Assembly: GCA_000024525.1 (NCBI GenBank)
Contig: CP001769.1
Coordinates: 2,404,001-2,468,000, forward strand
Direction: 5' to 3'
DNA length: 64,000 nt
Origin: Spirosoma linguale DSM 74
GTDB taxonomy: Bacteria; Bacteroidota; Bacteroidia; Cytophagales; Spirosomataceae
This document shows positions 1 to 64,000 of this stretch, in pieces (positions within the stretch are counted from its first letter, which is position 1; every line of letters begins with the position of its first letter). The translations under genes were made by a program, and so were the position numbers. The notes beneath the pieces are model-generated. The model was not told the origin of the DNA. It did no database searches and saw nothing but the letters and a program-made list of their open reading frames with translations.

Positions 1-1
1 G

Positions 2-1033
2 GTACATATCATTCGTCAGGTACTCCTGCTGATTTTTATAGCCATCGTCTTCATTCGCTGCGGCAATAACACGACCGATGAGGCTGCTCAGTTTTTCCTG
101 AAGGGGAATGTTCAGTTGCAGAAACGTGAGTACAAAGAAGCAATCCGGTTCTACTCAGAAGCCATCGCCAAAAAATCAGATTTTGCGGACGCCTACAATA
201 ACCGGGGGTTAGCCAAGTTTCGGGACGACGACCGGGAGGGGGCGTTGGCCGACTATACCCGGGCTGTTGAACTGGACCCTGATTTTGGTACGGCGTACTT
301 TAATCGGGCCGAGGTTCTCCTTGAAACCGGTGATGCGGCCGGTAGTGTGTCGGACTTGATGCGGATCAATAAACAATACCAGGATTCTACCTTTTATCAA
401 ACGCGTTTGGGCGACGTCTATGTACGACTGGGGAAGCAGGCCGAGGCTCAGGCAGCTTATGACCGCGCTTTGCAACTCAACCCCGATAATGTGGAGGCTC
501 TAACCAATCGGGGGGCTTTGTTGTATAGCCAGAAGGCCTATGACCAGGCCGGTGAGGACATACAGCGGGCTCTTCGGCTCAATCCAAAGCAAGATGCTGC
601 CTTGAACAACCAGAGTTTACTGCTCGCGCGTGTCGGTAATTTTGCCGAAGCGCTCGTCTATGTAGAACGTGCACTGGCTTTACAACCCCGACAGCCGTAT
701 TACCTGAACAACAAAGCGTATTTATTGCTGAAACTAAACCGGGCTTCCGAAGCACTTCCGGTGGTGCAGGAGTCTCTGCAACGCGATGACCGGAATGCCT
801 GGGCTCATCAAACCCTCGGGCTGTATTACCTGAGTCAGAAACAGGCGGACAAGGCACTTACCGAATTTCGGCAGACCGAAAAACTGGATGCGTCCGTAGA
901 TCAGGTCTATTATTATATCGGTCTAGCGGAGCAGGCCCTCAACCAGCAGCAGGCCGCCTGCGAAGCCTGGCGACTGGGCGAATTGGCCGGGGATGAACAG
1001 GCCAGAAAAATCCGGGCTCAGCAATGTAAGTAG
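2..1033 (+). CDS. TPR-repeat lipoprotein, 5' end outside window
   Basis: The frame is open from base 2 with no stop, so the gene begins left of the window; a TTG at 116 lies inside it and is not the start. The visible protein opens with a hydrophobic stretch (RQVLLLIFIAIVFIR) directly before a Cys-Gly-Asn-Asn, as in a lipoprotein signal peptide, although the Arg before the Cys is atypical. It continues with about eight tetratricopeptide repeats of 34 residues (pattern A..Y..A...NP). TPR proteins are protein-binding scaffolds; the partner is unknown. The product is probably anchored in the periplasm or outer membrane. A 15-bp inverted repeat follows the stop and separates it from convergent menD. 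Confidence 0.85.
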   Translation, partial: VHIIRQVLLLIFIAIVFIRCGNNTTDEAAQFFLKGNVQLQKREYKEAIRFYSEAIAKKSDFADAYNNRGLAKFRDDDREGALADYTRAVELDPDFGTAYFNRAEVLLETGDAAGSVSDLMRINKQYQDSTFYQTRLGDVYVRLGKQAEAQAAYDRALQLNPDNVEALTNRGALLYSQKAYDQAGEDIQRALRLNPKQDAALNNQSLLLARVGNFAEALVYVERALALQPRQPYYLNNKAYLLLKLNRASEALPVVQESLQRDDRNAWAHQTLGLYYLSQKQADKALTEFRQTEKLDASVDQVYYYIGLAEQALNQQQAACEAWRLGELAGDEQARKIRAQQCK

Positions 1034-1075
1034 GTGTTGCGTTAATTGATTAAAAAGCCGTATTTGGATAATAAG

Positions 1076-1113
1076 GGTCAATCAACTATAACTACAGGTA
1101 TAGTTAATTGACC
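1076..1113 (-). terminator. Terminator hairpin between TPR gene and menD
   Basis: The arms 1076-1090 and 1099-1113 are inverted repeats matching at 14 of 15 positions, with an 8-base loop. The single mismatch becomes a G-U pair in minus-strand RNA, so the hairpin is complete for the menD transcript and slightly weaker for the plus-strand gene. Confidence 0.6.
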
Positions 1114-1155
1114 TATTCATGTATGGTTGTAGGGGAGCCGACTACGTGTGATTGA

Positions 1156-2904
1156 TTAACGGGATTGAAACGCTTTTACCGAAGCCTTGTAGGATAAGAA
1201 CAGATCTTGATTGGCCTGTTTGTCCGTTTTTAATTCAAGGAGTTTAGCGGTGGGGGCTGGCTGGAAAAAATCGGATAGTATCTCTCCAAGTGCTCCGGGG
1301 GAATTGCAGGGTATGTACGTCAGCCCGGCATCCTGGGCGGTATTTCTGGCTGTGTAGCCGTGGGGCGTTTCGAAATAGGTTTCCAGTTCGGGTTGTCGAC
1401 TGGGCCCGTCGATGATTCGGAAGATATGCCCGCTGTCATTGTTCAATAAAATAATCCGCAGGTTGGGCGGAACCGGAGCTGACCAGAGGGCATTCCGGTC
1501 ATAGAAAAAAGCGACGTCGCCAATTAATAAGGTAACGAGTTTGTCCGTCATCAGCGCGGCTCCAACGGCCGTACTCAAACAACCGTCAATGCCACTAACC
1601 CCCCGGTTTGAGGATACACTAATTTGCTGTCGTTCGTCCAATCCGCACAGGTTAGCGTAGCGAACGGGCATACTGTTGGCCAGGTGCAGTATGGATGCAT
1701 CCGGTAGCTGGTCGAGAATCCGTTGTACTGCCAGCCAGTCGGTTAGTGGTTGGGTGGGTTCGGCAAGGGTTTTTTCAACCAGACGGGTGGCCTCTCGGTC
1801 CATGTGGTGCCATCGATTCAGGAATCCCTGCTGGTCGTCGTCCTCATCGTCGCCCTGAAGGAACCGCTGGTAGTCGACATCGGCAAAAAGTTTTTCCAGA
1901 AAGGCGAGGGGATCTGCCGGGATCAGGGTTGTCAGGCTCTGAAAGGAATCATTGATATGGTCGATGGTGGGTTGAATATGCCAGTGCCTGTGGGCCGGAT
2001 ACTGGCGCAGAAATGTTTTAAGGTTTCGGGTCAGGAAAGAGTTGCCAATCGTCAGGAGTAAATCGGGCTGTAGCGCACGCGCGTTCGTCTCCCCAATCCC
2101 GGCCAGGAATGTATCAGTCCGGGTGATGAATACGTTATTCCGGGGAATGTTTCCTACTACTTCACCAACAACGACTACCCCTGTTTCTTCACTAAGTTTC
2201 CGTAAGACGGTTAACAGAGCCGTATTGTATGGCAACTGGCCCACAGCAATCAGTGTCCGCTCGCTTTGTTCCCACTCGGTCAGCAGGCGGTGCCAGCTAT
2301 CGGTGGGTAGAGTTGGCTGAGCTGAGAGTGCCTCAATAGTCCGTACGGGTCCGTAGGCGAATGTCTCGTCGGTGGTTGGGTAGAAGGGTTCGCGAAGGGG
2401 CACATTGACATGGACGGGCCCGGCCGGGGTGAGCTGGCTCAGGGTTATAGCCTCATTAAGAGTCCGTTCGATAAACCAGCGGGCGTCGGCGTGGGTGTAG
2501 TCGGCGGGTAGGTCATAACTACGTTTTACGTGGGTTCCAAAAATACCCACCTGATTTATTGTTTGACCATCCTGCTGGTGAAGCCACTCGTGCGGCCGGT
2601 CGGCGGTTAGGAGCAGGAGGGGTACTTGTCCGAAGGATGCTTCGGCAACGGCGGGGGCCAGGTTGTAAACGGCACTCCCCGAAGTACAGATAACCGCTAC
2701 CGTCCGACGACTTTGGAGAGCCATCCCCAGCGCAACAAAGCAGGCGGAACGTTCATCTGCCATGACCCGAACCCGCAGGTGTCGGTGCCGGGCCACGGCC
2801 AGCGTCAGCGGTGCCGAGCGGGAGCCCGGTGAGACAACAACATCCGTTATACCTTTTTGATAGAGAAGTTCGGCAATGTTAACAATGGGTTGAAGAACGG
2901 GCAT
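1156..2904 (-). CDS. menD: 2-succinyl-5-enolpyruvyl-6-hydroxy-3-cyclohexene-1-carboxylate synthase
   Basis: MenD is the thiamine-diphosphate enzyme that joins isochorismate and 2-oxoglutarate in menaquinone synthesis. The 582-residue length is normal. Visible signs are the N-terminal VVVSPGSRSAPL and the ThDP-site glutamate region near residue 50 (MADERSACF), the CTSGSAVYNLAP stretch, and a C-terminal ThDP-binding segment with GVSGIDG and LIGDVAFFYD. ATG at 2904 starts 17 bases after the stop of the upstream response-regulator gene on the same strand, so it may be the last gene of the kinase-regulator transcript. Its pathway partner menC lies far away at 35.9 kb. Menaquinone is the usual respiratory quinone of Bacteroidota. 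Confidence 0.97.
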   Translation of the reverse strand: MPVLQPIVNIAELLYQKGITDVVVSPGSRSAPLTLAVARHRHLRVRVMADERSACFVALGMALQSRRTVAVICTSGSAVYNLAPAVAEASFGQVPLLLLTADRPHEWLHQQDGQTINQVGIFGTHVKRSYDLPADYTHADARWFIERTLNEAITLSQLTPAGPVHVNVPLREPFYPTTDETFAYGPVRTIEALSAQPTLPTDSWHRLLTEWEQSERTLIAVGQLPYNTALLTVLRKLSEETGVVVVGEVVGNIPRNNVFITRTDTFLAGIGETNARALQPDLLLTIGNSFLTRNLKTFLRQYPAHRHWHIQPTIDHINDSFQSLTTLIPADPLAFLEKLFADVDYQRFLQGDDEDDDQQGFLNRWHHMDREATRLVEKTLAEPTQPLTDWLAVQRILDQLPDASILHLANSMPVRYANLCGLDERQQISVSSNRGVSGIDGCLSTAVGAALMTDKLVTLLIGDVAFFYDRNALWSAPVPPNLRIILLNNDSGHIFRIIDGPSRQPELETYFETPHGYTARNTAQDAGLTYIPCNSPGALGEILSDFFQPAPTAKLLELKTDKQANQDLFLSYKASVKAFQSR

Positions 2905-2921
2905 GGGATAATCTAACAGTG

Positions 2922-3329
2922 TTAGGAAAAATACGCATCGACCAGTTCGCTGATCATGGCGATCGTTAGAGGCTTAGTCCGGTAGACATTGATTTCTGGC
3001 AGGGAACCCGCCCGCTGCCGGTCCACAAAACTGATCGAAGTCGTTAGCATTACGACAACCACTTGCCCTTTGAGTTGCGTATCGAGTTTTTGGTACTCTT
3101 CCAGAAACTCGAATCCATTCATGCCGGGCATGTTTATATCAACGAAAACGACATCGGGGCGGATATAATCGGGATGATCGGTTTGGATCAGGTAGGTAAG
3201 CGCCTGCATGCCGCTGTTTACTATTCGAACGGTATCGCACTGATTGGATTCGTCGATGACAAGCCGATGAAGAAAATTATCGTCGGGGTCGTCGTCAATT
3301 AACAGGATACAGTGAATGGGTCTGGGCAT
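2922..3329 (-). CDS. Single-domain CheY-like response regulator
   Basis: The 135-residue protein is only a receiver domain. The acidic pocket is D12-D13-D14, the phosphoacceptor is D64 in the FVDINMPGMNG motif, the switch threonine is T96 or T97 and the conserved lysine is K119 in RTKP. There is no output domain, so it must act by protein contact or pass the phosphate on. It resembles the Rcp1-like regulators that pair with phytochrome-type kinases. The start codon lies inside the upstream kinase gene (35-base overlap), which suggests translational coupling and makes that kinase its likely partner. Confidence 0.93.
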   Translation of the reverse strand: MPRPIHCILLIDDDPDDNFLHRLVIDESNQCDTVRIVNSGMQALTYLIQTDHPDYIRPDVVFVDINMPGMNGFEFLEEYQKLDTQLKGQVVVVMLTTSISFVDRQRAGSLPEINVYRTKPLTIAMISELVDAYFS

Positions 3330-4458
3330 AATGCTGACTTGTCTTGATAACTTTTGGAATTACTACATAAAATGTTGAGCCCACACCTACCGTACTGTTG
3401 AGTCCGATCTGTCCGCCATAAATGTCGATTACTTTCTTACAGGTAGCCAAACCAATGCCCGTTCCGGGGTATTCATTCCGACCGTGCAGCCGCTGAAAAA
3501 TCTGGAATACCCGATCATAGTATTTTGAATCGATGCCAATCCCGTTATCACTGACCGTAAACCGGTATTGACTTCCTTCGTCGGTGGCCCGTATTCGAAT
3601 ATGGGGAACAACGTCTGCCCGTCGATACTTAAGTCCGTTGGTAACAAGATTCTGGAATACCTGTTTCAAATCGGTTCGGTGGGCTCTGATTGTAGGGAGG
3701 GGGCCCACATCAACCGAAGCCCCGGTCGACCGTATTTCGGTTTGGTGCTCCTCCAGGATTTCGGCCAGAACCTCGTTGAGGTCCACCGTCTGAAAATCGA
3801 TATCGGTACCAACGCGGGAAAAGTCGAGCAGGTCATTGATCAGCACCCGCATCCGTTCGGCAGCCGCTGTCGACACATTGATTAATCGGACAGCGTCCGT
3901 ATCCAGTTTCTCTCCGTGTTTACTTTCCAGTAGTGTAAGGTAGTTAACGATTGTTTTGAGCGGTGACTGTAAATCATGCGATGCAATGTAGGCAAACTGC
4001 TGAAGTTCTTCATTAGAGCGGGTAAGCTCCTGCATAGCCTGCTGACGAAATGACAACTCGCGGTCATACTCTTTTGATGTACGCAGCCCAACGGCTTCAT
4101 CGAAGTACCGGATCAGAGCCAGAACGGTTGCAATGGATACCATGGCGGTACAAAAACGGATCAGGGCATTGATTCGATAGGCGGGCCACCAGAACATGAT
4201 TGCATCGAGCAAGTGGGTAAGGCCGCAGAGGAGAATGAAGGCACCAAACAGTACAAAAACACCGGATAGGGGTACGCCCTTTTTGACTAGTATAAATCGG
4301 ATTAAAATGAGTGGGATAGCCATGTAGGCCAGCCAGATGGTTAAGTCAGATACTATATAAAGCCAGCCGTGAAAGTCTGTCCATCGACCACAATACCAGC
4401 GGGGAGGCCAATCGTTAACATTTGCGAGTTGCTGAAAAAACTCGATAACTTCGTTCAT
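3295..4458 (-). CDS. Sensor histidine kinase with ethylene-receptor-type transmembrane domain
   Basis: 387 residues. The N-terminus has three membrane helices (about 33-57, 66-90, 96-118) that match the ethylene-binding domain of plant ETR1 and cyanobacterial homologues: Asp38 in the first helix, and Cys78 and His82 in the second within ILLCGLTHLL. In ETR1 the corresponding Asp25, Cys65 and His69 bind a copper ion and ethylene, and the spacing (40, then 4) is identical here. There is no GAF or PHY domain. A coiled linker leads to HisKA with phosphoacceptor His161 (ASHDLQSPLK) and a HATPase domain with N, G1 (DNGIGI) and G2 (GTGIGLA) boxes. It overlaps its regulator gene. Copper and ethylene binding is inferred from residues only. 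Confidence 0.92.
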   Translation of the reverse strand: MNEVIEFFQQLANVNDWPPRWYCGRWTDFHGWLYIVSDLTIWLAYMAIPLILIRFILVKKGVPLSGVFVLFGAFILLCGLTHLLDAIMFWWPAYRINALIRFCTAMVSIATVLALIRYFDEAVGLRTSKEYDRELSFRQQAMQELTRSNEELQQFAYIASHDLQSPLKTIVNYLTLLESKHGEKLDTDAVRLINVSTAAAERMRVLINDLLDFSRVGTDIDFQTVDLNEVLAEILEEHQTEIRSTGASVDVGPLPTIRAHRTDLKQVFQNLVTNGLKYRRADVVPHIRIRATDEGSQYRFTVSDNGIGIDSKYYDRVFQIFQRLHGRNEYPGTGIGLATCKKVIDIYGGQIGLNSTVGVGSTFYVVIPKVIKTSQHYAQTHSLYPVN

Positions 4459-4531
4459 AAATTACTAATGATGAGTAGTTTAGGCAGCTGTACTGGGTAT
4501 AATCAACTATACCAGTGTTATATTTATTAGC

Positions 4532-4539
4532 CAAATATA
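4532..4539 (-). promoter_or_regulatory. Promoter -7 element for kinase-regulator-menD operon
   Basis: Minus-strand TATATTTG matches the Bacteroidota -7 consensus TAnnTTTG and lies 74 bases before the kinase ATG. The presumed leader contains a hairpin at 4492-4516 (9 paired bases and one bulged G). Confidence 0.5.
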
Positions 4540-4766
4540 CGAGGGTACCCGGTGTTCTCCCATCTATATCCATAAATTGTATACGTGCGGGCAGCATCGT
4601 TAAACAAGCCAGTCAAACTAATTCTTTTTCCCAATTAATACAAGCCGTTGTACAGGTACCTTGTCAATTTTTGAGTTACTTTGTTTAGCTAGTTGGCCTA
4701 TAAACGTCCCTGTTCATAAACGAAGTAGGCATTGGCAGCGTTATTATCAGGAAAACGATCACCTGC

Positions 4767-5711
4767 ATGAACCGTATTACCTTTGAGAATGAGGATGAGA
4801 TCCGGGTAAAGTCCCTGGCTGGTGCTATTATCATCAACGTGATTTTAGTCGCCCTGCTATTGCTGGTCAACTTATCCCAGACTGTTCCCAATCCGCCCCC
4901 CATTGAGTTTGTAGAGGTTAATTTTGGTACCGACGCCCGTGGCAGTGGACGTATTCAAACCTACAATAAAGCGTCAGACTCCCCTAATCCGGTGGATGTT
5001 AAGGCCGCTGATAAACGACCAAATCCAAAGGTAAACACTACGCCCCGAGTAGAAAAGACCCGCGTTACCCCGTCACCAAAGGTGGAGGATGTAAAACCGG
5101 CCAAAACCGCTACGGAGAAACCAATTATTGCCAGTAAATCGGAGAGTCCCGTTACGACGCCCGAGCGCCCTGAACCCAAGCGGGTTGAATCCGCTAAGCC
5201 AACGGCTCCGGTAGAGCGTCCAGCTCCTCCGGCCCCGCCCAAAAAGGTGGAGACGGTCAATAACGACGCCCTGTTCAAGAAATCATCCGGTGGAGGAGGT
5301 TCCAATGGAACGGTTGGGAAAGCCTCCGGAACAGGTGGTAACAATAATGGTGACGACGCCAGTGGGGTAGGTGATAAAGGCAACCCTAATGGGAAGATCG
5401 ATGCCAAAGCACTCTATGGTACTCCGGGGGGGAGCTCTTCCGGTGTGAATTTTGATGTCTCGGGTTGGTCTTTGGCCAGCCGTCCCAGCATCAGTGATGA
5501 TTCGGATGAAACGGGGAAGATCGTTTTTAAGATAACCGTAGATGGGGAAGGTGAAATAATCCGGGTTCAAACCCAGCAGACAACGGTTAGCCCGTCGGTA
5601 GTAGAAGTGTATCGGAAAGCGGTGCAACGACTGCGTTTGCGGCCAAAAGGGGGCGCAACACCACCAACCGCAAGCGGTACCATAACATTTATCATTAAGT
5701 CAAAAGATTAA
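4767..5711 (+). CDS. TonB-like energy transducer protein
   Basis: 314 residues with a typical TonB layout. There is a short cytoplasmic N-terminus, one membrane anchor (about 17-37), then a long Pro/Lys/Glu-rich periplasmic spacer (about 45-165), a Gly/Asn-rich flexible section (about 170-215) and a C-terminal domain (about 235-314) with the GKIVFKITVDGEGEI pattern of TonB C-terminal domains. TonB proteins carry proton-motive energy from the inner membrane to outer-membrane receptors. No ExbB or ExbD gene is adjacent. The TAA stop overlaps the folC ATG by one base, so the two are translated from one message. It could be a divergent TonB paralogue serving a specific receptor. Confidence 0.8.
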   Translation: MNRITFENEDEIRVKSLAGAIIINVILVALLLLVNLSQTVPNPPPIEFVEVNFGTDARGSGRIQTYNKASDSPNPVDVKAADKRPNPKVNTTPRVEKTRVTPSPKVEDVKPAKTATEKPIIASKSESPVTTPERPEPKRVESAKPTAPVERPAPPAPPKKVETVNNDALFKKSSGGGGSNGTVGKASGTGGNNNGDDASGVGDKGNPNGKIDAKALYGTPGGSSSGVNFDVSGWSLASRPSISDDSDETGKIVFKITVDGEGEIIRVQTQQTTVSPSVVEVYRKAVQRLRLRPKGGATPPTASGTITFIIKSKD

Positions 5712-6997
5712 TGCAGTACACGGAAGCAATCGACTATTTATATAGTCGGCTCCCAGTTTTTCATCGAATTGGCCCCAAAGCCATAAAGCCGGGTTTAGGA
5801 AATACCTTATTACTGTGCGAAGGGCTTGGAAACCCGCATCAGCAGTTTACCAGCATTCACGTTGCCGGAACAAACGGGAAGGGGAGTACCTCCCATATGC
5901 TTGCAGCCATTTACCAGTCGGCAGGGTACCGCGTTGGCCTATATACGTCACCCCATCTTAAATCGTTTACAGAGCGGATACGACTAAATGGACGGCCTAT
6001 CCCGGAAGAGGAAGTTGTTCGTTTTGTAGAGCAGCAGCAACCGTTGATAGAATCGGTTGAGCCTTCTTTTTTCGAAGTAACGGTTGCCATGGCCTTCTAT
6101 TTCTTTGCTCGTCACGCCGTTGACATAGCCATTATTGAAGTTGGCCTGGGAGGGCGTCTCGATTCTACCAATGTAATCACTCCTATTGCTTCGGTTATTA
6201 CCAATATAGGCTATGATCATACCGATATACTGGGGGATACGCTCCCGCTGATAGCCGCCGAGAAAGCGGGTATTATTAAACCAGGGGTTCCGGTTATTAT
6301 TGGTGAGTCACATCCAGAAACACAGGAGGTATTTACATCCGTATCGGCATCGCTTCAAGCCCCTATAACCTTTGCTGATCGACAGTATCTGGTAAATGAT
6401 TTAGGTTTGGTTGACGGAATTCGGCAGGCCTCTATAAGCCGTGGTGATGGGTCTGGCTGGCTTGCTCAACTCGACCTATTGGGAGCTTACCAACTTAAGA
6501 ACCTCCCCGGTGTTTTTGCAACTGTTGAACAATTGCAACAGCAGTTCCCCGTTACAGCGGCTCAACAGCAGGAGGGGCTCGCTTCGGTAAGTTTATTGAC
6601 GGGATTAAAGGGCCGTTTTCAAACGCTGGGTTCACATCCCAGGGTTATTGCAGATACTGCCCATAATCAACCTGGTTTGGAAGCCCTCTTCGATACGATA
6701 CGATCTATACCTTACAAAACGCTTCGTATTATTATTGGCCTTGTGGCAGATAAAGATCGTAGTAAGGTCCTATCTGTATTACCCACAAATGCCGTTTATT
6801 ATTTTTGTCAGGCGAATACTCCCCGCTCATTATCGGCTCAGTTATTACAACAGGAAGCGCGTGTTCTTGGCCGTATAGGGGATGTATTTACTGATGTAAA
6901 TACTGCTTTAGCGGCAGCCCTAGAGCAGGCTGACCCTGATGATTTACTGCTCATAACCGGCAGTAATTATACCATTGCTGAATTAACCAATTTATAA
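5711..6997 (+). CDS. folC: Folylpolyglutamate synthase / dihydrofolate synthase
   Basis: FolC adds glutamate to dihydropteroate and to folates in the cytoplasm using ATP. The 428-residue length fits the Mur-ligase superfamily. The ATP-binding loop is the GTNGKGSTSHML motif near residue 50. Further family signatures are SPHLKSFTERIR, EVGLGGRLDSTN and a C-terminal domain with VIADTAHNQPG. It is joined to the upstream TonB-like gene by a one-base overlap and is followed two bases later by trmB, so the three form an operon. Confidence 0.96.
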   Translation: MQYTEAIDYLYSRLPVFHRIGPKAIKPGLGNTLLLCEGLGNPHQQFTSIHVAGTNGKGSTSHMLAAIYQSAGYRVGLYTSPHLKSFTERIRLNGRPIPEEEVVRFVEQQQPLIESVEPSFFEVTVAMAFYFFARHAVDIAIIEVGLGGRLDSTNVITPIASVITNIGYDHTDILGDTLPLIAAEKAGIIKPGVPVIIGESHPETQEVFTSVSASLQAPITFADRQYLVNDLGLVDGIRQASISRGDGSGWLAQLDLLGAYQLKNLPGVFATVEQLQQQFPVTAAQQQEGLASVSLLTGLKGRFQTLGSHPRVIADTAHNQPGLEALFDTIRSIPYKTLRIIIGLVADKDRSKVLSVLPTNAVYYFCQANTPRSLSAQLLQQEARVLGRIGDVFTDVNTALAAALEQADPDDLLLITGSNYTIAELTNL

Positions 6998-6999
6998 AC

Positions 7000-7662
7000 G
7001 TGACTCGTAGAAAATCTCATCGCTTTCTTCAAAATGCAGAGAGTACAAATGTAATTGAATCTGGTAAACCACTTTACAAAACAATACTTGGTCGTTGGAG
7101 GACCGATTTCTTCGGGAACGATAATCCAATTGTTCTTGAACTAGCCTGTGGAAAAGGTGAATATACGGTAGGTTTAGCTCAGGCTTTTCCAGATGTAAAT
7201 TTTATTGGCGTTGATATTAAAGGAGACAGGATCGCCCGGGGTTCTAAAATCGCCCAGAACCTGGGTTTATCGAATGTAGCGTTCCTACGAACGGACATTA
7301 ACTTTCTGGGTGAATTCTTCGCTAAAGGGGAAATCAACGAGATCTGGATCACTTTTCCCGACCCACAGCCAAGACCAAAACAGGAGAAACATCGGCTGAC
7401 GCATTCTCGTTTTTTAGCTATGTACCAATCCTTGCTAGTTCCGGGAGGGACGTTGCACTTGAAGACTGATAACCCTGAACTGTTTGCTTACAGTTTGGAG
7501 CAGGTTCAAGCAGCACAAGGAAGGGATTTACAATATACAACTGACTTGTATAACTCTCCGCTGAATGAAATCCACCTGGGCATAAAAACCAAGTACGAAC
7601 AAATCTTCTTTGACAAGGGATTTACAATTAACTATTTACAATGTAAAATGGGTGTGATTTAA
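7000..7662 (+). CDS. trmB: tRNA (guanine-46-N7)-methyltransferase
   Basis: 220 residues, starting with GTG two bases after the folC stop. TrmB methylates N7 of G46 in the tRNA variable loop using S-adenosylmethionine. The SAM-binding motif is ELACGKGEYTVGLA with the acidic GVDIKGDR end of strand 2, and ITFPDPQPRPKQEKHRL carries the family's catalytic and tRNA-contacting residues. The last five codons and the stop codon form the left arm of the terminator hairpin that follows. Confidence 0.95.
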   Translation: MTRRKSHRFLQNAESTNVIESGKPLYKTILGRWRTDFFGNDNPIVLELACGKGEYTVGLAQAFPDVNFIGVDIKGDRIARGSKIAQNLGLSNVAFLRTDINFLGEFFAKGEINEIWITFPDPQPRPKQEKHRLTHSRFLAMYQSLLVPGGTLHLKTDNPELFAYSLEQVQAAQGRDLQYTTDLYNSPLNEIHLGIKTKYEQIFFDKGFTINYLQCKMGVI

Positions 7663-7679
7663 TAAAATCACACCCATTT
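7646..7679. terminator. Bidirectional terminator between trmB and gap
   Basis: Perfect 15-bp inverted repeat, arms 7646-7660 and 7665-7679, with a 4-base loop. The left arm includes the trmB stop region. It lies between convergent trmB and gap and can serve both. Confidence 0.75.
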
Positions 7680-7772
7680 GTAAATTAACTATTGTAATAA
7701 CTTTTATGGTTTACAAGTTAATTATGTAAATTTAATATGCTTAATTAATTTGTAAACTTACATATTACATTA

Positions 7773-8807
<1,035 letters not shown>

Positions 8808-8836
8808 TTAATAAGGCTATATAGGTAAAAAGAAAT

Positions 8837-9084
8837 TACTAATACATGGGATAAGCAGAAATAGAGAAGATAAGAATTTAGCAAAACAAAAAACAAGTTT
8901 TTAGTAAATAACATTTAGTATTGCGGAATATTAGTTAATTAGCAAGTAATTACTAATTAATTGTAGTATTTTTAGTATATTTTGCTAATATTTATTAGTA
9001 TTTACTAACATTGTAACTAAAATACTAATATACCCATTAGGTTTTACTAAAATATTCTCGACTCCTTTTAAATCTGATTACTAA
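8837..9084. repeat. Cluster of ten TACTAA/TTAGTA hexamers upstream of gap
   Basis: The hexamer TACTAA or its complement TTAGTA occurs at 8837, 8901, 8915, 8951, 8972, 8995, 9003, 9023, 9045 and 9079, in mixed orientation. Even in AT-rich DNA fewer than one copy would be expected by a simple composition estimate. The cluster begins about 35 bases upstream of the gap -7 element. It could be an array of regulator sites or a decayed repeat. Confidence 0.6.
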
Positions 9085-9773
9085 TCAACCCAGTTAGGGG
9101 AGGGGTCTTTCGGCTTTGAGAGAGATACGATTTAATGACGGCTTTTAAGCCAATTTTAATAGAGGCTTTGCTATCCTATATGCTGCCACCAGAAAGCCTA
9201 ATTCGCATGGCTAACCATTTCTTATATACCTTACACAAATTATTGTGAGCCTTGAATATAAGCAACACAAATCGCTTTAAATAGATAGTAGCCCTTATTA
9301 AGTTACTGAGTAGACTTTACTCCACTAATTGTCCATAGAACGCTACATTCAGCTAATAAGCATACATCAGGCTATAATCTTGTAAGATGTCATAAAATTC
9401 GTTCTGCTGATTGTCCAACTATAACTGATATCTGATGAACGTTTATGTAAAACTCTCATCTACCAACCTTACACTGAGTTTTACGATATCTGTGTTAAGA
9501 ATGCCCATTGAATATTTATGTATTTACAACCAATCCGATCCATTTAAGTGCTCTGAAAAAACAGGCCTAATTTTTGCCACTCATAATTTACACACGGATG
9601 GGTAACTCAACGATTTTGGTTCGACGATTAATACATCCGTTTATAGTGCATTAGAGGAAGGGTGATTGCTTAAATAGCTAATTCAGACATAACTTACTGA
9701 TTGGACAGTATCGATCTATTACCAGGGCACAAATAATTTGATTCTTATATTTCAACTATACGTGTGTTCGTGT
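9085..9773. other. AT-rich gene-free stretch upstream of dapD
   Basis: I see no reading frame of useful length, no RNA gene and no clear inverted repeat here. Base composition is more AT-rich than in the flanking genes, which would fit decayed DNA, but no transposase or other family remnant is recognisable. Confidence 0.4.
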
Positions 9774-9781
9774 TACCTTTG
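9774..9781 (+). promoter_or_regulatory. Promoter -7 element of dapD
   Basis: TACCTTTG matches TAnnTTTG. It implies a leader of roughly 115 bases before the dapD ATG, which is AT-rich and has no evident structure. Confidence 0.45.
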
Positions 9782-9903
9782 AAAAAAGAATTTCTGACTT
9801 CTATATAATATTCTTGTATAACAATAGAAAATTTTGCCTGTGAAAGTACATAATTGATATTCAAATAGTTATGTGTGTATTTATAAACATTCACTTTAAT
9901 TAA

Positions 9904-10719
9904 ATGATCAGCCAAATCGAGGACATCTGGGCAAACCGTGAATTATTATCCGAGCCGCAATCCATCAGCTTAATCAGAGACGTAATAAATCAATTAGATA
10001 GGGGAGAGCTCCGCGTAGCAACGCCACCCGTAACTGAAGATGGCAGTTGGACTGTCAACGAGTGGGTAAAAAAAGCGATCCTACTTTATTTCGTTAGCCA
10101 GCAAATGAAGACTGAGGAAGTAGGGATTTTTACATTTAACGACAAAATCCCCCTAAAGACCAATTTCGCCGAGGCTAAAGTCAGAGCAGTACCGCCTGCC
10201 GTTGCACGGTTTGGTTCTTACCAGGCACCCGGTGTCATACTAATGCCATCCTATGTAAACATTGGTGCCTATGTAGATGAACGCACTATGGTCGACACAT
10301 GGGCAACAGTTGGTAGTTGCGCCCAGATCGGGAAAGATGTCCACCTTAGTGGGGGTGTCGGTATCGGGGGTGTACTGGAGCCACCGCAGGCAGCCCCCGT
10401 TATTATTGAAGATGGAGCCTTTGTCGGTTCCCGATGCATTGTGGTAGAAGGTGCCCACATTGGGAAACGGGCTGTACTGGGTGCTGGAGTAACAATTACA
10501 GGATCGTCGAAGATTATTGACGTGACTGGCAATTCGCCGGTTGAATACAAAGGGTTTGTGCCTGCTAACTCAGTTGTGATACCAGGAAGTTATGCTAAAC
10601 AGTTTCCAGGCGGAGAATATCACGTTCCCTGCGCACTAATTATTGGCCAGCGGAAGCCATCTACTGACCTGAAAACTTCACTGAATGAAGCACTACGGGA
10701 AAACAACGTCTCTGTTTAA
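9904..10719 (+). CDS. dapD: 2,3,4,5-tetrahydropyridine-2,6-dicarboxylate N-succinyltransferase
   Basis: DapD succinylates tetrahydrodipicolinate with succinyl-CoA in the succinylase branch of diaminopimelate and lysine synthesis. The 271-residue length is typical. A helical N-terminal domain (about 1-100) is followed by a left-handed beta-helix of hexapeptide repeats, seen as VNIGAYVDERTMVD, GSCAQIGKDVHLSGGVGIGG and GAHIGKRAVLGAGVTI. The C-terminus has the PGSYAKQFPGG region. It stands alone between its own promoter and terminator. Confidence 0.97.
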   Translation: MISQIEDIWANRELLSEPQSISLIRDVINQLDRGELRVATPPVTEDGSWTVNEWVKKAILLYFVSQQMKTEEVGIFTFNDKIPLKTNFAEAKVRAVPPAVARFGSYQAPGVILMPSYVNIGAYVDERTMVDTWATVGSCAQIGKDVHLSGGVGIGGVLEPPQAAPVIIEDGAFVGSRCIVVEGAHIGKRAVLGAGVTITGSSKIIDVTGNSPVEYKGFVPANSVVIPGSYAKQFPGGEYHVPCALIIGQRKPSTDLKTSLNEALRENNVSV

Positions 10720-10792
10720 CTATGTATAATGCAGACTTGTTAATACCTCAGTTTAACAAATAACATCAGTTTTACTTATTAAATTAGTTTAC

Positions 10793-10819
10793 ATGGCCAC
10801 ATTATACAGATGTGGCCAT
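10793..10819 (+). terminator. Intrinsic terminator of dapD
   Basis: Perfect 10-bp stem (10793-10802 with 10810-10819), 7-base loop, followed by a T-rich run to 10828. Confidence 0.8.
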
Positions 10820-10915
10820 TTTATTTTTGTAATTCACAATGTTATAATAAGTTATTTACGGTATTAACATTTATATTTGTAATATAGCGATTTACATTAT
10901 CTAAACAGGACACTT

Positions 10916-11434
10916 ATGATGACGATAAATGACAAGATTAAACAGATTCTGATCGATAAGAACTTAACTCCCTCATATTTCGCCGATGAAATAGGCGTCC
11001 AACGGTCCAGTATTTCACACATTTTATCGGGTCGAAACCGACCCAGTTTTGATATAATTCAAAAGATAATCCGTCGCTTTCCTGAGCTTGGTTACGAATG
11101 GATCATGGAGGAAGAGAGTCAGCTTACTAATCAATCGATACCAGCAGGAACAGGGTATGGGAGCAACAGGCCTGTAGGCAGACCTCAATCCATCGAACGG
11201 CCGGATCGATTCTCGACGAGCGGGATCGTTTCTTCGCAGCCACAATCCCCGGGTATTCGCAGCCAACGTACTGAAATTCCCCCCGTAAGTTTACCGCAAC
11301 AAGTAGAGGCAAGTAGCCCATCCGATAGTCAACCAAGCGTAAATTCGGGTTCTGATAAACCGGAAAAGAAGGTCGAGCGCATCCTGATCTTTTACACAGA
11401 CGGGTCGTTTCGTGAATACACACCAACTGCTTAG
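10916..11434 (+). CDS. Helix-turn-helix protein with disordered linker
   Basis: 172 residues. Residues 5-60 form an Xre/Cro-type helix-turn-helix (YFADEIGVQRSSISHILSGR with the following helix). Residues about 68-150 are rich in Ser, Pro, Gln and Arg and look disordered. The C-terminus ends in a compact VERILIFYTDGSFREY element that looks like a conserved interaction tail. It is probably a DNA-binding regulator; its target is unknown. Two adjacent ATG codons at 10916 and 10919 are possible starts. It stands alone. Confidence 0.8.
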   Translation: MMTINDKIKQILIDKNLTPSYFADEIGVQRSSISHILSGRNRPSFDIIQKIIRRFPELGYEWIMEEESQLTNQSIPAGTGYGSNRPVGRPQSIERPDRFSTSGIVSSQPQSPGIRSQRTEIPPVSLPQQVEASSPSDSQPSVNSGSDKPEKKVERILIFYTDGSFREYTPTA

Positions 11435-11632
11435 ACTCTTGCAAATACTTTTTATTGCGGACAGATTGAGGACTTGTTAACAACACTGACCGGTTATGGA
11501 GACAGGGGTAATGATGCCTATTTGATTTTATTAACACCCTATAACAGGCGCAAACGCCACCGTTGAATACAATACACGTTCACGGACTTGTCCTTAGCAA
11601 ACTTATTTTAACAGGCTCACAACCGGTAAAAA

Positions 11633-11896
11633 ATGGTTAGACTGGGAAGATTGGAAAACCGTAACACAGGCGATGATTTGGAACTACTGGGATTTCTAAT
11701 CAATGTACGACCGAGAGTAGTTATTGGTACACAGATTAGAAATATAGTGGAACTAGAAACAGTGTTCCTAAGGGACTATTCATTCCCCAAAGAGTCTCTA
11801 CAATCTTGTCTAAACGAACACAGAAGACAACATTTTCGAAACGTTGAGTCTTTCCTTAGATACGAGAAGAATCAATTAAATCCCGGGAATGACTAA
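11633..11896 (+). CDS. Doubtful small open frame, 87 residues
   Basis: An ATG-started frame in an otherwise gene-free stretch (11435-12183). The product has no recognisable family, no signal peptide and no clear domain. It uses AGA for arginine repeatedly, unlike the surrounding genes, which use CGN codons. It could be a short real gene, a foreign remnant or chance. The bases from 11435 to 11632 show nothing else. Confidence 0.2.
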   Translation: MVRLGRLENRNTGDDLELLGFLINVRPRVVIGTQIRNIVELETVFLRDYSFPKESLQSCLNEHRRQHFRNVESFLRYEKNQLNPGND

Positions 11897-11934
11897 GCAT
11901 GAACTATCCGTAGTTATTATCATTCATGGTGGTG

Positions 11935-12145
11935 TTAAAAGCCATTCCACCTTCCTTGGTTTTCCTAAAAATGGCCTTAAAAGCCCTCTAAAAGCCTTTT
12001 TTAAGCCGTTTATTACCTAACTACCTGTAAAGCAATACTTTACTGTTCCACGTGGATAACGTGTTAATAAGTCTGTGGATTACCCATTTTATTTGTTGTA
12101 TAATTTATATTATGTTAAGTAAAGTTTTTATTAAATAGGGCCGAT
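11935..12145. other. Candidate replication-origin-like array
   Basis: Four direct repeats related to TTAAAAGCC start at 11935, 11977, 11988 and 11999, the last three exactly 11 bases apart. They are followed by three same-direction 9-mers related to the DnaA box TGTGGATAA, at 12051 (CGTGGATAA), 12062 (TGTTAATAA) and 12074 (TGTGGATTA), spaced 11 and 12 bases. The first is fused to a TCCACGTGGA palindrome that matches 14 of 16 positions of a parS-like TGTTCCACGTGGAACA. An AT-rich tract follows at 12083-12136. This layout fits an origin, but dnaA and dnaN are not in the window and gene orientation does not switch here. Confidence 0.35.
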
Positions 12146-12164
12146 ACCTTCCGGCACCGACCCT
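12137..12164 (-). terminator. Terminator of the secreted TPR gene
   Basis: Minus-strand RNA folds into a 12-bp stem (12153-12164 with 12137-12148) closed by a GGAA tetraloop. Three positions pair as G-U. A U/A-rich tract follows. Confidence 0.7.
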
Positions 12165-12183
12165 ACCTTACTCCCCTGACATT

Positions 12184-13623
12184 TTATTTACCAGGTTCGA
12201 TACATACAATCTTCTTCTCTTCGTACTGTTTCAAAATGTTTTGAAGATTAGTCAGGTTTTCGTTCACATCGGCTTCATCTTTAATTGATTTAGCTTTGGT
12301 GAAGTATGGCAACGATTGCTTGAACTTACCGCAAACTTTACCATCCAGTTCCTTACCATTTTTGTTGTACTCAGCCATATCCATCCGGTCTACACCACGC
12401 TTCATTTCTACAGCCTCGTTGAAAAGGAAAACTGCTGTATTGAAATTTGCATCGTAATTGTTAGGATCAATGGCCAAGGCTTTATCCAGGTACATTTTCT
12501 CCTGTTTCTTATTTTCGGCCTGTGCCTGCTTGAGTTCGCCTAACCGCTTCGCCCCGTCTGCGACAGCACCGGCATTTGCTGCCGCTTCTTTAGCCTCAGC
12601 TTCAAGCTTGGCAACTTCTGTCTTCTGCTCTGCCAAACGCTTCTGTACATCTGTTAGCTGACGCTTTAATTCGGGTTTAGGCGACTTTTTGATCGATGCC
12701 TGTAAGCGGGCAATCTCACCGTTATAAGCGTCGATAATACTCTTGGCATCGGCTAATTGCTTGGCGGTGTTACCACCCTTTTTGCTGTCTCCTTCTAACT
12801 TGCGGATCTCCTCAGAAGACTTGTTAGCAATGTTATTATAAACAATCGAAAGGTTTACCAGATTCTGCACGTTGTTCGGATCTTTCTCAACCATCGCTTT
12901 CATACCCGTGATGGCTTCATCCATTCGGTTTGTCGACAGCATAATATTGATCTTCTCATTGGCCAGATCTTTATTAGTCGGCGCCAAAGCGATACCTTTA
13001 TCCAAAGCAGCCAGGGCTTTATCAACTTCATTATCGGCCCGATATAGCATTGCTAACGAACCATAAATGGTTGCATCCTTCCCTCCACTGGTAATATACT
13101 TTTCCAGTTGAGTTTTAGCCGTTGCGTTATCCCGGATCTGCTGGGCAGCAATAGCCGTATAAAGCGGTGCCAGCGTATCTTTTGGATTAATGTCGCCCGC
13201 TATGGCCATCGACTTCATCGCGTCAGCATAATTCTTCGACTGGAACTTGGCAACGCCCTGCTGCATGAAAGCAGTGGCCATAAGGGGAGCCTTTAATGCT
13301 TCTTCTGCTTCTTTGGCTAATTTACCAGGACCGCCTTTTTTGTCCTTATCCAATTCAACTACTTTCTTGAAAGCATCGTAAGCAATCGTAGCGGCAGCCG
13401 AATCGATTTTCATCTGTCCCTGCGAAGCGATATTCTGATACGTTTTGGCCCGATCCATCCAGGTGCTGGCTTTAGCAGCCGCTTTGGCATCCGTAATATC
13501 CTTATCACTCTTTTCCTTTTCTTTTTTAAATGCTTCCATAGCAAGCGCGTCTCCGGCTGCCTGCTGGGCGCGTACACCTAGTGAGAGGAGACACGCGACG
13601 GCGATTACAAAAACTTGTTTCAT
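12184..13623 (-). CDS. Secreted TPR-repeat protein
   Basis: 479 residues from ATG 13623, chosen because it gives a clean signal peptide (MKQVFVIAVACLLSLGVRAQ). An earlier in-frame start would prepend 21 polar residues. The mature protein has TPR units at about 90-270 (for example AMKSMAIAGDINPKD, AALDKGIALAPTNKD), a charged Lys/Glu/Ala-rich coiled coil at about 275-385, and further TPR-like repeats to the end. It is probably a periplasmic scaffold. It lies downstream of gyrA, separated by a strong terminator. A near-consensus -7 element (minus-strand TAATTTCG, 13657-13664) suggests its own promoter. Confidence 0.85.
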   Translation of the reverse strand: MKQVFVIAVACLLSLGVRAQQAAGDALAMEAFKKEKEKSDKDITDAKAAAKASTWMDRAKTYQNIASQGQMKIDSAAATIAYDAFKKVVELDKDKKGGPGKLAKEAEEALKAPLMATAFMQQGVAKFQSKNYADAMKSMAIAGDINPKDTLAPLYTAIAAQQIRDNATAKTQLEKYITSGGKDATIYGSLAMLYRADNEVDKALAALDKGIALAPTNKDLANEKINIMLSTNRMDEAITGMKAMVEKDPNNVQNLVNLSIVYNNIANKSSEEIRKLEGDSKKGGNTAKQLADAKSIIDAYNGEIARLQASIKKSPKPELKRQLTDVQKRLAEQKTEVAKLEAEAKEAAANAGAVADGAKRLGELKQAQAENKKQEKMYLDKALAIDPNNYDANFNTAVFLFNEAVEMKRGVDRMDMAEYNKNGKELDGKVCGKFKQSLPYFTKAKSIKDEADVNENLTNLQNILKQYEEKKIVCIEPGK

Positions 13624-13702
13624 GTGTAAACTGGGGTTGTGTTTTCTTTTAAAGAACGAAATTACGGATTCTGTCTGTATAAGCATGACCTATCTGAAAT
13701 TG

Positions 13703-13747
13703 TTTGAGCCGCCCGACTGATTATATAATCAGCACGGGCGGCTCAAA
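13703..13747 (-). terminator. Strong terminator downstream of gyrA
   Basis: Perfect 13-bp GC-rich arms (13703-13715 and 13735-13747) enclose a second palindrome (13717-13732), giving one long hairpin in the gyrA to TPR gap. Confidence 0.8.
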
Positions 13748-13765
13748 ACTACTTAGTAATAACGC

Positions 13766-16282
13766 CTATTCTTCTACTGCGGCTTCAGGTTCAGCGGTGG
13801 CTATCTCCTCGCCTTCCTCTTTTTTAATTTTTGTTACCGATGATATTTCATCGCCCTCGTTTAGCTTAATTAAGCGTACACCTTGTGTATTTCGGCCAAT
13901 TACATTAATCGCGTCGACCGGCGTCCGAATAGCAATGCCCGATTTATTGATGATCATTAAGTCATCGTTGTCGGCTACATCAAGTACCGCTACCAGCCGA
14001 CCAACTTTTTCTGTGATCTTTAACGTACCGACACCTTTTGCCCCCCGGTTCGTAATCCGGTACCCATCAATATCCGACCGTTTACCGTATCCGTTCTGAG
14101 AAACAACCAGTAATTGAGCATCCTGAGAGGAAATACATACCATACCGATCACGTGATCGGTTGGATCCTCCTCATCCAGGGAAATACCCCGAACACCGGC
14201 TGCCGTACGACCCATGGGCCGCACCCGGCTTTCATGGAAACGGACCGCCTTGCCGGCACTCGATGCAATGACAATGTCGTTGTCGCCATTGGTCATACAA
14301 ACGCCCAGCAGTTGATCGTCCTCATCAATCGTAATGGCGATAATTCCATTCTGACGAGGGCGGGAGTAGGCTTCCAGCATTGTTTTCTTAATGGTGCCTT
14401 TCCGGGTACACATCACAATGTAATTATTGTTGATGTAGTCCTCGTTCTTCAGGTCTGTTACATTGATAACGGCCCGTACTTTATCGTCCGACTCAATGTT
14501 AATAAAATTAGCCAGTGGCCGACCTTTCGATGTCCGGGAACCTTCGGGAAGTTCATAAACCGGCAACCAGTACATGCGTCCTTTCTGGGTAAACGCCAGC
14601 AGGGTATTGTGCATAGTTGCCGTAAACAGGTGCTCGGTGAAGTCTTCTTCTTTCGTCGAAGCGGCCTTCGCCCCTACTCCTCCCCGCCCCTGCGACCGGT
14701 ACTCCGTCGTGGGTGTTCGTTTGATATACCCTTCATGCGAGATGGTAATCACCATGTCCTCATCGGCAATCAGCGAAAGGTCACTAATGTTACCGTCGCC
14801 GAGCGGATTGATTTCGGTCCGGCGTTCATCGCCGTAACGGGCCCGGATATCCGTCAACTCTTCTTTAATAACCTGCCGTTTTCGCTCCTCGCTGGCCAGA
14901 ATCTCTTTCAGGTCAGCAATTTCAGTCATCAGCTCATCGTACTCGGCCTGTAGTTTATCCCGCTCCAGACCGGTCAGCCGTTGCAAGCGCATTTCCAGAA
15001 TCGCTTTTGCCTGAAGATCGCTCAGACTAAACCGCTCCATCAGCCCCGTACGAGCCACTTCCGGGTCACGTGACGAGCGAATCAGTTCAATAACAGCATC
15101 TATATTGTCGAGAGCAATTAACAGCCCTTCGAGGATATGCGCGCGTTTCTCGGCTTCGCGAAGTTCGTACTGCGTCCGACGGGTAATTACTTCGAACCGG
15201 TGCTCGACGTAATACTTCATCATATCCTTCAGATTCAGCATCATCGGGCGTCCCTTCACCAGGGCCACATTGTTGATACTGAACGAGGATTGAAGCGCAG
15301 TATGCTTATAGAGGTTATTCAGAACGACGTTGGGAATAGCATCTTTCCGAAGATCATAAACCACACGTAGCCCGTCCCGGTCTGATTCGTCCCGGAACGC
15401 CATGATGCCTTCTATTTTCTTGTCGTTGATCAGTTCGGCCGTTTTTTCGAGCATTACGGCCTTATTGACCATGTACGGAACATCCGTCACGATGATCTGG
15501 GTCTTGCCACGGTTTTCTTCGATGGTGGCATGGGCCCGCATCACAACGCGTCCACGACCGGTCTTGAAAGCTGACTTAACCCCTTCCATACCATAAATGG
15601 TAGCACCCGTCGGAAAATCAGGCGCTTTGACAAACTGCATCAACTCCTCAACGGTGATCTCACTGTTTTCCAGATACGCCAGAATACCATCGACCACCTC
15701 CGTCAGGTTATGCGGGGCCATGTTTGTGGCCATACCAACGGCAATACCAGACGATCCATTCAACAGCAGGTTCGGCAGTTTGGCGGGCATCACGGTCGGC
15801 TCTTGCAAGGAATCATCGAAGTTACCCTGAAAATCAACCGTTTCTTTATAAATATCCGTCAGCAGTTCATCGGCTATGCGCTTCAGACGCGCTTCGGTAT
15901 AACGCATGGCAGCGGGTGAGTCACCATCGATAGACCCGAAGTTTCCCTGTCCGTCGACAAGCGGGTAACGTAATGACCAGTCCTGGGCCATACGAACCAT
16001 GGTGTCATATACCGATGAGTCGCCGTGGGGATGATACTTACCCAGTACTTCACCGACGATACGGGCCGATTTTTTATGTGGTTTATTATAATTGACTCCC
16101 AGTTCGGCCATTCCAAACAGCACCCGGCGGTGAACGGGCTTCAGGCCGTCACGCACATCGGGCAAGGCACGAGAAATGATAACCGACATTGAGTAATCAA
16201 TGTAAGCACCACGCATCTCGTCCTCAATGTTAATGGGAATGATATTACTGGGAGATTCGAGGTCGGGAGTTTCGTCCGCCAT
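13766..16282 (-). CDS. gyrA: DNA gyrase subunit A
   Basis: 838 residues. GyrA cuts and rejoins DNA during negative supercoiling as an A2B2 tetramer with GyrB. The catalytic tyrosine is Tyr128 in [10 protein letters not shown]. The quinolone-resistance region reads [12 protein letters not shown] with Ser89 and Asp93 at the positions of E. coli Ser83 and Asp87, so the target is of the sensitive type. The C-terminal half contains the beta-pinwheel repeats and the GyrA box QGRGGVGAK, which marks gyrase rather than topoisomerase IV. The tail is acidic. A single-gene unit with its own promoter and terminator; gyrB is not in the window. Confidence 0.98.
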
Positions 16283-16349
16283 GTGAAAAAGGAGTTTCGC
16301 AGAAAATTACTATTCCAGGCCACACACTGCGCGTGGTCTGCTCTATAGA

Positions 16350-16357
16350 CAAATATA
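16350..16357 (-). promoter_or_regulatory. Promoter -7 element of gyrA
   Basis: Minus-strand TATATTTG matches TAnnTTTG, 68 bases upstream of the gyrA ATG. The following 200 bases to 16558 hold no gene I can support. Confidence 0.5.
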
Positions 16358-16558
16358 CAAAATTTTCAGGAGAAAAGAGAAATAAAGCCGTGAAAACAGG
16401 CCTCAACGGCCTCAGCTACTCGTTAGAATCCTACTACGAAAAGTATAAAAACTGAACGAAGCACGTTATCATCATCTAAATGAAATACAATTCTATTTCA
16501 ACTAAAACATAAACCCTTCTCAAGTCAGCCTACCTGGCTAAATACGGGTGTATAGCTG

Positions 16559-17008
16559 TCAGGATTTTAACCTGGGGTCGAAGGAAAACGGCTCCGTACG
16601 AACCAGGCTGATACCGGAAAAATCGGGGTGCGCCGGATTCAGGAGGTAATTCCACTCGTCGGGTATAATAGCGGATGGTACGCGCAGTACGGCAGAGCGC
16701 CTGTTCTCAAGCCACTCCCCTCCTATCTGCTGGCAAACGCTATATTGCCAATAATCAGACCAGTTGGCAGGTAACCGTTCGGTATCCACGGTATCCACGA
16801 AAAGACCGTCTGGCAGATTGATGACCATTACCCGAAAGCTGTCCATCAGCCCTTCGCTGGAGCGGTGAACGACATTTTCGAGGCAGGCCAGTGCTCGTGT
16901 ACCAGCCGTGTAGATAACAAACTGGCCACGACTATTCCAGCGGGCTGCCCCGCCCGACGCAACCAGCCTATCCGCGTAGATGGCTTTTGTGATTCGATAA
17001 ACAAGCAT
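16559..17008 (-). CDS. RES-domain toxin (NAD-degrading)
   Basis: 149 residues covering the whole RES fold. Family hallmarks are R23-W24-N25-x-x-G, Tyr33, Glu44 in ACLENVVH, and the C-terminal SAVLRVPSAII and NYLLNPAHPDF motifs. RES toxins of characterised Xre-RES pairs deplete NAD+ in the cytoplasm. The upstream gene encodes the matching Xre antitoxin, ending 24 bases before this ATG, in the usual antitoxin-first order. No key residue appears lost, so the toxin looks intact. Confidence 0.92.
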   Translation of the reverse strand: MLVYRITKAIYADRLVASGGAARWNSRGQFVIYTAGTRALACLENVVHRSSEGLMDSFRVMVINLPDGLFVDTVDTERLPANWSDYWQYSVCQQIGGEWLENRRSAVLRVPSAIIPDEWNYLLNPAHPDFSGISLVRTEPFSFDPRLKS

Positions 17009-17032
17009 TCAGCAGGAGATCCGTTAGTAACA

Positions 17033-17416
17033 TCAGGCCAGGTCACCGTATTCAATCCGGGTGACTTCATCCATCACCAGGTCGATTCCCCCTGAGGTAT
17101 GCAGCAAGTCAAATGGAATCTGATTCCCTAATCCGTAGGCTGGCTTGTCCATCCAGCGACGAAAAGAATCAGCTGTTCCAAATACGGATTCGCCGGTTTG
17201 AAACAAGGCCATAATTTTGAGTACTTTCTCGCTATCCTGCGGATTGAGACTTTTTTTCTCCCGTTCGTAGCGCTGAAATGTTTTGAGAGACGTATCGAAA
17301 ACTTCGGCCAATTGCTCGCGCTTATAGCCGGTCAGTTCCGCAATTTCAAAGAAACGCGTGGCCGGAACCCCTTTCAGGGCTGAAAATACAAGCGCTATAC
17401 GATCTGGAATAACCAT
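17033..17416 (-). CDS. Xre/MbcA/ParS-type antitoxin
   Basis: 127 residues from ATG 17416. A longer frame from 17659 would prepend a hydrophobic segment foreign to the family and run back through the operator repeats. Residues about 20-75 form an Xre-like helix-turn-helix (ELTGYKREQLAEVFDTSLKTFQRY). Residues about 80-127 form the MbcA/ParS toxin-binding domain (SFRRWMDKPAYGLGNQIPFD, IDLVMDEVTRIEYG). It should neutralise the RES toxin encoded just downstream and repress its own promoter. Confidence 0.92.
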   Translation of the reverse strand: MVIPDRIALVFSALKGVPATRFFEIAELTGYKREQLAEVFDTSLKTFQRYEREKKSLNPQDSEKVLKIMALFQTGESVFGTADSFRRWMDKPAYGLGNQIPFDLLHTSGGIDLVMDEVTRIEYGDLA

Positions 17417-17418
17417 AC

Positions 17419-17460
17419 GACAAACATAGGAATTTTGTCCGATAAACTCAGAATTTTGTC
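17419..17460 (-). promoter_or_regulatory. Operator-like repeats upstream of Xre-RES
   Basis: GAATTTTGTC occurs twice in direct orientation at 17430-17439 and 17451-17460, exactly 21 bases apart (two helical turns). An inverted GACAAA at 17419-17424 faces the first copy. The sites lie immediately before the antitoxin ATG, where such antitoxins usually bind to autoregulate. Confidence 0.5.
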
Positions 17461-17546
17461 TAAAAATTCCCGGTTCAATACATGTTTCAAAACCTAACGG
17501 GCTTAAAAGCGTTTGTAGTAATAGTCCATTAATTAACACTAACGTT

Positions 17547-18125
17547 ATGAAAAAGATTAGTCTGCTTTTGTTGTTCGCGATCAGCACCCTGAGTTTCCAG
17601 GCATGCAGCGATAAGAAGAAAGAAAGTAATGACAGCGTTGAGAACGCTGAAAACGCCAATGATGCTAAAGAAGATGCCGGAACCGGTCAGACCGAAGAAA
17701 GCAATGAATTTGCGGTGAAAGCCGCGACTGGTGGCATGATGGAGGTTGAACTAGGTCGTATGGCGCAGGAAAAAGCCCAGAGCCAGGATGTGAAGGAGTT
17801 TGGCGCCATGATGGTTGCCGATCACTCAAAAGCAAATGACGAACTGAAAACCATTGCGGCTACGCACAACATCACGTTACCAACTACCCTTGGTGAAGAT
17901 GAGCAGAAACACGTAAACGACATGGCGAAGCTGACCGGGGCCGAGTTCGACAAAAAATACGTGAGTATGATGGTCGACGATCACAAAGAGGATATCGATT
18001 TGTTTAAAAAGGCCGCCGATGACGAGAAAACGAACCCGGCGGTTAAGGAATTTGCCGCGAAGACTCTGCCTACGCTGCAAAAGCACATGGACCGCATCAG
18101 CGCCATTGACAAAAAGATTGATTAA
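17547..18125 (+). CDS. DUF4142 lipoprotein
   Basis: 192 residues. A lipoprotein signal peptide ends at Cys20 (LSFQAC). An acidic Asn/Glu/Asp-rich linker follows (about 22-52), then a DUF4142 helical bundle (about 52-190), seen as FAVKAATGGMMEVELGRMA, MMVADHSKAND and MMVDDHKEDIDLFKKAA with paired Asp-His motifs. The ferritin-like DUF4142 family has no settled function; members are common in envelopes of soil bacteria. It diverges from the Xre-RES operon and has its own terminator. Confidence 0.88.
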   Translation: MKKISLLLLFAISTLSFQACSDKKKESNDSVENAENANDAKEDAGTGQTEESNEFAVKAATGGMMEVELGRMAQEKAQSQDVKEFGAMMVADHSKANDELKTIAATHNITLPTTLGEDEQKHVNDMAKLTGAEFDKKYVSMMVDDHKEDIDLFKKAADDEKTNPAVKEFAAKTLPTLQKHMDRISAIDKKID

Positions 18126-18135
18126 CCAACTGTAG

Positions 18136-18169
18136 TATTTCGTACCGGCCCATTGGTCGGTACGAAATA
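18136..18169 (+). terminator. Terminator of DUF4142 gene
   Basis: Perfect 12-bp inverted repeat (18136-18147 with 18158-18169), 10-base loop, just after the stop codon. Confidence 0.65.
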
Positions 18170-18189
18170 ACAATCAACTCCCTCTACGT

Positions 18190-18519
18190 ATGAAACCCCT
18201 GGTCTCAGCGATTACCTTACTCATACTGCTTGGACGTGTATCTTCCGGTCAGGCCCAGTCAACGACGGGCGGACGTAGTGGTGGTTCGACAGCCTCTACC
18301 GGAACAGGTTATCTGACGGAAGGAAAACGGACAGCGGCTTCGAATCCATCCAGCATGACAATTGCCGATGAAGGCGCTTCTCGTGCGTACATGTACGTTC
18401 CTCCTACCAACGCGAAGAATCGCTCTGCATCCCCCGACGGCTCCGGTGGAGGGACTAAACCCCAGTCAAAAACACCGGTAAACACCAACCGCAAGGTATC
18501 CCCAAAAAAGGCGAATTAA
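18190..18519 (+). CDS. Small secreted low-complexity protein
   Basis: 109 residues. A signal peptide (MKPLVSAITLLILLGRVSSGQAQ) is followed by a Gly/Ser/Thr-rich, then Pro/Lys-rich mature part with no recognisable domain and many prolines, probably disordered. It ends in a basic tail. It sits between the DUF4142 lipoprotein and the HprK-like kinase. The family is unknown to me; coding is supported by the clean signal peptide. Confidence 0.6.
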   Translation: MKPLVSAITLLILLGRVSSGQAQSTTGGRSGGSTASTGTGYLTEGKRTAASNPSSMTIADEGASRAYMYVPPTNAKNRSASPDGSGGGTKPQSKTPVNTNRKVSPKKAN

Positions 18520-18566
18520 CCCCGAAACCACTTTCCCGTTTGTAGTCGACAAGGCCGTTATTTCCT

Positions 18567-18604
18567 TACTTTTGACCACCCCCGAATGGTTAGCCAGGGG
18601 TGGT
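18567..18604 (+). promoter_or_regulatory. Promoter and leader hairpin of HprK-like kinase gene
   Basis: TACTTTTG at 18567-18574 is an exact TAnnTTTG -7 element; a TTTG at 18539-18542 could be the -33 element, though the spacing of 24 is long. An 8-bp inverted repeat (18575-18582 with 18597-18604) follows at once and ends four bases before the ATG, so it would sit at the start of the message and could mask translation. Confidence 0.45.
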
Positions 18605-18608
18605 TCAT

Positions 18609-19514
18609 ATGAAAAAATACGTTGCCTTCGGCTTGACACTTGAAACCGAACTTGATTTCACGGACATTTTACAGGAATCGACGGCAGAAACCGATGTTCA
18701 GATAACTGAAACAGTCATTTATGACCAGGCCAATCGACCAACTCGTGTACACCGTCGTGGTGTACAGGCCCGATTTGGCAGAACAGCAACCACGCTGCTC
18801 CTGAACTGGCCCGGAATTGCGACCTTTCAGGTTTCCAGCGGCAATAAAATAACCTACCAGAACCAGGGTACCGACAAGGGCACCCTGCGCCTATTTCTCC
18901 TAAGCGAAATTTTTGGCCTTCTGCTCTACCAGCGGGGGATCTTTTTGTTACACGGCAGTGCCGTAAAGGTAGGAACAACGGCATCAGTATTCGTGGGCGT
19001 ACCCGGCGCCGGCAAATCAACGACGGCAGCCGCCTTCGGCCAGGTTGGGCACACGGTGCTGACAGATGATCTGGTCGCCATCCAGTTAATTAATAACAGG
19101 CCATTTGTAATCCCGGCCTTTGCCCAGTACAAAATCTGGAGAAATACAGTCGATGGGCTAAAGCTCGACGAATCAAAACTGGAGCCATCCTTTGAAGGAG
19201 CTACCAAATTTCTGGTGACGCAGCCTTTAGCCGACTTCCCCAATTCTCCTATTCCCTTACAGCGCATTACCCTGCTGTATCCGCCTAAGGCCCGTCGGCC
19301 AGATGAGCCAATCAAACCCCTGCGGTCACCGGTCGAATTGCTTAAACATTTTCCATTGCCGGTTCAACTCCTGACGGGTGATTTTTTACAGACACATTTT
19401 CGGGATTCACTGGCGATTGCTCAGTACGCTGCCATTTATCAACAAAAAAGGCCCAACGGGTTTGACGCGCTGAACCTTTTTGTGAAATCGTATTCGGACA
19501 GATACTTAGCCTAA
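18609..19514 (+). CDS. HPr kinase-like (HprK C-terminal fold) protein, orphan
   Basis: 301 residues from ATG 18609; a GTG nine bases earlier is possible. The central part carries the HprK-type P-loop kinase core: LLHGSAVKVG, the Walker A loop GVPGAGKST near residue 137, and LTDDLVAIQ, which corresponds to the second acidic motif. Homologues act as serine kinases in sugar control (HprK) or in some ribosomally made peptide clusters. Here there is no HPr, PqqD-like, lasso cyclase or peptide gene nearby, so the substrate is unknown. Its stop overlaps the convergent hisS gene by nine bases. Confidence 0.8.
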   Translation: MKKYVAFGLTLETELDFTDILQESTAETDVQITETVIYDQANRPTRVHRRGVQARFGRTATTLLLNWPGIATFQVSSGNKITYQNQGTDKGTLRLFLLSEIFGLLLYQRGIFLLHGSAVKVGTTASVFVGVPGAGKSTTAAAFGQVGHTVLTDDLVAIQLINNRPFVIPAFAQYKIWRNTVDGLKLDESKLEPSFEGATKFLVTQPLADFPNSPIPLQRITLLYPPKARRPDEPIKPLRSPVELLKHFPLPVQLLTGDFLQTHFRDSLAIAQYAAIYQQKRPNGFDALNLFVKSYSDRYLA

Positions 19515-20870
19515 CCGCTGTATTAACTCATCTGTGGTTACTTTAAGCTGCTCGCCCGTCAGCATGTTTTTTAGCGATAGAACTCCTGTTTGCACCTCTT
19601 CGGAACCAATCAGCACAACAAACGGAATATTTTTCGCATTGGCATAATCGAGCATCTTCTTAACTTTCGATAAATCAGGATACATCTCGGCGGCAATGGC
19701 GGCTGTCCGGAGTTGCCGCAACACAGGCAACGCTACCGAACGGGCTTCAGCATCGAAAGGTATAATCAGAACCTGGGTGCCCTGCCCGGCATCGGCGGGA
19801 AAGAGGTTCAGTTCCTCCATCACATCGTAAATCCGGTCTACACCGAAAGAAATCCCCACACCCGACAAACCCGGCATACCAAACGCACCGGTTAAATTAT
19901 CATACCGACCGCCCCCGCTCACGCTGCCGATAGAAACGCCATTGGCTTTCACCTCAAAAATGGCACCGGTATAGTAGGAAAGTCCACGCGCGAGGGTCGG
20001 GTCAATTTCTACAGTAGAATCCGACAGTCCATATTGATTAACCAGTTGAAGCGTTTCTTCCAGTTCAGCAATTCCCTGGCGAGCAGTGTCCGAAGCGGAG
20101 AGCCAGCTCTTTAACTGGTCAAGTGTCTGATTGGGGTCAGAAGAGCCAAAGAGAAATAAGGGCTCCATGCGAGCTGTTGTCTCGTCCGAAAATCCCCGCT
20201 CACGGAGTTCGTTCAGCACTTTCTCTTTCCCAATTTTGTCCAGTTTATCAATCGCCACGCTCAGAGTACCCTCCTGACCGGGCGCGCCGATAACTTCCGC
20301 GATACCAGCCAGAATCTTGCGGTTGTTAATTTTAAGGGTAAAATCCTGAATGTTCAGATTCCTGAATACCTCATGAATCATCAGCACGATTTCGGCTTCG
20401 CACAGGAGCGAATCGGTACCCACTACATCGGCATCGCACTGATAGAACTCGCGGTAGCGTCCCTTTTGTGGCCGGTCGGCCCGCCAGACGGGCTGCATCT
20501 GGTAGCGTTTAAACGGTAGGGTTAGCGAATTCCGATTCATCACCACATACCGGGCAAAGGGAACGGTAAGGTCGTAACGAAGGCCCTTCTCAGCAATTTT
20601 CGGGGTTAACTTCTTTGACCCCGAGGCCAGATCGAGTTCGGTAATTCCCGCAGCAAAATCACCTGAATTAAGAATTTTGAAGAGAAGCTGGTCACCTTCC
20701 TCCCCGTATTTACCCGTCAGGGTAGACAGGTTTTCCAGGGATGGCGTTTCTATGGGCTGAAAACCAAATCGTTGAAATGTCTGGCGAATTGTATCAAAAA
20801 TAAAAAGCCGTTTACGCATCTGCTCCGGCCCAAAGTCACGGGTACCTTTCGGCAATGTTGGTTTTTGCAT
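19506..20870 (-). CDS. hisS: Histidyl-tRNA synthetase
   Basis: 454 residues from ATG 20870, which gives the family start MQKPTLPKGTRDF; an earlier start would add 15 residues. This class II synthetase charges tRNA-His. Motif 2 is visible (ARYVVMNRNSL, FKRYQMQPVWRADRPQKGR), followed by the histidine-binding LARGLSYYTGAIFEV and the GGGRYDNL loop. The C-terminal anticodon-binding domain runs from about 360 (VLIIPFDAEA). Length is usual. Confidence 0.97.
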   Translation of the reverse strand: MQKPTLPKGTRDFGPEQMRKRLFIFDTIRQTFQRFGFQPIETPSLENLSTLTGKYGEEGDQLLFKILNSGDFAAGITELDLASGSKKLTPKIAEKGLRYDLTVPFARYVVMNRNSLTLPFKRYQMQPVWRADRPQKGRYREFYQCDADVVGTDSLLCEAEIVLMIHEVFRNLNIQDFTLKINNRKILAGIAEVIGAPGQEGTLSVAIDKLDKIGKEKVLNELRERGFSDETTARMEPLFLFGSSDPNQTLDQLKSWLSASDTARQGIAELEETLQLVNQYGLSDSTVEIDPTLARGLSYYTGAIFEVKANGVSIGSVSGGGRYDNLTGAFGMPGLSGVGISFGVDRIYDVMEELNLFPADAGQGTQVLIIPFDAEARSVALPVLRQLRTAAIAAEMYPDLSKVKKMLDYANAKNIPFVVLIGSEEVQTGVLSLKNMLTGEQLKVTTDELIQRLG

Positions 20871-20934
20871 TGGAATAAAGCCGGATTTTAGTCCGTTTTT
20901 ACAGCTTGTGTTCACTAAGCTGCGTATTAGGACG

Positions 20935-20942
20935 CAAAAATA
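20935..20942 (-). promoter_or_regulatory. Promoter -7 element of hisS
   Basis: Minus-strand TATTTTTG matches TAnnTTTG, 65 bases upstream of the hisS ATG, back-to-back with the promoter of the 51-residue gene. Confidence 0.5.
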
Positions 20943-20985
20943 CTGACTTTAGTCGGTGGTACTTTCAAAAATCAAGGAAAAAGCG

Positions 20986-20993
20986 TACTTTTG
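20986..20993 (+). promoter_or_regulatory. Promoter -7 element of the 51-residue gene
   Basis: TACTTTTG followed by CGG is an exact TAnnTTTG match of the kind seen before strongly expressed housekeeping genes in this phylum. It lies 38 bases upstream of the ATG at 21032. Confidence 0.55.
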
Positions 20994-21031
20994 CGGTCTG
21001 ATTTTGAACTGACACGTAAAAAGATACAATC

Positions 21032-21187
21032 ATGGGAGTAACAGAATTAAAGCGGAAGGCTCGCCGGAACCGCGCTATCGCCAATAACAAGACTAACGCG
21101 ATCAAACAACTACTGCGCAAGCCAACCATCAAAAACGTAGACGTAGAAGCCATCAAGGCGTCGTTTGCAGAAAAGAAAGCAGCCTAA
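21032..21187 (+). CDS. Small basic protein, possible ribosome-associated factor
   Basis: 51 residues beginning MGVTELKRKARRNRAIANNK. It contains 14 Lys/Arg against 4 Asp/Glu and no hydrophobic segment. A basic N-terminal half is followed by a KNVDVEAIKASF helix. Size, charge, the strong promoter and the tight terminator resemble small ribosomal proteins. I think similar short proteins occur widely in Cytophagales; equating it with a Bacteroidota-specific ribosomal protein such as bL38 is speculation. It stands alone, divergent from hisS. Confidence 0.75.
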   Translation: MGVTELKRKARRNRAIANNKTNAIKQLLRKPTIKNVDVEAIKASFAEKKAA

Positions 21188-21222
21188 ACGAATACACTGT
21201 CTGTTCAACCGGACGGCCCTCA

Positions 21223-21579
21223 TTAAGGAGCCTCACCCTTACCCGGTGAGGCTTTTCTTTTGGGTCGAAAACGAGCCCAGTCGCGGTCGCGCTTCTTGAG
21301 TTCACGACGCACAAACCGACGATAATCCAACTGTGCCCGGTAGCGGATAGCCTGCCCGAAAAGCAACAGTCCGCCATTGATCAGCACCAGGCTATAAGCG
21401 CCCCATAAAAACCATTGCCGAAAAGGAGCGCCCCCGTGTTTTGCCTCCACAGCTCCACTTAATACACACAGGCCAACACTAAACAGAAGTAAACCCAGTG
21501 GGGCCACAATCAGGCCTTTAGTTCGGGTACTCATGCGTTTAACCAATCGTTGACCAGGTGGTTTAGCGAGTTTTGCCAT
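21223..21579 (-). CDS. Small two-helix membrane protein
   Basis: 118 residues with two predicted membrane helices (about 22-43 and 56-77) and a strongly basic C-terminal cytoplasmic tail (RRELKKRDRDWARFRPKRK). An alternative ATG at 21534 would remove 15 basic residues. No family recognised. Its 3' end is convergent with the 51-residue gene and its last codons lie within that gene's terminator. Confidence 0.6.
   Translation of the reverse strand: MAKLAKPPGQRLVKRMSTRTKGLIVAPLGLLLFSVGLCVLSGAVEAKHGGAPFRQWFLWGAYSLVLINGGLLLFGQAIRYRAQLDYRRFVRRELKKRDRDWARFRPKRKASPGKGEAP
21229..21253 (+). terminator. Intrinsic terminator of the 51-residue gene
   Basis: Perfect 9-bp stem (21229-21237 with 21245-21253), 7-base loop, then a T-rich run. 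It overlaps the 3' end of the opposing membrane-protein gene. Confidence 0.75.
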
Positions 21580-21672
21580 CGAGTATCGGAGGATGAAAGG
21601 GTTTATGTAACTAACGTTCCAGTGGTTAATTTCGTTGATTCCGGCGAAGTATTACGTACTAATGGCTACAAC

Positions 21673-22680
21673 TTACGAAGGGTATTCGAGGGTAGCTCCC
21701 GTTTCACGGAACCCTTTCGGCTCCGTCAGACGCTTCCAGCCTTCGCTCAGGAAACCAACTCCGTAGCCCATTAGCTGGACAAAAGCGGCTGCTACGCTCA
21801 ACAGACCAACGTACAGACTTTTTTCCTTACGGGCAGCATCCACAAAGATCAATACCGAAAAAAAGCCCAATATACTGATCGCCAATGTAAATAACAGGGA
21901 GCTAACAAGCGCCCAGATCGGAAGCGAAAAAACAAGCAGCGTAAACAGAGCCGGAAAGGCATGAACGAGTTTCAGTTCGGCCGGATAGTACCGGGATATG
22001 TTGATACGGGCCCGGCCAAAGAACCGCAACTGGCGAAAAAATTGCCCGAAATTGGTCCGGCGCTTGTGGTAGATGAAAGCGTCGGGAATAAGGCCGGTGC
22101 GAAAGCCATTCTCGATAATCCGAATGGCAAACTCAATGTCCTCCCCCATCCGGCTTAGCTTATACCCGCCGACGGCTTCCCAAACCGCCCGGGAAAGCCC
22201 CATGTTAAAACTGCGGGGATGGTAGGTCCCACCCAGGTTTTTTTTACTGCCTCGAATCCCGCCCGTGGTAAAGGGCGATGTCATGGAGTAACTGATAGCT
22301 TTCTGAATGGGCGTAAAGTCGGGGTGGGCCGCATCGGGGCCACCGTAGGCATCGAGCCACGATGACCCCAACTGCTGATTAACCGCTGAAAAATAGTGCG
22401 GGGGAACAAGCGCGTCCGAATCAAAAATAACGAAGTACTCTCCCCTGGCCCGCTCAAAGCCGTAGTTTCGGGTAAACCCCTGCCCGGAATTTTCTTTAAA
22501 GAAATACCGAATAGCCAGTTGGTCGGAGAAGTTAGCAACTACCCCATCCGACCGGTTGGTTGACCCATCTTCAATAACCAGTACTTCGAAATTTTTATAC
22601 GTCTGCTTCGTCAAACTCACGAGCAGTTCGCGCAATTCACCCGGGCGGTTATAAATGGGGATGATAATCGAATAATACAT
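21673..22680 (-). CDS. Family 2 glycosyltransferase, membrane-bound
   Basis: 335 residues. A GT-A domain occupies about 1-220 with the start SIIIPIYNRPGEL, acidic IEDGS near residue 38, the metal-binding D87-S-D89 and GEDIEFAIRI as the catalytic acidic motif. Two to three membrane helices follow (about 240-315). It probably adds a sugar to an envelope polysaccharide or lipid; donor and acceptor are unknown. Its ATG overlaps the hemL stop by one base, so it is translated together with hemL, with no obvious functional link. Confidence 0.9.
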   Translation of the reverse strand: MYYSIIIPIYNRPGELRELLVSLTKQTYKNFEVLVIEDGSTNRSDGVVANFSDQLAIRYFFKENSGQGFTRNYGFERARGEYFVIFDSDALVPPHYFSAVNQQLGSSWLDAYGGPDAAHPDFTPIQKAISYSMTSPFTTGGIRGSKKNLGGTYHPRSFNMGLSRAVWEAVGGYKLSRMGEDIEFAIRIIENGFRTGLIPDAFIYHKRRTNFGQFFRQLRFFGRARINISRYYPAELKLVHAFPALFTLLVFSLPIWALVSSLLFTLAISILGFFSVLIFVDAARKEKSLYVGLLSVAAAFVQLMGYGVGFLSEGWKRLTEPKGFRETGATLEYPS

Positions 22681-23969
22681 TACTTATTCATTATTTCCAG
22701 TAAGCTTTCTTCGTTGGCCTGGATAACCTGATCCACGAGTTCATCGGTAAGAGCAACGGATAGAAACAGACTCTCAAACTGGGATGGAGCCAGGTAAACA
22801 CCCCGTTCCAGCATAGCGTGGAAATAGCGGCCAAAAAGCGGAGTATCGCACGTTTTGGCTTCCGTGAAGTTGCTTACAGGACTGTTTGTCATAAACAGGG
22901 TAAACATGGAGCCAATGTGATTAATGGTATACGACAGGCCAGCCTTCTGCAACCCTTCCCGGAACCCATCGGTTAGTTTTTTACCAATCGTCTCCAGTCG
23001 GGTGTATACCTCCGGGTGATCATTTAGGTGATGAAGCATGGCCAGTCCTGCCGACATGGCAATCGGATTTCCCGATAAAGTGCCGGCCTGGTAGACCGGA
23101 CCGGCCGGGGCCACCATTTCCATAATGTCGGCCCGTCCGCCATAGGCACCAACGGGCATGCCTCCACCAATAATTTTACCCATGGTGGTGAGGTCGGGGG
23201 TAATGCCAAAGCGTTCCTGAGCCCCTCCTTTGGCAAGCCGGAAGCCCGTCATTACTTCGTCGAAAATCAGGACAACACCATGCTTATCGCAAAGCGAGCG
23301 GATGCCTTCCAGAAAGCCCGGTTCAGGCAGTACGCACCCCATATTCCCGACCACCGGCTCCAGAATGATGGCGGCTACCTGATTGTGGTTATTATCCAGC
23401 AACGTTTCAACAGCTGCCAGATCATTGTACGGCGCGGTCAGCGTATCCGCAGCCGTTGCCTTAGTAACGCCCGGACTATCGGGAATACCCATAGTCATGG
23501 CACCACTTCCGGCAGCGATCAAAAACGAATCGCCGTGCCCGTGGTAACACCCCTCAAACTTAATCAGCTTGTCGCGGCCGGTAAAGCCACGCGCCACCCG
23601 GATAGCCGCCATGGTGGCTTCGGTACCGGAGTTCACCATCCTGACCTTTTCGACCGAGGGCACCATAGCGGTAATCAACTCAGCCATCTCAACTTCTTTG
23701 CGCGTGGGCGCTCCGAACGAAAACGAATGCTGAATTGCGTCACGGACGGCTTTCTCGACCGGCTCAAAAGCGTGACCCAGAATCATGGGTCCCCACGAAT
23801 TGATCAATTCAATGTATTGCCGGCCATCCTCATCCACAATGTAGGGACCCTTTGCCGATTTGATAAAAATGGGCGATCCACCCACGGACCGAAACGCCCG
23901 CACGGGTGAGTTTACACCGCCGGGAATCAGCGTTTTCGCTTTTTCAAATAATTGTTCGCTCGTTGTCAT
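22680..23969 (-). CDS. hemL: Glutamate-1-semialdehyde 2,1-aminomutase
   Basis: 429 residues from ATG 23969 (MTTSEQLFEKAKTLIPGGVN, the family start); a longer frame would add 22 residues. HemL converts glutamate-1-semialdehyde to 5-aminolevulinate, the C5 route of heme synthesis. PLP binds Lys265 in TTMGKIIGGGMPVG; NSGTEATM and FDEVMTGFR are further PLP-site motifs. It is 66 bases downstream of the TPR/binding-protein gene and upstream of the glycosyltransferase. Confidence 0.97.
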   Translation of the reverse strand: MTTSEQLFEKAKTLIPGGVNSPVRAFRSVGGSPIFIKSAKGPYIVDEDGRQYIELINSWGPMILGHAFEPVEKAVRDAIQHSFSFGAPTRKEVEMAELITAMVPSVEKVRMVNSGTEATMAAIRVARGFTGRDKLIKFEGCYHGHGDSFLIAAGSGAMTMGIPDSPGVTKATAADTLTAPYNDLAAVETLLDNNHNQVAAIILEPVVGNMGCVLPEPGFLEGIRSLCDKHGVVLIFDEVMTGFRLAKGGAQERFGITPDLTTMGKIIGGGMPVGAYGGRADIMEMVAPAGPVYQAGTLSGNPIAMSAGLAMLHHLNDHPEVYTRLETIGKKLTDGFREGLQKAGLSYTINHIGSMFTLFMTNSPVSNFTEAKTCDTPLFGRYFHAMLERGVYLAPSQFESLFLSVALTDELVDQVIQANEESLLEIMNK

Positions 23970-24035
23970 TTTTTGAAAGGCAAATGATAAAAAGAACGAA
24001 TTAATCCCTCCGGATAGGTTCGTTCGTTTGCTCAT

Positions 24036-25829
24036 TCACTCATTAATTTTCACAAACCGACCGTCTTCGTATTTTACGATTGGTACTATTTGATTGTCGT
24101 TACTTTGTGTATAGTCAAAACCCGAAAGTAGGTAATCGTCAGTATCGGAGATAAGTGTGCTTCGATCACGCAGCTGAAGGCCATTTTTCGCTAACTGACG
24201 GCCGAAGAACAGCATCATGTCGTACCCCTCACTCGCGTAAACCGACGGAATAGTGTTTCGTTTGGAAAGGTACTCTTCCTCAAACGCCGTAACCGGCTCC
24301 CGGCTTTTGTCAATAAAATCGGGATATAACAAATACAGTTCCCGCCGGGTAAAGGTCGAAGCGGGTACTTTATACAGATCAAAGGCAGAAGCCGTTGAAA
24401 TCAAAGGTACCGTGACGCGTCGGCGGCTGAGTGCATCGAGCATTCGAACGCCATCATCTTCATTGCTACTGGAAAAGAACACATGCCCAACGGACGAACC
24501 GCCGGACTGCGAAGAAATTGCATTGCCGGACCGGGTAGCCGTTGCCGTACCGGACAGTTGCATAGCATCTGCCATCTGCTGTGCCGATCCACTTACTTTT
24601 CGAAAATCAATAATCTGGTAGTTCTGCCGTTTGAGTTCAGCCTGATACGAAGCCGCGAGTAACGAATCTTTCCGGGTAGCCCCAAAAAAGATGGCAGCCC
24701 GTCGGGTGGTATTTAAACTACGCACCAAATCAGCCACTTTACGCGCCTGTTGGTTCATGGAAGGCTGGGCCAGAAAAGACATCGGCTGATCAACGATCAA
24801 CTCACTGCTGGTCGCTATAGGATTGAGCAGTAGAATATTATGCTGATTTGCGTACGCCAGCGCAATCCGATTAGGCTCCACATACAGCGGGCCTATGATC
24901 AGGTCCGTTTGAGCAAAGGCCGGGCTATTAACCAGCTCAAGGGCTTTGTTGGCATCATTATCCAGGTCGTAAGCAAACAGGTTGACCGTAATCCCCTCTT
25001 CCTGCAACTTAGCTTTTGCGAGCTTAATACCATTGTAGAGATCATAAACGTACTGATTGGACCTCAACCGTTTATCCGAATTAAACTCGTCAACCCGAAA
25101 AGGGAACATCACGGCGACATTATAATATCCCTTCGTCCGTGAATTTCGTCCATTCGGCGAAATAGGGGTAACCGGACGAGAGCCGCCCCCCTGAGATGTC
25201 GTACCTGCTGGCTGACTCGACGTTACGGGCGGAACACCAAACCGGTTGGTCAACCGGTCAGACAATTCGAGGTCGTCCTTATCGGTTGCTGTCCGTTGGA
25301 TCAGGTCGATTAGCGCCAGCCCGATAATCCGGTCAGCGGGAAACGACTGACTCAAAGCCTTTAGCCGGGTCAGGTCAGTAATACGCGGGATAAAGTTCTG
25401 CTCAAGCTTTGTAACGTCGGTGCGGAGTTCGGCATCCGTGATGGACTGCAGGGCTGTTAATGCTTCCTCGTATTGGCCCAGTTCCATGCCATTAGCCGCA
25501 AAAAGGTAGTTAGCATCATCCATCTTCTGCCAATCCGGATATTGCTCCATCAGTTGCTTGAGCATGGCCCGGGACTGCGGGTACTTTCGCTGCCGGAACG
25601 CAGCAATCGCATAGTGATAGGCGGCATAGGGAGCCAGCGGGCCGCGCTGCTGAATCAGCACGTTAAGATCAGACTTGGCTCGTTCGTAATCGCCCGTCCT
25701 TACCAGTTCAAGAGCTGCTTTATAGCGTTTCTGCGCATCGGATGTAAGTTGTGCCCATACAAGCTGCGAGCACAGTAATCCGCAGCACACAAGAACTGTC
25801 CGGGTCAGTAAAAGAAATCGTCCATTCAT
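24036..25829 (-). CDS. Secreted TPR plus type-1 periplasmic-binding fusion, LpoA-like layout
   Basis: 597 residues from ATG 25829, which gives a signal peptide ending LVWAQ. Residues about 27-185 are TPR-like repeats (AALELVRTGDYERAKSDLNV, HYAIAAFRQRKYPQSRAML). A Gly/Ser/Pro linker follows (about 200-235), then a type-1 periplasmic-binding domain (about 235-590) with YNVAVMFPFRVD, DLIIGPLYVEPNRIALA and PSVYASEGYDMM. The same order of domains occurs in E. coli LpoA, the activator of penicillin-binding protein 1A; it could instead bind a small ligand. No ABC transporter genes are adjacent. It lies between yidC and hemL. Confidence 0.82.
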   Translation of the reverse strand: MNGRFLLLTRTVLVCCGLLCSQLVWAQLTSDAQKRYKAALELVRTGDYERAKSDLNVLIQQRGPLAPYAAYHYAIAAFRQRKYPQSRAMLKQLMEQYPDWQKMDDANYLFAANGMELGQYEEALTALQSITDAELRTDVTKLEQNFIPRITDLTRLKALSQSFPADRIIGLALIDLIQRTATDKDDLELSDRLTNRFGVPPVTSSQPAGTTSQGGGSRPVTPISPNGRNSRTKGYYNVAVMFPFRVDEFNSDKRLRSNQYVYDLYNGIKLAKAKLQEEGITVNLFAYDLDNDANKALELVNSPAFAQTDLIIGPLYVEPNRIALAYANQHNILLLNPIATSSELIVDQPMSFLAQPSMNQQARKVADLVRSLNTTRRAAIFFGATRKDSLLAASYQAELKRQNYQIIDFRKVSGSAQQMADAMQLSGTATATRSGNAISSQSGGSSVGHVFFSSSNEDDGVRMLDALSRRRVTVPLISTASAFDLYKVPASTFTRRELYLLYPDFIDKSREPVTAFEEEYLSKRNTIPSVYASEGYDMMLFFGRQLAKNGLQLRDRSTLISDTDDYLLSGFDYTQSNDNQIVPIVKYEDGRFVKINE

Positions 25830-25847
25830 AGTCAATTGGGTTAATGC

Positions 25848-25877
25848 ACAAAAGCAACGCGAAGGCGTTGCTTTTGT
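25848..25877 (-). terminator. Terminator of yidC
   Basis: Perfect 13-bp stem (25848-25860 with 25865-25877) with a 4-base loop, in the gap between yidC and the next minus-strand gene. Confidence 0.65.
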
Positions 25878-25924
25878 CAATGAAGGATGATAAATAGAAG
25901 CAGTAGTCACCGTTTATTCATCAC

Positions 25925-27790
25925 TTACTTCTTAGACTTTGCTCGGCGCTGGGCTTCGTCAGCCTGCTTACGGGCCTCTTCGGCGGCAGCTAACTGTTTT
26001 TGCAACAGCGCCTGGAATCCGCCGGGCTTCTTGCCTTCTCCGGCTGCGTTCTTACGACGGTTTTCGTCCAGAACAGCTTTGATCTTATCTTCATCAACAA
26101 ACCGGCGGATCAGTTGTTGCTGAGCAATCGTTACAACGTTCGATACAAAGTAATAAAACGTCAGACCAGCCGGATACGAGTTCAGAACGAACATGAACAT
26201 AAGCGGGAATACATAGCTCATGGCTTTCATGTTCACGGGCCCCGGCTGCGTTGGTGTTGTCTGGTTATTATAATACGCGTACGCAATGGACGAAATCGTC
26301 ATCAGTACCGTAAACAAGCTCAGGTGACTGCCAATAAAGGGTAAGGTCGGGAAGGTAATGAACGCATCGTAGGTCGAAAGGTCATTGGCCCACAGGAACG
26401 ATTTCTGGCGCAGCTCGATCAAATTCGGGAAGAGCATGAACAGCGAGAACAGAATCGGCATGGTAGCCAGTACCGGAACGCAGCCACTCAGCGGACTAAC
26501 GCCCACTTCCTGATACAATTTCATTTGCTCAGACTGTTGCTTCGCCATGTCGTCACCAACCCGCTCCTTCATCTCGTTCAATTCCGGCTGAAGAACCCGC
26601 ATTTTGGCCATACTGATGTATGACTTGTAGGTTAACGGTGTTAGAATTAATTTCACAAACACCACCAGCGCAATAATTAGTAAGCCATAGTTGGCAATGA
26701 ACTTCTCCAGGAAATTGAATACTGGCACGAAGAAGTACTTGTTGATTGGCTTCAGGATGGAGTACCCAAGGTATACATTCTGATCAAATTCGGGGGCTAC
26801 ACTTCCCAGCAACTGAAAATCATTGGGTCCGTAGAAGAGTTTATACTGTCCTTTTCCGGCTTTTACATCGGCAATGGGCAGGGTTACATCGGCAATGGCT
26901 GTTTTTACGACGCTACTGTCGGCCGGATTGACCAGTGCTTTAAAATTTGCCTTAGTCAGCGGGCTGTTTCTGGCAACAAAACCCGACAGAAAGTATTTAT
27001 GCTTGATGGTAAACCACTGCACGGGTTCTTCAACAGTTGCTTCCTGGTTACTTTCGCCTTCGGTTAATTTCTCGAAATCTTCGTCGGCCGTCAGGTAATT
27101 GATGGTAGCAGCCCGGCGGTTGTTGGACAGGTCATTTTCATACTGCCGCATTTTATCCTGCCAGAAGAACCGGATATCGCCAGTACCGATCGCATTTGAC
27201 AGACCGTTCAGTTTAAGGTCATAGTCGAGTACATACCCCTCGGCCGGAATCGTGTACACCTGTTCAACAGACTGCCCCGGCGCTACTTCTGCCCGAAAAA
27301 CAAGCTGCTGCGCCTGACCACTAACCGTACCACCTTGCGCTGTTGTCTGATAGTATAGCTTGTGTAAATCAACCTTACCCTGATTTGTAGGGAGTTCAAG
27401 AAGGGTTTGACTGCTTTTCTCGTCAATCAGAACGAGTGGCTTCTGATCAAAAGTTTTGTACTTCTTCAGGACAACCTCCTTCACCCGACCGCCCTGCGTA
27501 GTAAAGGTTACTTTGATATCGTTATTTTCAACGACAATATCACGGGCCTGGCCGGTGGCAACCGTTGCGAAATCACCAAATTTAGCCGTTAAGGCAGCCG
27601 AGTCAGGAGTTTGTTGAGCGCTATTGGCTGCACCTGTATCCGTAGCAGCAACCCCGGAGGCAGTGGTGGGTTTTGTTGGTTGTGTTTGTTGAGCAGCCTG
27701 TTTTTCGGGCGCAGGTTTCGGTACCAGCAGCTGGTATCCGACCAGCATCGCCAGAATCAGGACAATGCCAATAAGTTGATTACGATCCAT
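25925..27790 (-). CDS. yidC: Membrane protein insertase YidC
   Basis: 621 residues of the long Gram-negative type. An N-terminal membrane helix (about 5-22) is followed by a Thr/Ala/Gln-rich linker, a large periplasmic beta-sandwich (about 80-345) and a C-terminal five-helix insertase core (about 350-580), with SPLSGCVPVLATMPILF among its signatures. The tail is Lys/Ala-rich and basic. YidC inserts proteins into the inner membrane alone or with SecYEG. It lies downstream of pyrG, behind its own promoter and a remarkable leader hairpin. Confidence 0.97.
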   Translation of the reverse strand: MDRNQLIGIVLILAMLVGYQLLVPKPAPEKQAAQQTQPTKPTTASGVAATDTGAANSAQQTPDSAALTAKFGDFATVATGQARDIVVENNDIKVTFTTQGGRVKEVVLKKYKTFDQKPLVLIDEKSSQTLLELPTNQGKVDLHKLYYQTTAQGGTVSGQAQQLVFRAEVAPGQSVEQVYTIPAEGYVLDYDLKLNGLSNAIGTGDIRFFWQDKMRQYENDLSNNRRAATINYLTADEDFEKLTEGESNQEATVEEPVQWFTIKHKYFLSGFVARNSPLTKANFKALVNPADSSVVKTAIADVTLPIADVKAGKGQYKLFYGPNDFQLLGSVAPEFDQNVYLGYSILKPINKYFFVPVFNFLEKFIANYGLLIIALVVFVKLILTPLTYKSYISMAKMRVLQPELNEMKERVGDDMAKQQSEQMKLYQEVGVSPLSGCVPVLATMPILFSLFMLFPNLIELRQKSFLWANDLSTYDAFITFPTLPFIGSHLSLFTVLMTISSIAYAYYNNQTTPTQPGPVNMKAMSYVFPLMFMFVLNSYPAGLTFYYFVSNVVTIAQQQLIRRFVDEDKIKAVLDENRRKNAAGEGKKPGGFQALLQKQLAAAEEARKQADEAQRRAKSKK

Positions 27791-27804
27791 TTTATAAGTT
27801 AGTA

Positions 27805-27904
27805 AGTCGGTAAGTCAGCAAGTTGGTAAGCCGCTAAGCGACTGGCGCATGTGTTTTCTGGCGTCAGCCACTTAGCGGCTTACCGACTTGCTGACTTACC
27901 GACT
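27805..27904. repeat. Large inverted repeat built of octamers in the yidC leader
   Basis: Arms 27805-27838 and 27871-27904 are complementary at 33 of 34 positions, with a 32-base loop. Each arm is a run of related 8-base units (GTTAGTAA, GTCGGTAA, GTCAGCAA, GTTGGTAA, GCCGCTAA in the left arm). The element fills the gap between the yidC promoter and its start codon. Confidence 0.85.
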
Positions 27905-27912
27905 ATTTTGCG

Positions 27913-27920
27913 CAAAAATA
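27913..27920 (-). promoter_or_regulatory. Promoter -7 element of yidC
   Basis: Minus-strand TATTTTTG matches TAnnTTTG and lies just upstream of the octamer hairpin, so a transcript starting here would begin with the hairpin. Confidence 0.45.
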
Positions 27921-27935
27921 CGTCAATCCGGCTGC

Positions 27936-29633
27936 TTAATCAACCACATCGGCGGTTTCTACACGGGCGGTCAATACATCGGATGTAGTTTCTGCGGTGC
28001 GTTTCTTCTGAGTATACGTAAGCGCAGCTTTTACAAACTGAACAAACAGCGGATGGGGATTCATCACAGTACTTTTCAGCTCCGGGTGAAACTGAACGCC
28101 CACAAACCAGGGATGTCCTTTTAATTCAACGATTTCGACCAGGCCGGTATCCGGATTGATACCTGTTGGGCGAAGTCCCGCTTTTTCGAAAGCTTCCTGA
28201 AAATCACTATTGAATTCGTAACGGTGGCGGTGGCGTTCGCTGATCTGCATTTTCCCATAAATATGATGGGCTAATGAATCCCGCTTGAGTTTACAGGCAT
28301 AGGCCCCCAGACGCATCGTACCTCCTTTATCCGTAATGGTTTTCTGCTCCTCCATCATGCTGATAACCGGATTTGGTGTATGCGGCTCCATCTCCGTAGA
28401 ATGAGCATCCGGAATGCCCATCACATTACGGGCATACTCGATCACGGCCATCTGCATACCGAGGCAAATTCCCAGGAAGGGAATGCCTTTCTCCCGAACA
28501 AAACGAACGGCGTTGATTTTTCCATCAATACCCCGCTCGCCAAAGCCCGGCGCTACCAGTACACCATCGAGTCCACTAAGTACCTGAGCACAATGATGCT
28601 CATCCACCAGCGTTTCGGATTGAATCCACTCCAGCTGAACTTTACATTCGTTGGCAGCCCCCGCATGAATAAAGGCTTCGGCAATGGACTTATAGGCGTC
28701 GTGCAGTTCAACGTATTTCCCGACAAGGCCGATACGAACGGTATCGCCCGGATTCTTCAACCGTCCTAAAAAGCCCTTCCAGGCATCCAGATCAGCATCT
28801 TTGTCGTTATAAAGATCAAGCATGTAGAGCGCCCGCTGATCGAGCCGTTCCTTTTGCATCAGCAGGGGGACGTCATAAATCGTTTCTGCATCCAGGGCCT
28901 CGATTACTGAACTCACCTGAACATTGCAGAACTGAGCGATTTTGCGACGGATGTCCTGCGGCAATGGATGCTCGGTACGGCAGGCGATGATATCCGGCTG
29001 AACGCCGTTTTCGAGGAGCATCCGGACCGAGTGCTGTGTCGGTTTCGTTTTAAGTTCCCCGGCCGATTGCAAATAAGGTACCAGCGTGAGGTGAATAACA
29101 AGGGTGTCTTTTTCGCCGAGTTCAAACTTCAGCTGGCGAACTGCTTCGACAAAGGGCAGCGACTCAATGTCGCCTACGCAGCCGCCAATTTCGGTGATCA
29201 CAATATCGTAATCGCCCGTTTCGCCAAGGAGCTTGATGTTACGCTTGATCTCGTCGGTGATGTGGGGGACGACCTGTACGGTTTTACCCAGAAAATCGCC
29301 CCGGCGTTCGCGGGTGATCACGTTATTATAGATGCGTCCCGTAGTAATGTTGTTCGCCTGAGAAGTTGGCCGGTTTAGAAACCGTTCGTAATGCCCAAGG
29401 TCGAGGTCTGTTTCAGCCCCATCGTCTGTTACATAGCATTCGCCATGTTCATAAGGATTGAGTGTACCGGGGTCGATATTGATGTACGGATCGAATTTCT
29501 GAATCGTAACCGTAAGCCCCCGTGATTGAAGCAATTTGGCAAGTGAAGAAGCGATGATGCCCTTGCCCAGTGATGAAGTTACTCCGCCAGTAACAAAAAT
29601 ATATTTCGCGGATTTTGGTCCCGTAGCCGCCAT
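27936..29633 (-). CDS. pyrG: CTP synthase
   Basis: 565 residues. PyrG aminates UTP to CTP using glutamine and ATP. The N-terminal synthase domain has the P-loop GGVTSSLGKGI and DPYINIDPGTLNPYEHGE. The C-terminal class I glutamine amidotransferase domain has the catalytic Cys in GICLGMQ and the FHPE motif near the end. About 25 extra residues follow the usual C-terminus. A weak -7-like TACCTTTA lies on the minus strand at 29665-29672. Confidence 0.98.
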   Translation of the reverse strand: MAATGPKSAKYIFVTGGVTSSLGKGIIASSLAKLLQSRGLTVTIQKFDPYINIDPGTLNPYEHGECYVTDDGAETDLDLGHYERFLNRPTSQANNITTGRIYNNVITRERRGDFLGKTVQVVPHITDEIKRNIKLLGETGDYDIVITEIGGCVGDIESLPFVEAVRQLKFELGEKDTLVIHLTLVPYLQSAGELKTKPTQHSVRMLLENGVQPDIIACRTEHPLPQDIRRKIAQFCNVQVSSVIEALDAETIYDVPLLMQKERLDQRALYMLDLYNDKDADLDAWKGFLGRLKNPGDTVRIGLVGKYVELHDAYKSIAEAFIHAGAANECKVQLEWIQSETLVDEHHCAQVLSGLDGVLVAPGFGERGIDGKINAVRFVREKGIPFLGICLGMQMAVIEYARNVMGIPDAHSTEMEPHTPNPVISMMEEQKTITDKGGTMRLGAYACKLKRDSLAHHIYGKMQISERHRHRYEFNSDFQEAFEKAGLRPTGINPDTGLVEIVELKGHPWFVGVQFHPELKSTVMNPHPLFVQFVKAALTYTQKKRTAETTSDVLTARVETADVVD

Positions 29634-29989
29634 GATTGAAACCTGTTTAGGTCGTTACGGGATGTAAAGGTACAAGAAAAAAGGCGGAATGGGCGAACTG
29701 AATTTGCAAAAAGTTAATCTAAATCACCTAATCAATTGGTCATCAGACCGCTCCGATCGGAATTATCTTTTTGTAACCTAAATTAAATATAAACTTTACA
29801 AATATACCTTCTAAATCGTATGTAATAATCATACCCTATGCATAGAAGCCGGGTTCAGAACAATGCCTGCATAGGCTTAGCTGACTATATCGAATAAGTA
29901 CCACTTACCCGTAAGCATCTGTTATACAGCCATTAGGCACATCGATATAGTACACATATAAACCAAAATGATATATACTCATCATACAA
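29634..29989. other. Gene-free stretch upstream of pyrG
   Basis: AT-rich DNA with the presumed pyrG promoter near 29665-29672. I see no gene, RNA or repeat in the rest. Confidence 0.4.
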
Positions 29990-30020
29990 AAGCGCCCTTA
30001 CTTTTATCATAAGGGCGCTT
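29990..30020 (-). terminator. Terminator of GMC dehydrogenase operon
   Basis: Perfect 11-bp stem (29990-30000 with 30010-30020), 9-base loop, followed in minus-strand RNA by a short U-run. Confidence 0.75.
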
Positions 30021-30037
30021 GCTGTTAATTCTATACT

Positions 30038-30676
30038 TTACTTACCTTGTGTCAGTTCTCGCTCCTCGTAGGCGAGTCCGTACTGCTTCAGGACATCCTC
30101 CGGAACGCCATCCCACTGGTTCGGCACGTTACCCACATAGCCAATGTCTTTAATTCCCATCTGACTGGTGTAAAAACCGGTAGCCGTGAGGTTACGCATG
30201 AAGCTGAAAAAAGAGGCTCCCTGTGTCATATCAGGCTTTGCTTTTCCCGGATAAGCGATCTGCTCTACCATGTCAATCTGTTGTGCTTTTGTGCACAGAA
30301 CGAAGGGTTTGCCGTATCGCTTGGTACAGGTGTTGTCCAGCCACTTGATGCCACCCCGCATAGGCGTCTGGTTTTTGGGCTGGTCTTTCATCATGAATTC
30401 GATGAAGGCCGGAACACCCGCCTGCGACGCACTGCCCGACCGATCATCAGCCGGTATAATGATATCGGACAGTACCGTTACCGTTTGCAGTTCGTGTGGG
30501 GTAAAGAATTTCTCGGCGTTCAGTCGTGCGTCCCGTTCGGCTTCGAACTTCTGTCGGCCACCGGGAATTTTCAGCGGCTTAACGTCTGGTGGCGCGGGAA
30601 CGGCCGCTTCAACGGGATTGACAGCCAGGCCAAAACCCGTGAGCGACAGGGCTTTAAGGGAATCTCTGCGTTTCAT
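30038..30676 (-). CDS. Gluconate 2-dehydrogenase subunit 3-like protein
   Basis: 212 residues. The N-terminus MKRRDSLKALSLTGFGLAV has the twin-arginine pattern expected for Tat export with a folded partner. The mature domain begins about residue 55 with FFTPHELQTVTVLSDIIIPAD, the signature of the subunit 3 family. In known dehydrogenases this small subunit helps export and assembly of the flavoprotein. It starts 19 bases after the GMC gene and ends the operon. The cytochrome c subunit of classical enzymes is absent here. Confidence 0.93.
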   Translation of the reverse strand: MKRRDSLKALSLTGFGLAVNPVEAAVPAPPDVKPLKIPGGRQKFEAERDARLNAEKFFTPHELQTVTVLSDIIIPADDRSGSASQAGVPAFIEFMMKDQPKNQTPMRGGIKWLDNTCTKRYGKPFVLCTKAQQIDMVEQIAYPGKAKPDMTQGASFFSFMRNLTATGFYTSQMGIKDIGYVGNVPNQWDGVPEDVLKQYGLAYEERELTQGK

Positions 30677-30695
30677 TGGTTTTTCGGGTTTAAGG

Positions 30696-32441
30696 TTATA
30701 TGTTTTTCTGTTTTACCTGATCGATTAAATACTCACTGGTACGCATGGAGCTGGCCAGGATGGTCCAGGTAACGTTTTTGTCACCCTGCGACGGGAAGGG
30801 AGCCGCATCCACAACAAACAGGTTCTTCACATCGTGGGCCTGCTGATATTTGTTCAGCACCGAATTTTTCGGATCGTTCCCCATCCGGGCGGTACCCACT
30901 TCGTGGATGATCTGACCCGGCGCGGCCAAGCCGTAGTTATTGGCGGCATTTGGTTTGTCGCCCAGAGCAATTCCGCCCATTGAGTGGATAATCTCTTCGA
31001 AGGTTTCCTGCATATGCTTCGCCTGCTTCACTTCATAATCCGACCATTTGTAGTTGAACCGCAGAACAGGAATACCGTATTTATCAACCACATTCGGGTC
31101 GATTTCGCAATAGTTGCTTTCCAGCGGCACCGGTTCACCCCGCCCGGCCATACCGACATACGCGCCGTAGAACCGGCGGTAATCGTCTTTCAGGCTGGCT
31201 CCGTATCCGCCACCGGGATGCATTTTCCCGTCACGACCAGGAATCATGCCGTTCATCGCTTCGATACCCCAACCAAATCCGTAAGCAGGCATGCCCATGC
31301 CACCCCAGTATTCGATGTGGTACCCACGCGGGAAGTCAAGCTTCTTGTTGTCGAGCCACCAGGGCGTAAAGACGTGCATGCCGCCCACGCCGTCCTCGTT
31401 GTACCGTTTACGATCCATAAGGGCCGGTACAAACGCCGAACGGCTGGCGCCCGTAGAGTCGTTGATGTATTTACCGACTACGTTACTGGAGTTGGCCAGG
31501 CCGGTCGGGAACCGACTCGATTTGGAGTTGAGCAACAACCGGGCGGTTTCACCAGCACTGGCGGCCAATACAACCGACTTTGCCTTTACCGTAACCTCCT
31601 GCAAAGTCTGCGTGTCGACATAACTAACACCCGTACACAGGCCGGTAGCCGGATCGGTAATGACTTCCCGAACCATGGCACCATTGATAAGGGTGACGTT
31701 CCCGGTTTTCATGGCTGGCTTCACCAGAACCGACGACGACGAGAAGTCGGCATACGCCTGGCAACCGCGGCCACACTGGCTACAGTAAAAGCAGGAGCCC
31801 CGCTCATTGTTAACCGGTTTGGTCAGGATAGACAAACGGGATGGGATAACCGGAATGCCGATGCTGCGGGCTCCTTTCCTGATCATTAGTTCGTGCAGCC
31901 GGGGCTTGGGCGCGGGCAGGAAAATACCATCCGGTTCAGAAGGCATATTCTCTACCGAACCGAAAACGCCGATCATGCGGTCGATCCGGTCGTAAAATGG
32001 TTTGATGTCGTCATACCCAATAGGCCAGTCTTCGCCAACGCCGGTCATGCTTTTACGCCGGAAGTCATCTGGAGCAAACCGAAGCGAGATGCGTCCCCAG
32101 TGATTTGTACGACCACCCAGCATCCGTGACCGGAACCATTGGAAATCGGACCCTTTGGCATTCGTGTAGGGTTCACCCTCAATATCCCATCCTCCCCAGG
32201 CCGCATCGAAATCGCCAAAGGCACGGGTTGTACCCGCTCCGCGTCGGGGCGACTCCCAGGGCCATTTAAGTTGGGTAATGTATTTTGGATCGGCCGGGTC
32301 AAAATAGCCACCGGCTTCCAGCAGCACGACTTTGGCACCGGCTTTCGCCAGCATATAAGCCGCCATGCCTCCTCCGGCCCCTGAGCCGACAATTGCTACG
32401 TCGTATTGGACGGGCGCTTTTTGAATCTGAAATGGATCCAT
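30696..32441 (-). CDS. GMC-family flavoprotein dehydrogenase
   Basis: 581 residues. The FAD-binding Rossmann motif GSGAGGGMAAYML is at about 19-31, and WGRISLRF and SAGETARLLLNS are further GMC segments. Active-site His and Asn lie in HEVGTARMGNDP and DKNVTWTI. Cys217, Cys220, Cys223 and Cys227 form a C-x2-C-x2-C-x3-C motif. The protein has no export signal of its own; the Tat signal is on the co-transcribed subunit. The substrate is probably a sugar, sugar acid or polyol, but cannot be told from sequence. Confidence 0.93.
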   Translation of the reverse strand: MDPFQIQKAPVQYDVAIVGSGAGGGMAAYMLAKAGAKVVLLEAGGYFDPADPKYITQLKWPWESPRRGAGTTRAFGDFDAAWGGWDIEGEPYTNAKGSDFQWFRSRMLGGRTNHWGRISLRFAPDDFRRKSMTGVGEDWPIGYDDIKPFYDRIDRMIGVFGSVENMPSEPDGIFLPAPKPRLHELMIRKGARSIGIPVIPSRLSILTKPVNNERGSCFYCSQCGRGCQAYADFSSSSVLVKPAMKTGNVTLINGAMVREVITDPATGLCTGVSYVDTQTLQEVTVKAKSVVLAASAGETARLLLNSKSSRFPTGLANSSNVVGKYINDSTGASRSAFVPALMDRKRYNEDGVGGMHVFTPWWLDNKKLDFPRGYHIEYWGGMGMPAYGFGWGIEAMNGMIPGRDGKMHPGGGYGASLKDDYRRFYGAYVGMAGRGEPVPLESNYCEIDPNVVDKYGIPVLRFNYKWSDYEVKQAKHMQETFEEIIHSMGGIALGDKPNAANNYGLAAPGQIIHEVGTARMGNDPKNSVLNKYQQAHDVKNLFVVDAAPFPSQGDKNVTWTILASSMRTSEYLIDQVKQKNI

Positions 32442-32670
32442 GCAAAAAAAGTAGGTTAATTAATTAATCGAAATAAACCCCAACAGTATTTTAAAAAATT
32501 TTAAAAAGCAAAAAGTAGTACCAATTACTTCTCAGGCTGGTGATAAAAAATAATCAGCTAGCGATTAATTACTGATTATCAGCTTCTTAATCAACATCTA
32601 ATAACCTTATAACCAGTGCTTAAACAGAATAAGCAGGAAATGGTCATCTCTTACCTGTTATCGACGAAAA

Positions 32671-34683
32671 TCAGTCGAACAGATACCAGTCGACCCCAAA
32701 GGCAAAACCCCGACGCATTGGCAGGAAGTCAGGTGCCACGTAATAGCCGGGTGTAATCAGGCCCTGGTTGGCATGGGTTAGTTTGATGAATAACCGGGTA
32801 CGGTTGATCCGCAGATTCGCGTACAAATCAGCCAGTACATACCCCTCTACCTTCTGGCGATTTTGAATGTGGTATTGCTGGGTGAGGGGCATATACGCAT
32901 CCCCGTAGTACGGCGATTTATAGTGCAGATCAATGCCCGTTTGAATGTATAGCACTTTAGCATACAGGAATTCATACTGAATGCGCGTGTTCATGAAAAA
33001 AGGCGGCATACGAATAACGTCCGGTCCCTCTTTGGCCGTATAATAGGCCTGCCCGGCAACAAGAAACTTTCCCAGTTGCAAATGATACCCTAACCCCGGC
33101 CGTATAATACTGATGGGCGACTTTTCCTGCTGAACAACGCCGGCCGTATCGAAATAAACGTAATTCTTAACCAGATAATAATCCAAACTCGGTTGAATGC
33201 GCAGCTTTCTATAACCTACATTCAGTTTCCCGTAGGCATGGAGATAATTCCGCTTGGATAGTGGCTCCAGTCCCCTCGTTGCATCGGGCCACAAGTACAC
33301 TTTGCTCTGAAATCGCTCCTGAAGCAAGGTTGGCTCGACGTTTACATAGGAGCCACCCGCCGTCAGGAATTTACTCTCTACCTGCCCCTGAATCCGGTAA
33401 CTACCGCCCGCTCCGAGTTCAGCCTCGGCCGTCAGGCGGGATAGGCTATCCGGGAAATAATACCCCAGCCAGCCCCCAACAAAGGTTTCGGTTCGGGTAG
33501 TACCATATTCACTATAGTTGGTCCGGGATGTATTGTAAAGGCTTGTCTGCCGGTAATTCCGGACCCGCAGGTAAGCCCGGTAGTTGAACGAAGCTCCTTT
33601 ATATTGCGAAATACCTTTGATACCAAACTGATTTTCAAACAACCGGAAACGGGCATGCTGCTCTAGCCGGGAGGTATCTCCTAAGATGGTCGGATAAAAT
33701 TTCCGGACATCTGTGGTTAGGCCGGCATCAGTCAGGTTCAGCCGAAGGGTATCGTCCTGGTAGAAGTTCTTCTGAACCTGGTAGTCGAATTTATGGTAGA
33801 GCTGAAACCCCTTATCGAGAATATACTGGTGGTAAATGTGCGAGTTGTTGCGTATTTCCCAGCCATGCGGTCCTTGTAACGATGTGCTGCCGCTTCGCAA
33901 ACGGGCATCGCCGGTATAATTATAAAGAATAGGAACACCACTGGCCGTTTCACCCGGCAACACGCCCCCCTGCTCATCGAGGCTGTGGTTCATGTTGATG
34001 AAATGGGCCAGCAGGATGTATTTATCGTTTTTCGAGCGGTAGTTCGTGTGCAGCTGAACGCCCCAGTTCTGCGCTAACAGCTTATAGGGGTCCGTATTCC
34101 CGCTGGTACCAAACTGCTTTTGCGACGTAAATCGCTGTACATCGAAGCCGACATTCCAACGGGGGTTAATGTTCTGCGCCATATCGAAGCGCAGAATGTT
34201 CTGGTTGTTTCCACCCAGCGCAATGTACATATCCGTGAAAGGCGATTTGGTATCGTAATACCGCACATCCATCGTCTGGTAGGCATAGGGCGAAAAAACG
34301 TAATAGCCCGACTGGGCGCCCAGCTGCTGAGGAACCTGGAGGAAAACCGGCCGCATAGGTGTACCCAGCGCCCCTAAATCCTGGTAGGTGTTCTGGCTCC
34401 GCTGCACATAGGTGAACCGGTGTACCTCGTCCATAGTCGTGTCGAGGGTATAGAGCTTCCGGCGATTGTTGAAGACATCATCTTCCAGTACGTACCGGGT
34501 AGACTTGGGGCCGTAGATTACTTTCGTTGAATCATCAATACCATTCGTACCCGTGGTTGACGTTGGCATACTCTGGCGCCCGCCAAAACTACCCGGCACC
34601 TGCGTACTTCCCGGAAACTGCTGCGACCAGCCCGGTAAGGACACACTTAAACTAATCAGTAAGGCAATAAAACTACGCTTCAT
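32671..34683 (-). CDS. Outer-membrane porin of the Porin_10 type
   Basis: 670 residues from ATG 34683, which gives a signal peptide (MKRSFIALLISLSVSLPGWSQ); an earlier start adds 16 residues. The protein is rich in alternating aromatic and polar beta-strands and ends in an aromatic-rich strand (FGVDWYLFD), as outer-membrane barrels do. The N-terminal region with TRYVLEDDVFNNRRK and LGTPMRPVF resembles the putative porin family common in Bacteroidota. It is 52 bases downstream of lpxK on the same strand. The 229 bases that follow contain no gene. Confidence 0.82.
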   Translation of the reverse strand: MKRSFIALLISLSVSLPGWSQQFPGSTQVPGSFGGRQSMPTSTTGTNGIDDSTKVIYGPKSTRYVLEDDVFNNRRKLYTLDTTMDEVHRFTYVQRSQNTYQDLGALGTPMRPVFLQVPQQLGAQSGYYVFSPYAYQTMDVRYYDTKSPFTDMYIALGGNNQNILRFDMAQNINPRWNVGFDVQRFTSQKQFGTSGNTDPYKLLAQNWGVQLHTNYRSKNDKYILLAHFINMNHSLDEQGGVLPGETASGVPILYNYTGDARLRSGSTSLQGPHGWEIRNNSHIYHQYILDKGFQLYHKFDYQVQKNFYQDDTLRLNLTDAGLTTDVRKFYPTILGDTSRLEQHARFRLFENQFGIKGISQYKGASFNYRAYLRVRNYRQTSLYNTSRTNYSEYGTTRTETFVGGWLGYYFPDSLSRLTAEAELGAGGSYRIQGQVESKFLTAGGSYVNVEPTLLQERFQSKVYLWPDATRGLEPLSKRNYLHAYGKLNVGYRKLRIQPSLDYYLVKNYVYFDTAGVVQQEKSPISIIRPGLGYHLQLGKFLVAGQAYYTAKEGPDVIRMPPFFMNTRIQYEFLYAKVLYIQTGIDLHYKSPYYGDAYMPLTQQYHIQNRQKVEGYVLADLYANLRINRTRLFIKLTHANQGLITPGYYVAPDFLPMRRGFAFGVDWYLFD

Positions 34684-34735
34684 CAGATCAAAAGTACGCC
34701 AAAACGCCGGACACCCGCTAGTTAGCCCCATCCTG

Positions 34736-35803
34736 TTAACGATTTTTAAGTCGGGCGGTTGTTACAAACCGGCTAAATACCGCTTCGTACCTATCCAGGA
34801 ACTGCATGGCTACGGGCAAATAAAACAAAGGTAGCGTATCCCGCTCCTCCGCCGTTAATAACGCGTCCAGTTTCACCCAATCCTTCTCCGTTGTCAGTAC
34901 CACGGCCCCGGAGGGCAATTTCGCCAGTATAGCGTCAAGGTCGGTGCGCTGGTAGGCATGATGATCGGCAAAACGGATGTGCTGACGTAATGTAAAGGCG
35001 TCGCTTACGTACTGCTCCAGCGGCAACGGATTGGCCAGGCCTGACACCAGAACTACTTGTTGGACATCGTCTGTAACTACCTTTTTAGAAGCAAAGGAAA
35101 CGGGCTGTCCATAGTGAAGCCCGGCAAAGAAAACCGGCGTTTCAGCACTCGTGTAGGGACGAATTTCGGCTTCGATCCGCTGTTGTTCGACAGTACTTAA
35201 ATCATTCGGGCACTTGGTCACGACAATCGCATCTGCCCGACGGGCCCCATGCCGCCGTTCCCGCAGCCGCCCGGCGGGAAATGGATAGTCCTGATAAAAT
35301 GGCCGGTTGTAATCCATCAACAAAATAGACAGGTGCGGCTGAACGGCCCGGTGCTGAAACGCATCATCCAGTAAAACTTCCTTAATGTCGGGATAAAGGT
35401 GCATCAACGACTGTAAAGCGGGGGCCCGACGCTCGCCAACGCTTACCCGAATATAGGCTCCAAACTTGCGGTACATCTGGAGAGGTTCGTCACCAACAGT
35501 TGACGCCGTATCCAAATCCGAAACCAGCCGGAAGCCCGTCGTTTCCCGACCATAGCCCCGGCTCAGCGTTGCCGTTGCGCCAGCCAAATAGGAGCTCTGA
35601 TCGATTGACCGTTTAATCAAAAATTCAACCATAGGTGTCTTTCCTGTCCCGCCGACAGTCAAATTACCAATACTGATCGTATAAATTGAAGGTTGGTATG
35701 ATTTTAATAACTGGCTGTTAAATAACCAATTACGCAGATCCATTAGTAACCCATAAAGTCCACTGAATGGCAAGAGTAGCCATTTATAGATACACCGCTT
35801 CAT
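34736..35803 (-). CDS. lpxK: Tetraacyldisaccharide 4'-kinase
   Basis: 355 residues from ATG 35803; a TTG at 35839 overlaps the promoter. LpxK phosphorylates the lipid A disaccharide at the 4' position on the inner membrane. The N-terminal hydrophobic helix (about 5-22) is followed by the P-loop GNLTVGGTGKTP, LSRGYGR, GDEPLQM and LLDDAFQHR, all family signatures. It is upstream of the porin gene and divergent from menC. Confidence 0.96.
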   Translation of the reverse strand: MKRCIYKWLLLPFSGLYGLLMDLRNWLFNSQLLKSYQPSIYTISIGNLTVGGTGKTPMVEFLIKRSIDQSSYLAGATATLSRGYGRETTGFRLVSDLDTASTVGDEPLQMYRKFGAYIRVSVGERRAPALQSLMHLYPDIKEVLLDDAFQHRAVQPHLSILLMDYNRPFYQDYPFPAGRLRERRHGARRADAIVVTKCPNDLSTVEQQRIEAEIRPYTSAETPVFFAGLHYGQPVSFASKKVVTDDVQQVVLVSGLANPLPLEQYVSDAFTLRQHIRFADHHAYQRTDLDAILAKLPSGAVVLTTEKDWVKLDALLTAEERDTLPLFYLPVAMQFLDRYEAVFSRFVTTARLKNR

Positions 35804-35836
35804 TAATAATTTTGTAATATTGCCAGCTTGAGCAGT

Positions 35837-35844
35837 CAAAATTA
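35837..35844 (-). promoter_or_regulatory. Promoter -7 element of lpxK
   Basis: Minus-strand TAATTTTG matches TAnnTTTG, 34 bases before the lpxK ATG. Confidence 0.5.
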
Positions 35845-35845
35845 G

Positions 35846-35853
35846 TACTTTTA
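35846..35853 (+). promoter_or_regulatory. Promoter -7-like element of menC
   Basis: Plus-strand TACTTTTA matches TAnnTTTG at all but one position, 35 bases before the menC ATG and two bases from the divergent lpxK element. Confidence 0.4.
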
Positions 35854-35887
35854 GGACTGGGAACTCCCGTCCTCACCGTTTAGTACA

Positions 35888-36988
35888 ATGAGTTTAAAAG
35901 CCGACTACCTGAAATACACGTTGCATTTTCGCTTCGAAGCGGGTACGTCACGCGGCACCCTAACCGAAAAAACGTCTTATATAATCCGGCTTTCTGACGA
36001 TGAAAATCCGACCGTTATCGGGTACGGCGAATGCGGTCCGTTAAAAGGCCTCAGCTACGACGACCGCCCCGATTTTGAAGAGTGTCTCCGTCAGTATTGC
36101 GATGAGTTTACGGCCATGGACCTTCAGCTGTTCAGCTGGAATGTCCCGATCATTCTCAACCAGGTCATCAGCCCCCAGTTCCCGAGTATTTTATTTGGTT
36201 TCGAAACCGCAATGCTCGACTTTCTAATGGGGGGAAAGCGGATCATTCGCCCGTCGGACTTTATCAGTGGTCAGCGCAGCCTCCCCATCAACGGACTCAT
36301 CTGGATGGGGAGCCAGTCGTTTATGCGCCAGCAGATCGAAGAAAAACTACTGGCGGGCTATACCACCCTGAAATTAAAGATCGGAGCTATCGACTTTAAT
36401 CAGGAATGCGACCTGCTCGCGATGATTCGGGAGCGTTTCCCCGCCGATCAAATCACTCTGCGGGTCGATGCCAACGGAGCCTTTGCGCCCGAGGAAGCGA
36501 TGAAAAAACTCGAACGGCTCGCAGGTTTTGACCTCCATTCCATAGAGCAGCCCATTCGAAAAGGACAGCCCGATCTGCTGGCTGACCTGTGTAAACATTC
36601 GCCCTTACCCATTGCACTGGATGAAGAGCTGATCGGACAAATGGAGTACGTTCATAAATTCAGGTTACTGAAAAAAATCCAGCCTCAATACATTGTCCTG
36701 AAACCTACCCTGCTGGGTGGCCTACGGCATTGCGATGAGTGGATTGAACTGGCTAACCGACTTAACATTGGCTGGTGGCTTACCTCGGCTCTGGAGTCGA
36801 ATATCGGCCTGAACGCGGTGGCCCAGTATACAGCCCAGTTTAAACACCTGCTTCCTCAGGGGTTAGGCACCGGGCAACTGTATCACAACAATGTCGATAG
36901 TCCTCTCGTTGTCGAACATGGGCAGCTACGGTACGACCTTAGCCGAAGCTGGAATTTAGGGCCCCTCTTTATGGATGCCTCTCACTAA
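35888..36988 (+). CDS. menC: o-Succinylbenzoate synthase (enolase superfamily)
   Basis: 366 residues. MenC dehydrates the MenH product to o-succinylbenzoate in menaquinone synthesis. Catalytic elements of the superfamily are visible in order: TLKLKIG (KxK), RVDANGAF (metal Asp), SIEQP (metal Glu), ALDEEL (metal Asp) and VLKPTLLGG (second Lys). Length and motif order match MenC rather than a dipeptide epimerase, though the superfamily is promiscuous. The regulator gene follows after 14 bases. Confidence 0.93.
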   Translation: MSLKADYLKYTLHFRFEAGTSRGTLTEKTSYIIRLSDDENPTVIGYGECGPLKGLSYDDRPDFEECLRQYCDEFTAMDLQLFSWNVPIILNQVISPQFPSILFGFETAMLDFLMGGKRIIRPSDFISGQRSLPINGLIWMGSQSFMRQQIEEKLLAGYTTLKLKIGAIDFNQECDLLAMIRERFPADQITLRVDANGAFAPEEAMKKLERLAGFDLHSIEQPIRKGQPDLLADLCKHSPLPIALDEELIGQMEYVHKFRLLKKIQPQYIVLKPTLLGGLRHCDEWIELANRLNIGWWLTSALESNIGLNAVAQYTAQFKHLLPQGLGTGQLYHNNVDSPLVVEHGQLRYDLSRSWNLGPLFMDASH

Positions 36989-37002
36989 GTAAATACGTAC
37001 CA

Positions 37003-38505
37003 TTGAACCTCCCCGCCGATCATATCCGCCTGCTGTTTGGCTTGAAACTGCGCCAGCTTAGACTCGACAAAGGTCTGTCGGTCAGCGAACTGGCCCAAAA
37101 AGCGAGCCTGTCTGTTTCCTACGTTACAGAAATTGAAAAGGGGCGTAAATACCCCAAAGCAGACAAGATATCGGCCCTGGCTAACGCCATGCAGGTGGAT
37201 TATGATACGCTTGTTTCCCTAAAGCTGAGCAAAAAGCTGGAGCCCATCTCAGACCTGCTTCGGTCCAAATTCCTGACTGAAATACCGCTCGAACTCTTTG
37301 GTATTGACCCCTCGGATTTGCTGGAACTACTAGCCGAAGCCCCGGCCAAAGTCAGTGCCATGATTCGAACGTTCATGGATATCGCCCTCAGCTACAACAT
37401 GAGTGTTGAGCGGCTATACCTCACGATGCTGCGGTCTTATCAGGAGATGCACGACAACTATTTCCCGGATATAGAAGCCGATGCTGATCGCTTTTTAGCT
37501 GAATTTGCCCCGGCTCCCAATCAGCCAGTTACTGAACTTTTATTAAAAAATCTGCTGAAAACGCGGTATAATGTTCGTCTGGAACAGTTCGACCCGTTAA
37601 CGCAGCCGGAATTAACAGCGCTGCGGTCTGTGTATCGGCCGGAACAACAGACACTGCACCTCAATGCTGGATTAACGCCGGAACAACGGTTGTTCATTCT
37701 GGCACGGGAGGTAGGGTTTCAGTTTATGAGCTTAAAAAATCGGCCCTACAGCTATTCCTGGGTCGAAGCGGAATCGTTCGAGCAGATTCTGAACAACTAC
37801 AAGGCGTCTTATTTCGCCGGGGCCATTCTGATCCGGCGCGCCGTTCTGGCAGAAAAACTGAGCGCTTTATTTGCCCGGGATACCTGGAATAACGACGACT
37901 TCCTGCAACTCATTAATGAGTTTGGTGCCACTCCCGAGCAATTTTTTTACCGGTTGAGCACTATTCTCCCGAGCCAGTTCGGCATTGACCAGCTTTTCTT
38001 TTACCGGTTCAATCATACACCGGGTCAAACCACGTTTCAGCTGACCAAGGAGATGCACCTTTCCCGCCAGCAGGGACCACGGGGTATTGTCGACGAACAT
38101 TTCTGTCGGCGCTGGATTGCCTGGACTATCCTTCAGGAACTCCAGTTTCTGCAACAGAACAAAGGGTTTGACGGCACTCTTTGCCGGGCGCAGATTTCGG
38201 AGTATTTTGATTCGAAGCAGCAATACCTGATTATCTCGGTAGCGCATCCTTTCCAGGCTATCGGGCATCAGAATATTAGTCTTTCGATGTGTTTTGCCAT
38301 CAACGACGCCCTGCGCAGCAAAATGAAATTTCTTTCAGGTTCTTCGCTGACAAACCCGGCCAGTGAAGTATCAACACGGGTCGTCAACGAAGCCTGCGAA
38401 CGCTGTGGTATATTCGATTGCCGGGAGCGAGTAGCCGCCCCAGCCGTTCTCCAGAAAAAACGGCAGTTTGCAGCTATGAAAAAAGCGATGGAAGCATTAC
38501 GGTAA
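37003..38505 (+). CDS. Xre-family regulator with degenerate IrrE-like domain and cysteine-rich end
   Basis: 500 residues, apparently starting at TTG 37003, 14 bases after menC. Residues 9-66 form a helix-turn-helix (LSVSELAQKASLSVSYVTEIEKG). The middle (about 170-330) aligns by pattern with ImmA/IrrE-like domains, but the metal-binding HExxH is replaced by AREVGFQF. The C-terminus has C-x2-C-x5-C (EACERCGIFDCRER), as in short-chain fatty-acyl-CoA regulators of the RamB/PrpR type. It probably senses a metabolite, perhaps an acyl-CoA. Its targets may be the neighbours or central carbon genes. Confidence 0.82.
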   Translation: MNLPADHIRLLFGLKLRQLRLDKGLSVSELAQKASLSVSYVTEIEKGRKYPKADKISALANAMQVDYDTLVSLKLSKKLEPISDLLRSKFLTEIPLELFGIDPSDLLELLAEAPAKVSAMIRTFMDIALSYNMSVERLYLTMLRSYQEMHDNYFPDIEADADRFLAEFAPAPNQPVTELLLKNLLKTRYNVRLEQFDPLTQPELTALRSVYRPEQQTLHLNAGLTPEQRLFILAREVGFQFMSLKNRPYSYSWVEAESFEQILNNYKASYFAGAILIRRAVLAEKLSALFARDTWNNDDFLQLINEFGATPEQFFYRLSTILPSQFGIDQLFFYRFNHTPGQTTFQLTKEMHLSRQQGPRGIVDEHFCRRWIAWTILQELQFLQQNKGFDGTLCRAQISEYFDSKQQYLIISVAHPFQAIGHQNISLSMCFAINDALRSKMKFLSGSSLTNPASEVSTRVVNEACERCGIFDCRERVAAPAVLQKKRQFAAMKKAMEALR

Positions 38506-38577
38506 CCACACTCATTTCGTAGACAAGTAGAAGTCAGGGAGTTATGGGTTATAACGGTAACTCTCACCACATCGACT

Positions 38578-39900
38578 ATGTCTACCCAGCCAAACCCATC
38601 CCTTCGCTACTCCTGGTCCGTTGTATTCGTACTCATGCTGGCCTATATTTCGTCGTTTATCGACCGGCAGATCCTTAGCCTGCTCGTCGGGCCAATCAAA
38701 CGTGATATGCATTTAAGTGATACCCAGGTGAGTCTGCTCATGGGGTTAAGTTTTGCCTTATTCTACACGTTACTGGGTATTCCGATTGGTCGCTGGGCCG
38801 ACCGCGCCAACCGCCGAAACATTATGGTACTTGGTATAGCCGCCTGGAGCCTGATGACGGCCTTAGGTGGTGTCGTTAAGTCGTACACCCAGTTTTTCCT
38901 GATTAGGATGGGGGTCGGCGTTGGCGAAGCCGCGCTCTCACCCGCAGCTTATTCCATGCTGAGTGATTACTTTCCTAAGGAGAAATTAGCCACGGCTATC
39001 AGTGTCTACTCGGCTGGTATTTACCTGGGGGCTGGTTTTGCGGTATTGATCGGAGCTGCCCTGGTTGGCATGGGTAACGGCCCCGCCACGGTAACCTTGC
39101 CCATCATTGGCACCATCTTTTCCTGGCAGCTCCTCTTTTTTTACATTGCACTACCGGGTTTAGTGCTGGCATTGCTGGTGCGATTAATCAAAGAACCTGC
39201 CCGCCGGAACCTGTTGATGAATGCGGCCGGACAAGCCCAAACGCTGTCTGTCGGGGATGTATTCCGGCTCATCGGTCAGCAACGGCGCGCTTTTTTCAGC
39301 GTCACGTTAGGGGTCACATTTGTTTCGCTTGTAGCCTATGCCTGCTCGGCCTGGGTACCTACCCTATTTGTGCGCCGGTTTGGCTGGTCAACAGGTCAGA
39401 TCGGTTTGCTTTATGGCCTGGTAATTACGGTATTTTCTACGTCGGGTATCCTGCTAGGCGGGCGACTGGCCGACTGGTTCACCCATCACGGATATCCGAA
39501 TGGTAAATTGCGGGTTGGTATCATAGCGGCCGTGGGCATCCTGCTGAGTGCCGGCGTCTGTTTGCTTTCTAACCCGAATGTAGCGATTGCTTTATTTGCG
39601 GTTCCCAGCTTTTTTGCTGCTTTTCCCTTTGGCGCATCGTCGGCCGCCATTCAGGAGATTATGCCCAATCAGGCGCGGGCTTTGGCCTCGGCCGTATACC
39701 TGCTAATCGTGAACCTGATTGCCCTGGGTTTTGGCCCTACACTTGTTGCCTTACTGACCGATTATGTCTTTCATGATGAGCAGGCAGTGCACCTATCCCT
39801 GGCTTGTGTCATGCTGGGCAGCAGTTTGCTGGCACTAGCCTGTTACGCCTGGGGGCTTGGTGCATTCCGGACACCAGCGGCAGTTGAGCCCGTAGTGTAA
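38578..39900 (+). CDS. MFS transporter, spinster-like
   Basis: 440 residues with about 12 membrane helices. The loop between helices 2 and 3 contains GRWADRANRRNIM, the MFS signature. The first helix has SSFIDRQILSLLVGPIK, typical of the spinster-like group, and the helix 4-5 region has GEAALSPAAYSMLSDYF. The substrate is unknown; homologues move lipids, sugars or organic anions. It lies 72 bases after the regulator gene and before a GNAT gene on the same strand. Confidence 0.92.
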   Translation: MSTQPNPSLRYSWSVVFVLMLAYISSFIDRQILSLLVGPIKRDMHLSDTQVSLLMGLSFALFYTLLGIPIGRWADRANRRNIMVLGIAAWSLMTALGGVVKSYTQFFLIRMGVGVGEAALSPAAYSMLSDYFPKEKLATAISVYSAGIYLGAGFAVLIGAALVGMGNGPATVTLPIIGTIFSWQLLFFYIALPGLVLALLVRLIKEPARRNLLMNAAGQAQTLSVGDVFRLIGQQRRAFFSVTLGVTFVSLVAYACSAWVPTLFVRRFGWSTGQIGLLYGLVITVFSTSGILLGGRLADWFTHHGYPNGKLRVGIIAAVGILLSAGVCLLSNPNVAIALFAVPSFFAAFPFGASSAAIQEIMPNQARALASAVYLLIVNLIALGFGPTLVALLTDYVFHDEQAVHLSLACVMLGSSLLALACYAWGLGAFRTPAAVEPVV

Positions 39901-39934
39901 GGAAATTCGGACCAAATCAGTATCTAGTTAGTTT

Positions 39935-40468
39935 ATGACTTTTAAACGGATTGATCACGAACACCATCCTTATCTGATTCCCATTCAAAAATGGTACGAA
40001 GACGCCTTTCCCGTAACCGAACGACGTCAATTCACGGCGCTACGTCAACTTCTTCGCCAGCCTGACATGTACCTCTGTGGAATAGAGAGCGACGAACAAC
40101 TCGTTGGTTTTTTCATCTACTGGCATTGGAAGGAGTTTCTGTTTATAGAACATTTTGCCATCGACCCCGACCAGCGAGGCAACCGGTTAGGGCAACGTGC
40201 GCTCAGGCATTTACAACAACTTAACAGCCCGTGTTTTATACTGGAGGTAGAACTACCAACCGATGATCTAAGTCGTAGACGGATTCAATTTTATGAACGA
40301 GAGGGTTTTTCTGTAAACCCGTTCCCGTATGCACAGCCCCCCTATCAGCGTGGTAATCCACCCATTCCCATGCACCTCATGTCGAGTCCGGCTGTTTTAA
40401 GCCAGCAGGATTTTACTGAATACAGCCGATTGATACACGAGCGGGTCTATGAACGGTTCTACGTATAA
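39935..40468 (+). CDS. GNAT-family N-acetyltransferase
   Basis: 177 residues. The acetyl-CoA-binding motif A is seen as IDPDQRGNRLGQRALRHL (pattern Q-x-x-G-x-G/R), followed by a beta-strand LEVELP and FYEREGFSVNPFPY of motif B. The substrate cannot be told. It begins 34 bases after the MFS gene and may belong to the same transcript. Confidence 0.88.
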   Translation: MTFKRIDHEHHPYLIPIQKWYEDAFPVTERRQFTALRQLLRQPDMYLCGIESDEQLVGFFIYWHWKEFLFIEHFAIDPDQRGNRLGQRALRHLQQLNSPCFILEVELPTDDLSRRRIQFYEREGFSVNPFPYAQPPYQRGNPPIPMHLMSSPAVLSQQDFTEYSRLIHERVYERFYV

Positions 40469-40622
40469 GCGTACACATTACCGATAGAAACAGCCGTCAT
40501 CCAATCGGATAAACCATTTTGTGTATTCAGACAAGAGTCGACTACACCTATTTTGTTACGCTCACCAAATAAGCAAACCAAACTCATTCTTTAATATAAT
40601 AAGCTGGAAAGAAACCGAAGCC

Positions 40623-41048
40623 ATGGTCAGCCTGAATGGTAAACTGTATAGTATTGAAAGCAATGGGACACTTTATGAAACCGCCAAAGACGGAAGCTGG
40701 AAACAGATCGATGGAAAAGGTAAGTTTACCGACGCAACCATGCTTGAATCAATGGGTGGTTTCTTGTGGACTGTAGAAAATGGTACGCTGTACAAGACCA
40801 GTATCCGCTCCATGAGTTGGCAACAGGTTGGCAAAAAAGGCGAATGGGCAAACACAGTGGCTATGGTGGCCGACCAGTCCACACTGTGGAGCGTTGAAAA
40901 AAATGGCACCCTGTTCAGAACAGATGTGAATGGCGATTCTGAGCAGGTTGGCAAGAAAGGGCTGCTGAGCGATGTAACACTGATCGTTGCCATGAATGGT
41001 ATGCTTTACGTAGTCGAAAACGGTACGCTGTACCGAACGAAAGGATAA
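40623..41048 (+). CDS. Tectonin-like beta-propeller repeat protein
   Basis: 141 residues from ATG 40623; a GTG at 40521 would add 34 residues without a signal peptide. The sequence is four units of about 40 residues (LYSIESNGTLYETAKDG, LWTVENGTLYKTSIRS, LWSVEKNGTLFRTDVNG, LYVVENGTLYRTKG), the last one cut short. The L-W-S-V-x-x-N-G-T-L pattern resembles tectonin or propeller blades, which in other proteins bind sugars or lipids. Four incomplete blades suggest a small propeller, oligomer, or fragment of a longer ancestor. No signal peptide is visible. Confidence 0.7.
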   Translation: MVSLNGKLYSIESNGTLYETAKDGSWKQIDGKGKFTDATMLESMGGFLWTVENGTLYKTSIRSMSWQQVGKKGEWANTVAMVADQSTLWSVEKNGTLFRTDVNGDSEQVGKKGLLSDVTLIVAMNGMLYVVENGTLYRTKG

Positions 41049-41091
41049 ATTATTCGATCATGTCAGGCACATGGCGTTGCCGCCAAAAGCC

Positions 41092-41125
41092 AACAGGCCG
41101 GTTGTCGGAAGACAACCGGCCTGTT
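41092..41125. terminator. Bidirectional terminator between repeat protein and aconitase
   Basis: Perfect 15-bp stem (41092-41106 with 41111-41125) closed by GGAA, a GNRA-type tetraloop in plus-strand RNA. It lies between convergent genes. Confidence 0.8.
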
Positions 41126-41148
41126 CGTTATAGTATACTACGTATAAA

Positions 41149-43416
41149 CTACGCGTTCTGCTTCATTCGGATGATGTTCAGTGCGGCACCCGCCTTGAAC
41201 CACTCAATCTGACCTTCGTTGTAGGTATGATTGACCGGGAAGGAATCCGTAGAACCGTCGGCATGATGCAGTACGACCTCAAGCGGACGACCGGGAGCGA
41301 ACTCCGTTAAGCCATTGATTTCGATGGAATCATCCTCCTGAATTTTATCGTAGTCGGCCGGATTGGCGAACGTCAGGGCCAGCATTCCCTGCTTTTTCAG
41401 GTTGGTTTCGTGGATACGGGCAAACGACCGCACCAGAATAGCCCGAACACCCAGGAAACGAGGCTCCATGGCTGCGTGCTCACGGGAAGAACCTTCACCG
41501 TAGTTTTCATCACCCACCACGATGGAGCCGATACCAGCCGCCTTATACGCCCGCTGAACAGCCGGTACTTCGCCGTACTCGCCCGTCAACTGGTTTTTTA
41601 CGCTGTTGGTCTTCTCATTGTAGAAGTTGACCGCGCCTATCAGCATGTTGTTGGAAATGTTATCCAGGTGACCACGGTATTTCAGCCAGGGACCCGCCAT
41701 CGAAATATGGTCGGTAGTACACTTCCCTTTTGCTTTGATCAGCAGTTTCAACCCTTTCAGGTCGGTACCTTCCCAGGCAGGGAACGGAGCCAGCAGCTGC
41801 AAACGGTCCGATGTTGGACTAACCAGCACCTGCACACCCGAACCATCTTCGGCTGGAGCCTGATAACCGGCGTCATCAACTGCGTAGCCGTTAATTGGCT
41901 GCTCGATGCCTTGTGGCTCATCCAGTTTAACCTGCTCGCCATCTTCATTGGTCAGCGTGTCGGTCATCGGGTTGAACGTCAGGTCACCGGCGATGGCAAA
42001 GGCGGTCACGATTTCGGGCGAGGCCACGAAGGCGTGGGTGCTGGCGTTACCGTCGTTCCGCTTGGCGAAGTTCCGGTTGAAAGAGGTAATGATCGAGTTT
42101 TGACGGCTTGGGTCGTCCATGTGGCGTGCCCACTGCCCGATGCAGGGACCACAGGCATTGGCCAGTACAACCCCACCGATTTCTTCGAAGGTATCCAGCA
42201 GTCCATCGCGCTCGGCAGTGAACCGAACCAGTTCAGAACCCGGCGTTACCGTAAACTCAGCTTTGGTTTTGAGTTTTTTAGCCGTTGCCTGAGCCGCTAC
42301 GGAAGCCGAACGGGTCATGTCTTCGTAGCTGGAGTTGGTGCAGGAACCTATCAGGCCCACTTCCAGTTTGGCAGGCCAGTTGTTTTCTTTCACCGCTTTG
42401 GCGAAGTTCGATAGTGGCCAGGCCAGATCGGGCGTGAACGGACCATTGATGTGCGGCTCCAGCTCCGACAGGTTGATTTCAATCAGTTGATCGTAGTACG
42501 ATGCCGGATCAGCATATACTTCGTCGTCAGCCCGGAGATCGGCTTTAACAGCAGAAGCCGCATCAGCGATATCGGCCCGGCTGGTTGCGCGCAGGTAGTC
42601 GCCCATCTTTTCATCATAAGCGAAGATCGAGGTAGTTGCTCCGATCTCAGCGCCCATGTTACAGATGGTTCCTTTACCCGCAGCCGACAGCGTTTCAGCG
42701 CCTTCACCAAAATATTCAACAATGCAGCCCGTTCCGCCTTTTACGGTCAGGATACCAGCTACCCGAAGGATAACGTCTTTCGCCGATGACCAGCCACTTA
42801 GTTTGCCTGTCAGTTTAACCCCGATCAGCTTTGGCATTTTCAGTTCCCAGGCCAGACCCGCCATCACATCGCAGGCATCGGCACCACCCACACCGATAGC
42901 GATCATACCCAATCCACCCGCCATTGGCGTGTGCGAATCGGTACCGATCATCATACCGCCGGGGAAGGCGTAGTTTTCCAGAACAACCTGGTGAATAATT
43001 CCGCCACCTGGTTTCCAGAAGCCAATACCGTACTTATCCGAAACCGAAGCGAGGAAGTCGTATACTTCTTTATTTTTATTTTTGGCAATGTCCAGATCCT
43101 TCACAGCCCCTACTTCGGCCTGAATCAGGTGGTCGCAGTGAACGGTTGACGGAACAGCTACTTTTGGACGACCGGCCTGCATAAATTGCAGCAAGGCCAT
43201 CTGGGCTGTTGCATCCTGCATAGCCACACGGTCGGGTGCAAAATCTACATAATCCTTCCCCCGCTCAAGGGCCTGTGTGGGAGTACCTGCAAAGAGGTGA
43301 CTGTATAAAATCTTCTCCGACAGGGTCAGCGGTTTGCCCACTGCCTTCCGGGCGGCTTCGACGCGTTCGCCGAGGTTAGCATAAACGCGCTGAATCATGT
43401 CTAAATCAAAAGCCAT
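41149..43416 (-). CDS. acn: Aconitate hydratase, mitochondrial type
   Basis: 755 residues. Aconitase interconverts citrate and isocitrate in the TCA cycle. The [4Fe-4S] ligands are Cys359 ([10 protein letters not shown]), Cys422 and Cys425 ([11 protein letters not shown]). Length and motifs fit the eukaryotic mitochondrial-type clade rather than AcnA or AcnB of E. coli. The swivel domain with [10 protein letters not shown] is at the C-terminus. A single-gene unit. Confidence 0.97.
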
Positions 43417-43506
43417 AGCAAAAAAGGGAATAATAAAACAGGTATTAAAAGGATGTTCTCACTAGAAGAACCAACAAATCCAGAAAATGGATTCTGGTTA
43501 GCGGCT

Positions 43507-43514
43507 CAAAATTA
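43507..43514 (-). promoter_or_regulatory. Promoter -7 element of aconitase gene
   Basis: Minus-strand TAATTTTG matches TAnnTTTG, 91 bases before the ATG. The rest of the divergent gap to 43723 contains a short ATTTTG/CAAAAT inverted repeat at 43600-43615 and nothing else evident. Confidence 0.45.
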
Positions 43515-43723
43515 GAAGATTCTGAATCGTTTTGGAAATATTAGGCGGAATGGATTGTAAACAACCCAAAAGAAGTCCCTTAAATGGCCAATTCAGGGTA
43601 TTTTGTCCCCAAAATGCAGAACCAAATAGATAATCAACTTATCTTGGCAGTCAAATCAGGTCAATACGGTACCTATTCCAACAAATCCTGCTATACGTAT
43701 TGAGCCATAGACGCTGAACTGCT

Positions 43724-44179
43724 ATGAACAAAAAATCTGTACTCTTTTCGGTAGCCACGTTCCTGGCGCTGGGGGTAACCCTTTCCTCATGCCTTGATGA
43801 TGAGAACCCAACGGTTACCTCAACAATCACTCAACTTTCGGCAACATTGACGGGTGCCGGCGAAAAACCTAATCCTGTTCCATCGACCGCAACCGGAACC
43901 TTTACCGGGAAGCTGAATACAGTGAGCCGGGTTCTCAGCTACACGGTCACATACCAGGGGCTGAATCCAACGGGTGGTCACCTGCACAAGATTGTTAACG
44001 CAGACGGTACCGGCCCGGTCGATATCCCCTTCCCAAGCCTGACCTCGCCAATCATTGCCACCACAGCTCCGCTGCGCCAAACGCAGGTCGATAGTCTGCT
44101 GGCTGGCCAGTACTATGCTAACCTGCACACAGCCGCTTACCGAGGTGGCGAAATCCGGGGCGAGGTTCGAAAAAAATAG
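43724..44179 (+). CDS. CHRD-domain lipoprotein
   Basis: 151 residues. The lipoprotein signal ends at Cys23 (TLSSC). The rest is one CHRD domain (about 35-150) with ATGTFTGKL, LSYTVTYQGL, GGHLHKI (His86 and His88), YYANLHTAAYRGGEIRGEV (His135). CHRD domains occur in chordin and many bacterial envelope proteins; their bacterial role is unclear. A second, altered CHRD lipoprotein lies 1.4 kb downstream. Confidence 0.9.
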   Translation: MNKKSVLFSVATFLALGVTLSSCLDDENPTVTSTITQLSATLTGAGEKPNPVPSTATGTFTGKLNTVSRVLSYTVTYQGLNPTGGHLHKIVNADGTGPVDIPFPSLTSPIIATTAPLRQTQVDSLLAGQYYANLHTAAYRGGEIRGEVRKK

Positions 44180-44206
44180 TAGCCTTTTCAATAATCTTAC
44201 GCAAAC

Positions 44207-44240
44207 AAAAAGCCTCTGCCATAATCAGCAGAGGCTTTTT
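44207..44240. terminator. Bidirectional terminator between CHRD gene and hsp20
   Basis: 13-bp perfect stem (44207-44219 with 44228-44240), with an A-run before and a T-run after, so it can act in both directions between convergent genes. Confidence 0.85.
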
Positions 44241-44260
44241 TACTGTACTCGTCACTAGAT

Positions 44261-44728
44261 TTAACCCACGTTGATCGTTTGGGCCGGTTTATTGGTCGCC
44301 GGGTTCTTGGGCAAAATCACCTTTAGAATACCATCGGCATAACTGGCCGATATGTTTTCGGTAATGACTTTGTCATTCAGTTGAAAGGAGCGTTCGAATG
44401 AACGGTTACCATACTCCTGATAGGTGTAGTTGCCCGTCGTACCTGACTCATTCGTTGCCGATGCATCGGTCCCTTCGTATGCAATGGTCAGCACGTCGTC
44501 TTTCACGGAAAGCTTTACGTTTTCTTTGACAAGACCAGCCGCAAATAGTGAGATGGTATACTCGGTATCGGTTTCCTGAATGTTTACCGGTGGCTGAAAG
44601 AAGCTACCGGCTTGCCGGGCCCAGAATCCACCGAATTTACCACGGCCCCACTTGCCGCCAAATCCTCCGCGGCCCATTTGTCCGCATCCGCCTTTATGTT
44701 CTGATTGATATGCCTGTTTGTTATACAT
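44261..44728 (-). CDS. Small heat-shock protein (Hsp20/alpha-crystallin)
   Basis: 155 residues. A Gly/Phe/Arg-rich N-terminal arm (about 12-40) leads to an alpha-crystallin domain (about 46-140), starting VNIQETDTEYTISLFAAGL and including VKLSVKDDVLTIAYEG and ASYADGILKVILPK. The C-terminal extension has NKPAQTINVG, a weak I-x-I-like motif. Holds unfolding proteins in the cytoplasm. A small membrane-protein gene lies 60 bases upstream on the same strand. Confidence 0.93.
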   Translation of the reverse strand: MYNKQAYQSEHKGGCGQMGRGGFGGKWGRGKFGGFWARQAGSFFQPPVNIQETDTEYTISLFAAGLVKENVKLSVKDDVLTIAYEGTDASATNESGTTGNYTYQEYGNRSFERSFQLNDKVITENISASYADGILKVILPKNPATNKPAQTINVG

Positions 44729-44788
44729 GTTCTTGTTGTTTAGTCTTGTGTTTACCGATTCTGTTCTTGAATTGTGTTTTTCATGTGC

Positions 44789-45055
44789 TTAGCTGATGGG
44801 GATAATCCGGGCATAAGTTGCCTGATTTACCGGCATCCGATAAGCTGGATTGTCGATGGATATAATGTTCGATGACTGCCAGCCACCGTGCTTAACGCGT
44901 CCAAAAGCCCGGCCACCTGCCAGACGGCTCCCTACAACCCGCACCAGCAGAGCCATTCCCAGCGCTACCAGGAGTACTTTTAACAGGAGTGATACTAGAA
45001 AGAGTACCAGACCGGCCGCCAGCGCCAAGCCAGCGATTCGCCAAATGATGTTCAT
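44789..45055 (-). CDS. Small membrane protein next to hsp20
   Basis: 88 residues from ATG 45055, chosen because it places a hydrophobic helix pair directly at the N-terminus; a start at 45142 would add 29 polar residues. Residues about 4-42 are very hydrophobic (GLALAAGLVLFLVSLLLKVL). The rest is a short soluble tail. No family recognised. It probably shares the hsp20 transcript, which suggests an envelope-stress link. Confidence 0.6.
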   Translation of the reverse strand: MNIIWRIAGLALAAGLVLFLVSLLLKVLLVALGMALLVRVVGSRLAGGRAFGRVKHGGWQSSNIISIDNPAYRMPVNQATYARIIPIS

Positions 45056-45566
45056 GTCGTTTATTATTAGTTGTGTACAAAGGCTCTGTTTATCAGGAAG
45101 TGGATGGCGACGAAAATGACGGCCGATTTTTTCGTTCAACAACTTCCTTTCAAGCCTTTGGTAAGGATGACGGACAAGGCAGGCATTTTACTTTAACGAA
45201 TCGTAAAGTTTTTTTAACTATTTTATATTTATCTGATCTTTAGCTAGTTAGTGTGTAAATTCTCTTGATCAAGTTTACGATTTATTCCCCTAGGCGTTGA
45301 TTAAGATCCCGCTGACGCCGATTACTAAAGGACATTAGGCCTTCATTCATTATCTATGAGTTCCACGAGATGGCAACGCTGCTCTTTTGCCCGTTGACTG
45401 GCGTAGCCGAAAACCTTTTTTAATACCTCTTTCAAAACGATTAGCTTGTATTCCGTTTCCTCACAAATAGCTATTCATTACGAGCAAACAGGAATTGGTT
45501 GGCGTTAGGCAACTATTAATTATCATATATAACCTGTAGATTTTATTCATTTAATCACTCAACGGT
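45056..45566. other. Divergent regulatory gap upstream of hsp20 pair
   Basis: AT-rich gap between two divergent units. It contains a 10-bp perfect palindrome CTTGATCAAG at 45264-45273 nested in GTAAA...TTTAC, which could be an operator. No gene is evident. Confidence 0.35.
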
Positions 45567-46316
45567 ATGAGAAAAGCACTTATTGGGGCAACAATCATTG
45601 CCCTTGGCGTATTGGGGTACGCCTGTAAAGACGACGACGAAGACCCAACGACCGCAACCAGCAGTCCGGTTCAGTTAACAGCAACGCTTAATGGCGCGTC
45701 TGGTGGATCGACAACCACAACAGGAGCCGGAACATTTACGGGTAGCCTGAATCAGGGAACCTCATCAGGTTCAACGCAGTCCTCCAGGGTATTGAGTTAC
45801 ACAGTTAACTACTCAGGTATTACGGCCACAGCCATTACGCTTGATCCTGTGGGGACTTCGACCTCCGCTACCACCGGCACATCAGCGTATACTAACAGCA
45901 TTTTACTGGCGGGTGCTTTCCCGTCAACAACGACGAGCCCAGGCAGCGGTACCAGCACCATTCCAGGAAGCGGTACATCCACAACACCGGGCAGCAGCAC
46001 TAGCACAACACCCGGAAGTGGCACCAGCACTATTCCGGGAAGTGGGACATCTACAATTCCAGGCAGCGGTACAACGACCGATCCGGGTAGTGGCACTACA
46101 ACGACACCAGGTAGTGGTACGTCAACTACGCCGGGCAGCGGTACCAGTACAACACCAGGCAGCGGCACAGCCGTAACGCTAACGTCGCCCGTCAGTGGTA
46201 CTGTTTCCGTTTCACAAAGTCGTGCCGACAGTATATCCAGAGGGCTATATCAGTTAAATATTCGGTCGGCAATGTATCCAAATGGAGAAATAGGCGGTGC
46301 CGTCCGGATTCGCTAA
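45567..46316 (+). CDS. CHRD-like lipoprotein with 24-bp tandem repeat insertion
   Basis: 249 residues. A lipoprotein signal ends at Cys20 (LGYAC). CHRD-like sequence (VQLTATLNG, GTFTGSLNQ, RVLSYTVNYSGI) is interrupted by ten 8-residue repeats of the PGSGTSTT type (residues 125-204) and resumes as SRADSISRGLYQLNIRSAMYPNGEIGGAVRIR. The histidines conserved in the neighbouring CHRD protein (GGHLH, NLHT) are replaced here. It is probably a surface protein whose repeat makes a flexible stalk or loop. Confidence 0.82.
   Translation: MRKALIGATIIALGVLGYACKDDDEDPTTATSSPVQLTATLNGASGGSTTTTGAGTFTGSLNQGTSSGSTQSSRVLSYTVNYSGITATAITLDPVGTSTSATTGTSAYTNSILLAGAFPSTTTSPGSGTSTIPGSGTSTTPGSSTSTTPGSGTSTIPGSGTSTIPGSGTTTDPGSGTTTTPGSGTSTTPGSGTSTTPGSGTAVTLTSPVSGTVSVSQSRADSISRGLYQLNIRSAMYPNGEIGGAVRIR
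45939..46178 (+). repeat. Ten-copy 24-bp in-frame tandem repeat
   Basis: Ten units of 24 bases code for PGSGTSTx, with variants PGSSTSTT, PGSGTTTD and PGSGTAVT. Codon choice varies between copies, so the array is old enough to have diverged, but it could still change length by slippage or recombination. Confidence 0.85.
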
Positions 46317-46349
46317 GCACATGCTTTATTTCGCTTAAACAAATTCATT

Positions 46350-46387
46350 CAACAATGACTTCGTCCATCCGGGCGAGGTCATTGTTG
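46350..46387 (+). terminator. Terminator of the repeat-bearing CHRD gene
   Basis: A 17-bp stem (46350-46366 with 46371-46387) with two G-U pairs in plus-strand RNA and a 4-base loop, 33 bases after the stop. The next 350 bases to 46743 hold no gene I can support. Confidence 0.65.
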
Positions 46388-46743
46388 GTTTAGGGGGTGT
46401 CAGACCGATAATCCCACTTGTGTATTCATGCATAGAAGCCAGGCTATTCATTGACGTTTTGTTAACCGTTTATTCGGCAGACTCACTAAATACATGAAAC
46501 TGGGTTTGTATAACGAACCCAAAGTAAACTGAACAGGAAAAATATTTATGGGGGTTCTACGCTACCCGATATGAGTCCAAACAGGCAGAGTTTACACCAC
46601 CGTAATCCCGAAAAATAGGCCTAATTTGTTCATTTAAAGGGATTTTATACAACAAATACGAACTGTGAATGAATATGTATTGTTAAGCATGTATACCCCC
46701 TCCTGCGACACTAAAATCTCCTGCCTAGTTTTGGCGTATATAT

Positions 46744-46782
46744 ACTGACTTGCATAAGTCAGTGCTTTTGCGTCTATATTTG
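46744..46782 (+). promoter_or_regulatory. topA promoter with palindrome over the -33 region
   Basis: TATATTTG at 46775-46782 is an exact -7 element. The palindrome ACTGACTT-gcat-AAGTCAGT (46744-46763) covers the expected -33 position and would block RNA polymerase if bound. The ATG is 53 bases further. Confidence 0.5.
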
Positions 46783-46835
46783 ACCTGATTCGAGGGAGAA
46801 AAGGAGCGGAGAGAATATCAACCTGACCATTAATT

Positions 46836-49520
46836 ATGTCGAAAAACTTAGTCATTGTGGAGTCGCCGGCAAAGGCAAAAACCATAGAAGGCTATCTTGG
46901 AAAAGACTTTACAGTGAAGTCCAGCTTCGGTCACGTTCGCGATTTACCCAAAGATGGGTTAGCCGTTGACGTCACCAATGGCTTCCGGCCGTCTTACGAA
47001 ATTTCGCCCGACAAGAAGAAGCTAGTCAGTGAACTTAAGTCACTGGCCAAGTCGGCAGAAGAAGTATGGCTGGCAACGGACGATGACCGCGAAGGGGAAG
47101 CTATTTCGTGGCACCTGAAAGAAGCTCTCGGTCTGCGCGACAACACCAAACGGATCGTCTTCCGCGAAATTACCAAGAATGCGATTTTGAACGCCATCAA
47201 ATCGCCCCGCACCATTGATGTTGATCTAGTGAACGCCCAGCAGGCCCGCCGGGTGCTCGACCGTCTGGTTGGCTACGAACTTTCGCCGGTTCTGTGGCGG
47301 AAGATCAAAGGCGGCAGTACAGGTCTGTCGGCTGGTCGGGTGCAGTCCGTTGCGTTGCGGCTCGTGGTCGAGCGCGAACGGGAGATCGACAAGCACTCGG
47401 CTAAATCGTCGTTTAAAGTGACGGCGCAGTTTATTGTCGACGGCAACAAAGTGCTGAACGCCGAACTACCCAAGAACTTCGCCACGGCTGCTGAAGCCCG
47501 GGCTTTTCTGGAAGCCTGCGTTGGGGCGACGTTTACCATCAAAAATCTGGAGACACGCCCTGCAAAGAAATCGCCCGCTCCGCCCTTCACGACCTCTACC
47601 CTGCAACAGGAATCGTCGCGCAAGCTGAGTTACTCGGTCGATCGTACCATGCGGATCGCCCAGAACCTATACGAAGCCGGTAAAATTTCGTACATGCGTA
47701 CCGACTCAACCAATCTTTCGCAGGAAGCCATTGATAAGGCTGTTGCGGAAATCGGCACTGAGTTTGGCGAAAAATACATCCAGACCCGGCAGTTCAAGAC
47801 CAAGAATGAATCGGCACAGGAGGCCCACGAAGCCATCCGTCCGACAAACTTCAACGACCGAAGTGCCGGGGGCGACCGCGACCAGAAGCGTTTGTACGAA
47901 CTGATCTGGAAACGGGCAATAGCCTCCCAAATGGCCGATGCACAGCTCGAACGGACCACCGTAACGATTGGCATACGCTTCGCCAACGGCGCGACTACCA
48001 CCTTTCAAACGAACGTAGACGATAGCCCGTTTGTCGAAACCCCTGAGGCTATAGCGCCAAACCGGTCATTCCCGAACGAACTAGTGGCGCAGGGCGAGGT
48101 TATCAAGTTTGACGGCTTCCTGCGCGTTTATCTGGAATCGAAAGATGATGAGGACGACGAAGACGCCAAAGGCATGCTGCCTCCGCTGAATATCGGCCAG
48201 GGGCTCAATCTGGGTCAGATGAAAGCGACGGAGAAATTTACCCGTCCGCAGCCTCGCTACGCCGAAGCATCGCTTGTAAAGAAACTGGAAGAAATGGGCA
48301 TCGGTCGTCCTTCAACCTACGCACCGACTATTTCGACCATCGTCAACCGGGGCTACGTTACCAAACAGGATAAGCCCGGCCAGGAACGGAAATATACGGA
48401 ATACACGCTGCAACAGAATCAGATCAGCGAAACCAGCGGAAAGGAAACCTACGGCTCCGAAAAGGCCAAGCTCTTCCCGACCAATACCGGCATTGTTGTA
48501 AACGACTTTCTGGTCGAATACTTCCCCGACATCGTGGATTACAAATTCACGGCTACTGTTGAGAAGGAATTTGATGAGATTGCCGATGGACGGATGAACT
48601 GGCAAACGATGCTTCAGGATTTCTACGGCGATTTCCATAAAAACATCGAAGATATTCAGGGCTCGTCGGTAGTCGCCTTTAAAACCGGTGCCCGCGATCT
48701 GGGCATCGACCCCCGTTCGGGCAAGAAAATATCGGCCCGGCTGGGTAAATACGGTGCTTATGCTCAAATCGGCGAATCGACCGACGACGAGAAGCCCCAG
48801 TATGCCAACCTGCGCGATGGTCAATTGATTGAAACGATTACCTTGCAGGAAGCTCTCGATCTGTTCTCGCTGCCGCGCGAAGTTGGTTTCTTCGAAGACA
48901 AACCGATGACCATCGGAATCGGAAAATTCGGGCCGTATGTGAAGCATGACGATAAATACGTGTCGCTCACCAAAGAAGACGATCCCTACACGATTGACGA
49001 AAGCCGGGCCATTCAGCTCATTCAGCAAAAACGAGCCGAAGCCGTTAGTGAAGCTCTGGGCGAATTTGAAGGCAAGATGGTATCGACGGGCAAAGGACGA
49101 TTTGGGCCGTATGTCAAGTTTGAAGACAAATACGTGTCGCTACCGCGCAACGAATCCCTCGCCGGCTTGACCTTGGAACGAGCCATTGAACTGATCCAGG
49201 CCAAGCGCGTTGTGGAAGCCAACAAATACATTAAGGAGTTCCCGGAGAATCCGGCCGTGAAGGTCATCAACGGACAATACGGACCTTATCTGGCTATCGG
49301 CAAACGAAACGTCAAAATCCCGAAAGACGTGGACCCCGCTTCGCTAACCCTTGAGGATTGCCTGAAACTGGGTGGTGACGAACCAGCCGCCAAGGCCCCG
49401 GCCAAGAAGGCTGCTGCAACGAAAGCAACAGCCACAAAGGCAGCGGCAAAACCAAAAGCAACGGCCACCGCGACCAAAAAACCGGCCGCAACGGCGAAAA
49501 AGGCGGTCACGAAAAAATAA
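46836..49520 (+). CDS. topA: DNA topoisomerase I (type IA)
   Basis: 894 residues. TopA relaxes negative supercoils. The Toprim domain begins at the N-terminus (NLVIVESPAKAKTIEGYLG, with DDDREGEAISWH). The catalytic tyrosine is Tyr286 in ISYMRTDSTNLS. Instead of zinc fingers, the C-terminal third has repeats of the GKFGPYVKHDDKYVSL type (about 620-840). It ends in a Lys/Ala/Thr-rich basic tail of about 45 residues that probably binds DNA. A single-gene unit. Confidence 0.98.
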   Translation: MSKNLVIVESPAKAKTIEGYLGKDFTVKSSFGHVRDLPKDGLAVDVTNGFRPSYEISPDKKKLVSELKSLAKSAEEVWLATDDDREGEAISWHLKEALGLRDNTKRIVFREITKNAILNAIKSPRTIDVDLVNAQQARRVLDRLVGYELSPVLWRKIKGGSTGLSAGRVQSVALRLVVEREREIDKHSAKSSFKVTAQFIVDGNKVLNAELPKNFATAAEARAFLEACVGATFTIKNLETRPAKKSPAPPFTTSTLQQESSRKLSYSVDRTMRIAQNLYEAGKISYMRTDSTNLSQEAIDKAVAEIGTEFGEKYIQTRQFKTKNESAQEAHEAIRPTNFNDRSAGGDRDQKRLYELIWKRAIASQMADAQLERTTVTIGIRFANGATTTFQTNVDDSPFVETPEAIAPNRSFPNELVAQGEVIKFDGFLRVYLESKDDEDDEDAKGMLPPLNIGQGLNLGQMKATEKFTRPQPRYAEASLVKKLEEMGIGRPSTYAPTISTIVNRGYVTKQDKPGQERKYTEYTLQQNQISETSGKETYGSEKAKLFPTNTGIVVNDFLVEYFPDIVDYKFTATVEKEFDEIADGRMNWQTMLQDFYGDFHKNIEDIQGSSVVAFKTGARDLGIDPRSGKKISARLGKYGAYAQIGESTDDEKPQYANLRDGQLIETITLQEALDLFSLPREVGFFEDKPMTIGIGKFGPYVKHDDKYVSLTKEDDPYTIDESRAIQLIQQKRAEAVSEALGEFEGKMVSTGKGRFGPYVKFEDKYVSLPRNESLAGLTLERAIELIQAKRVVEANKYIKEFPENPAVKVINGQYGPYLAIGKRNVKIPKDVDPASLTLEDCLKLGGDEPAAKAPAKKAAATKATATKAAAKPKATATATKKPAATAKKAVTKK

Positions 49521-49549
49521 GCCGCTCCCAATTCAACAGACGGTGCCCA

Positions 49550-49572
49550 AAACCTTCCCTACCGGAAGGTTT
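49550..49572 (+). terminator. Intrinsic terminator of topA
   Basis: 9-bp stem (49550-49558 with 49564-49572), 5-base loop, then a long T-rich run. Confidence 0.8.
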
Positions 49573-49648
49573 TTGTTTTTTAACCCCTTTCCGCAAAATC
49601 ATTGCTATTTTGCCAGCTAAACCATAGCCCAGTTGCTTTTACCCCCGC

Positions 49649-51937
49649 ATGAAACATCTGCTTTTTCTGCTTCTCCTGTCCAGTACTGTCTTTGCCCAAT
49701 CTGAAAACGAATACAACCTTATTCCCTTTCCTGCCCGGTTTTCAGGGCAAAACGGCCAGTTTTCCCTCTCGGCAACAACCCGAATCGTCGTATCAGACCC
49801 AACGGTAAAGGCGGTTGCCCAGACATTTGCCAGTCAGGTCAAAGCCGCTACGGGCATTACCCTTACCGTAGCGTCGGCCAGTCCGGCACTGGCCAAAGGC
49901 GCAAATATTTTCTTTACCCTGAACAAAAAACTCACCCTAGGCGACGAGGGCTATAAACTGACCGTTACCCCTACCCGTGTTCTGGCCGAAGCCTCGACAC
50001 CCAAAGGGTTGTTTTATGCGGCCCAGACGATACGGCAATTGATACCTGCCGGTGCATCGTCTACTGCCGCGCTGCCTGCCTGCGCCATTACGGACAAACC
50101 GCGATTTGGCTACCGGGGCCTAATGCTCGATGTAGGGCGTCATTTTATGCCGGTTGCATTCGTCAAGAAGTTCATCGACCTGATGGCAATGCACAAACAG
50201 AACACCTTTCACTGGCATCTGACCGAAGATCAGGGCTGGCGAATCGAAATAAAGAAGTATCCTAAATTAACGCAGATCGGTAGCAAACGAGCCGAATCCA
50301 TTGTCGGTCAGTATTATCAGAACTACCCCCAGCAGTTTGACGGTAAACCCGTTTCGGGATTCTACACGCAGGAGGAAATTAAAGATGTGGTCCGGTACGC
50401 GCAGAGCCGGTTTGTGACCATTATTCCCGAAATTGAAATGCCCGGTCATGCTCAGGCTGCCCTGGCCGCGTACCCTGAGCTGGGCTGCGACCCCGCCAAA
50501 GGTTATCAGGTATTCACAAAATGGGGCGTTTCGGAAGACGTGTACTGCCCGTCGGAGAAAACGTTTACGTTCCTGCAGGACGTGTTGACGGAAGTCATCG
50601 CCTTGTTTCCGGGAAAATACATTCACATTGGGGGCGATGAGTGCCCCAAAACGGCCTGGAAACAAAGTGCCTTCTGCCAGGAGCTGATGAAGAAGAACAA
50701 TCTGAAGGATGAGCATGAACTCCAGAGTTATTTTATCCGGCGTGTTGAAAAGTTCCTGAACAGCAAAGGCCGCTCCATCATCGGCTGGGACGAAATTCTG
50801 GAGGGCGGACTGGCCCCCAATGCGACCGTGATGAGCTGGCGCGGTACCGAAGGCGGCATTGCCGCGGCCAAACAGAAGCATAACGTGATCATGACACCCG
50901 GCGGCACCTGCTACCTCGACCATTATCAGGGGAATCCGGCCACCGAGCCGCTCGCCATTGGCGGCTATCTACCCCTCGACAAAGTTTACGGCTATGAGCC
51001 CATGCCTACCGAACTGACGGACGCCGAGCAGAAATACGTGCTGGGTGTACAGGGGAACATCTGGACAGAATACATGCCCACGTCGGAATCTGTCGAGTAC
51101 ATGGCATTTCCCAGAGCCATCGCCTTAGCTGAGATCGGCTGGATGCAAGCGGGCACGCATAATTTTGAGGATTTTAGCCAGCGACTCAAAAATCACCTGC
51201 CCCGGCTTAAAAACGTGAACTATGCCAAACGCCTGTTCGACATTACGGCCAGTACACAAGCCGGTGATCAGGGCCAGATTCAGGTCGTTCTGAAAAAACT
51301 GGACAGCGATAGCCGAATCGTTTATACGACCAATGGGAAAGAACCGAATGAGCAAAGTCCCGAATACATTGGCCCCATTACACTGACCAAGACAACGACT
51401 ATTCGGGCTAAGACATGGACTGGTGGGCAGCCAACCGGCGGCCAGCTTACCCAAACGTTTGTGTTGCACAAAGGCAAGAACAAACCCTACACATATGGCA
51501 CACCGCTGGATAAGTACAGTGATCCAAAATCATCGAAATTAACAGATGGCGTTCGGGGTGATACCCCCCGGAGTCGGCAGGAATGGGTAAACGTGTACGG
51601 CAACGACATGGACGTTACCCTCGACCTCGGCAATGTGACGAGCGTGACCAAAGTATCGCTGAACTTCCTCAAGGTCATTCTGGAGAAAGGCTTCCCGCCA
51701 AAGTCGGTGGAAATTGCCTTGTCGAAGGATGGCAGCGACTTTAAAGAAGCCATTGCACAGCCCGTAGTGTATGAGTTAAACGGCCCCTGGGCTATTTTAC
51801 CCGTTGTTGCGGACTTCAAAACAGCCCGAGCCCGTTATGTTCGAATCCGGGCAAAGAATGCCGGTGTTTGCCCACCTGAACACCCAAATGCGGGTGAAAA
51901 AACCTGGTTTTCCATCGATGAAATTGTGGTGGAATAG
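49649..51937 (+). CDS. Beta-N-acetylhexosaminidase, GH20
   Basis: 762 residues. A signal peptide ends at about residue 16 (SSTVFAQ). A GH20b N-terminal domain (about 20-150) is followed by the catalytic barrel (about 150-510). The catalytic Asp330-Glu331 pair lies in HIGGDECPKTAWK, the family hallmark for substrate-assisted removal of terminal GlcNAc or GalNAc. After a chitobiase-type C-terminal domain (about 540-610), a discoidin-like sugar-binding domain (about 625-760) is likely. It works in the periplasm or outside. A sirtuin gene follows 44 bases later. Confidence 0.95.
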   Translation: MKHLLFLLLLSSTVFAQSENEYNLIPFPARFSGQNGQFSLSATTRIVVSDPTVKAVAQTFASQVKAATGITLTVASASPALAKGANIFFTLNKKLTLGDEGYKLTVTPTRVLAEASTPKGLFYAAQTIRQLIPAGASSTAALPACAITDKPRFGYRGLMLDVGRHFMPVAFVKKFIDLMAMHKQNTFHWHLTEDQGWRIEIKKYPKLTQIGSKRAESIVGQYYQNYPQQFDGKPVSGFYTQEEIKDVVRYAQSRFVTIIPEIEMPGHAQAALAAYPELGCDPAKGYQVFTKWGVSEDVYCPSEKTFTFLQDVLTEVIALFPGKYIHIGGDECPKTAWKQSAFCQELMKKNNLKDEHELQSYFIRRVEKFLNSKGRSIIGWDEILEGGLAPNATVMSWRGTEGGIAAAKQKHNVIMTPGGTCYLDHYQGNPATEPLAIGGYLPLDKVYGYEPMPTELTDAEQKYVLGVQGNIWTEYMPTSESVEYMAFPRAIALAEIGWMQAGTHNFEDFSQRLKNHLPRLKNVNYAKRLFDITASTQAGDQGQIQVVLKKLDSDSRIVYTTNGKEPNEQSPEYIGPITLTKTTTIRAKTWTGGQPTGGQLTQTFVLHKGKNKPYTYGTPLDKYSDPKSSKLTDGVRGDTPRSRQEWVNVYGNDMDVTLDLGNVTSVTKVSLNFLKVILEKGFPPKSVEIALSKDGSDFKEAIAQPVVYELNGPWAILPVVADFKTARARYVRIRAKNAGVCPPEHPNAGEKTWFSIDEIVVE

Positions 51938-51981
51938 CGGTATATTTAGAAAAAGAAAGAGACAGTTCTTTACCAAACTAT

Positions 51982-52689
51982 ATGTCTACTCGTAAAAAAA
52001 TAGTTGTTCTTTCGGGCGCGGGTATCAGTGCGGAAAGTGGCATTCCAACGTTTCGCGCATCGGACGGGCTGTGGGAAAACCACCGCATTGAAGATGTAGC
52101 CACCCCCGAAGCCTGGCATCGGAATCCGGCGCTGGTGCAGGACTTTTACAATCAGCGTCGCAAACAGGCCCTGAGCGTTCAGCCCAATGCAGGCCATCTG
52201 GCTTTGGTAAAGCTGGAAGAGAAATTCGACGTGACGGTCATTACCCAGAATGTAGATAACCTGCACGAAAAAGCCGGTTCGTCGAAGGTGGTCCATTTGC
52301 ATGGCGAGTTATTCAAATCCCGCTCAACGGTCGATGAGTCATTAATTTATGACATTGAGGGGTGGGAGCTTAAAGATGGCGATGTATGCGCCAAAGGCTC
52401 ACAGCTCCGTCCGCACATTGTCTGGTTTGGCGAAGCCGTTCCCATGATGGACATCGCGCTCGACATTACCGAGCAAGCCGATCTATTTATCGTTGTCGGC
52501 ACATCGCTCAACGTCTATCCGGCGGCCGGGCTGGTCTACGCTGTTCGGGAGGGCGTGCCGGTGTACGTTGTTGATCCCAGCATTCCCGACATGCACAAAA
52601 AAAATAACGTCACGTTCATTGCCGAACCGGCTACCATTGGCCTAACCCAGCTTGCTGAGCAACTCATCGCAGAAACAGATAATGCCTGA
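51982..52689 (+). CDS. cobB: Sir2-family NAD-dependent protein deacylase
   Basis: 235 residues. The NAD-binding motifs are SGAGISAESGIPTFR and TQNVDNLHEKAG; the catalytic base is His107 in LHGELFKS. GTSLNVYPAAGL completes the Rossmann fold. The zinc-binding cysteine pairs of most sirtuins are missing, as in many class III (desuccinylase-like) bacterial members. It removes acyl groups from lysines in the cytoplasm. Confidence 0.93.
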   Translation: MSTRKKIVVLSGAGISAESGIPTFRASDGLWENHRIEDVATPEAWHRNPALVQDFYNQRRKQALSVQPNAGHLALVKLEEKFDVTVITQNVDNLHEKAGSSKVVHLHGELFKSRSTVDESLIYDIEGWELKDGDVCAKGSQLRPHIVWFGEAVPMMDIALDITEQADLFIVVGTSLNVYPAAGLVYAVREGVPVYVVDPSIPDMHKKNNVTFIAEPATIGLTQLAEQLIAETDNA

Positions 52690-52717
52690 ATGAACGGGCA
52701 GATTTGATTGCCAGACA

Positions 52718-52752
52718 AAAAGCCGCTTCCTGTAACTCAGGAAGCGGCTTTT
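52718..52752 (+). terminator. Terminator of cobB
   Basis: Perfect 15-bp stem (52718-52732 with 52738-52752) with a 5-base loop, flanked by A and T runs. Confidence 0.85.
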
Positions 52753-52811
52753 CTAGCTAAAAATAGCCCGATGATAGCCTAAGCAATCAGATTCCCGGTG
52801 TTACCAACCAG

Positions 52812-53192
52812 TCAATTTGACATCACTTTTGTCCACAACGAATTAATTCGCTTGCTGGGATGGGGCAACAAGCCCGGCGAGATGTAGGACTGCCGAAGTA
52901 ATACCTGCCGGACACAGGTTTCCAACTCGGTCAGATCGCAGTCGCACGACAATAACCCTTTAACATGATCGGGGAGAGAATCAGACACCGAGACCGATGC
53001 AGTGAGCAACCAGATCTGGCACCCATACGACGGCATAAACGATGGCCTGGGTAACTTATCTGTCAATAAAACGGTCGACGGCCAATCTGCCGGTCGTATT
53101 GTTTCCCGAGTTTCGACCCGGAAACCTTTACTTTGTAAGAATTAGGTTAAAAGGCTTTGCTGGAGCCGCTGGCTCATGTCGAGTACTAGCAT
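52812..53192 (-). pseudogene. Broken receiver-domain (response-regulator-like) gene
   Basis: Read from ATG 53192 on the minus strand, a continuous frame of 126 residues, the size of one receiver domain, is broken only by TAA at codon 17 (53142-53144). After the stop the frame continues FLQSKGFRVETRETIRP, VLLTDKLPRPSF, QIWLLTASVSVSD and ELETCVRQVLLRQSYISPGL, the pattern of a receiver domain of a LuxR-type regulator without its DNA-binding part. The conserved lysine seems lost as well. A single C-to-T change from CAA would explain the stop. A restart at TTG 53066 could make a fragment, but this looks dead. Confidence 0.6.
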
Positions 53193-53425
53193 ATCGGTGA
53201 ATGTGAAGGTAACAACAGACAAATAACAACTTTTCACCTGTAGACGCGTTCTGCTTAGCTTCGCCACAACTAATTAGAAAAATATTGCCGATTTCCTGAC
53301 CGCAAACGCCTGTCTGTCAACCGGCTGACAATTCATTTTCCCCTAGTTTCGGCCTGAACCTCACTTAAGAAGAAAAGATAGTGAGATGGTCAGCGAGGGT
53401 TAGTATCTTACCCATCATATGAACT

Positions 53426-53902
53426 ATGGCCATGACAAAGATGCGAGCGTTGACCTTTGTACTTGTTTTAATTTTTCTAAGCAATGTGACCCCGTTAAAT
53501 TCTATTTTAAAGATTGTTAGCGGAGACACCATAGTGCCGGGAATGAGCGAAAGCTTCTATATTACCAAAGACCTGAAGTATATTTATCAGGGTAATTTAA
53601 GCGACACGCTTAAAAATTCTTGTTATATACAGTACAAGGCACTTTCTCCAGCATCAGGTACTAATCTGTATAGGCTTCAGCCCATTGAGCCCTGGAAGTT
53701 CTGGAGATGGAAGGAGTACCTATTCGAAGAAAAGTGGAAGCAGCCCTATCAAAATGTATCTGAAAGAGAATTAAAACAAGCACTTTATTCTTTTTCAAAG
53801 GCTTACCAGTCTCCGGATGGAACACTTTCATGTAGTCAGCCTGCGAGTTCCCTGAAAAGTCGAATTGATCCATGGGGTGAAAACAGGCTGCTTCTTGAGT
53901 AG
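53426..53902 (+). CDS. Secreted or anchored protein of unknown family
   Basis: 158 residues. The N-terminus has a hydrophobic segment (about 8-22) after Met-Ala-Met-Thr-Lys, fitting a signal peptide or anchor; ATG codons at 53432 and 53441 are alternative starts. The rest has no domain I recognise; PWKFWRWKEYLFEEKWKQPY is notably aromatic and basic. Lower GC and plain codon use than neighbours suggest recent acquisition or weak expression. Upstream (53193-53425) no gene is visible. Confidence 0.55.
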   Translation: MAMTKMRALTFVLVLIFLSNVTPLNSILKIVSGDTIVPGMSESFYITKDLKYIYQGNLSDTLKNSCYIQYKALSPASGTNLYRLQPIEPWKFWRWKEYLFEEKWKQPYQNVSERELKQALYSFSKAYQSPDGTLSCSQPASSLKSRIDPWGENRLLLE

Positions 53903-53925
53903 CCTGAAATCCGGGATTTCACAGG
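53903..53925. terminator. Short hairpin between convergent genes
   Basis: CCTGAAATC-cgg-GATTT-ca-CAGG forms a compact 9-bp stem with a 2-base bulge between two convergent stops only 26 bases apart. Confidence 0.4.
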
Positions 53926-53928
53926 TAG

Positions 53929-55965
53929 TTACCGAACCAGCGGAAATTGAGAAATGCGTAAAGTAGTACAACCATAAGGTATTAAGATAATTTCCTCTTC
54001 CTGCTTTGCCGTCTCCAGGCCGTTTGTCAGGCTGTAGGGAATGGGGCCGGTCATGTCATTGTACAGTTGCCAGGAAGGTATCCGGCGAGCCTTCACCCGT
54101 ATTTCTGATGGTGCATTTGTAGGATTCCACGGGAAAGCAGCTACCGCTCCTTTCTGTATAACGTTTACAGCCTGCTCTAGTTTATCCTCAGGAACAGCTA
54201 CCAGACCAAAATTCCAGGGTGACGACGACCGCACTTCGGTGTATTCATTTCCGTAATTGATCGGGTCTCTGTCATTTTTTACCGTTTTTGCTTCTTCCTC
54301 CATTTTCAGCGCATACGTCAGCGGGCCGCGCTCTATGGAGACTGAATTCTCGTACCAGGTGTTTTTCATAACGTGCATCGGCAGGTGAAGCTCAACCACA
54401 TCCCCTGACTTCCAGCTACGGTTAACCGTCACAATCTGATTGCCGGTAGTTTCTTTCCAGACACGGCCATTTACGGTAATAGTTGCTTTCGTACACCAGG
54501 CTGGAATGCGCATGTGAAATGGAAAGGCCAGCGATGTAGCCTGCTTATCCGTCGTCAATGTGAACTTGATTGTCTCGTCGAAGGGATAATTGGTTTCTTC
54601 AGTAAACGTGACCGCATTTCCACCCGCTACCTGGGCATTTACTTCGCTGGGCGAAAAAACCAGTGCCGCCAATCCTTTGTCGGGGGTGGCATACCACAGG
54701 TTTTGGGTAAACTTGGGCCATCCCTGGTGCATATTTGACGTGCAGCAGGGATAGCCCGTCAGCAGGCCCATACACACATCCGTCCCGCCGTGATTCTGGT
54801 CAAAGTTCCGAACGTGCCGCGTAAGCATCACCTGATTAGCCTGTTGAAAATACTGCCGACCCATAAAGTCGTCGGTAACCTGCGCCGGTAAGGCATTGAA
54901 AGCGATTTTCTCCAGTTGGTCGGCATACGCCACCCGACCGGTAATATTCAGCATACTTTCCAGACTGAACATCATCTCGACGGCACTGCACAATTCCGAA
55001 CCCTGCGTTGGGTTATTTCCATGGAGCGCTTCGTCGCCCCCGTACAGGCCATGCGCCATACCGTTAAAATGACGTAAATCGGCAAGGCCTTTATCAACCG
55101 CTTTCACGTATTTTTGGTCCGGGTGCTGCTGGTAATAGATCAGCGGTTCTTTGAATCCCTGCGCCAGATTGACACAATGGATACTCCCCTGCTGGCTCAA
55201 CAGGTTGGTGTTTAGAAAGCTGTTGGTATAATCGAACGTTTGTTTGTGCAGCAGATCGGCCAGTTGTAACAGGAAGGCATCGCCCGTATGGTTGTAGAGC
55301 CAGTAAACGACCATCAGATTGTCACCGCCCCGGTACCGCGCCCAGAACGTCCAGTGGTCGAGTGGGTGCTTCGGCAATTCCCGCAACTGGTATTTGAAAT
55401 AGTTGGTCATCAGCTTGATAACCCGCTGATCCTGAGTTGCCGAATAGTATTGCTTCAGAATCTTGAGCATCACCATCTTGGGCCACCAGTCCTGACAGTT
55501 GTCCCGCTGCACGCCCGCTTCCTGCGGATAATCGGTTAAGGGGCCGAAGTAGCCATTGGATTGTTGGCTGTTAATGGCCCACTCTACCCAGGGTTTCACT
55601 TTAGCAATCAATTCCGGGTCATTGAGAATATACGCCAGCGGCAAAAGCCCGTCGATCCAGTATGGCCCGCGTTCCCACTGGTCACCATCGCCCCCCAGCC
55701 AGCCATTTCGTTTGCCCATAACGAGGGGGTAAAGCTCATCGAGCCGTCCCGATGCACCCGTTTTTTGCCGGAGCAGCATTTCCTTTAACCAACCCTGCGG
55801 CCTGATGGCCCCCAACGGTAACTCAATGTAGGGATTGGGCTTCAAGGGGGCTCTGTTGGTAACATATCCGGCAAAAGGAGCAGATTTCTTCGGGCTTTTG
55901 GCCTGGGCAAGAATACCGTTTTGCAGCCCCAGACAGAGCATTATGACGAGAGATACGCGCAGCAT
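53929..55965 (-). CDS. GH127-type beta-L-arabinofuranosidase-like hydrolase
   Basis: 678 residues with a signal peptide ending about residue 21 (GILAQ). The body matches the DUF1680/GH127 alpha/alpha-barrel: YWIDGLLPLAYIL, SNGYFGPLTDYP and SELCSAVEMMFSLE. Cys407-Cys408 in GYPCCTSNMHQGWPKF correspond to the zinc-binding, catalytic cysteine region of characterised family members. A C-terminal beta-sandwich follows. It probably releases L-arabinofuranose or a related sugar from plant glycans in the periplasm. It lies downstream of a DUF5009 gene on the same strand (85 bases). Confidence 0.88.
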   Translation of the reverse strand: MLRVSLVIMLCLGLQNGILAQAKSPKKSAPFAGYVTNRAPLKPNPYIELPLGAIRPQGWLKEMLLRQKTGASGRLDELYPLVMGKRNGWLGGDGDQWERGPYWIDGLLPLAYILNDPELIAKVKPWVEWAINSQQSNGYFGPLTDYPQEAGVQRDNCQDWWPKMVMLKILKQYYSATQDQRVIKLMTNYFKYQLRELPKHPLDHWTFWARYRGGDNLMVVYWLYNHTGDAFLLQLADLLHKQTFDYTNSFLNTNLLSQQGSIHCVNLAQGFKEPLIYYQQHPDQKYVKAVDKGLADLRHFNGMAHGLYGGDEALHGNNPTQGSELCSAVEMMFSLESMLNITGRVAYADQLEKIAFNALPAQVTDDFMGRQYFQQANQVMLTRHVRNFDQNHGGTDVCMGLLTGYPCCTSNMHQGWPKFTQNLWYATPDKGLAALVFSPSEVNAQVAGGNAVTFTEETNYPFDETIKFTLTTDKQATSLAFPFHMRIPAWCTKATITVNGRVWKETTGNQIVTVNRSWKSGDVVELHLPMHVMKNTWYENSVSIERGPLTYALKMEEEAKTVKNDRDPINYGNEYTEVRSSSPWNFGLVAVPEDKLEQAVNVIQKGAVAAFPWNPTNAPSEIRVKARRIPSWQLYNDMTGPIPYSLTNGLETAKQEEEIILIPYGCTTLRISQFPLVR

Positions 55966-56050
55966 TAGATACAGAAACAGGGAGTAATTTTAAACAACAC
56001 CTTTAAGCAAACGGCTGATTATCAGGCACCAACTATTTATCAGCCAAAAA

Positions 56051-57265
56051 TTAAAGTTTTAACCGTACGCCTGCCTTGTTTAACAGGCCCGTTATCCAGA
56101 CACAGAGCAGTGCAAACAGAAGTGATTTTAACAAGCCAATTCCGCCGGTCAGTAACGCATTGGGTAGATGAAGATTTAACAACGTGGTAAATGCGTACGC
56201 AAAGTAGGGAATCAGGTAGCAGAGCAGGGTATCCGTGCCGGCGGGTTTTATGAAGTTGAGTTTGCGGGCATTCCCTCCCCTGTCTACCAGCCAATAGATT
56301 ATCAGAAACGCAAGCATGGTGAAGGCACTGCACAAAAACAGCCAGGCTGGCGTAGCGTCCAGCTTACTCAGGCCCCAAAACGTTCGGGTGTATATGGATA
56401 CCCCAATTAATGCGACAGCCGCCAACAGAAAAATGAGTGTCATCCGCTTATGATCAGCTTGCCGCCGGAAGTAATCAAAGAGTGTAGACACCACAACGCC
56501 CCCCATCGTGAGCCCCACCAACGTGCCTCCCCGAATAGCACTGGGAATGAACGAAAGGGATTCGGGCAGCAGGTTGGCCGCCGATACCATACTCAACATA
56601 CTGAAGCCAACCCAGGCCGCCAGTAATATACTAATTCGATTACGGGCAAATACCGTTACCAGAGCTGCGGCCAGATACGACCAGCCGATCAAACCCAAAA
56701 TACCCCACCAGTGCGTCGCGAACCGCTTTTCCTCTTCTCCCCGATATACAAATGCCAGAAGGATGAGCGTGGCAATAGCTACGCCTTTGGCGACGGCAAC
56801 TACCCATTTTGCCGCTGTTCTGGGATAAGCATTCCAGAGCAGAATAAACGAACCGCACGACAGCACATTCCATACGAGCCGGTTGATTCCCGTTGCCTTT
56901 TGGTCAATAGACTCGCCATTGACCAAAAAGACGCCCATCACCAGTAAGGCAATCGAACGCATGATAATGTGGCTAACGAGGGCGCTATTCGTATCGCCTT
57001 TCTGCCGTCGGGCATTCATGGCAAACGGCAGCGACATACCCACGATGAACAGAAACCCCGGAAAGACAACGTCTGCCAATCCAATCCCGTCAACGCCATG
57101 GGGCACGTGTTCCAGCCAGTCGGGAATGGCGGTCAGCGACCAGAGATCATTGACAAAAATCATCAGAATCATGGTCATGGCCCGGAGAATATCGATGGCA
57201 TCGACCCGCATGGATACGGAAGATGATCGGTATGCCTGGCGGTCGGCGGTTTCCAGCTGTGTCAT
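56051..57265 (-). CDS. DUF5009 / NagX-like membrane acyltransferase homologue
   Basis: 404 residues with about ten membrane helices. RVDAIDILRAMTMILMIFVND and the VVFPGFLFIVGMSLPFAM loop match the DUF5009 and NagX relatives of heparan-alpha-glucosaminide acetyltransferase. Such proteins may acetylate amino sugars at the membrane, or carry sugars; the activity is not proven for this group. An alternative start is Met19. It precedes the GH127-like gene, so the pair probably serves glycan use. Confidence 0.85.
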   Translation of the reverse strand: MTQLETADRQAYRSSSVSMRVDAIDILRAMTMILMIFVNDLWSLTAIPDWLEHVPHGVDGIGLADVVFPGFLFIVGMSLPFAMNARRQKGDTNSALVSHIIMRSIALLVMGVFLVNGESIDQKATGINRLVWNVLSCGSFILLWNAYPRTAAKWVVAVAKGVAIATLILLAFVYRGEEEKRFATHWWGILGLIGWSYLAAALVTVFARNRISILLAAWVGFSMLSMVSAANLLPESLSFIPSAIRGGTLVGLTMGGVVVSTLFDYFRRQADHKRMTLIFLLAAVALIGVSIYTRTFWGLSKLDATPAWLFLCSAFTMLAFLIIYWLVDRGGNARKLNFIKPAGTDTLLCYLIPYFAYAFTTLLNLHLPNALLTGGIGLLKSLLFALLCVWITGLLNKAGVRLKL

Positions 57266-57292
57266 AGGTGTTTGCGTACATGTCGGGGTGCG

Positions 57293-57347
57293 GCATAAAA
57301 AACGAGAAAGGCCCGATAATCTACCGGGCCTTTCTCGTTTTTTATGC
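57293..57347. terminator. Very long perfect hairpin downstream of the M61 gene
   Basis: A perfect 23-bp stem (57293-57315 with 57325-57347) and 9-base loop, with A and T runs, between the M61 peptidase stop and the next minus-strand gene. It is longer than usual for an intrinsic terminator. Confidence 0.8.
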
Positions 57348-57388
57348 GCTATCTACTACCAATGCGTCGGTCGACGCTCCTCGTGTTA

Positions 57389-59245
57389 TCATTTAATATA
57401 TAACCATTTCGCATACAACGCTTTTTGGGCAGCTGTCTGGTTGCTCAATGGCTCGATCCGGTAACTGGCCAGCGGATTCTGGGTGAGGGTAACGGGAATT
57501 TCGCGAAGTTGTCCCGCCCGGTTAACCAGCACAAGCAGTTTATCACCCACCCGACGGCCGCTGACAAACCGAAGCAGATCATCGCCAACCCGGAACCCAT
57601 CTACCGAAATAACTTCATCACCCACATTAAGGCCATCCTGGTAAGCCGCCGACCCGCGCCGAACGGATGAAATAGTCGCTTTCCCGTTTGCCACCGTCGT
57701 GGCAGCACCCAGAAAACCATCCTGCGTTCTGGCCGCAACGTTGATCAACTGCATACCCACCGGCTCTAAGTACGTATTGTAATTAATTGGTTCGGCACTG
57801 TTAACACCGATGTTAAAAAAGTCATCGAGTTTACGACCGGCCACCTGCTCGGCTGCTTTACGAAACTCATCGTCCGTAAACCCACGTTTCTGTTTTTTGT
57901 AATATTCCGAATACAGAAGCCGCATCAGATCGTCCATATTGCGCTCCCCGTTGCTTCCGCCCAGAATAGCCAGATTCAGCAATGTGCCCAGCACACTGCC
58001 TTTGCTGTAATACGAAATTGTGGTGTTGCTGGAGTTTTCATTGGGCCGGTACCCTTTGATCCAGGCATCCCAGCTGGACTCAGCCGCCGACTGCACCCGC
58101 GTACCGGGCTGGTTCTCAATATCCGTTATGCTGCTGGCCACCAGATTGAGGTAGGATTCAGGCGAGTGAAAACCCGCCCTTCGCAGGATATATTCCTGAT
58201 AGAACGACGTGCAGCCTTCCGACAGCCAGAGCATGTGCGTGTAATTCTCGTTCTCATAATCGAACGGACCCAGCGCAACGGGGCGAATTCGTTTTACATT
58301 CCAGAGGTGAAAGTACTCGTGGGCTACCAGCGACAGAAACCGCTTGTAGTTCGCTTCGGTCGAATAGGCGTTACGGGTCGTTTCGAGGGTTGTGGAGTTC
58401 AGGTGTTCGAGTCCTCCCCCACCCGGCGGGATATGATGAACAATAAAGGTGTAGTGTTTGCAGGGATGCTCGCCAACCACGGTTGCGGCTGCTTCGCAAA
58501 CCCGCTTATAATCGGCCGCCAGTTGCTTCTCATTATAATTTACATCGCCAAACATGGATACCGAATGCGGAACATTCGACGCCGTGAAGGTGAACGTGGT
58601 ATGATTACCGATCTCGATGGGGGAATCGACCAGAATATCGAAATCGGCAGCTTCGTAGGTATACGACTGGTCTGCAACGGGTTCGAGGCCTGTCGCCACG
58701 TTTTTCCAATCTTTGTACGGTTGTACAACCACGCGCAGGGGGATGTTTTTCAAGGCATCGTGGTACATAAACACACCGGCGGGGGTTACGTAACCGTGAT
58801 CGGCATCGACAAAACTCGTCCGAACGGTCAGCTCATTGGCGTATACCCGGTATTTGATGGTCAGGTTATCGTCGGTCGACTGGACACGCCAGGCATTTTT
58901 CCGGATTTTTTCGCTGGGAACCGTCTTGCCGCCAGCCGATGCCGTAAACGCTTCTACATTTTTGGCGTATTCACGAATCAGGTAAGAACCGGGGGTCCAA
59001 ACCGGCATTTTGATGTCTACATAGCCATTTTTCTTCGCATTGGTGGCAGCGGCCACATTCTTCAATTGCATTTCCACCTCGAAATAATGCGTCTGCGGCT
59101 CAGGCATCGAGAGCACATACGTTACGGTAGGCGTGGCTGCCGGTGGGTTTTCTTCGTCGGCAAGTGTTGGGGTAGCAGTTGATGAAAATGGAGTGAAAAA
59201 TGTCCAGACAGTAAGTAAATACAGAAGCCGGGCGTTTTTTTTCAT
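57389..59245 (-). CDS. M61-family (glycyl) aminopeptidase with PDZ domain
   Basis: 618 residues from ATG 59245, chosen for its signal peptide (MKKNARLLYLLTVWTFFTPF); a start at 59332 would add 29 residues. The N-terminal domain (about 40-190) is a beta-sandwich. The peptidase core has the zinc motif His309-Glu310-x-x-His313 (HEYFHLWNVKR) and LWLSEGCTSFYQEY downstream for the third ligand. A PDZ domain lies at about 515-595 (AAYQDGLNVGDEVISVDGFRV). It cleaves N-terminal glycine or alanine in known members, in the periplasm. Confidence 0.93.
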   Translation of the reverse strand: MKKNARLLYLLTVWTFFTPFSSTATPTLADEENPPAATPTVTYVLSMPEPQTHYFEVEMQLKNVAAATNAKKNGYVDIKMPVWTPGSYLIREYAKNVEAFTASAGGKTVPSEKIRKNAWRVQSTDDNLTIKYRVYANELTVRTSFVDADHGYVTPAGVFMYHDALKNIPLRVVVQPYKDWKNVATGLEPVADQSYTYEAADFDILVDSPIEIGNHTTFTFTASNVPHSVSMFGDVNYNEKQLAADYKRVCEAAATVVGEHPCKHYTFIVHHIPPGGGGLEHLNSTTLETTRNAYSTEANYKRFLSLVAHEYFHLWNVKRIRPVALGPFDYENENYTHMLWLSEGCTSFYQEYILRRAGFHSPESYLNLVASSITDIENQPGTRVQSAAESSWDAWIKGYRPNENSSNTTISYYSKGSVLGTLLNLAILGGSNGERNMDDLMRLLYSEYYKKQKRGFTDDEFRKAAEQVAGRKLDDFFNIGVNSAEPINYNTYLEPVGMQLINVAARTQDGFLGAATTVANGKATISSVRRGSAAYQDGLNVGDEVISVDGFRVGDDLLRFVSGRRVGDKLLVLVNRAGQLREIPVTLTQNPLASYRIEPLSNQTAAQKALYAKWLYIK

Positions 59246-59495
59246 ACGGAAACAGGAATACCTTCGTTTTTTGTCCAGATTTGACGTGATATTTGTCAAT
59301 TTGTCGGCGAAACTACGACTCAAATCAGACAAAAAGTAGTTTCAGGGCCAATGTTTCCTGTTTGATCGGGACCACCCGACGGTTCGTTCTTTTCGGCCGT
59401 ACGTTAAACTTGCCACATCGACCCGGAACCATTGAACCAATTTTTGCTCTATGCCCTATTCAACCACCCAAACGGGTCACTACCAATTTTCCAGC

Positions 59496-62400
59496 ATGGT
59501 CTTTAATCGGTTGCTGTTCACGCTGACCCTTGGGTTACTGGCTACCTTATCGGCTTCGGCCCAGCGCACCCAAAGTAATGTTGAACCCGATTACCACTAC
59601 CGGAATGGGCTCGAACTCTTCGAGAAAGCCAATTATGCCGCTGCCCGCTACGAATTTCGGCAATACATGGAACCCCGGCGGGGCGATGGTGCCAAATCAC
59701 TGCTGAATACCAGTGATCAGAATGCAGTGGAAGCCGAATACTACATCGCCCTGACGAGTCTTTATATCGACGAACCGGGGGCCGAGCTTTTAGTTGACCG
59801 CTTCGTCAAGAACAACAGCCAGCATCCCAAAGCCGGACAACTTTACGGCGATCTGGGGACTTACTACTATAACCGCCAGGATTACACCAAAGCCATCGAC
59901 TTCCTGGAAAAAGCCGTCCGGCAGGGAGGCAGTTCAACGCAGCAATCGGGTTATAAATACCAGTTGGCGCTCTCCTATTACAACACGCAGAATCTGCAAA
60001 AAGCCCTGCCTCTGCTGAACGAAATTAAAGTCGATCCCAACTCAACCGATGCACCGGCCGCATCGTACTATGCCGGGACCATTAACTTCAGAAACAAGAA
60101 CTTCAACGAAGCCGTCGCCGATTTTCGTCGGATCGAAAACAACCCAACCTACCAAAATCAGGTACCGAACTGGATTGCCCAGTCGCTTTACCGGCAGCGT
60201 CGGTACGACGATTTGCTGGCCTATACCGAGCCGCTGCTTAAGCGAAACAATGGAGCAGGTATGAACGAAGTTGCCCTGTTTACGGCGGAAGTGTTTTACC
60301 AGCAAAACCAGTTTGCGAGGGCCATACCTTATTATAAATCGTACGTGAACACCGCTGGCGCCAAAGCACCCGGAGCGGTTAAGTTCCGGTATGGGCAATC
60401 GCTCTTTCGCACCGGTGCCTACAACGACGCCATCGCTCAACTCAAAACACTGGCGGGCGGAAAAGACACGACCGCTCAATACGCTGCGTATACGCTAGGT
60501 GTCAGCTACTTACAAACGCAAAACCCGACGTATGCTCTGAACGCTTTTGATCAGGCAGGACGGCTATCGTTTAACCGGGAGATTCAGGAAGAAGCGCGTT
60601 TTAACCACGCTAAACTTCAGCTTGACCAGAACAACGGGGCGGATGCGGTAAAAGAGTTGACGGCTTTTTTGAAGCAGTACCCCGATAGTAAGTTCGAAAA
60701 TGAGGCCAACGAACTGGTCGGTGAAGCCTATTTTGCGTCCAACAATTACCCGGCGGCTATCGCTTATATTGAAGGGCTGAAACGCCGGACACCGAAAATT
60801 AACGCGACTTACCAGCGGCTCACCTACAATCAGGGGATTAACGATTTCAACGCCGAACGGTACCAGCAGGCAGTTGCCAACTTCGATAAATCGCTGAAAT
60901 ATCCGGTCGAAAATAGTTTACAACAGGCAGCCCAGTTCTGGAAAGCGGAATCCTATTCGGCGGGCAAGCAATATGATACGGCCATCCCCCTCTACGCCAG
61001 CATTTCCAAAGCGGGCGGGGCAGACTCGTATGCGACCAAAAGCCTGTATGGCCTCGGATACGCCTATTTCAACAAAAAAGACTACACCCGCGCCCTGCCT
61101 TACTTTCGGGATTTTGTAAGTCGGGGTGGCGATGCTGACGACAGAGTCCAGGTTCAGGATGCGACGATCCGGCTGGCCGATACGTACTTCGCAACGAAAC
61201 AGTACGAAAATGCCCTTCGTTCGTACGATCAGGCCATCGCGCAGAATGCACCGGACAAAGATTATGCGTCCTACCAGAAGGCGTTAATTCTGAGTTATGT
61301 TGGTCGGGACGCGGAAGCCAAAGCCCAGTTTGACCAGGTGCAACGGCAATACCCGAACTCCCGCTTCGTGGATGAATCGCTGTTTCAGAAAGCGAATGTC
61401 GACTTCGAGAAAGGTTCATATCAGGTAGCCATTCAGGGATTTACCAAGTTGATTCAGGACAAGCCAAACAGTGCACTTATTCCGGCCGCTTTGCTGAAAC
61501 GCGCGATTGCCTACGGAAACCTGCAACAGTACGATCCGGCGGTGGCCGATTACAAACGCATTCTGGACAACTACGGTGAATCTGACCAGGCGCAGAGTGC
61601 CCTGCTCGGCATTCAGAATACACTTAACGATGCTGGTCGGCCGGAGGAGTTCTCGCAGGTGCTGGGCCAGTACAAGAAAGGGAATCCGGGCAGTACGGAT
61701 GTTGAGCGGGTTCAATTCGAAAACGCCCGGAATATTTACGCTAGTGGTAAATACGAGCAGGCCATCCAGTCGTTCCTGAACTTCATGCAGGAGTACCCGG
61801 CCAGTCCGAATACCAATCAGGCCCGGTATTACGTAGCGGAATCCTACCGTCAAACCAACGATGTGGCTAATGCCCTCCGGTATTACAACCTGGTGATTGC
61901 CGATAACAAGTCGGATTACCTAGTCCGGGCCGCTACACGGGCCGCGGAACTGGAAGTAAAACAGAAGAATTATGGCCGCGCGGTTCGTAACTACCAACTC
62001 ATCCAGAGCCGGGCTGGTAGCAAGGCAGAGCAGGTTACGGCTCAGTTGGGGCTGATGGATACATATTTCGTATACCCGAAACTGGATTCGGCAGCGATTG
62101 TCGCCCGCGAGATTGCGGCTGGTGGCAATGTGGTACCGGGCGCGCAAAACCGGGCTCAGTTAATGCTCGGAAAAGTAGCCTTGAGCCGGAATGATTACAA
62201 AACCGCCCAGGCTGACTTTGACAAAACGATTGCCCTGGCCAAAGATATTTACGGAGCCGAAGCCCAGTATTACCTCGGCGAAATCCTGTACCGCCAGAAA
62301 AAGTACAAAGAGTCGGTGTCTACGCTGTTGAAATTTAACGAACAGTTCAGTGATTTTGAGTACTGGAAAGGCAAGGCGTTTATTCTGGTTTCTGACAACA

Positions 62401-62525
62401 ACGTCGCCCTGGACGAGCCGGCCCAGGCCAAAGCCGTTTTGAACTCCATTATTGAAAATTCATCCGACGAAACCATCGTTACCGAAGCTAAACAAAAGCT
62501 GGCAACGCTGGAGTCTAAAAATTAA
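59496..62525 (+). CDS. Very large secreted TPR protein
   Basis: 1009 residues from ATG 59496, which starts the signal peptide (MVFNRLLFTLTLGLLATLSASAQ); an in-frame ATG at 59451 would add 15 polar residues. The whole mature protein is TPR or Sel1-like helical repeats, about 20 units, such as ALPYFRDFVSRGGDADD, AIQGFTKLIQDKPNSA and AIQSFLNFMQEYPASP. Large TPR proteins next to outer-membrane barrels are common in Bacteroidota and may work in barrel assembly or as periplasmic scaffolds. A beta-barrel gene follows after 109 bases. Confidence 0.88.
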   Translation: MVFNRLLFTLTLGLLATLSASAQRTQSNVEPDYHYRNGLELFEKANYAAARYEFRQYMEPRRGDGAKSLLNTSDQNAVEAEYYIALTSLYIDEPGAELLVDRFVKNNSQHPKAGQLYGDLGTYYYNRQDYTKAIDFLEKAVRQGGSSTQQSGYKYQLALSYYNTQNLQKALPLLNEIKVDPNSTDAPAASYYAGTINFRNKNFNEAVADFRRIENNPTYQNQVPNWIAQSLYRQRRYDDLLAYTEPLLKRNNGAGMNEVALFTAEVFYQQNQFARAIPYYKSYVNTAGAKAPGAVKFRYGQSLFRTGAYNDAIAQLKTLAGGKDTTAQYAAYTLGVSYLQTQNPTYALNAFDQAGRLSFNREIQEEARFNHAKLQLDQNNGADAVKELTAFLKQYPDSKFENEANELVGEAYFASNNYPAAIAYIEGLKRRTPKINATYQRLTYNQGINDFNAERYQQAVANFDKSLKYPVENSLQQAAQFWKAESYSAGKQYDTAIPLYASISKAGGADSYATKSLYGLGYAYFNKKDYTRALPYFRDFVSRGGDADDRVQVQDATIRLADTYFATKQYENALRSYDQAIAQNAPDKDYASYQKALILSYVGRDAEAKAQFDQVQRQYPNSRFVDESLFQKANVDFEKGSYQVAIQGFTKLIQDKPNSALIPAALLKRAIAYGNLQQYDPAVADYKRILDNYGESDQAQSALLGIQNTLNDAGRPEEFSQVLGQYKKGNPGSTDVERVQFENARNIYASGKYEQAIQSFLNFMQEYPASPNTNQARYYVAESYRQTNDVANALRYYNLVIADNKSDYLVRAATRAAELEVKQKNYGRAVRNYQLIQSRAGSKAEQVTAQLGLMDTYFVYPKLDSAAIVAREIAAGGNVVPGAQNRAQLMLGKVALSRNDYKTAQADFDKTIALAKDIYGAEAQYYLGEILYRQKKYKESVSTLLKFNEQFSDFEYWKGKAFILVSDNNVALDEPAQAKAVLNSIIENSSDETIVTEAKQKLATLESKN

Positions 62526-62634
62526 TGAAGAGTGAAGAATGAAATTTGACTGACAACCAGGTAGTCAGCTTCTCAATGAACTACTTGTTTTTCACTAGTC
62601 ATACTTCACTCTTCACTACTTTTCACTCTTCACT
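62525..62634. repeat. Inverted repeat of 7-bp GTGAAGA units
   Basis: Left arm 62525-62542 pairs with 62599-62616 at 16 of 18 positions, and a second right copy lies at 62622-62634. Both arms are made of 7-base units of the ATGAAGA/GTGAAGA type. A nested inverted repeat around GACTGAC...GTAGTC lies inside. The element spans almost the whole gap between the TPR and barrel genes. Confidence 0.65.
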
Positions 62635-64000
62635 ATGATCGTACGCCCCCTACTCACCCTGACCCTGCTTTCCTTATCGGCAACGGTTTTTGCCCAGCAG
62701 CCCAAACGTCCTGTTAAGGAAGGCGAGGTGGACAATCAGGAAATTACCGTTGAAAAGAGCCGAAAGATTGAGTTGCCCCCGGCCAATCGGATTTTCAACA
62801 AGATTCCATCCAGCAAGCCCTCCGCCGAACAACGGAAGCTCACCTACGAGTTTGAAGATCGTAAACTCACCGTTGGCGACCCACGGATTACGCCGGGTAT
62901 ACTGGCGCCCACCCTCGGGCAGGCGGATGATACACCAGCCTATACCAATTACGTCAAGCTGGGGGCGGGGAATTACAGTTCGTTTCTGGGAGAAGGATTT
63001 TTCGGAATTAACAACCAGTCAAATCTGGCGCTCGAAGGATCGGCCCGACATTTATCGTCGGCGCTGGGACCGGTAGACGGCAAGAACTCGGCCCAAAGCG
63101 ACACCCGCATTCGCGTGACCGGCAAATACCTGGCCGAAGCGTTCAAACTACAGGCCGACCTCGGTTACGACCGCAACGCCTATAATTTCTACGGGTACAG
63201 CCGCGAGTACGCTGCCCAACCCTCTTTTAATGCCGACCTGATTAAACAACGGCTCAACACGGTCAACTTCAAACTCGGCATTGAGAATACGAACTCCGAT
63301 AATGCCATTGATTATTCCCTGCGTACAGGAATCACCTCGTTAAAGGATCGCTTCAACGCATCCGAAACGGATTGGGGAACAAATCTGAATGCGTCAGTAG
63401 GCATTTCTGATAACTTCTTTGCCCTACTTGCCGCTGATGCATTCGTAACGCAACGGTCTGACGGCTCTATGGTCGATAACCGGAACCTGTTTCGGGTGAA
63501 GCCGACCTTTAAGTATACATCGCCGATGTTCACCGTTACCGCCGGTATCAATGCCGTCAATCAAACCGACCAGCGGCAGGGCATCAACGACACACGCGCC
63601 TTTCCGGTAATTGACCTGGACGTCGTCCCATTTGGCAACGTTCACATTTTTGCGGGTGTGGACGGCGATATTAATCGAAACACGCTTCGGTCGTTGTTAG
63701 GTGAGAATAAGTGGCTTGCACCACAAGTATTGCTGGTTAACACTGTTAAGTCCTGGGATATTTACGCCGGTTCGAAGGGAAATCTCGGGGGCGGCTTCTC
63801 GTATGAAGGCAAAGCGTCGTATGCCCGGTACCGGAACTTCTCGACCTTTAACAACACCTTTCCGGACACGACCAAATTTTTTGTCCTGTATGATGGGGGT
63901 GTTTCTAACGTGCTGACTTTCTCGGGACAGCTGGGATATGCCCAAAAAGACAAGTTCCGCTCGACGCTCAAAGCCGATTACTTTAACTACAGTCTCGATA
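62635..64000 (+). CDS. Outer-membrane beta-barrel protein, 3' end outside window
   Basis: 455 codons are visible, open to the window edge. A signal peptide (MIVRPLLTLTLLSLSATVFAQ) is followed by a Lys/Glu/Pro-rich N-terminal region (about 22-100) and then alternating beta-strands (YVKLGAGNYSSFLGEGFFG, FKLQADLGYDRNAYNFYGY) typical of an outer-membrane barrel. The TPR protein just upstream is a likely partner. The substrate is unknown. The frame was traced by eye from ATG 62635. Confidence 0.8.
   Translation, partial: MIVRPLLTLTLLSLSATVFAQQPKRPVKEGEVDNQEITVEKSRKIELPPANRIFNKIPSSKPSAEQRKLTYEFEDRKLTVGDPRITPGILAPTLGQADDTPAYTNYVKLGAGNYSSFLGEGFFGINNQSNLALEGSARHLSSALGPVDGKNSAQSDTRIRVTGKYLAEAFKLQADLGYDRNAYNFYGYSREYAAQPSFNADLIKQRLNTVNFKLGIENTNSDNAIDYSLRTGITSLKDRFNASETDWGTNLNASVGISDNFFALLAADAFVTQRSDGSMVDNRNLFRVKPTFKYTSPMFTVTAGINAVNQTDQRQGINDTRAFPVIDLDVVPFGNVHIFAGVDGDINRNTLRSLLGENKWLAPQVLLVNTVKSWDIYAGSKGNLGGGFSYEGKASYARYRNFSTFNNTFPDTTKFFVLYDGGVSNVLTFSGQLGYAQKDKFRSTLKADYFNYSLD

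Follow-up and report, generated by a model that had tools for sequence, protein, structure and literature searches.

Measurements of ethylene perception exist for very few bacteria. In AzoEtr1 of Azospirillum brasilense Sp7, residues 1-130 fused to GST are reported to confer saturable ethylene binding in yeast, and just downstream lies AzoRR-etr1, a 135-aa regulator described as having no other output motif (PMC11819568). SynEtr1 (Slr1212) of Synechocystis is described as combining an ETR1-type domain, a light-sensing GAF domain and a histidine kinase, with phosphotransfer to a regulator that activates a small RNA (PMC7700396, PMC11819568). The plant receptor ETR1 of Arabidopsis is described as possessing a GAF domain and a fused receiver, residing in the ER membrane and relaying its signal mostly by way of a Ser/Thr kinase (PMC13012798, PMC11819568). 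Seven residues are reported to be required for ethylene binding in ETR1, of which D25, C65 and H69 are named, and ethylene is reported to inhibit the ETR1 kinase, with indirect evidence for the same effect in SynEtr1 (PMC11819568). According to one review, the outputs of bacterial ethylene receptors range 'from simple to complex' (PMC7700396). No study of ethylene perception in Bacteroidota was found among the literature matches listed.

In the genome of Spirosoma linguale DSM 74, we analysed a stretch of 64,000 nucleotides (the window, to which the coordinates below refer) and found a histidine kinase gene with the following features:

3295..4458, minus strand: ETR1-type sensor histidine kinase of 387 aa, an ORF with an ATG start in which ETR1_N, HisKA and HATPase_c all score above the Pfam cut-off
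4090..4371, minus strand: ETR1_N sensor domain (Pfam PF25487), residues 30-123, found at the same place by the genome search, with three predicted membrane helices in the model
4006..4089, minus strand: linker, residues 124-151, without a domain in Pfam, lying in a continuous model helix from residue 128 and within the fixed Cys78-His161 spacing
3808..4005, minus strand: HisKA dimerisation/phosphoacceptor domain, residues 152-217, containing His161 (Pfam, 47.6 bits)
3352..3678, minus strand: HATPase_c catalytic domain, residues 261-369 (Pfam, 82.1 bits)

The initial annotation had proposed an ethylene-receptor-type sensor on a bacterial histidine kinase, with no GAF or light-sensing domain in between, and had named a profile match of the N-terminus to another family as evidence against it. 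Both parts of this proposal were borne out, the Pfam scan placing the N-terminus in ETR1_N rather than in an unrelated family (106.4 bits against a cut-off of 27, E = 9e-31) and detecting no GAF, light-sensing or other domain at residues 123-152. When the source genome (8,491,258 bases in 9 contigs) and 14 control genomes were searched in the same way, none of the controls matched the ETR1_N profile, which, together with the E value, indicates that the match is not due to chance. NCBIfam gave 88 matches to the kinase, and the 25 listed were kinase models, each below its own cut-off. By Pfam, the protein has neither the chromophore-binding GAF of SynEtr1-type ethylene/light receptors nor the GAF plus fused receiver of plant ETR1, its receiver being a separate gene. 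In the predicted structure (mean pLDDT 81.7, pTM 0.62, 33 sequences), the helices at residues 28-58, 65-87 and 94-123 have lengths fit to span a membrane, and a helix at 128-184 runs unbroken into the kinase. Hydrophobic stretches agreed with these membrane helices but left helices 1 and 2 unseparated. No solved structure matched the sensor domain by sequence (none at E <= 1), and the 50 rows listed of 518 Foldseek matches were histidine kinases or complexes given without aligned ranges, and hence uninformative on the sensor.

A profile search of 200 genomes of the family located ETR1_N in 67 of them, at 68 places, comprising 43 minimal kinases, two broken frames (L019 and L069) and 23 places that differ, 18 of them encoding 532-551 aa and five 369-451 aa. 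To define the minimal kinases, we took the family places encoding 370-420 aa and set aside L007, L012 and L042 by hand because the kinase half differs (L012 gave no HisKA match); L066, with 369 aa, HisKA, a spacing of 83 and no similar regulator, lies outside the length range and is uncounted among the 43. For wider comparison, we used an alignment of 166 rows, 142 non-fused and 24 fused to a copper ATPase (see below), without the two broken frames, L104 (the place of L089) and L135, the last of which lies at a contig edge. The residues of the putative copper/ethylene site, the presumed basic partner and the outer Cys are encoded as follows:

4345..4347, minus strand: codon of Asp38 (= ETR1 Asp25), D in 43/43 minimal relatives
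4225..4227, minus strand: codon of Cys78 (= ETR1 Cys65, copper ligand), C in 43/43 minimal relatives and 165/166 wider rows
4213..4215, minus strand: codon of His82 (= ETR1 His69, copper ligand), H in 43/43 minimal relatives and 165/166 wider rows
4156..4158, minus strand: codon of Arg101 (= ETR1 Lys91, AzoEtr1 Lys98; presumed Asp partner), R in 42 and K in one of the 43 minimal relatives, K/R in 138/142 non-fused rows
4390..4392, minus strand: codon of Cys23, 15 residues ahead of the Asp and outside the Pfam match, C in 43/43 minimal relatives, 137/142 non-fused rows and 0/24 fused rows

The annotated spacing of Asp38, Cys78 and His82 (40 and 4, as in ETR1) is right, and the three residues read D, C and H and sit in predicted membrane helices. 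Residues Y45, I48, P49 and I75 are present at the same +13 offset, and we take them to be the counterparts of ETR1 Y32, I35, P36 and I62, the remaining four of the seven binding residues. All seven (D38, Y45, I48, P49, I75, C78 and H82) are found in the Spirosoma kinase, at relative positions like those of Asp25, Cys65, His69 and the four others in plant ETR1, whereas ETR1 Lys91 is replaced by Arg101. Besides these seven, C23, H30 and D85 are invariant in the 43 minimal kinases, and in every one of them the phosphoacceptor His161 follows Cys78 at a distance of 83 residues, as counted with a stricter pattern (a looser pattern caught an earlier site in L052 and read 72). In the 66 readable family places, both Cys and His were retained in all 66, Asp, Tyr and Pro in 65 each and the outer Cys in 64; thus, close orthologues have kept the Cys/His pair, the loss of which the initial annotation had named as evidence against its proposal. 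Cys23 may be a copper entry point or a dimer link.

Among genomes of the same genus, ETR1_N was present in 21 of 34 and the gene was absent from the other 13, indicating that the kinase is an accessory gene without a core function. In two family genomes (L019 and L069), the gene contains in-frame stops, pointing to decay. This patchy presence in the family (67/200 genomes) and the stops in two of the 68 places would suit a housekeeping kinase in which the ETR1_N domain serves merely as a membrane anchor; however, an anchor would not be expected to have invariant polar residues within its predicted membrane helices or a helix of unvarying length, and we regard this explanation as very improbable. 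When 136 sensor domains were placed on a tree, those of the minimal kinases fell together on one side of a branch (SH-aLRT 95, 31 rows), within a starred group of Bacteroidota comprising 55-56 rows. The tree, which covers 136 of the 166 rows (L110, L068 and 28 near-identical rows being left out), was built from few columns with a quick search, and only its starred branches are relied on.

The closest characterised relative is similar in both the receptor and its neighbour. AzoEtr1, matched in a plasmid record, shares 33.9% identity with the Spirosoma sensor (E = 1e-11), and its ORF is 525 aa from a start fitting the published length, with C20, D35, C75, H79 and K98 in place. Like the Spirosoma kinase, it has ETR1_N, the same seven residues, a Cys 15 residues ahead of the Asp and a histidine kinase, but it is longer (525 aa), places a PAS domain between the sensor and the kinase, and carries Lys98 where the Spirosoma protein has Arg101. 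Directly downstream of the Spirosoma kinase gene is a second gene:

2922..3329, minus strand: stand-alone response regulator of 135 aa, likely phospho-partner (Pfam Response_reg, 51.6 bits)

The regulator and kinase genes overlap by 35 bases (3295-3329) and likely encode cognate partners. The regulator, with Asp64 as phosphoacceptor by inspection, consists of a single receiver domain without an output domain, and should therefore act by protein contact. With HisKA, HATPase_c and Response_reg all present, the locus has the kinase plus regulator layout of bacterial ethylene receptors; AzoRR-etr1 and the Spirosoma regulator are both of 135 aa, output-less and directly downstream of the kinase. 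At the sequence level, the Spirosoma pair copies the AzoEtr1/AzoRR-etr1 layout minus the PAS domain. SynEtr1 shares the ETR1-type domain, the histidine kinase and phosphotransfer to a regulator, but the Spirosoma kinase lacks the GAF domain reported for SynEtr1, and its regulator is a receiver only rather than an activator of a small RNA (PMC7700396, PMC11819568). A similar regulator lies directly downstream of 30 of the 43 minimal kinases, in 26 cases at exactly the Spirosoma offset, while for the other 13 no similar regulator was found, the first listed downstream ORF being on the opposite strand. As a predicted protein, the Spirosoma kinase is a sound new addition to the bacterial ethylene-receptor kind, in a minimal form and with a well-conserved partner.

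Within the phylum, 21 of the 395 genomes searched contain ETR1_N, and so do 18 plasmid records, including those of Azospirillum, cyanobacteria, Novosphingobium and Rhizobium. The initial annotation had regarded the absence of a GAF domain as setting this kinase apart, but the GAF-less layout is the commoner one in its own family (43/68 places) and is not confined to it. For example, six other short relatives scanned, from the Bacteroidota family f24, Methylococcaceae, Novosphingobium, Nostoc, Rhodospirillales and Oscillatoriaceae, all consisted of ETR1_N and kinase domains alone, neither GAF nor PAS being found when matches below cut-off were ignored. In the kinases of f24, as in the Spirosoma kinase, the sensor is joined to the kinase without GAF or PAS, but the spacing from Cys to phosphoacceptor is 94 residues (6/6) versus 83 in the Spirosoma clade, and the lead-in is the usual MPHGxCY, whereas that of the Spirosoma clade is WPPRWxCG-like. 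The 11 residues of longer spacing in the f24 group (L096, L097, L100, L105, L106 and L107) would keep the helix in phase.

By analogy with bacterial ethylene receptors, these data are probably best explained by a two-component sensor that depends on copper and detects ethylene or a small ligand like it, the Spirosoma kinase probably being a gas sensor. This reading is supported by the ETR1_N score of 106.4 bits, the seven residues invariant in 43/43 minimal kinases, the fixed 83-residue spacing, the homology to AzoEtr1, for which ethylene binding is reported, the co-occurrence of the Asp with a basic partner in most relatives and the joining of relatives of this domain to copper ATPases (both described below), which links the domain to copper in bacteria. 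Cu(I) would be held between Cys78 and His82 in the three-helix membrane domain, and Asp38 would position the copper site and pair with Arg101 of helix 3, as suggested by the Cu(I) site and the Asp-basic residue pair reported for ETR1 and AzoEtr1 (PMC11819568; PMC13012798). Ethylene, or a similarly small olefin-like gas, arriving at the copper would shift helix 3, and because there is no middle domain and the length is constant, this shift may be relayed directly to the kinase through a single unbroken helix. Both His161 and the regulator would thereby be phosphorylated to a different extent, and to a lesser one if the direction is assumed to be that of ETR1, with motility or surface/biofilm behaviour as the most likely output, as in Azospirillum and Synechocystis. 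Several observations count against this reading, namely the non-core status of the gene, the 13 of 43 minimal kinases without a regulator, the lack of a copper ATPase nearby and of ACC deaminase, the distant relative L110 (described below) and the literature searched, in which no ethylene-binding data for any Bacteroidota member were found.

The neighbourhood of the kinase points to neither copper nor ethylene. No copper genes were recognised among the ORFs at 1-9000, and a Pfam scan of four neighbours revealed no copper gene, one neighbour being without any match. The Cu-ATPase family had 14 matches in the genome, five of them above cut-off, and none in the 64-kb window. An association with ethylene physiology through ACC deaminase (TIGR01274) was tried and rejected, since none of the 200 family genomes had a match above cut-off and there was nothing to associate; matches at E <= 0.001, present in 184 of the 200, look like weak paralogue matches. 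The initial annotation had suggested a soil or plant-associated host, but with this result, and with the type strain of S. linguale being called free-living (PMC3035282), plant association is not shown.

Outside the window, we found ETR1_N domains joined to copper ATPases in a single chain, a result more surprising than the Spirosoma kinase itself:

L090:2440-7038, plus strand: copper-ATPase-ETR1 fusion
L091:4889-9487, minus strand: copper-ATPase-ETR1 fusion
L109, L114-L133 and L136: further fusions, with in-frame ATPase motifs

A long protein encloses ETR1_N in three of four sampled genomes of one Bacteroidota genus. The complete one, L090, is of 1532 aa and contains a heavy-metal-associated (HMA) domain, a P-type ATPase with a copper-type CPC motif, ETR1_N, PAS, HisKA and HATPase_c. 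Named genome contigs were then scanned with the fusion's own ETR1 domain as query, and among the best 80 of 582 confirmed loci, ATPase motifs occurred upstream of ETR1_N in the same frame in 21, a proportion that is not a frequency because of the query used. All three motifs were present in 20 of the 21, and a single one in L124, which runs into a contig edge. Together with L090, L091 and L109, which were assigned to the fusions manually (L109 shows the ATPase motifs although a contig edge truncates it), these give 24 fusions. The 21 are labelled as Bacteroidota, Geobacter and another deltaproteobacterium, Verrucomicrobia/Opitutia, Acidobacteria/Thermoanaerobaculia, one Clostridiaceae and one 'bacterium', labels that are soft since all 21 come from MAGs. 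Pfam scans of five fusions found HMA, ATPase and ETR1_N in all five and HisKA plus HATPase_c in four (not in L133), and the Geobacter fusion (L121) lacked the PAS domain. All 24 retain the Tyr, both Ile, the Pro, the Cys and the His, but have Asn at the position of Asp25 and Asp at that of Lys91, and none has the outer Cys 15 residues ahead of the Asp. In the tree, the fusions clustered with the unfused but similar L134 in a single starred group (SH-aLRT 99, 22 rows left after thinning). The Asn/Asp swap is not confined to fusions, as it also occurs in L144, which is unfused and retains the outer Cys. We found no description of an ATPase-ETR1 fusion among the matches listed from the open literature.

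One may ask whether the ETR1 domain of the Spirosoma kinase senses copper itself, with Cu(I) occupancy of Cys78/His82 as the signal and no gas involved. The Cys and His ligands are indeed among the most conserved residues (165/166 rows each), and the 24 fusions carry the same domain with Asn replacing Asp25, a change reported to cut ethylene affinity about 100-fold (PMC13012798). However, the Spirosoma kinase, with no P-type ATPase ahead of ETR1_N and the domain starting from residue 30, retains Asp38 and its basic partner Arg101, unlike 24/24 fusions, the window holds no copper ATPase, and the characterised relative AzoEtr1 is reported to bind ethylene (PMC11819568), making direct copper sensing unlikely for this protein. 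To a similar degree, we doubt that the kinase is a copper-dependent sensor of another small molecule, such as carbon monoxide, acetylene, isoprene or another volatile, or oxygen, given that all seven ETR1 ethylene-binding residues are retained. In favour of such a ligand, a number of small pi-acceptor molecules can coordinate to Cu(I) sites, and two ORFs just ahead of the L090 fusion gene (L090:1-2204, plus strand) presumably encode cytochrome bd oxidase subunits. The description of the host as free-living is also consistent with it (PMC3035282).

Asp and Lys/Arg occur together in 138 of the 142 non-fused rows, and the four rows without the Asp are also without the basic partner. On the tree, these correspond to two independent changes, both in step, which are too few for significance. 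A pairing of outer-Cys loss with Asp loss was considered and rejected, since L144 and L098 lack the Asp yet retain the Cys. Two distant ETR1_N relatives score about 52 bits, L089/L104 and L110, the latter having Asn and Tyr at the Cys and His positions. The ETR1_N fold can thus exist without copper ligands and is by itself no proof of copper, and the name given to the domain in Pfam does not establish ethylene as the ligand.

A broader scheme, which we offer tentatively and hold to be rather doubtful as a whole, is that bacterial ETR1 domains are basically Cu(I) modules of the membrane which a copper pump can load directly, ethylene sensing being one use of them that is fixed by the Asp-Lys/Arg pair. 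The Spirosoma kinase would be the shortest form, its sensor wired to the kinase part through a helix of constant length; in the fusions, the pump would hand copper to the receptor within one chain, the outer Cys would be unneeded, Asp-Lys would have become Asn-Asp, and copper flux or another ligand would be sensed. How RAN1 passes copper to the receptor 'has not been fully elucidated' (PMC13012798), and the ATPase fusions bear on this question since pump and receptor are one chain there; they deserve a study of their own. Attempts to crystallise full-length ETR1 are reported to have been unsuccessful (PMC12643061). A receptor of 387 aa in which a fixed helix connects sensor and kinase, without any domain in the middle, offers a simple subject for studies of binding, signalling and structure.
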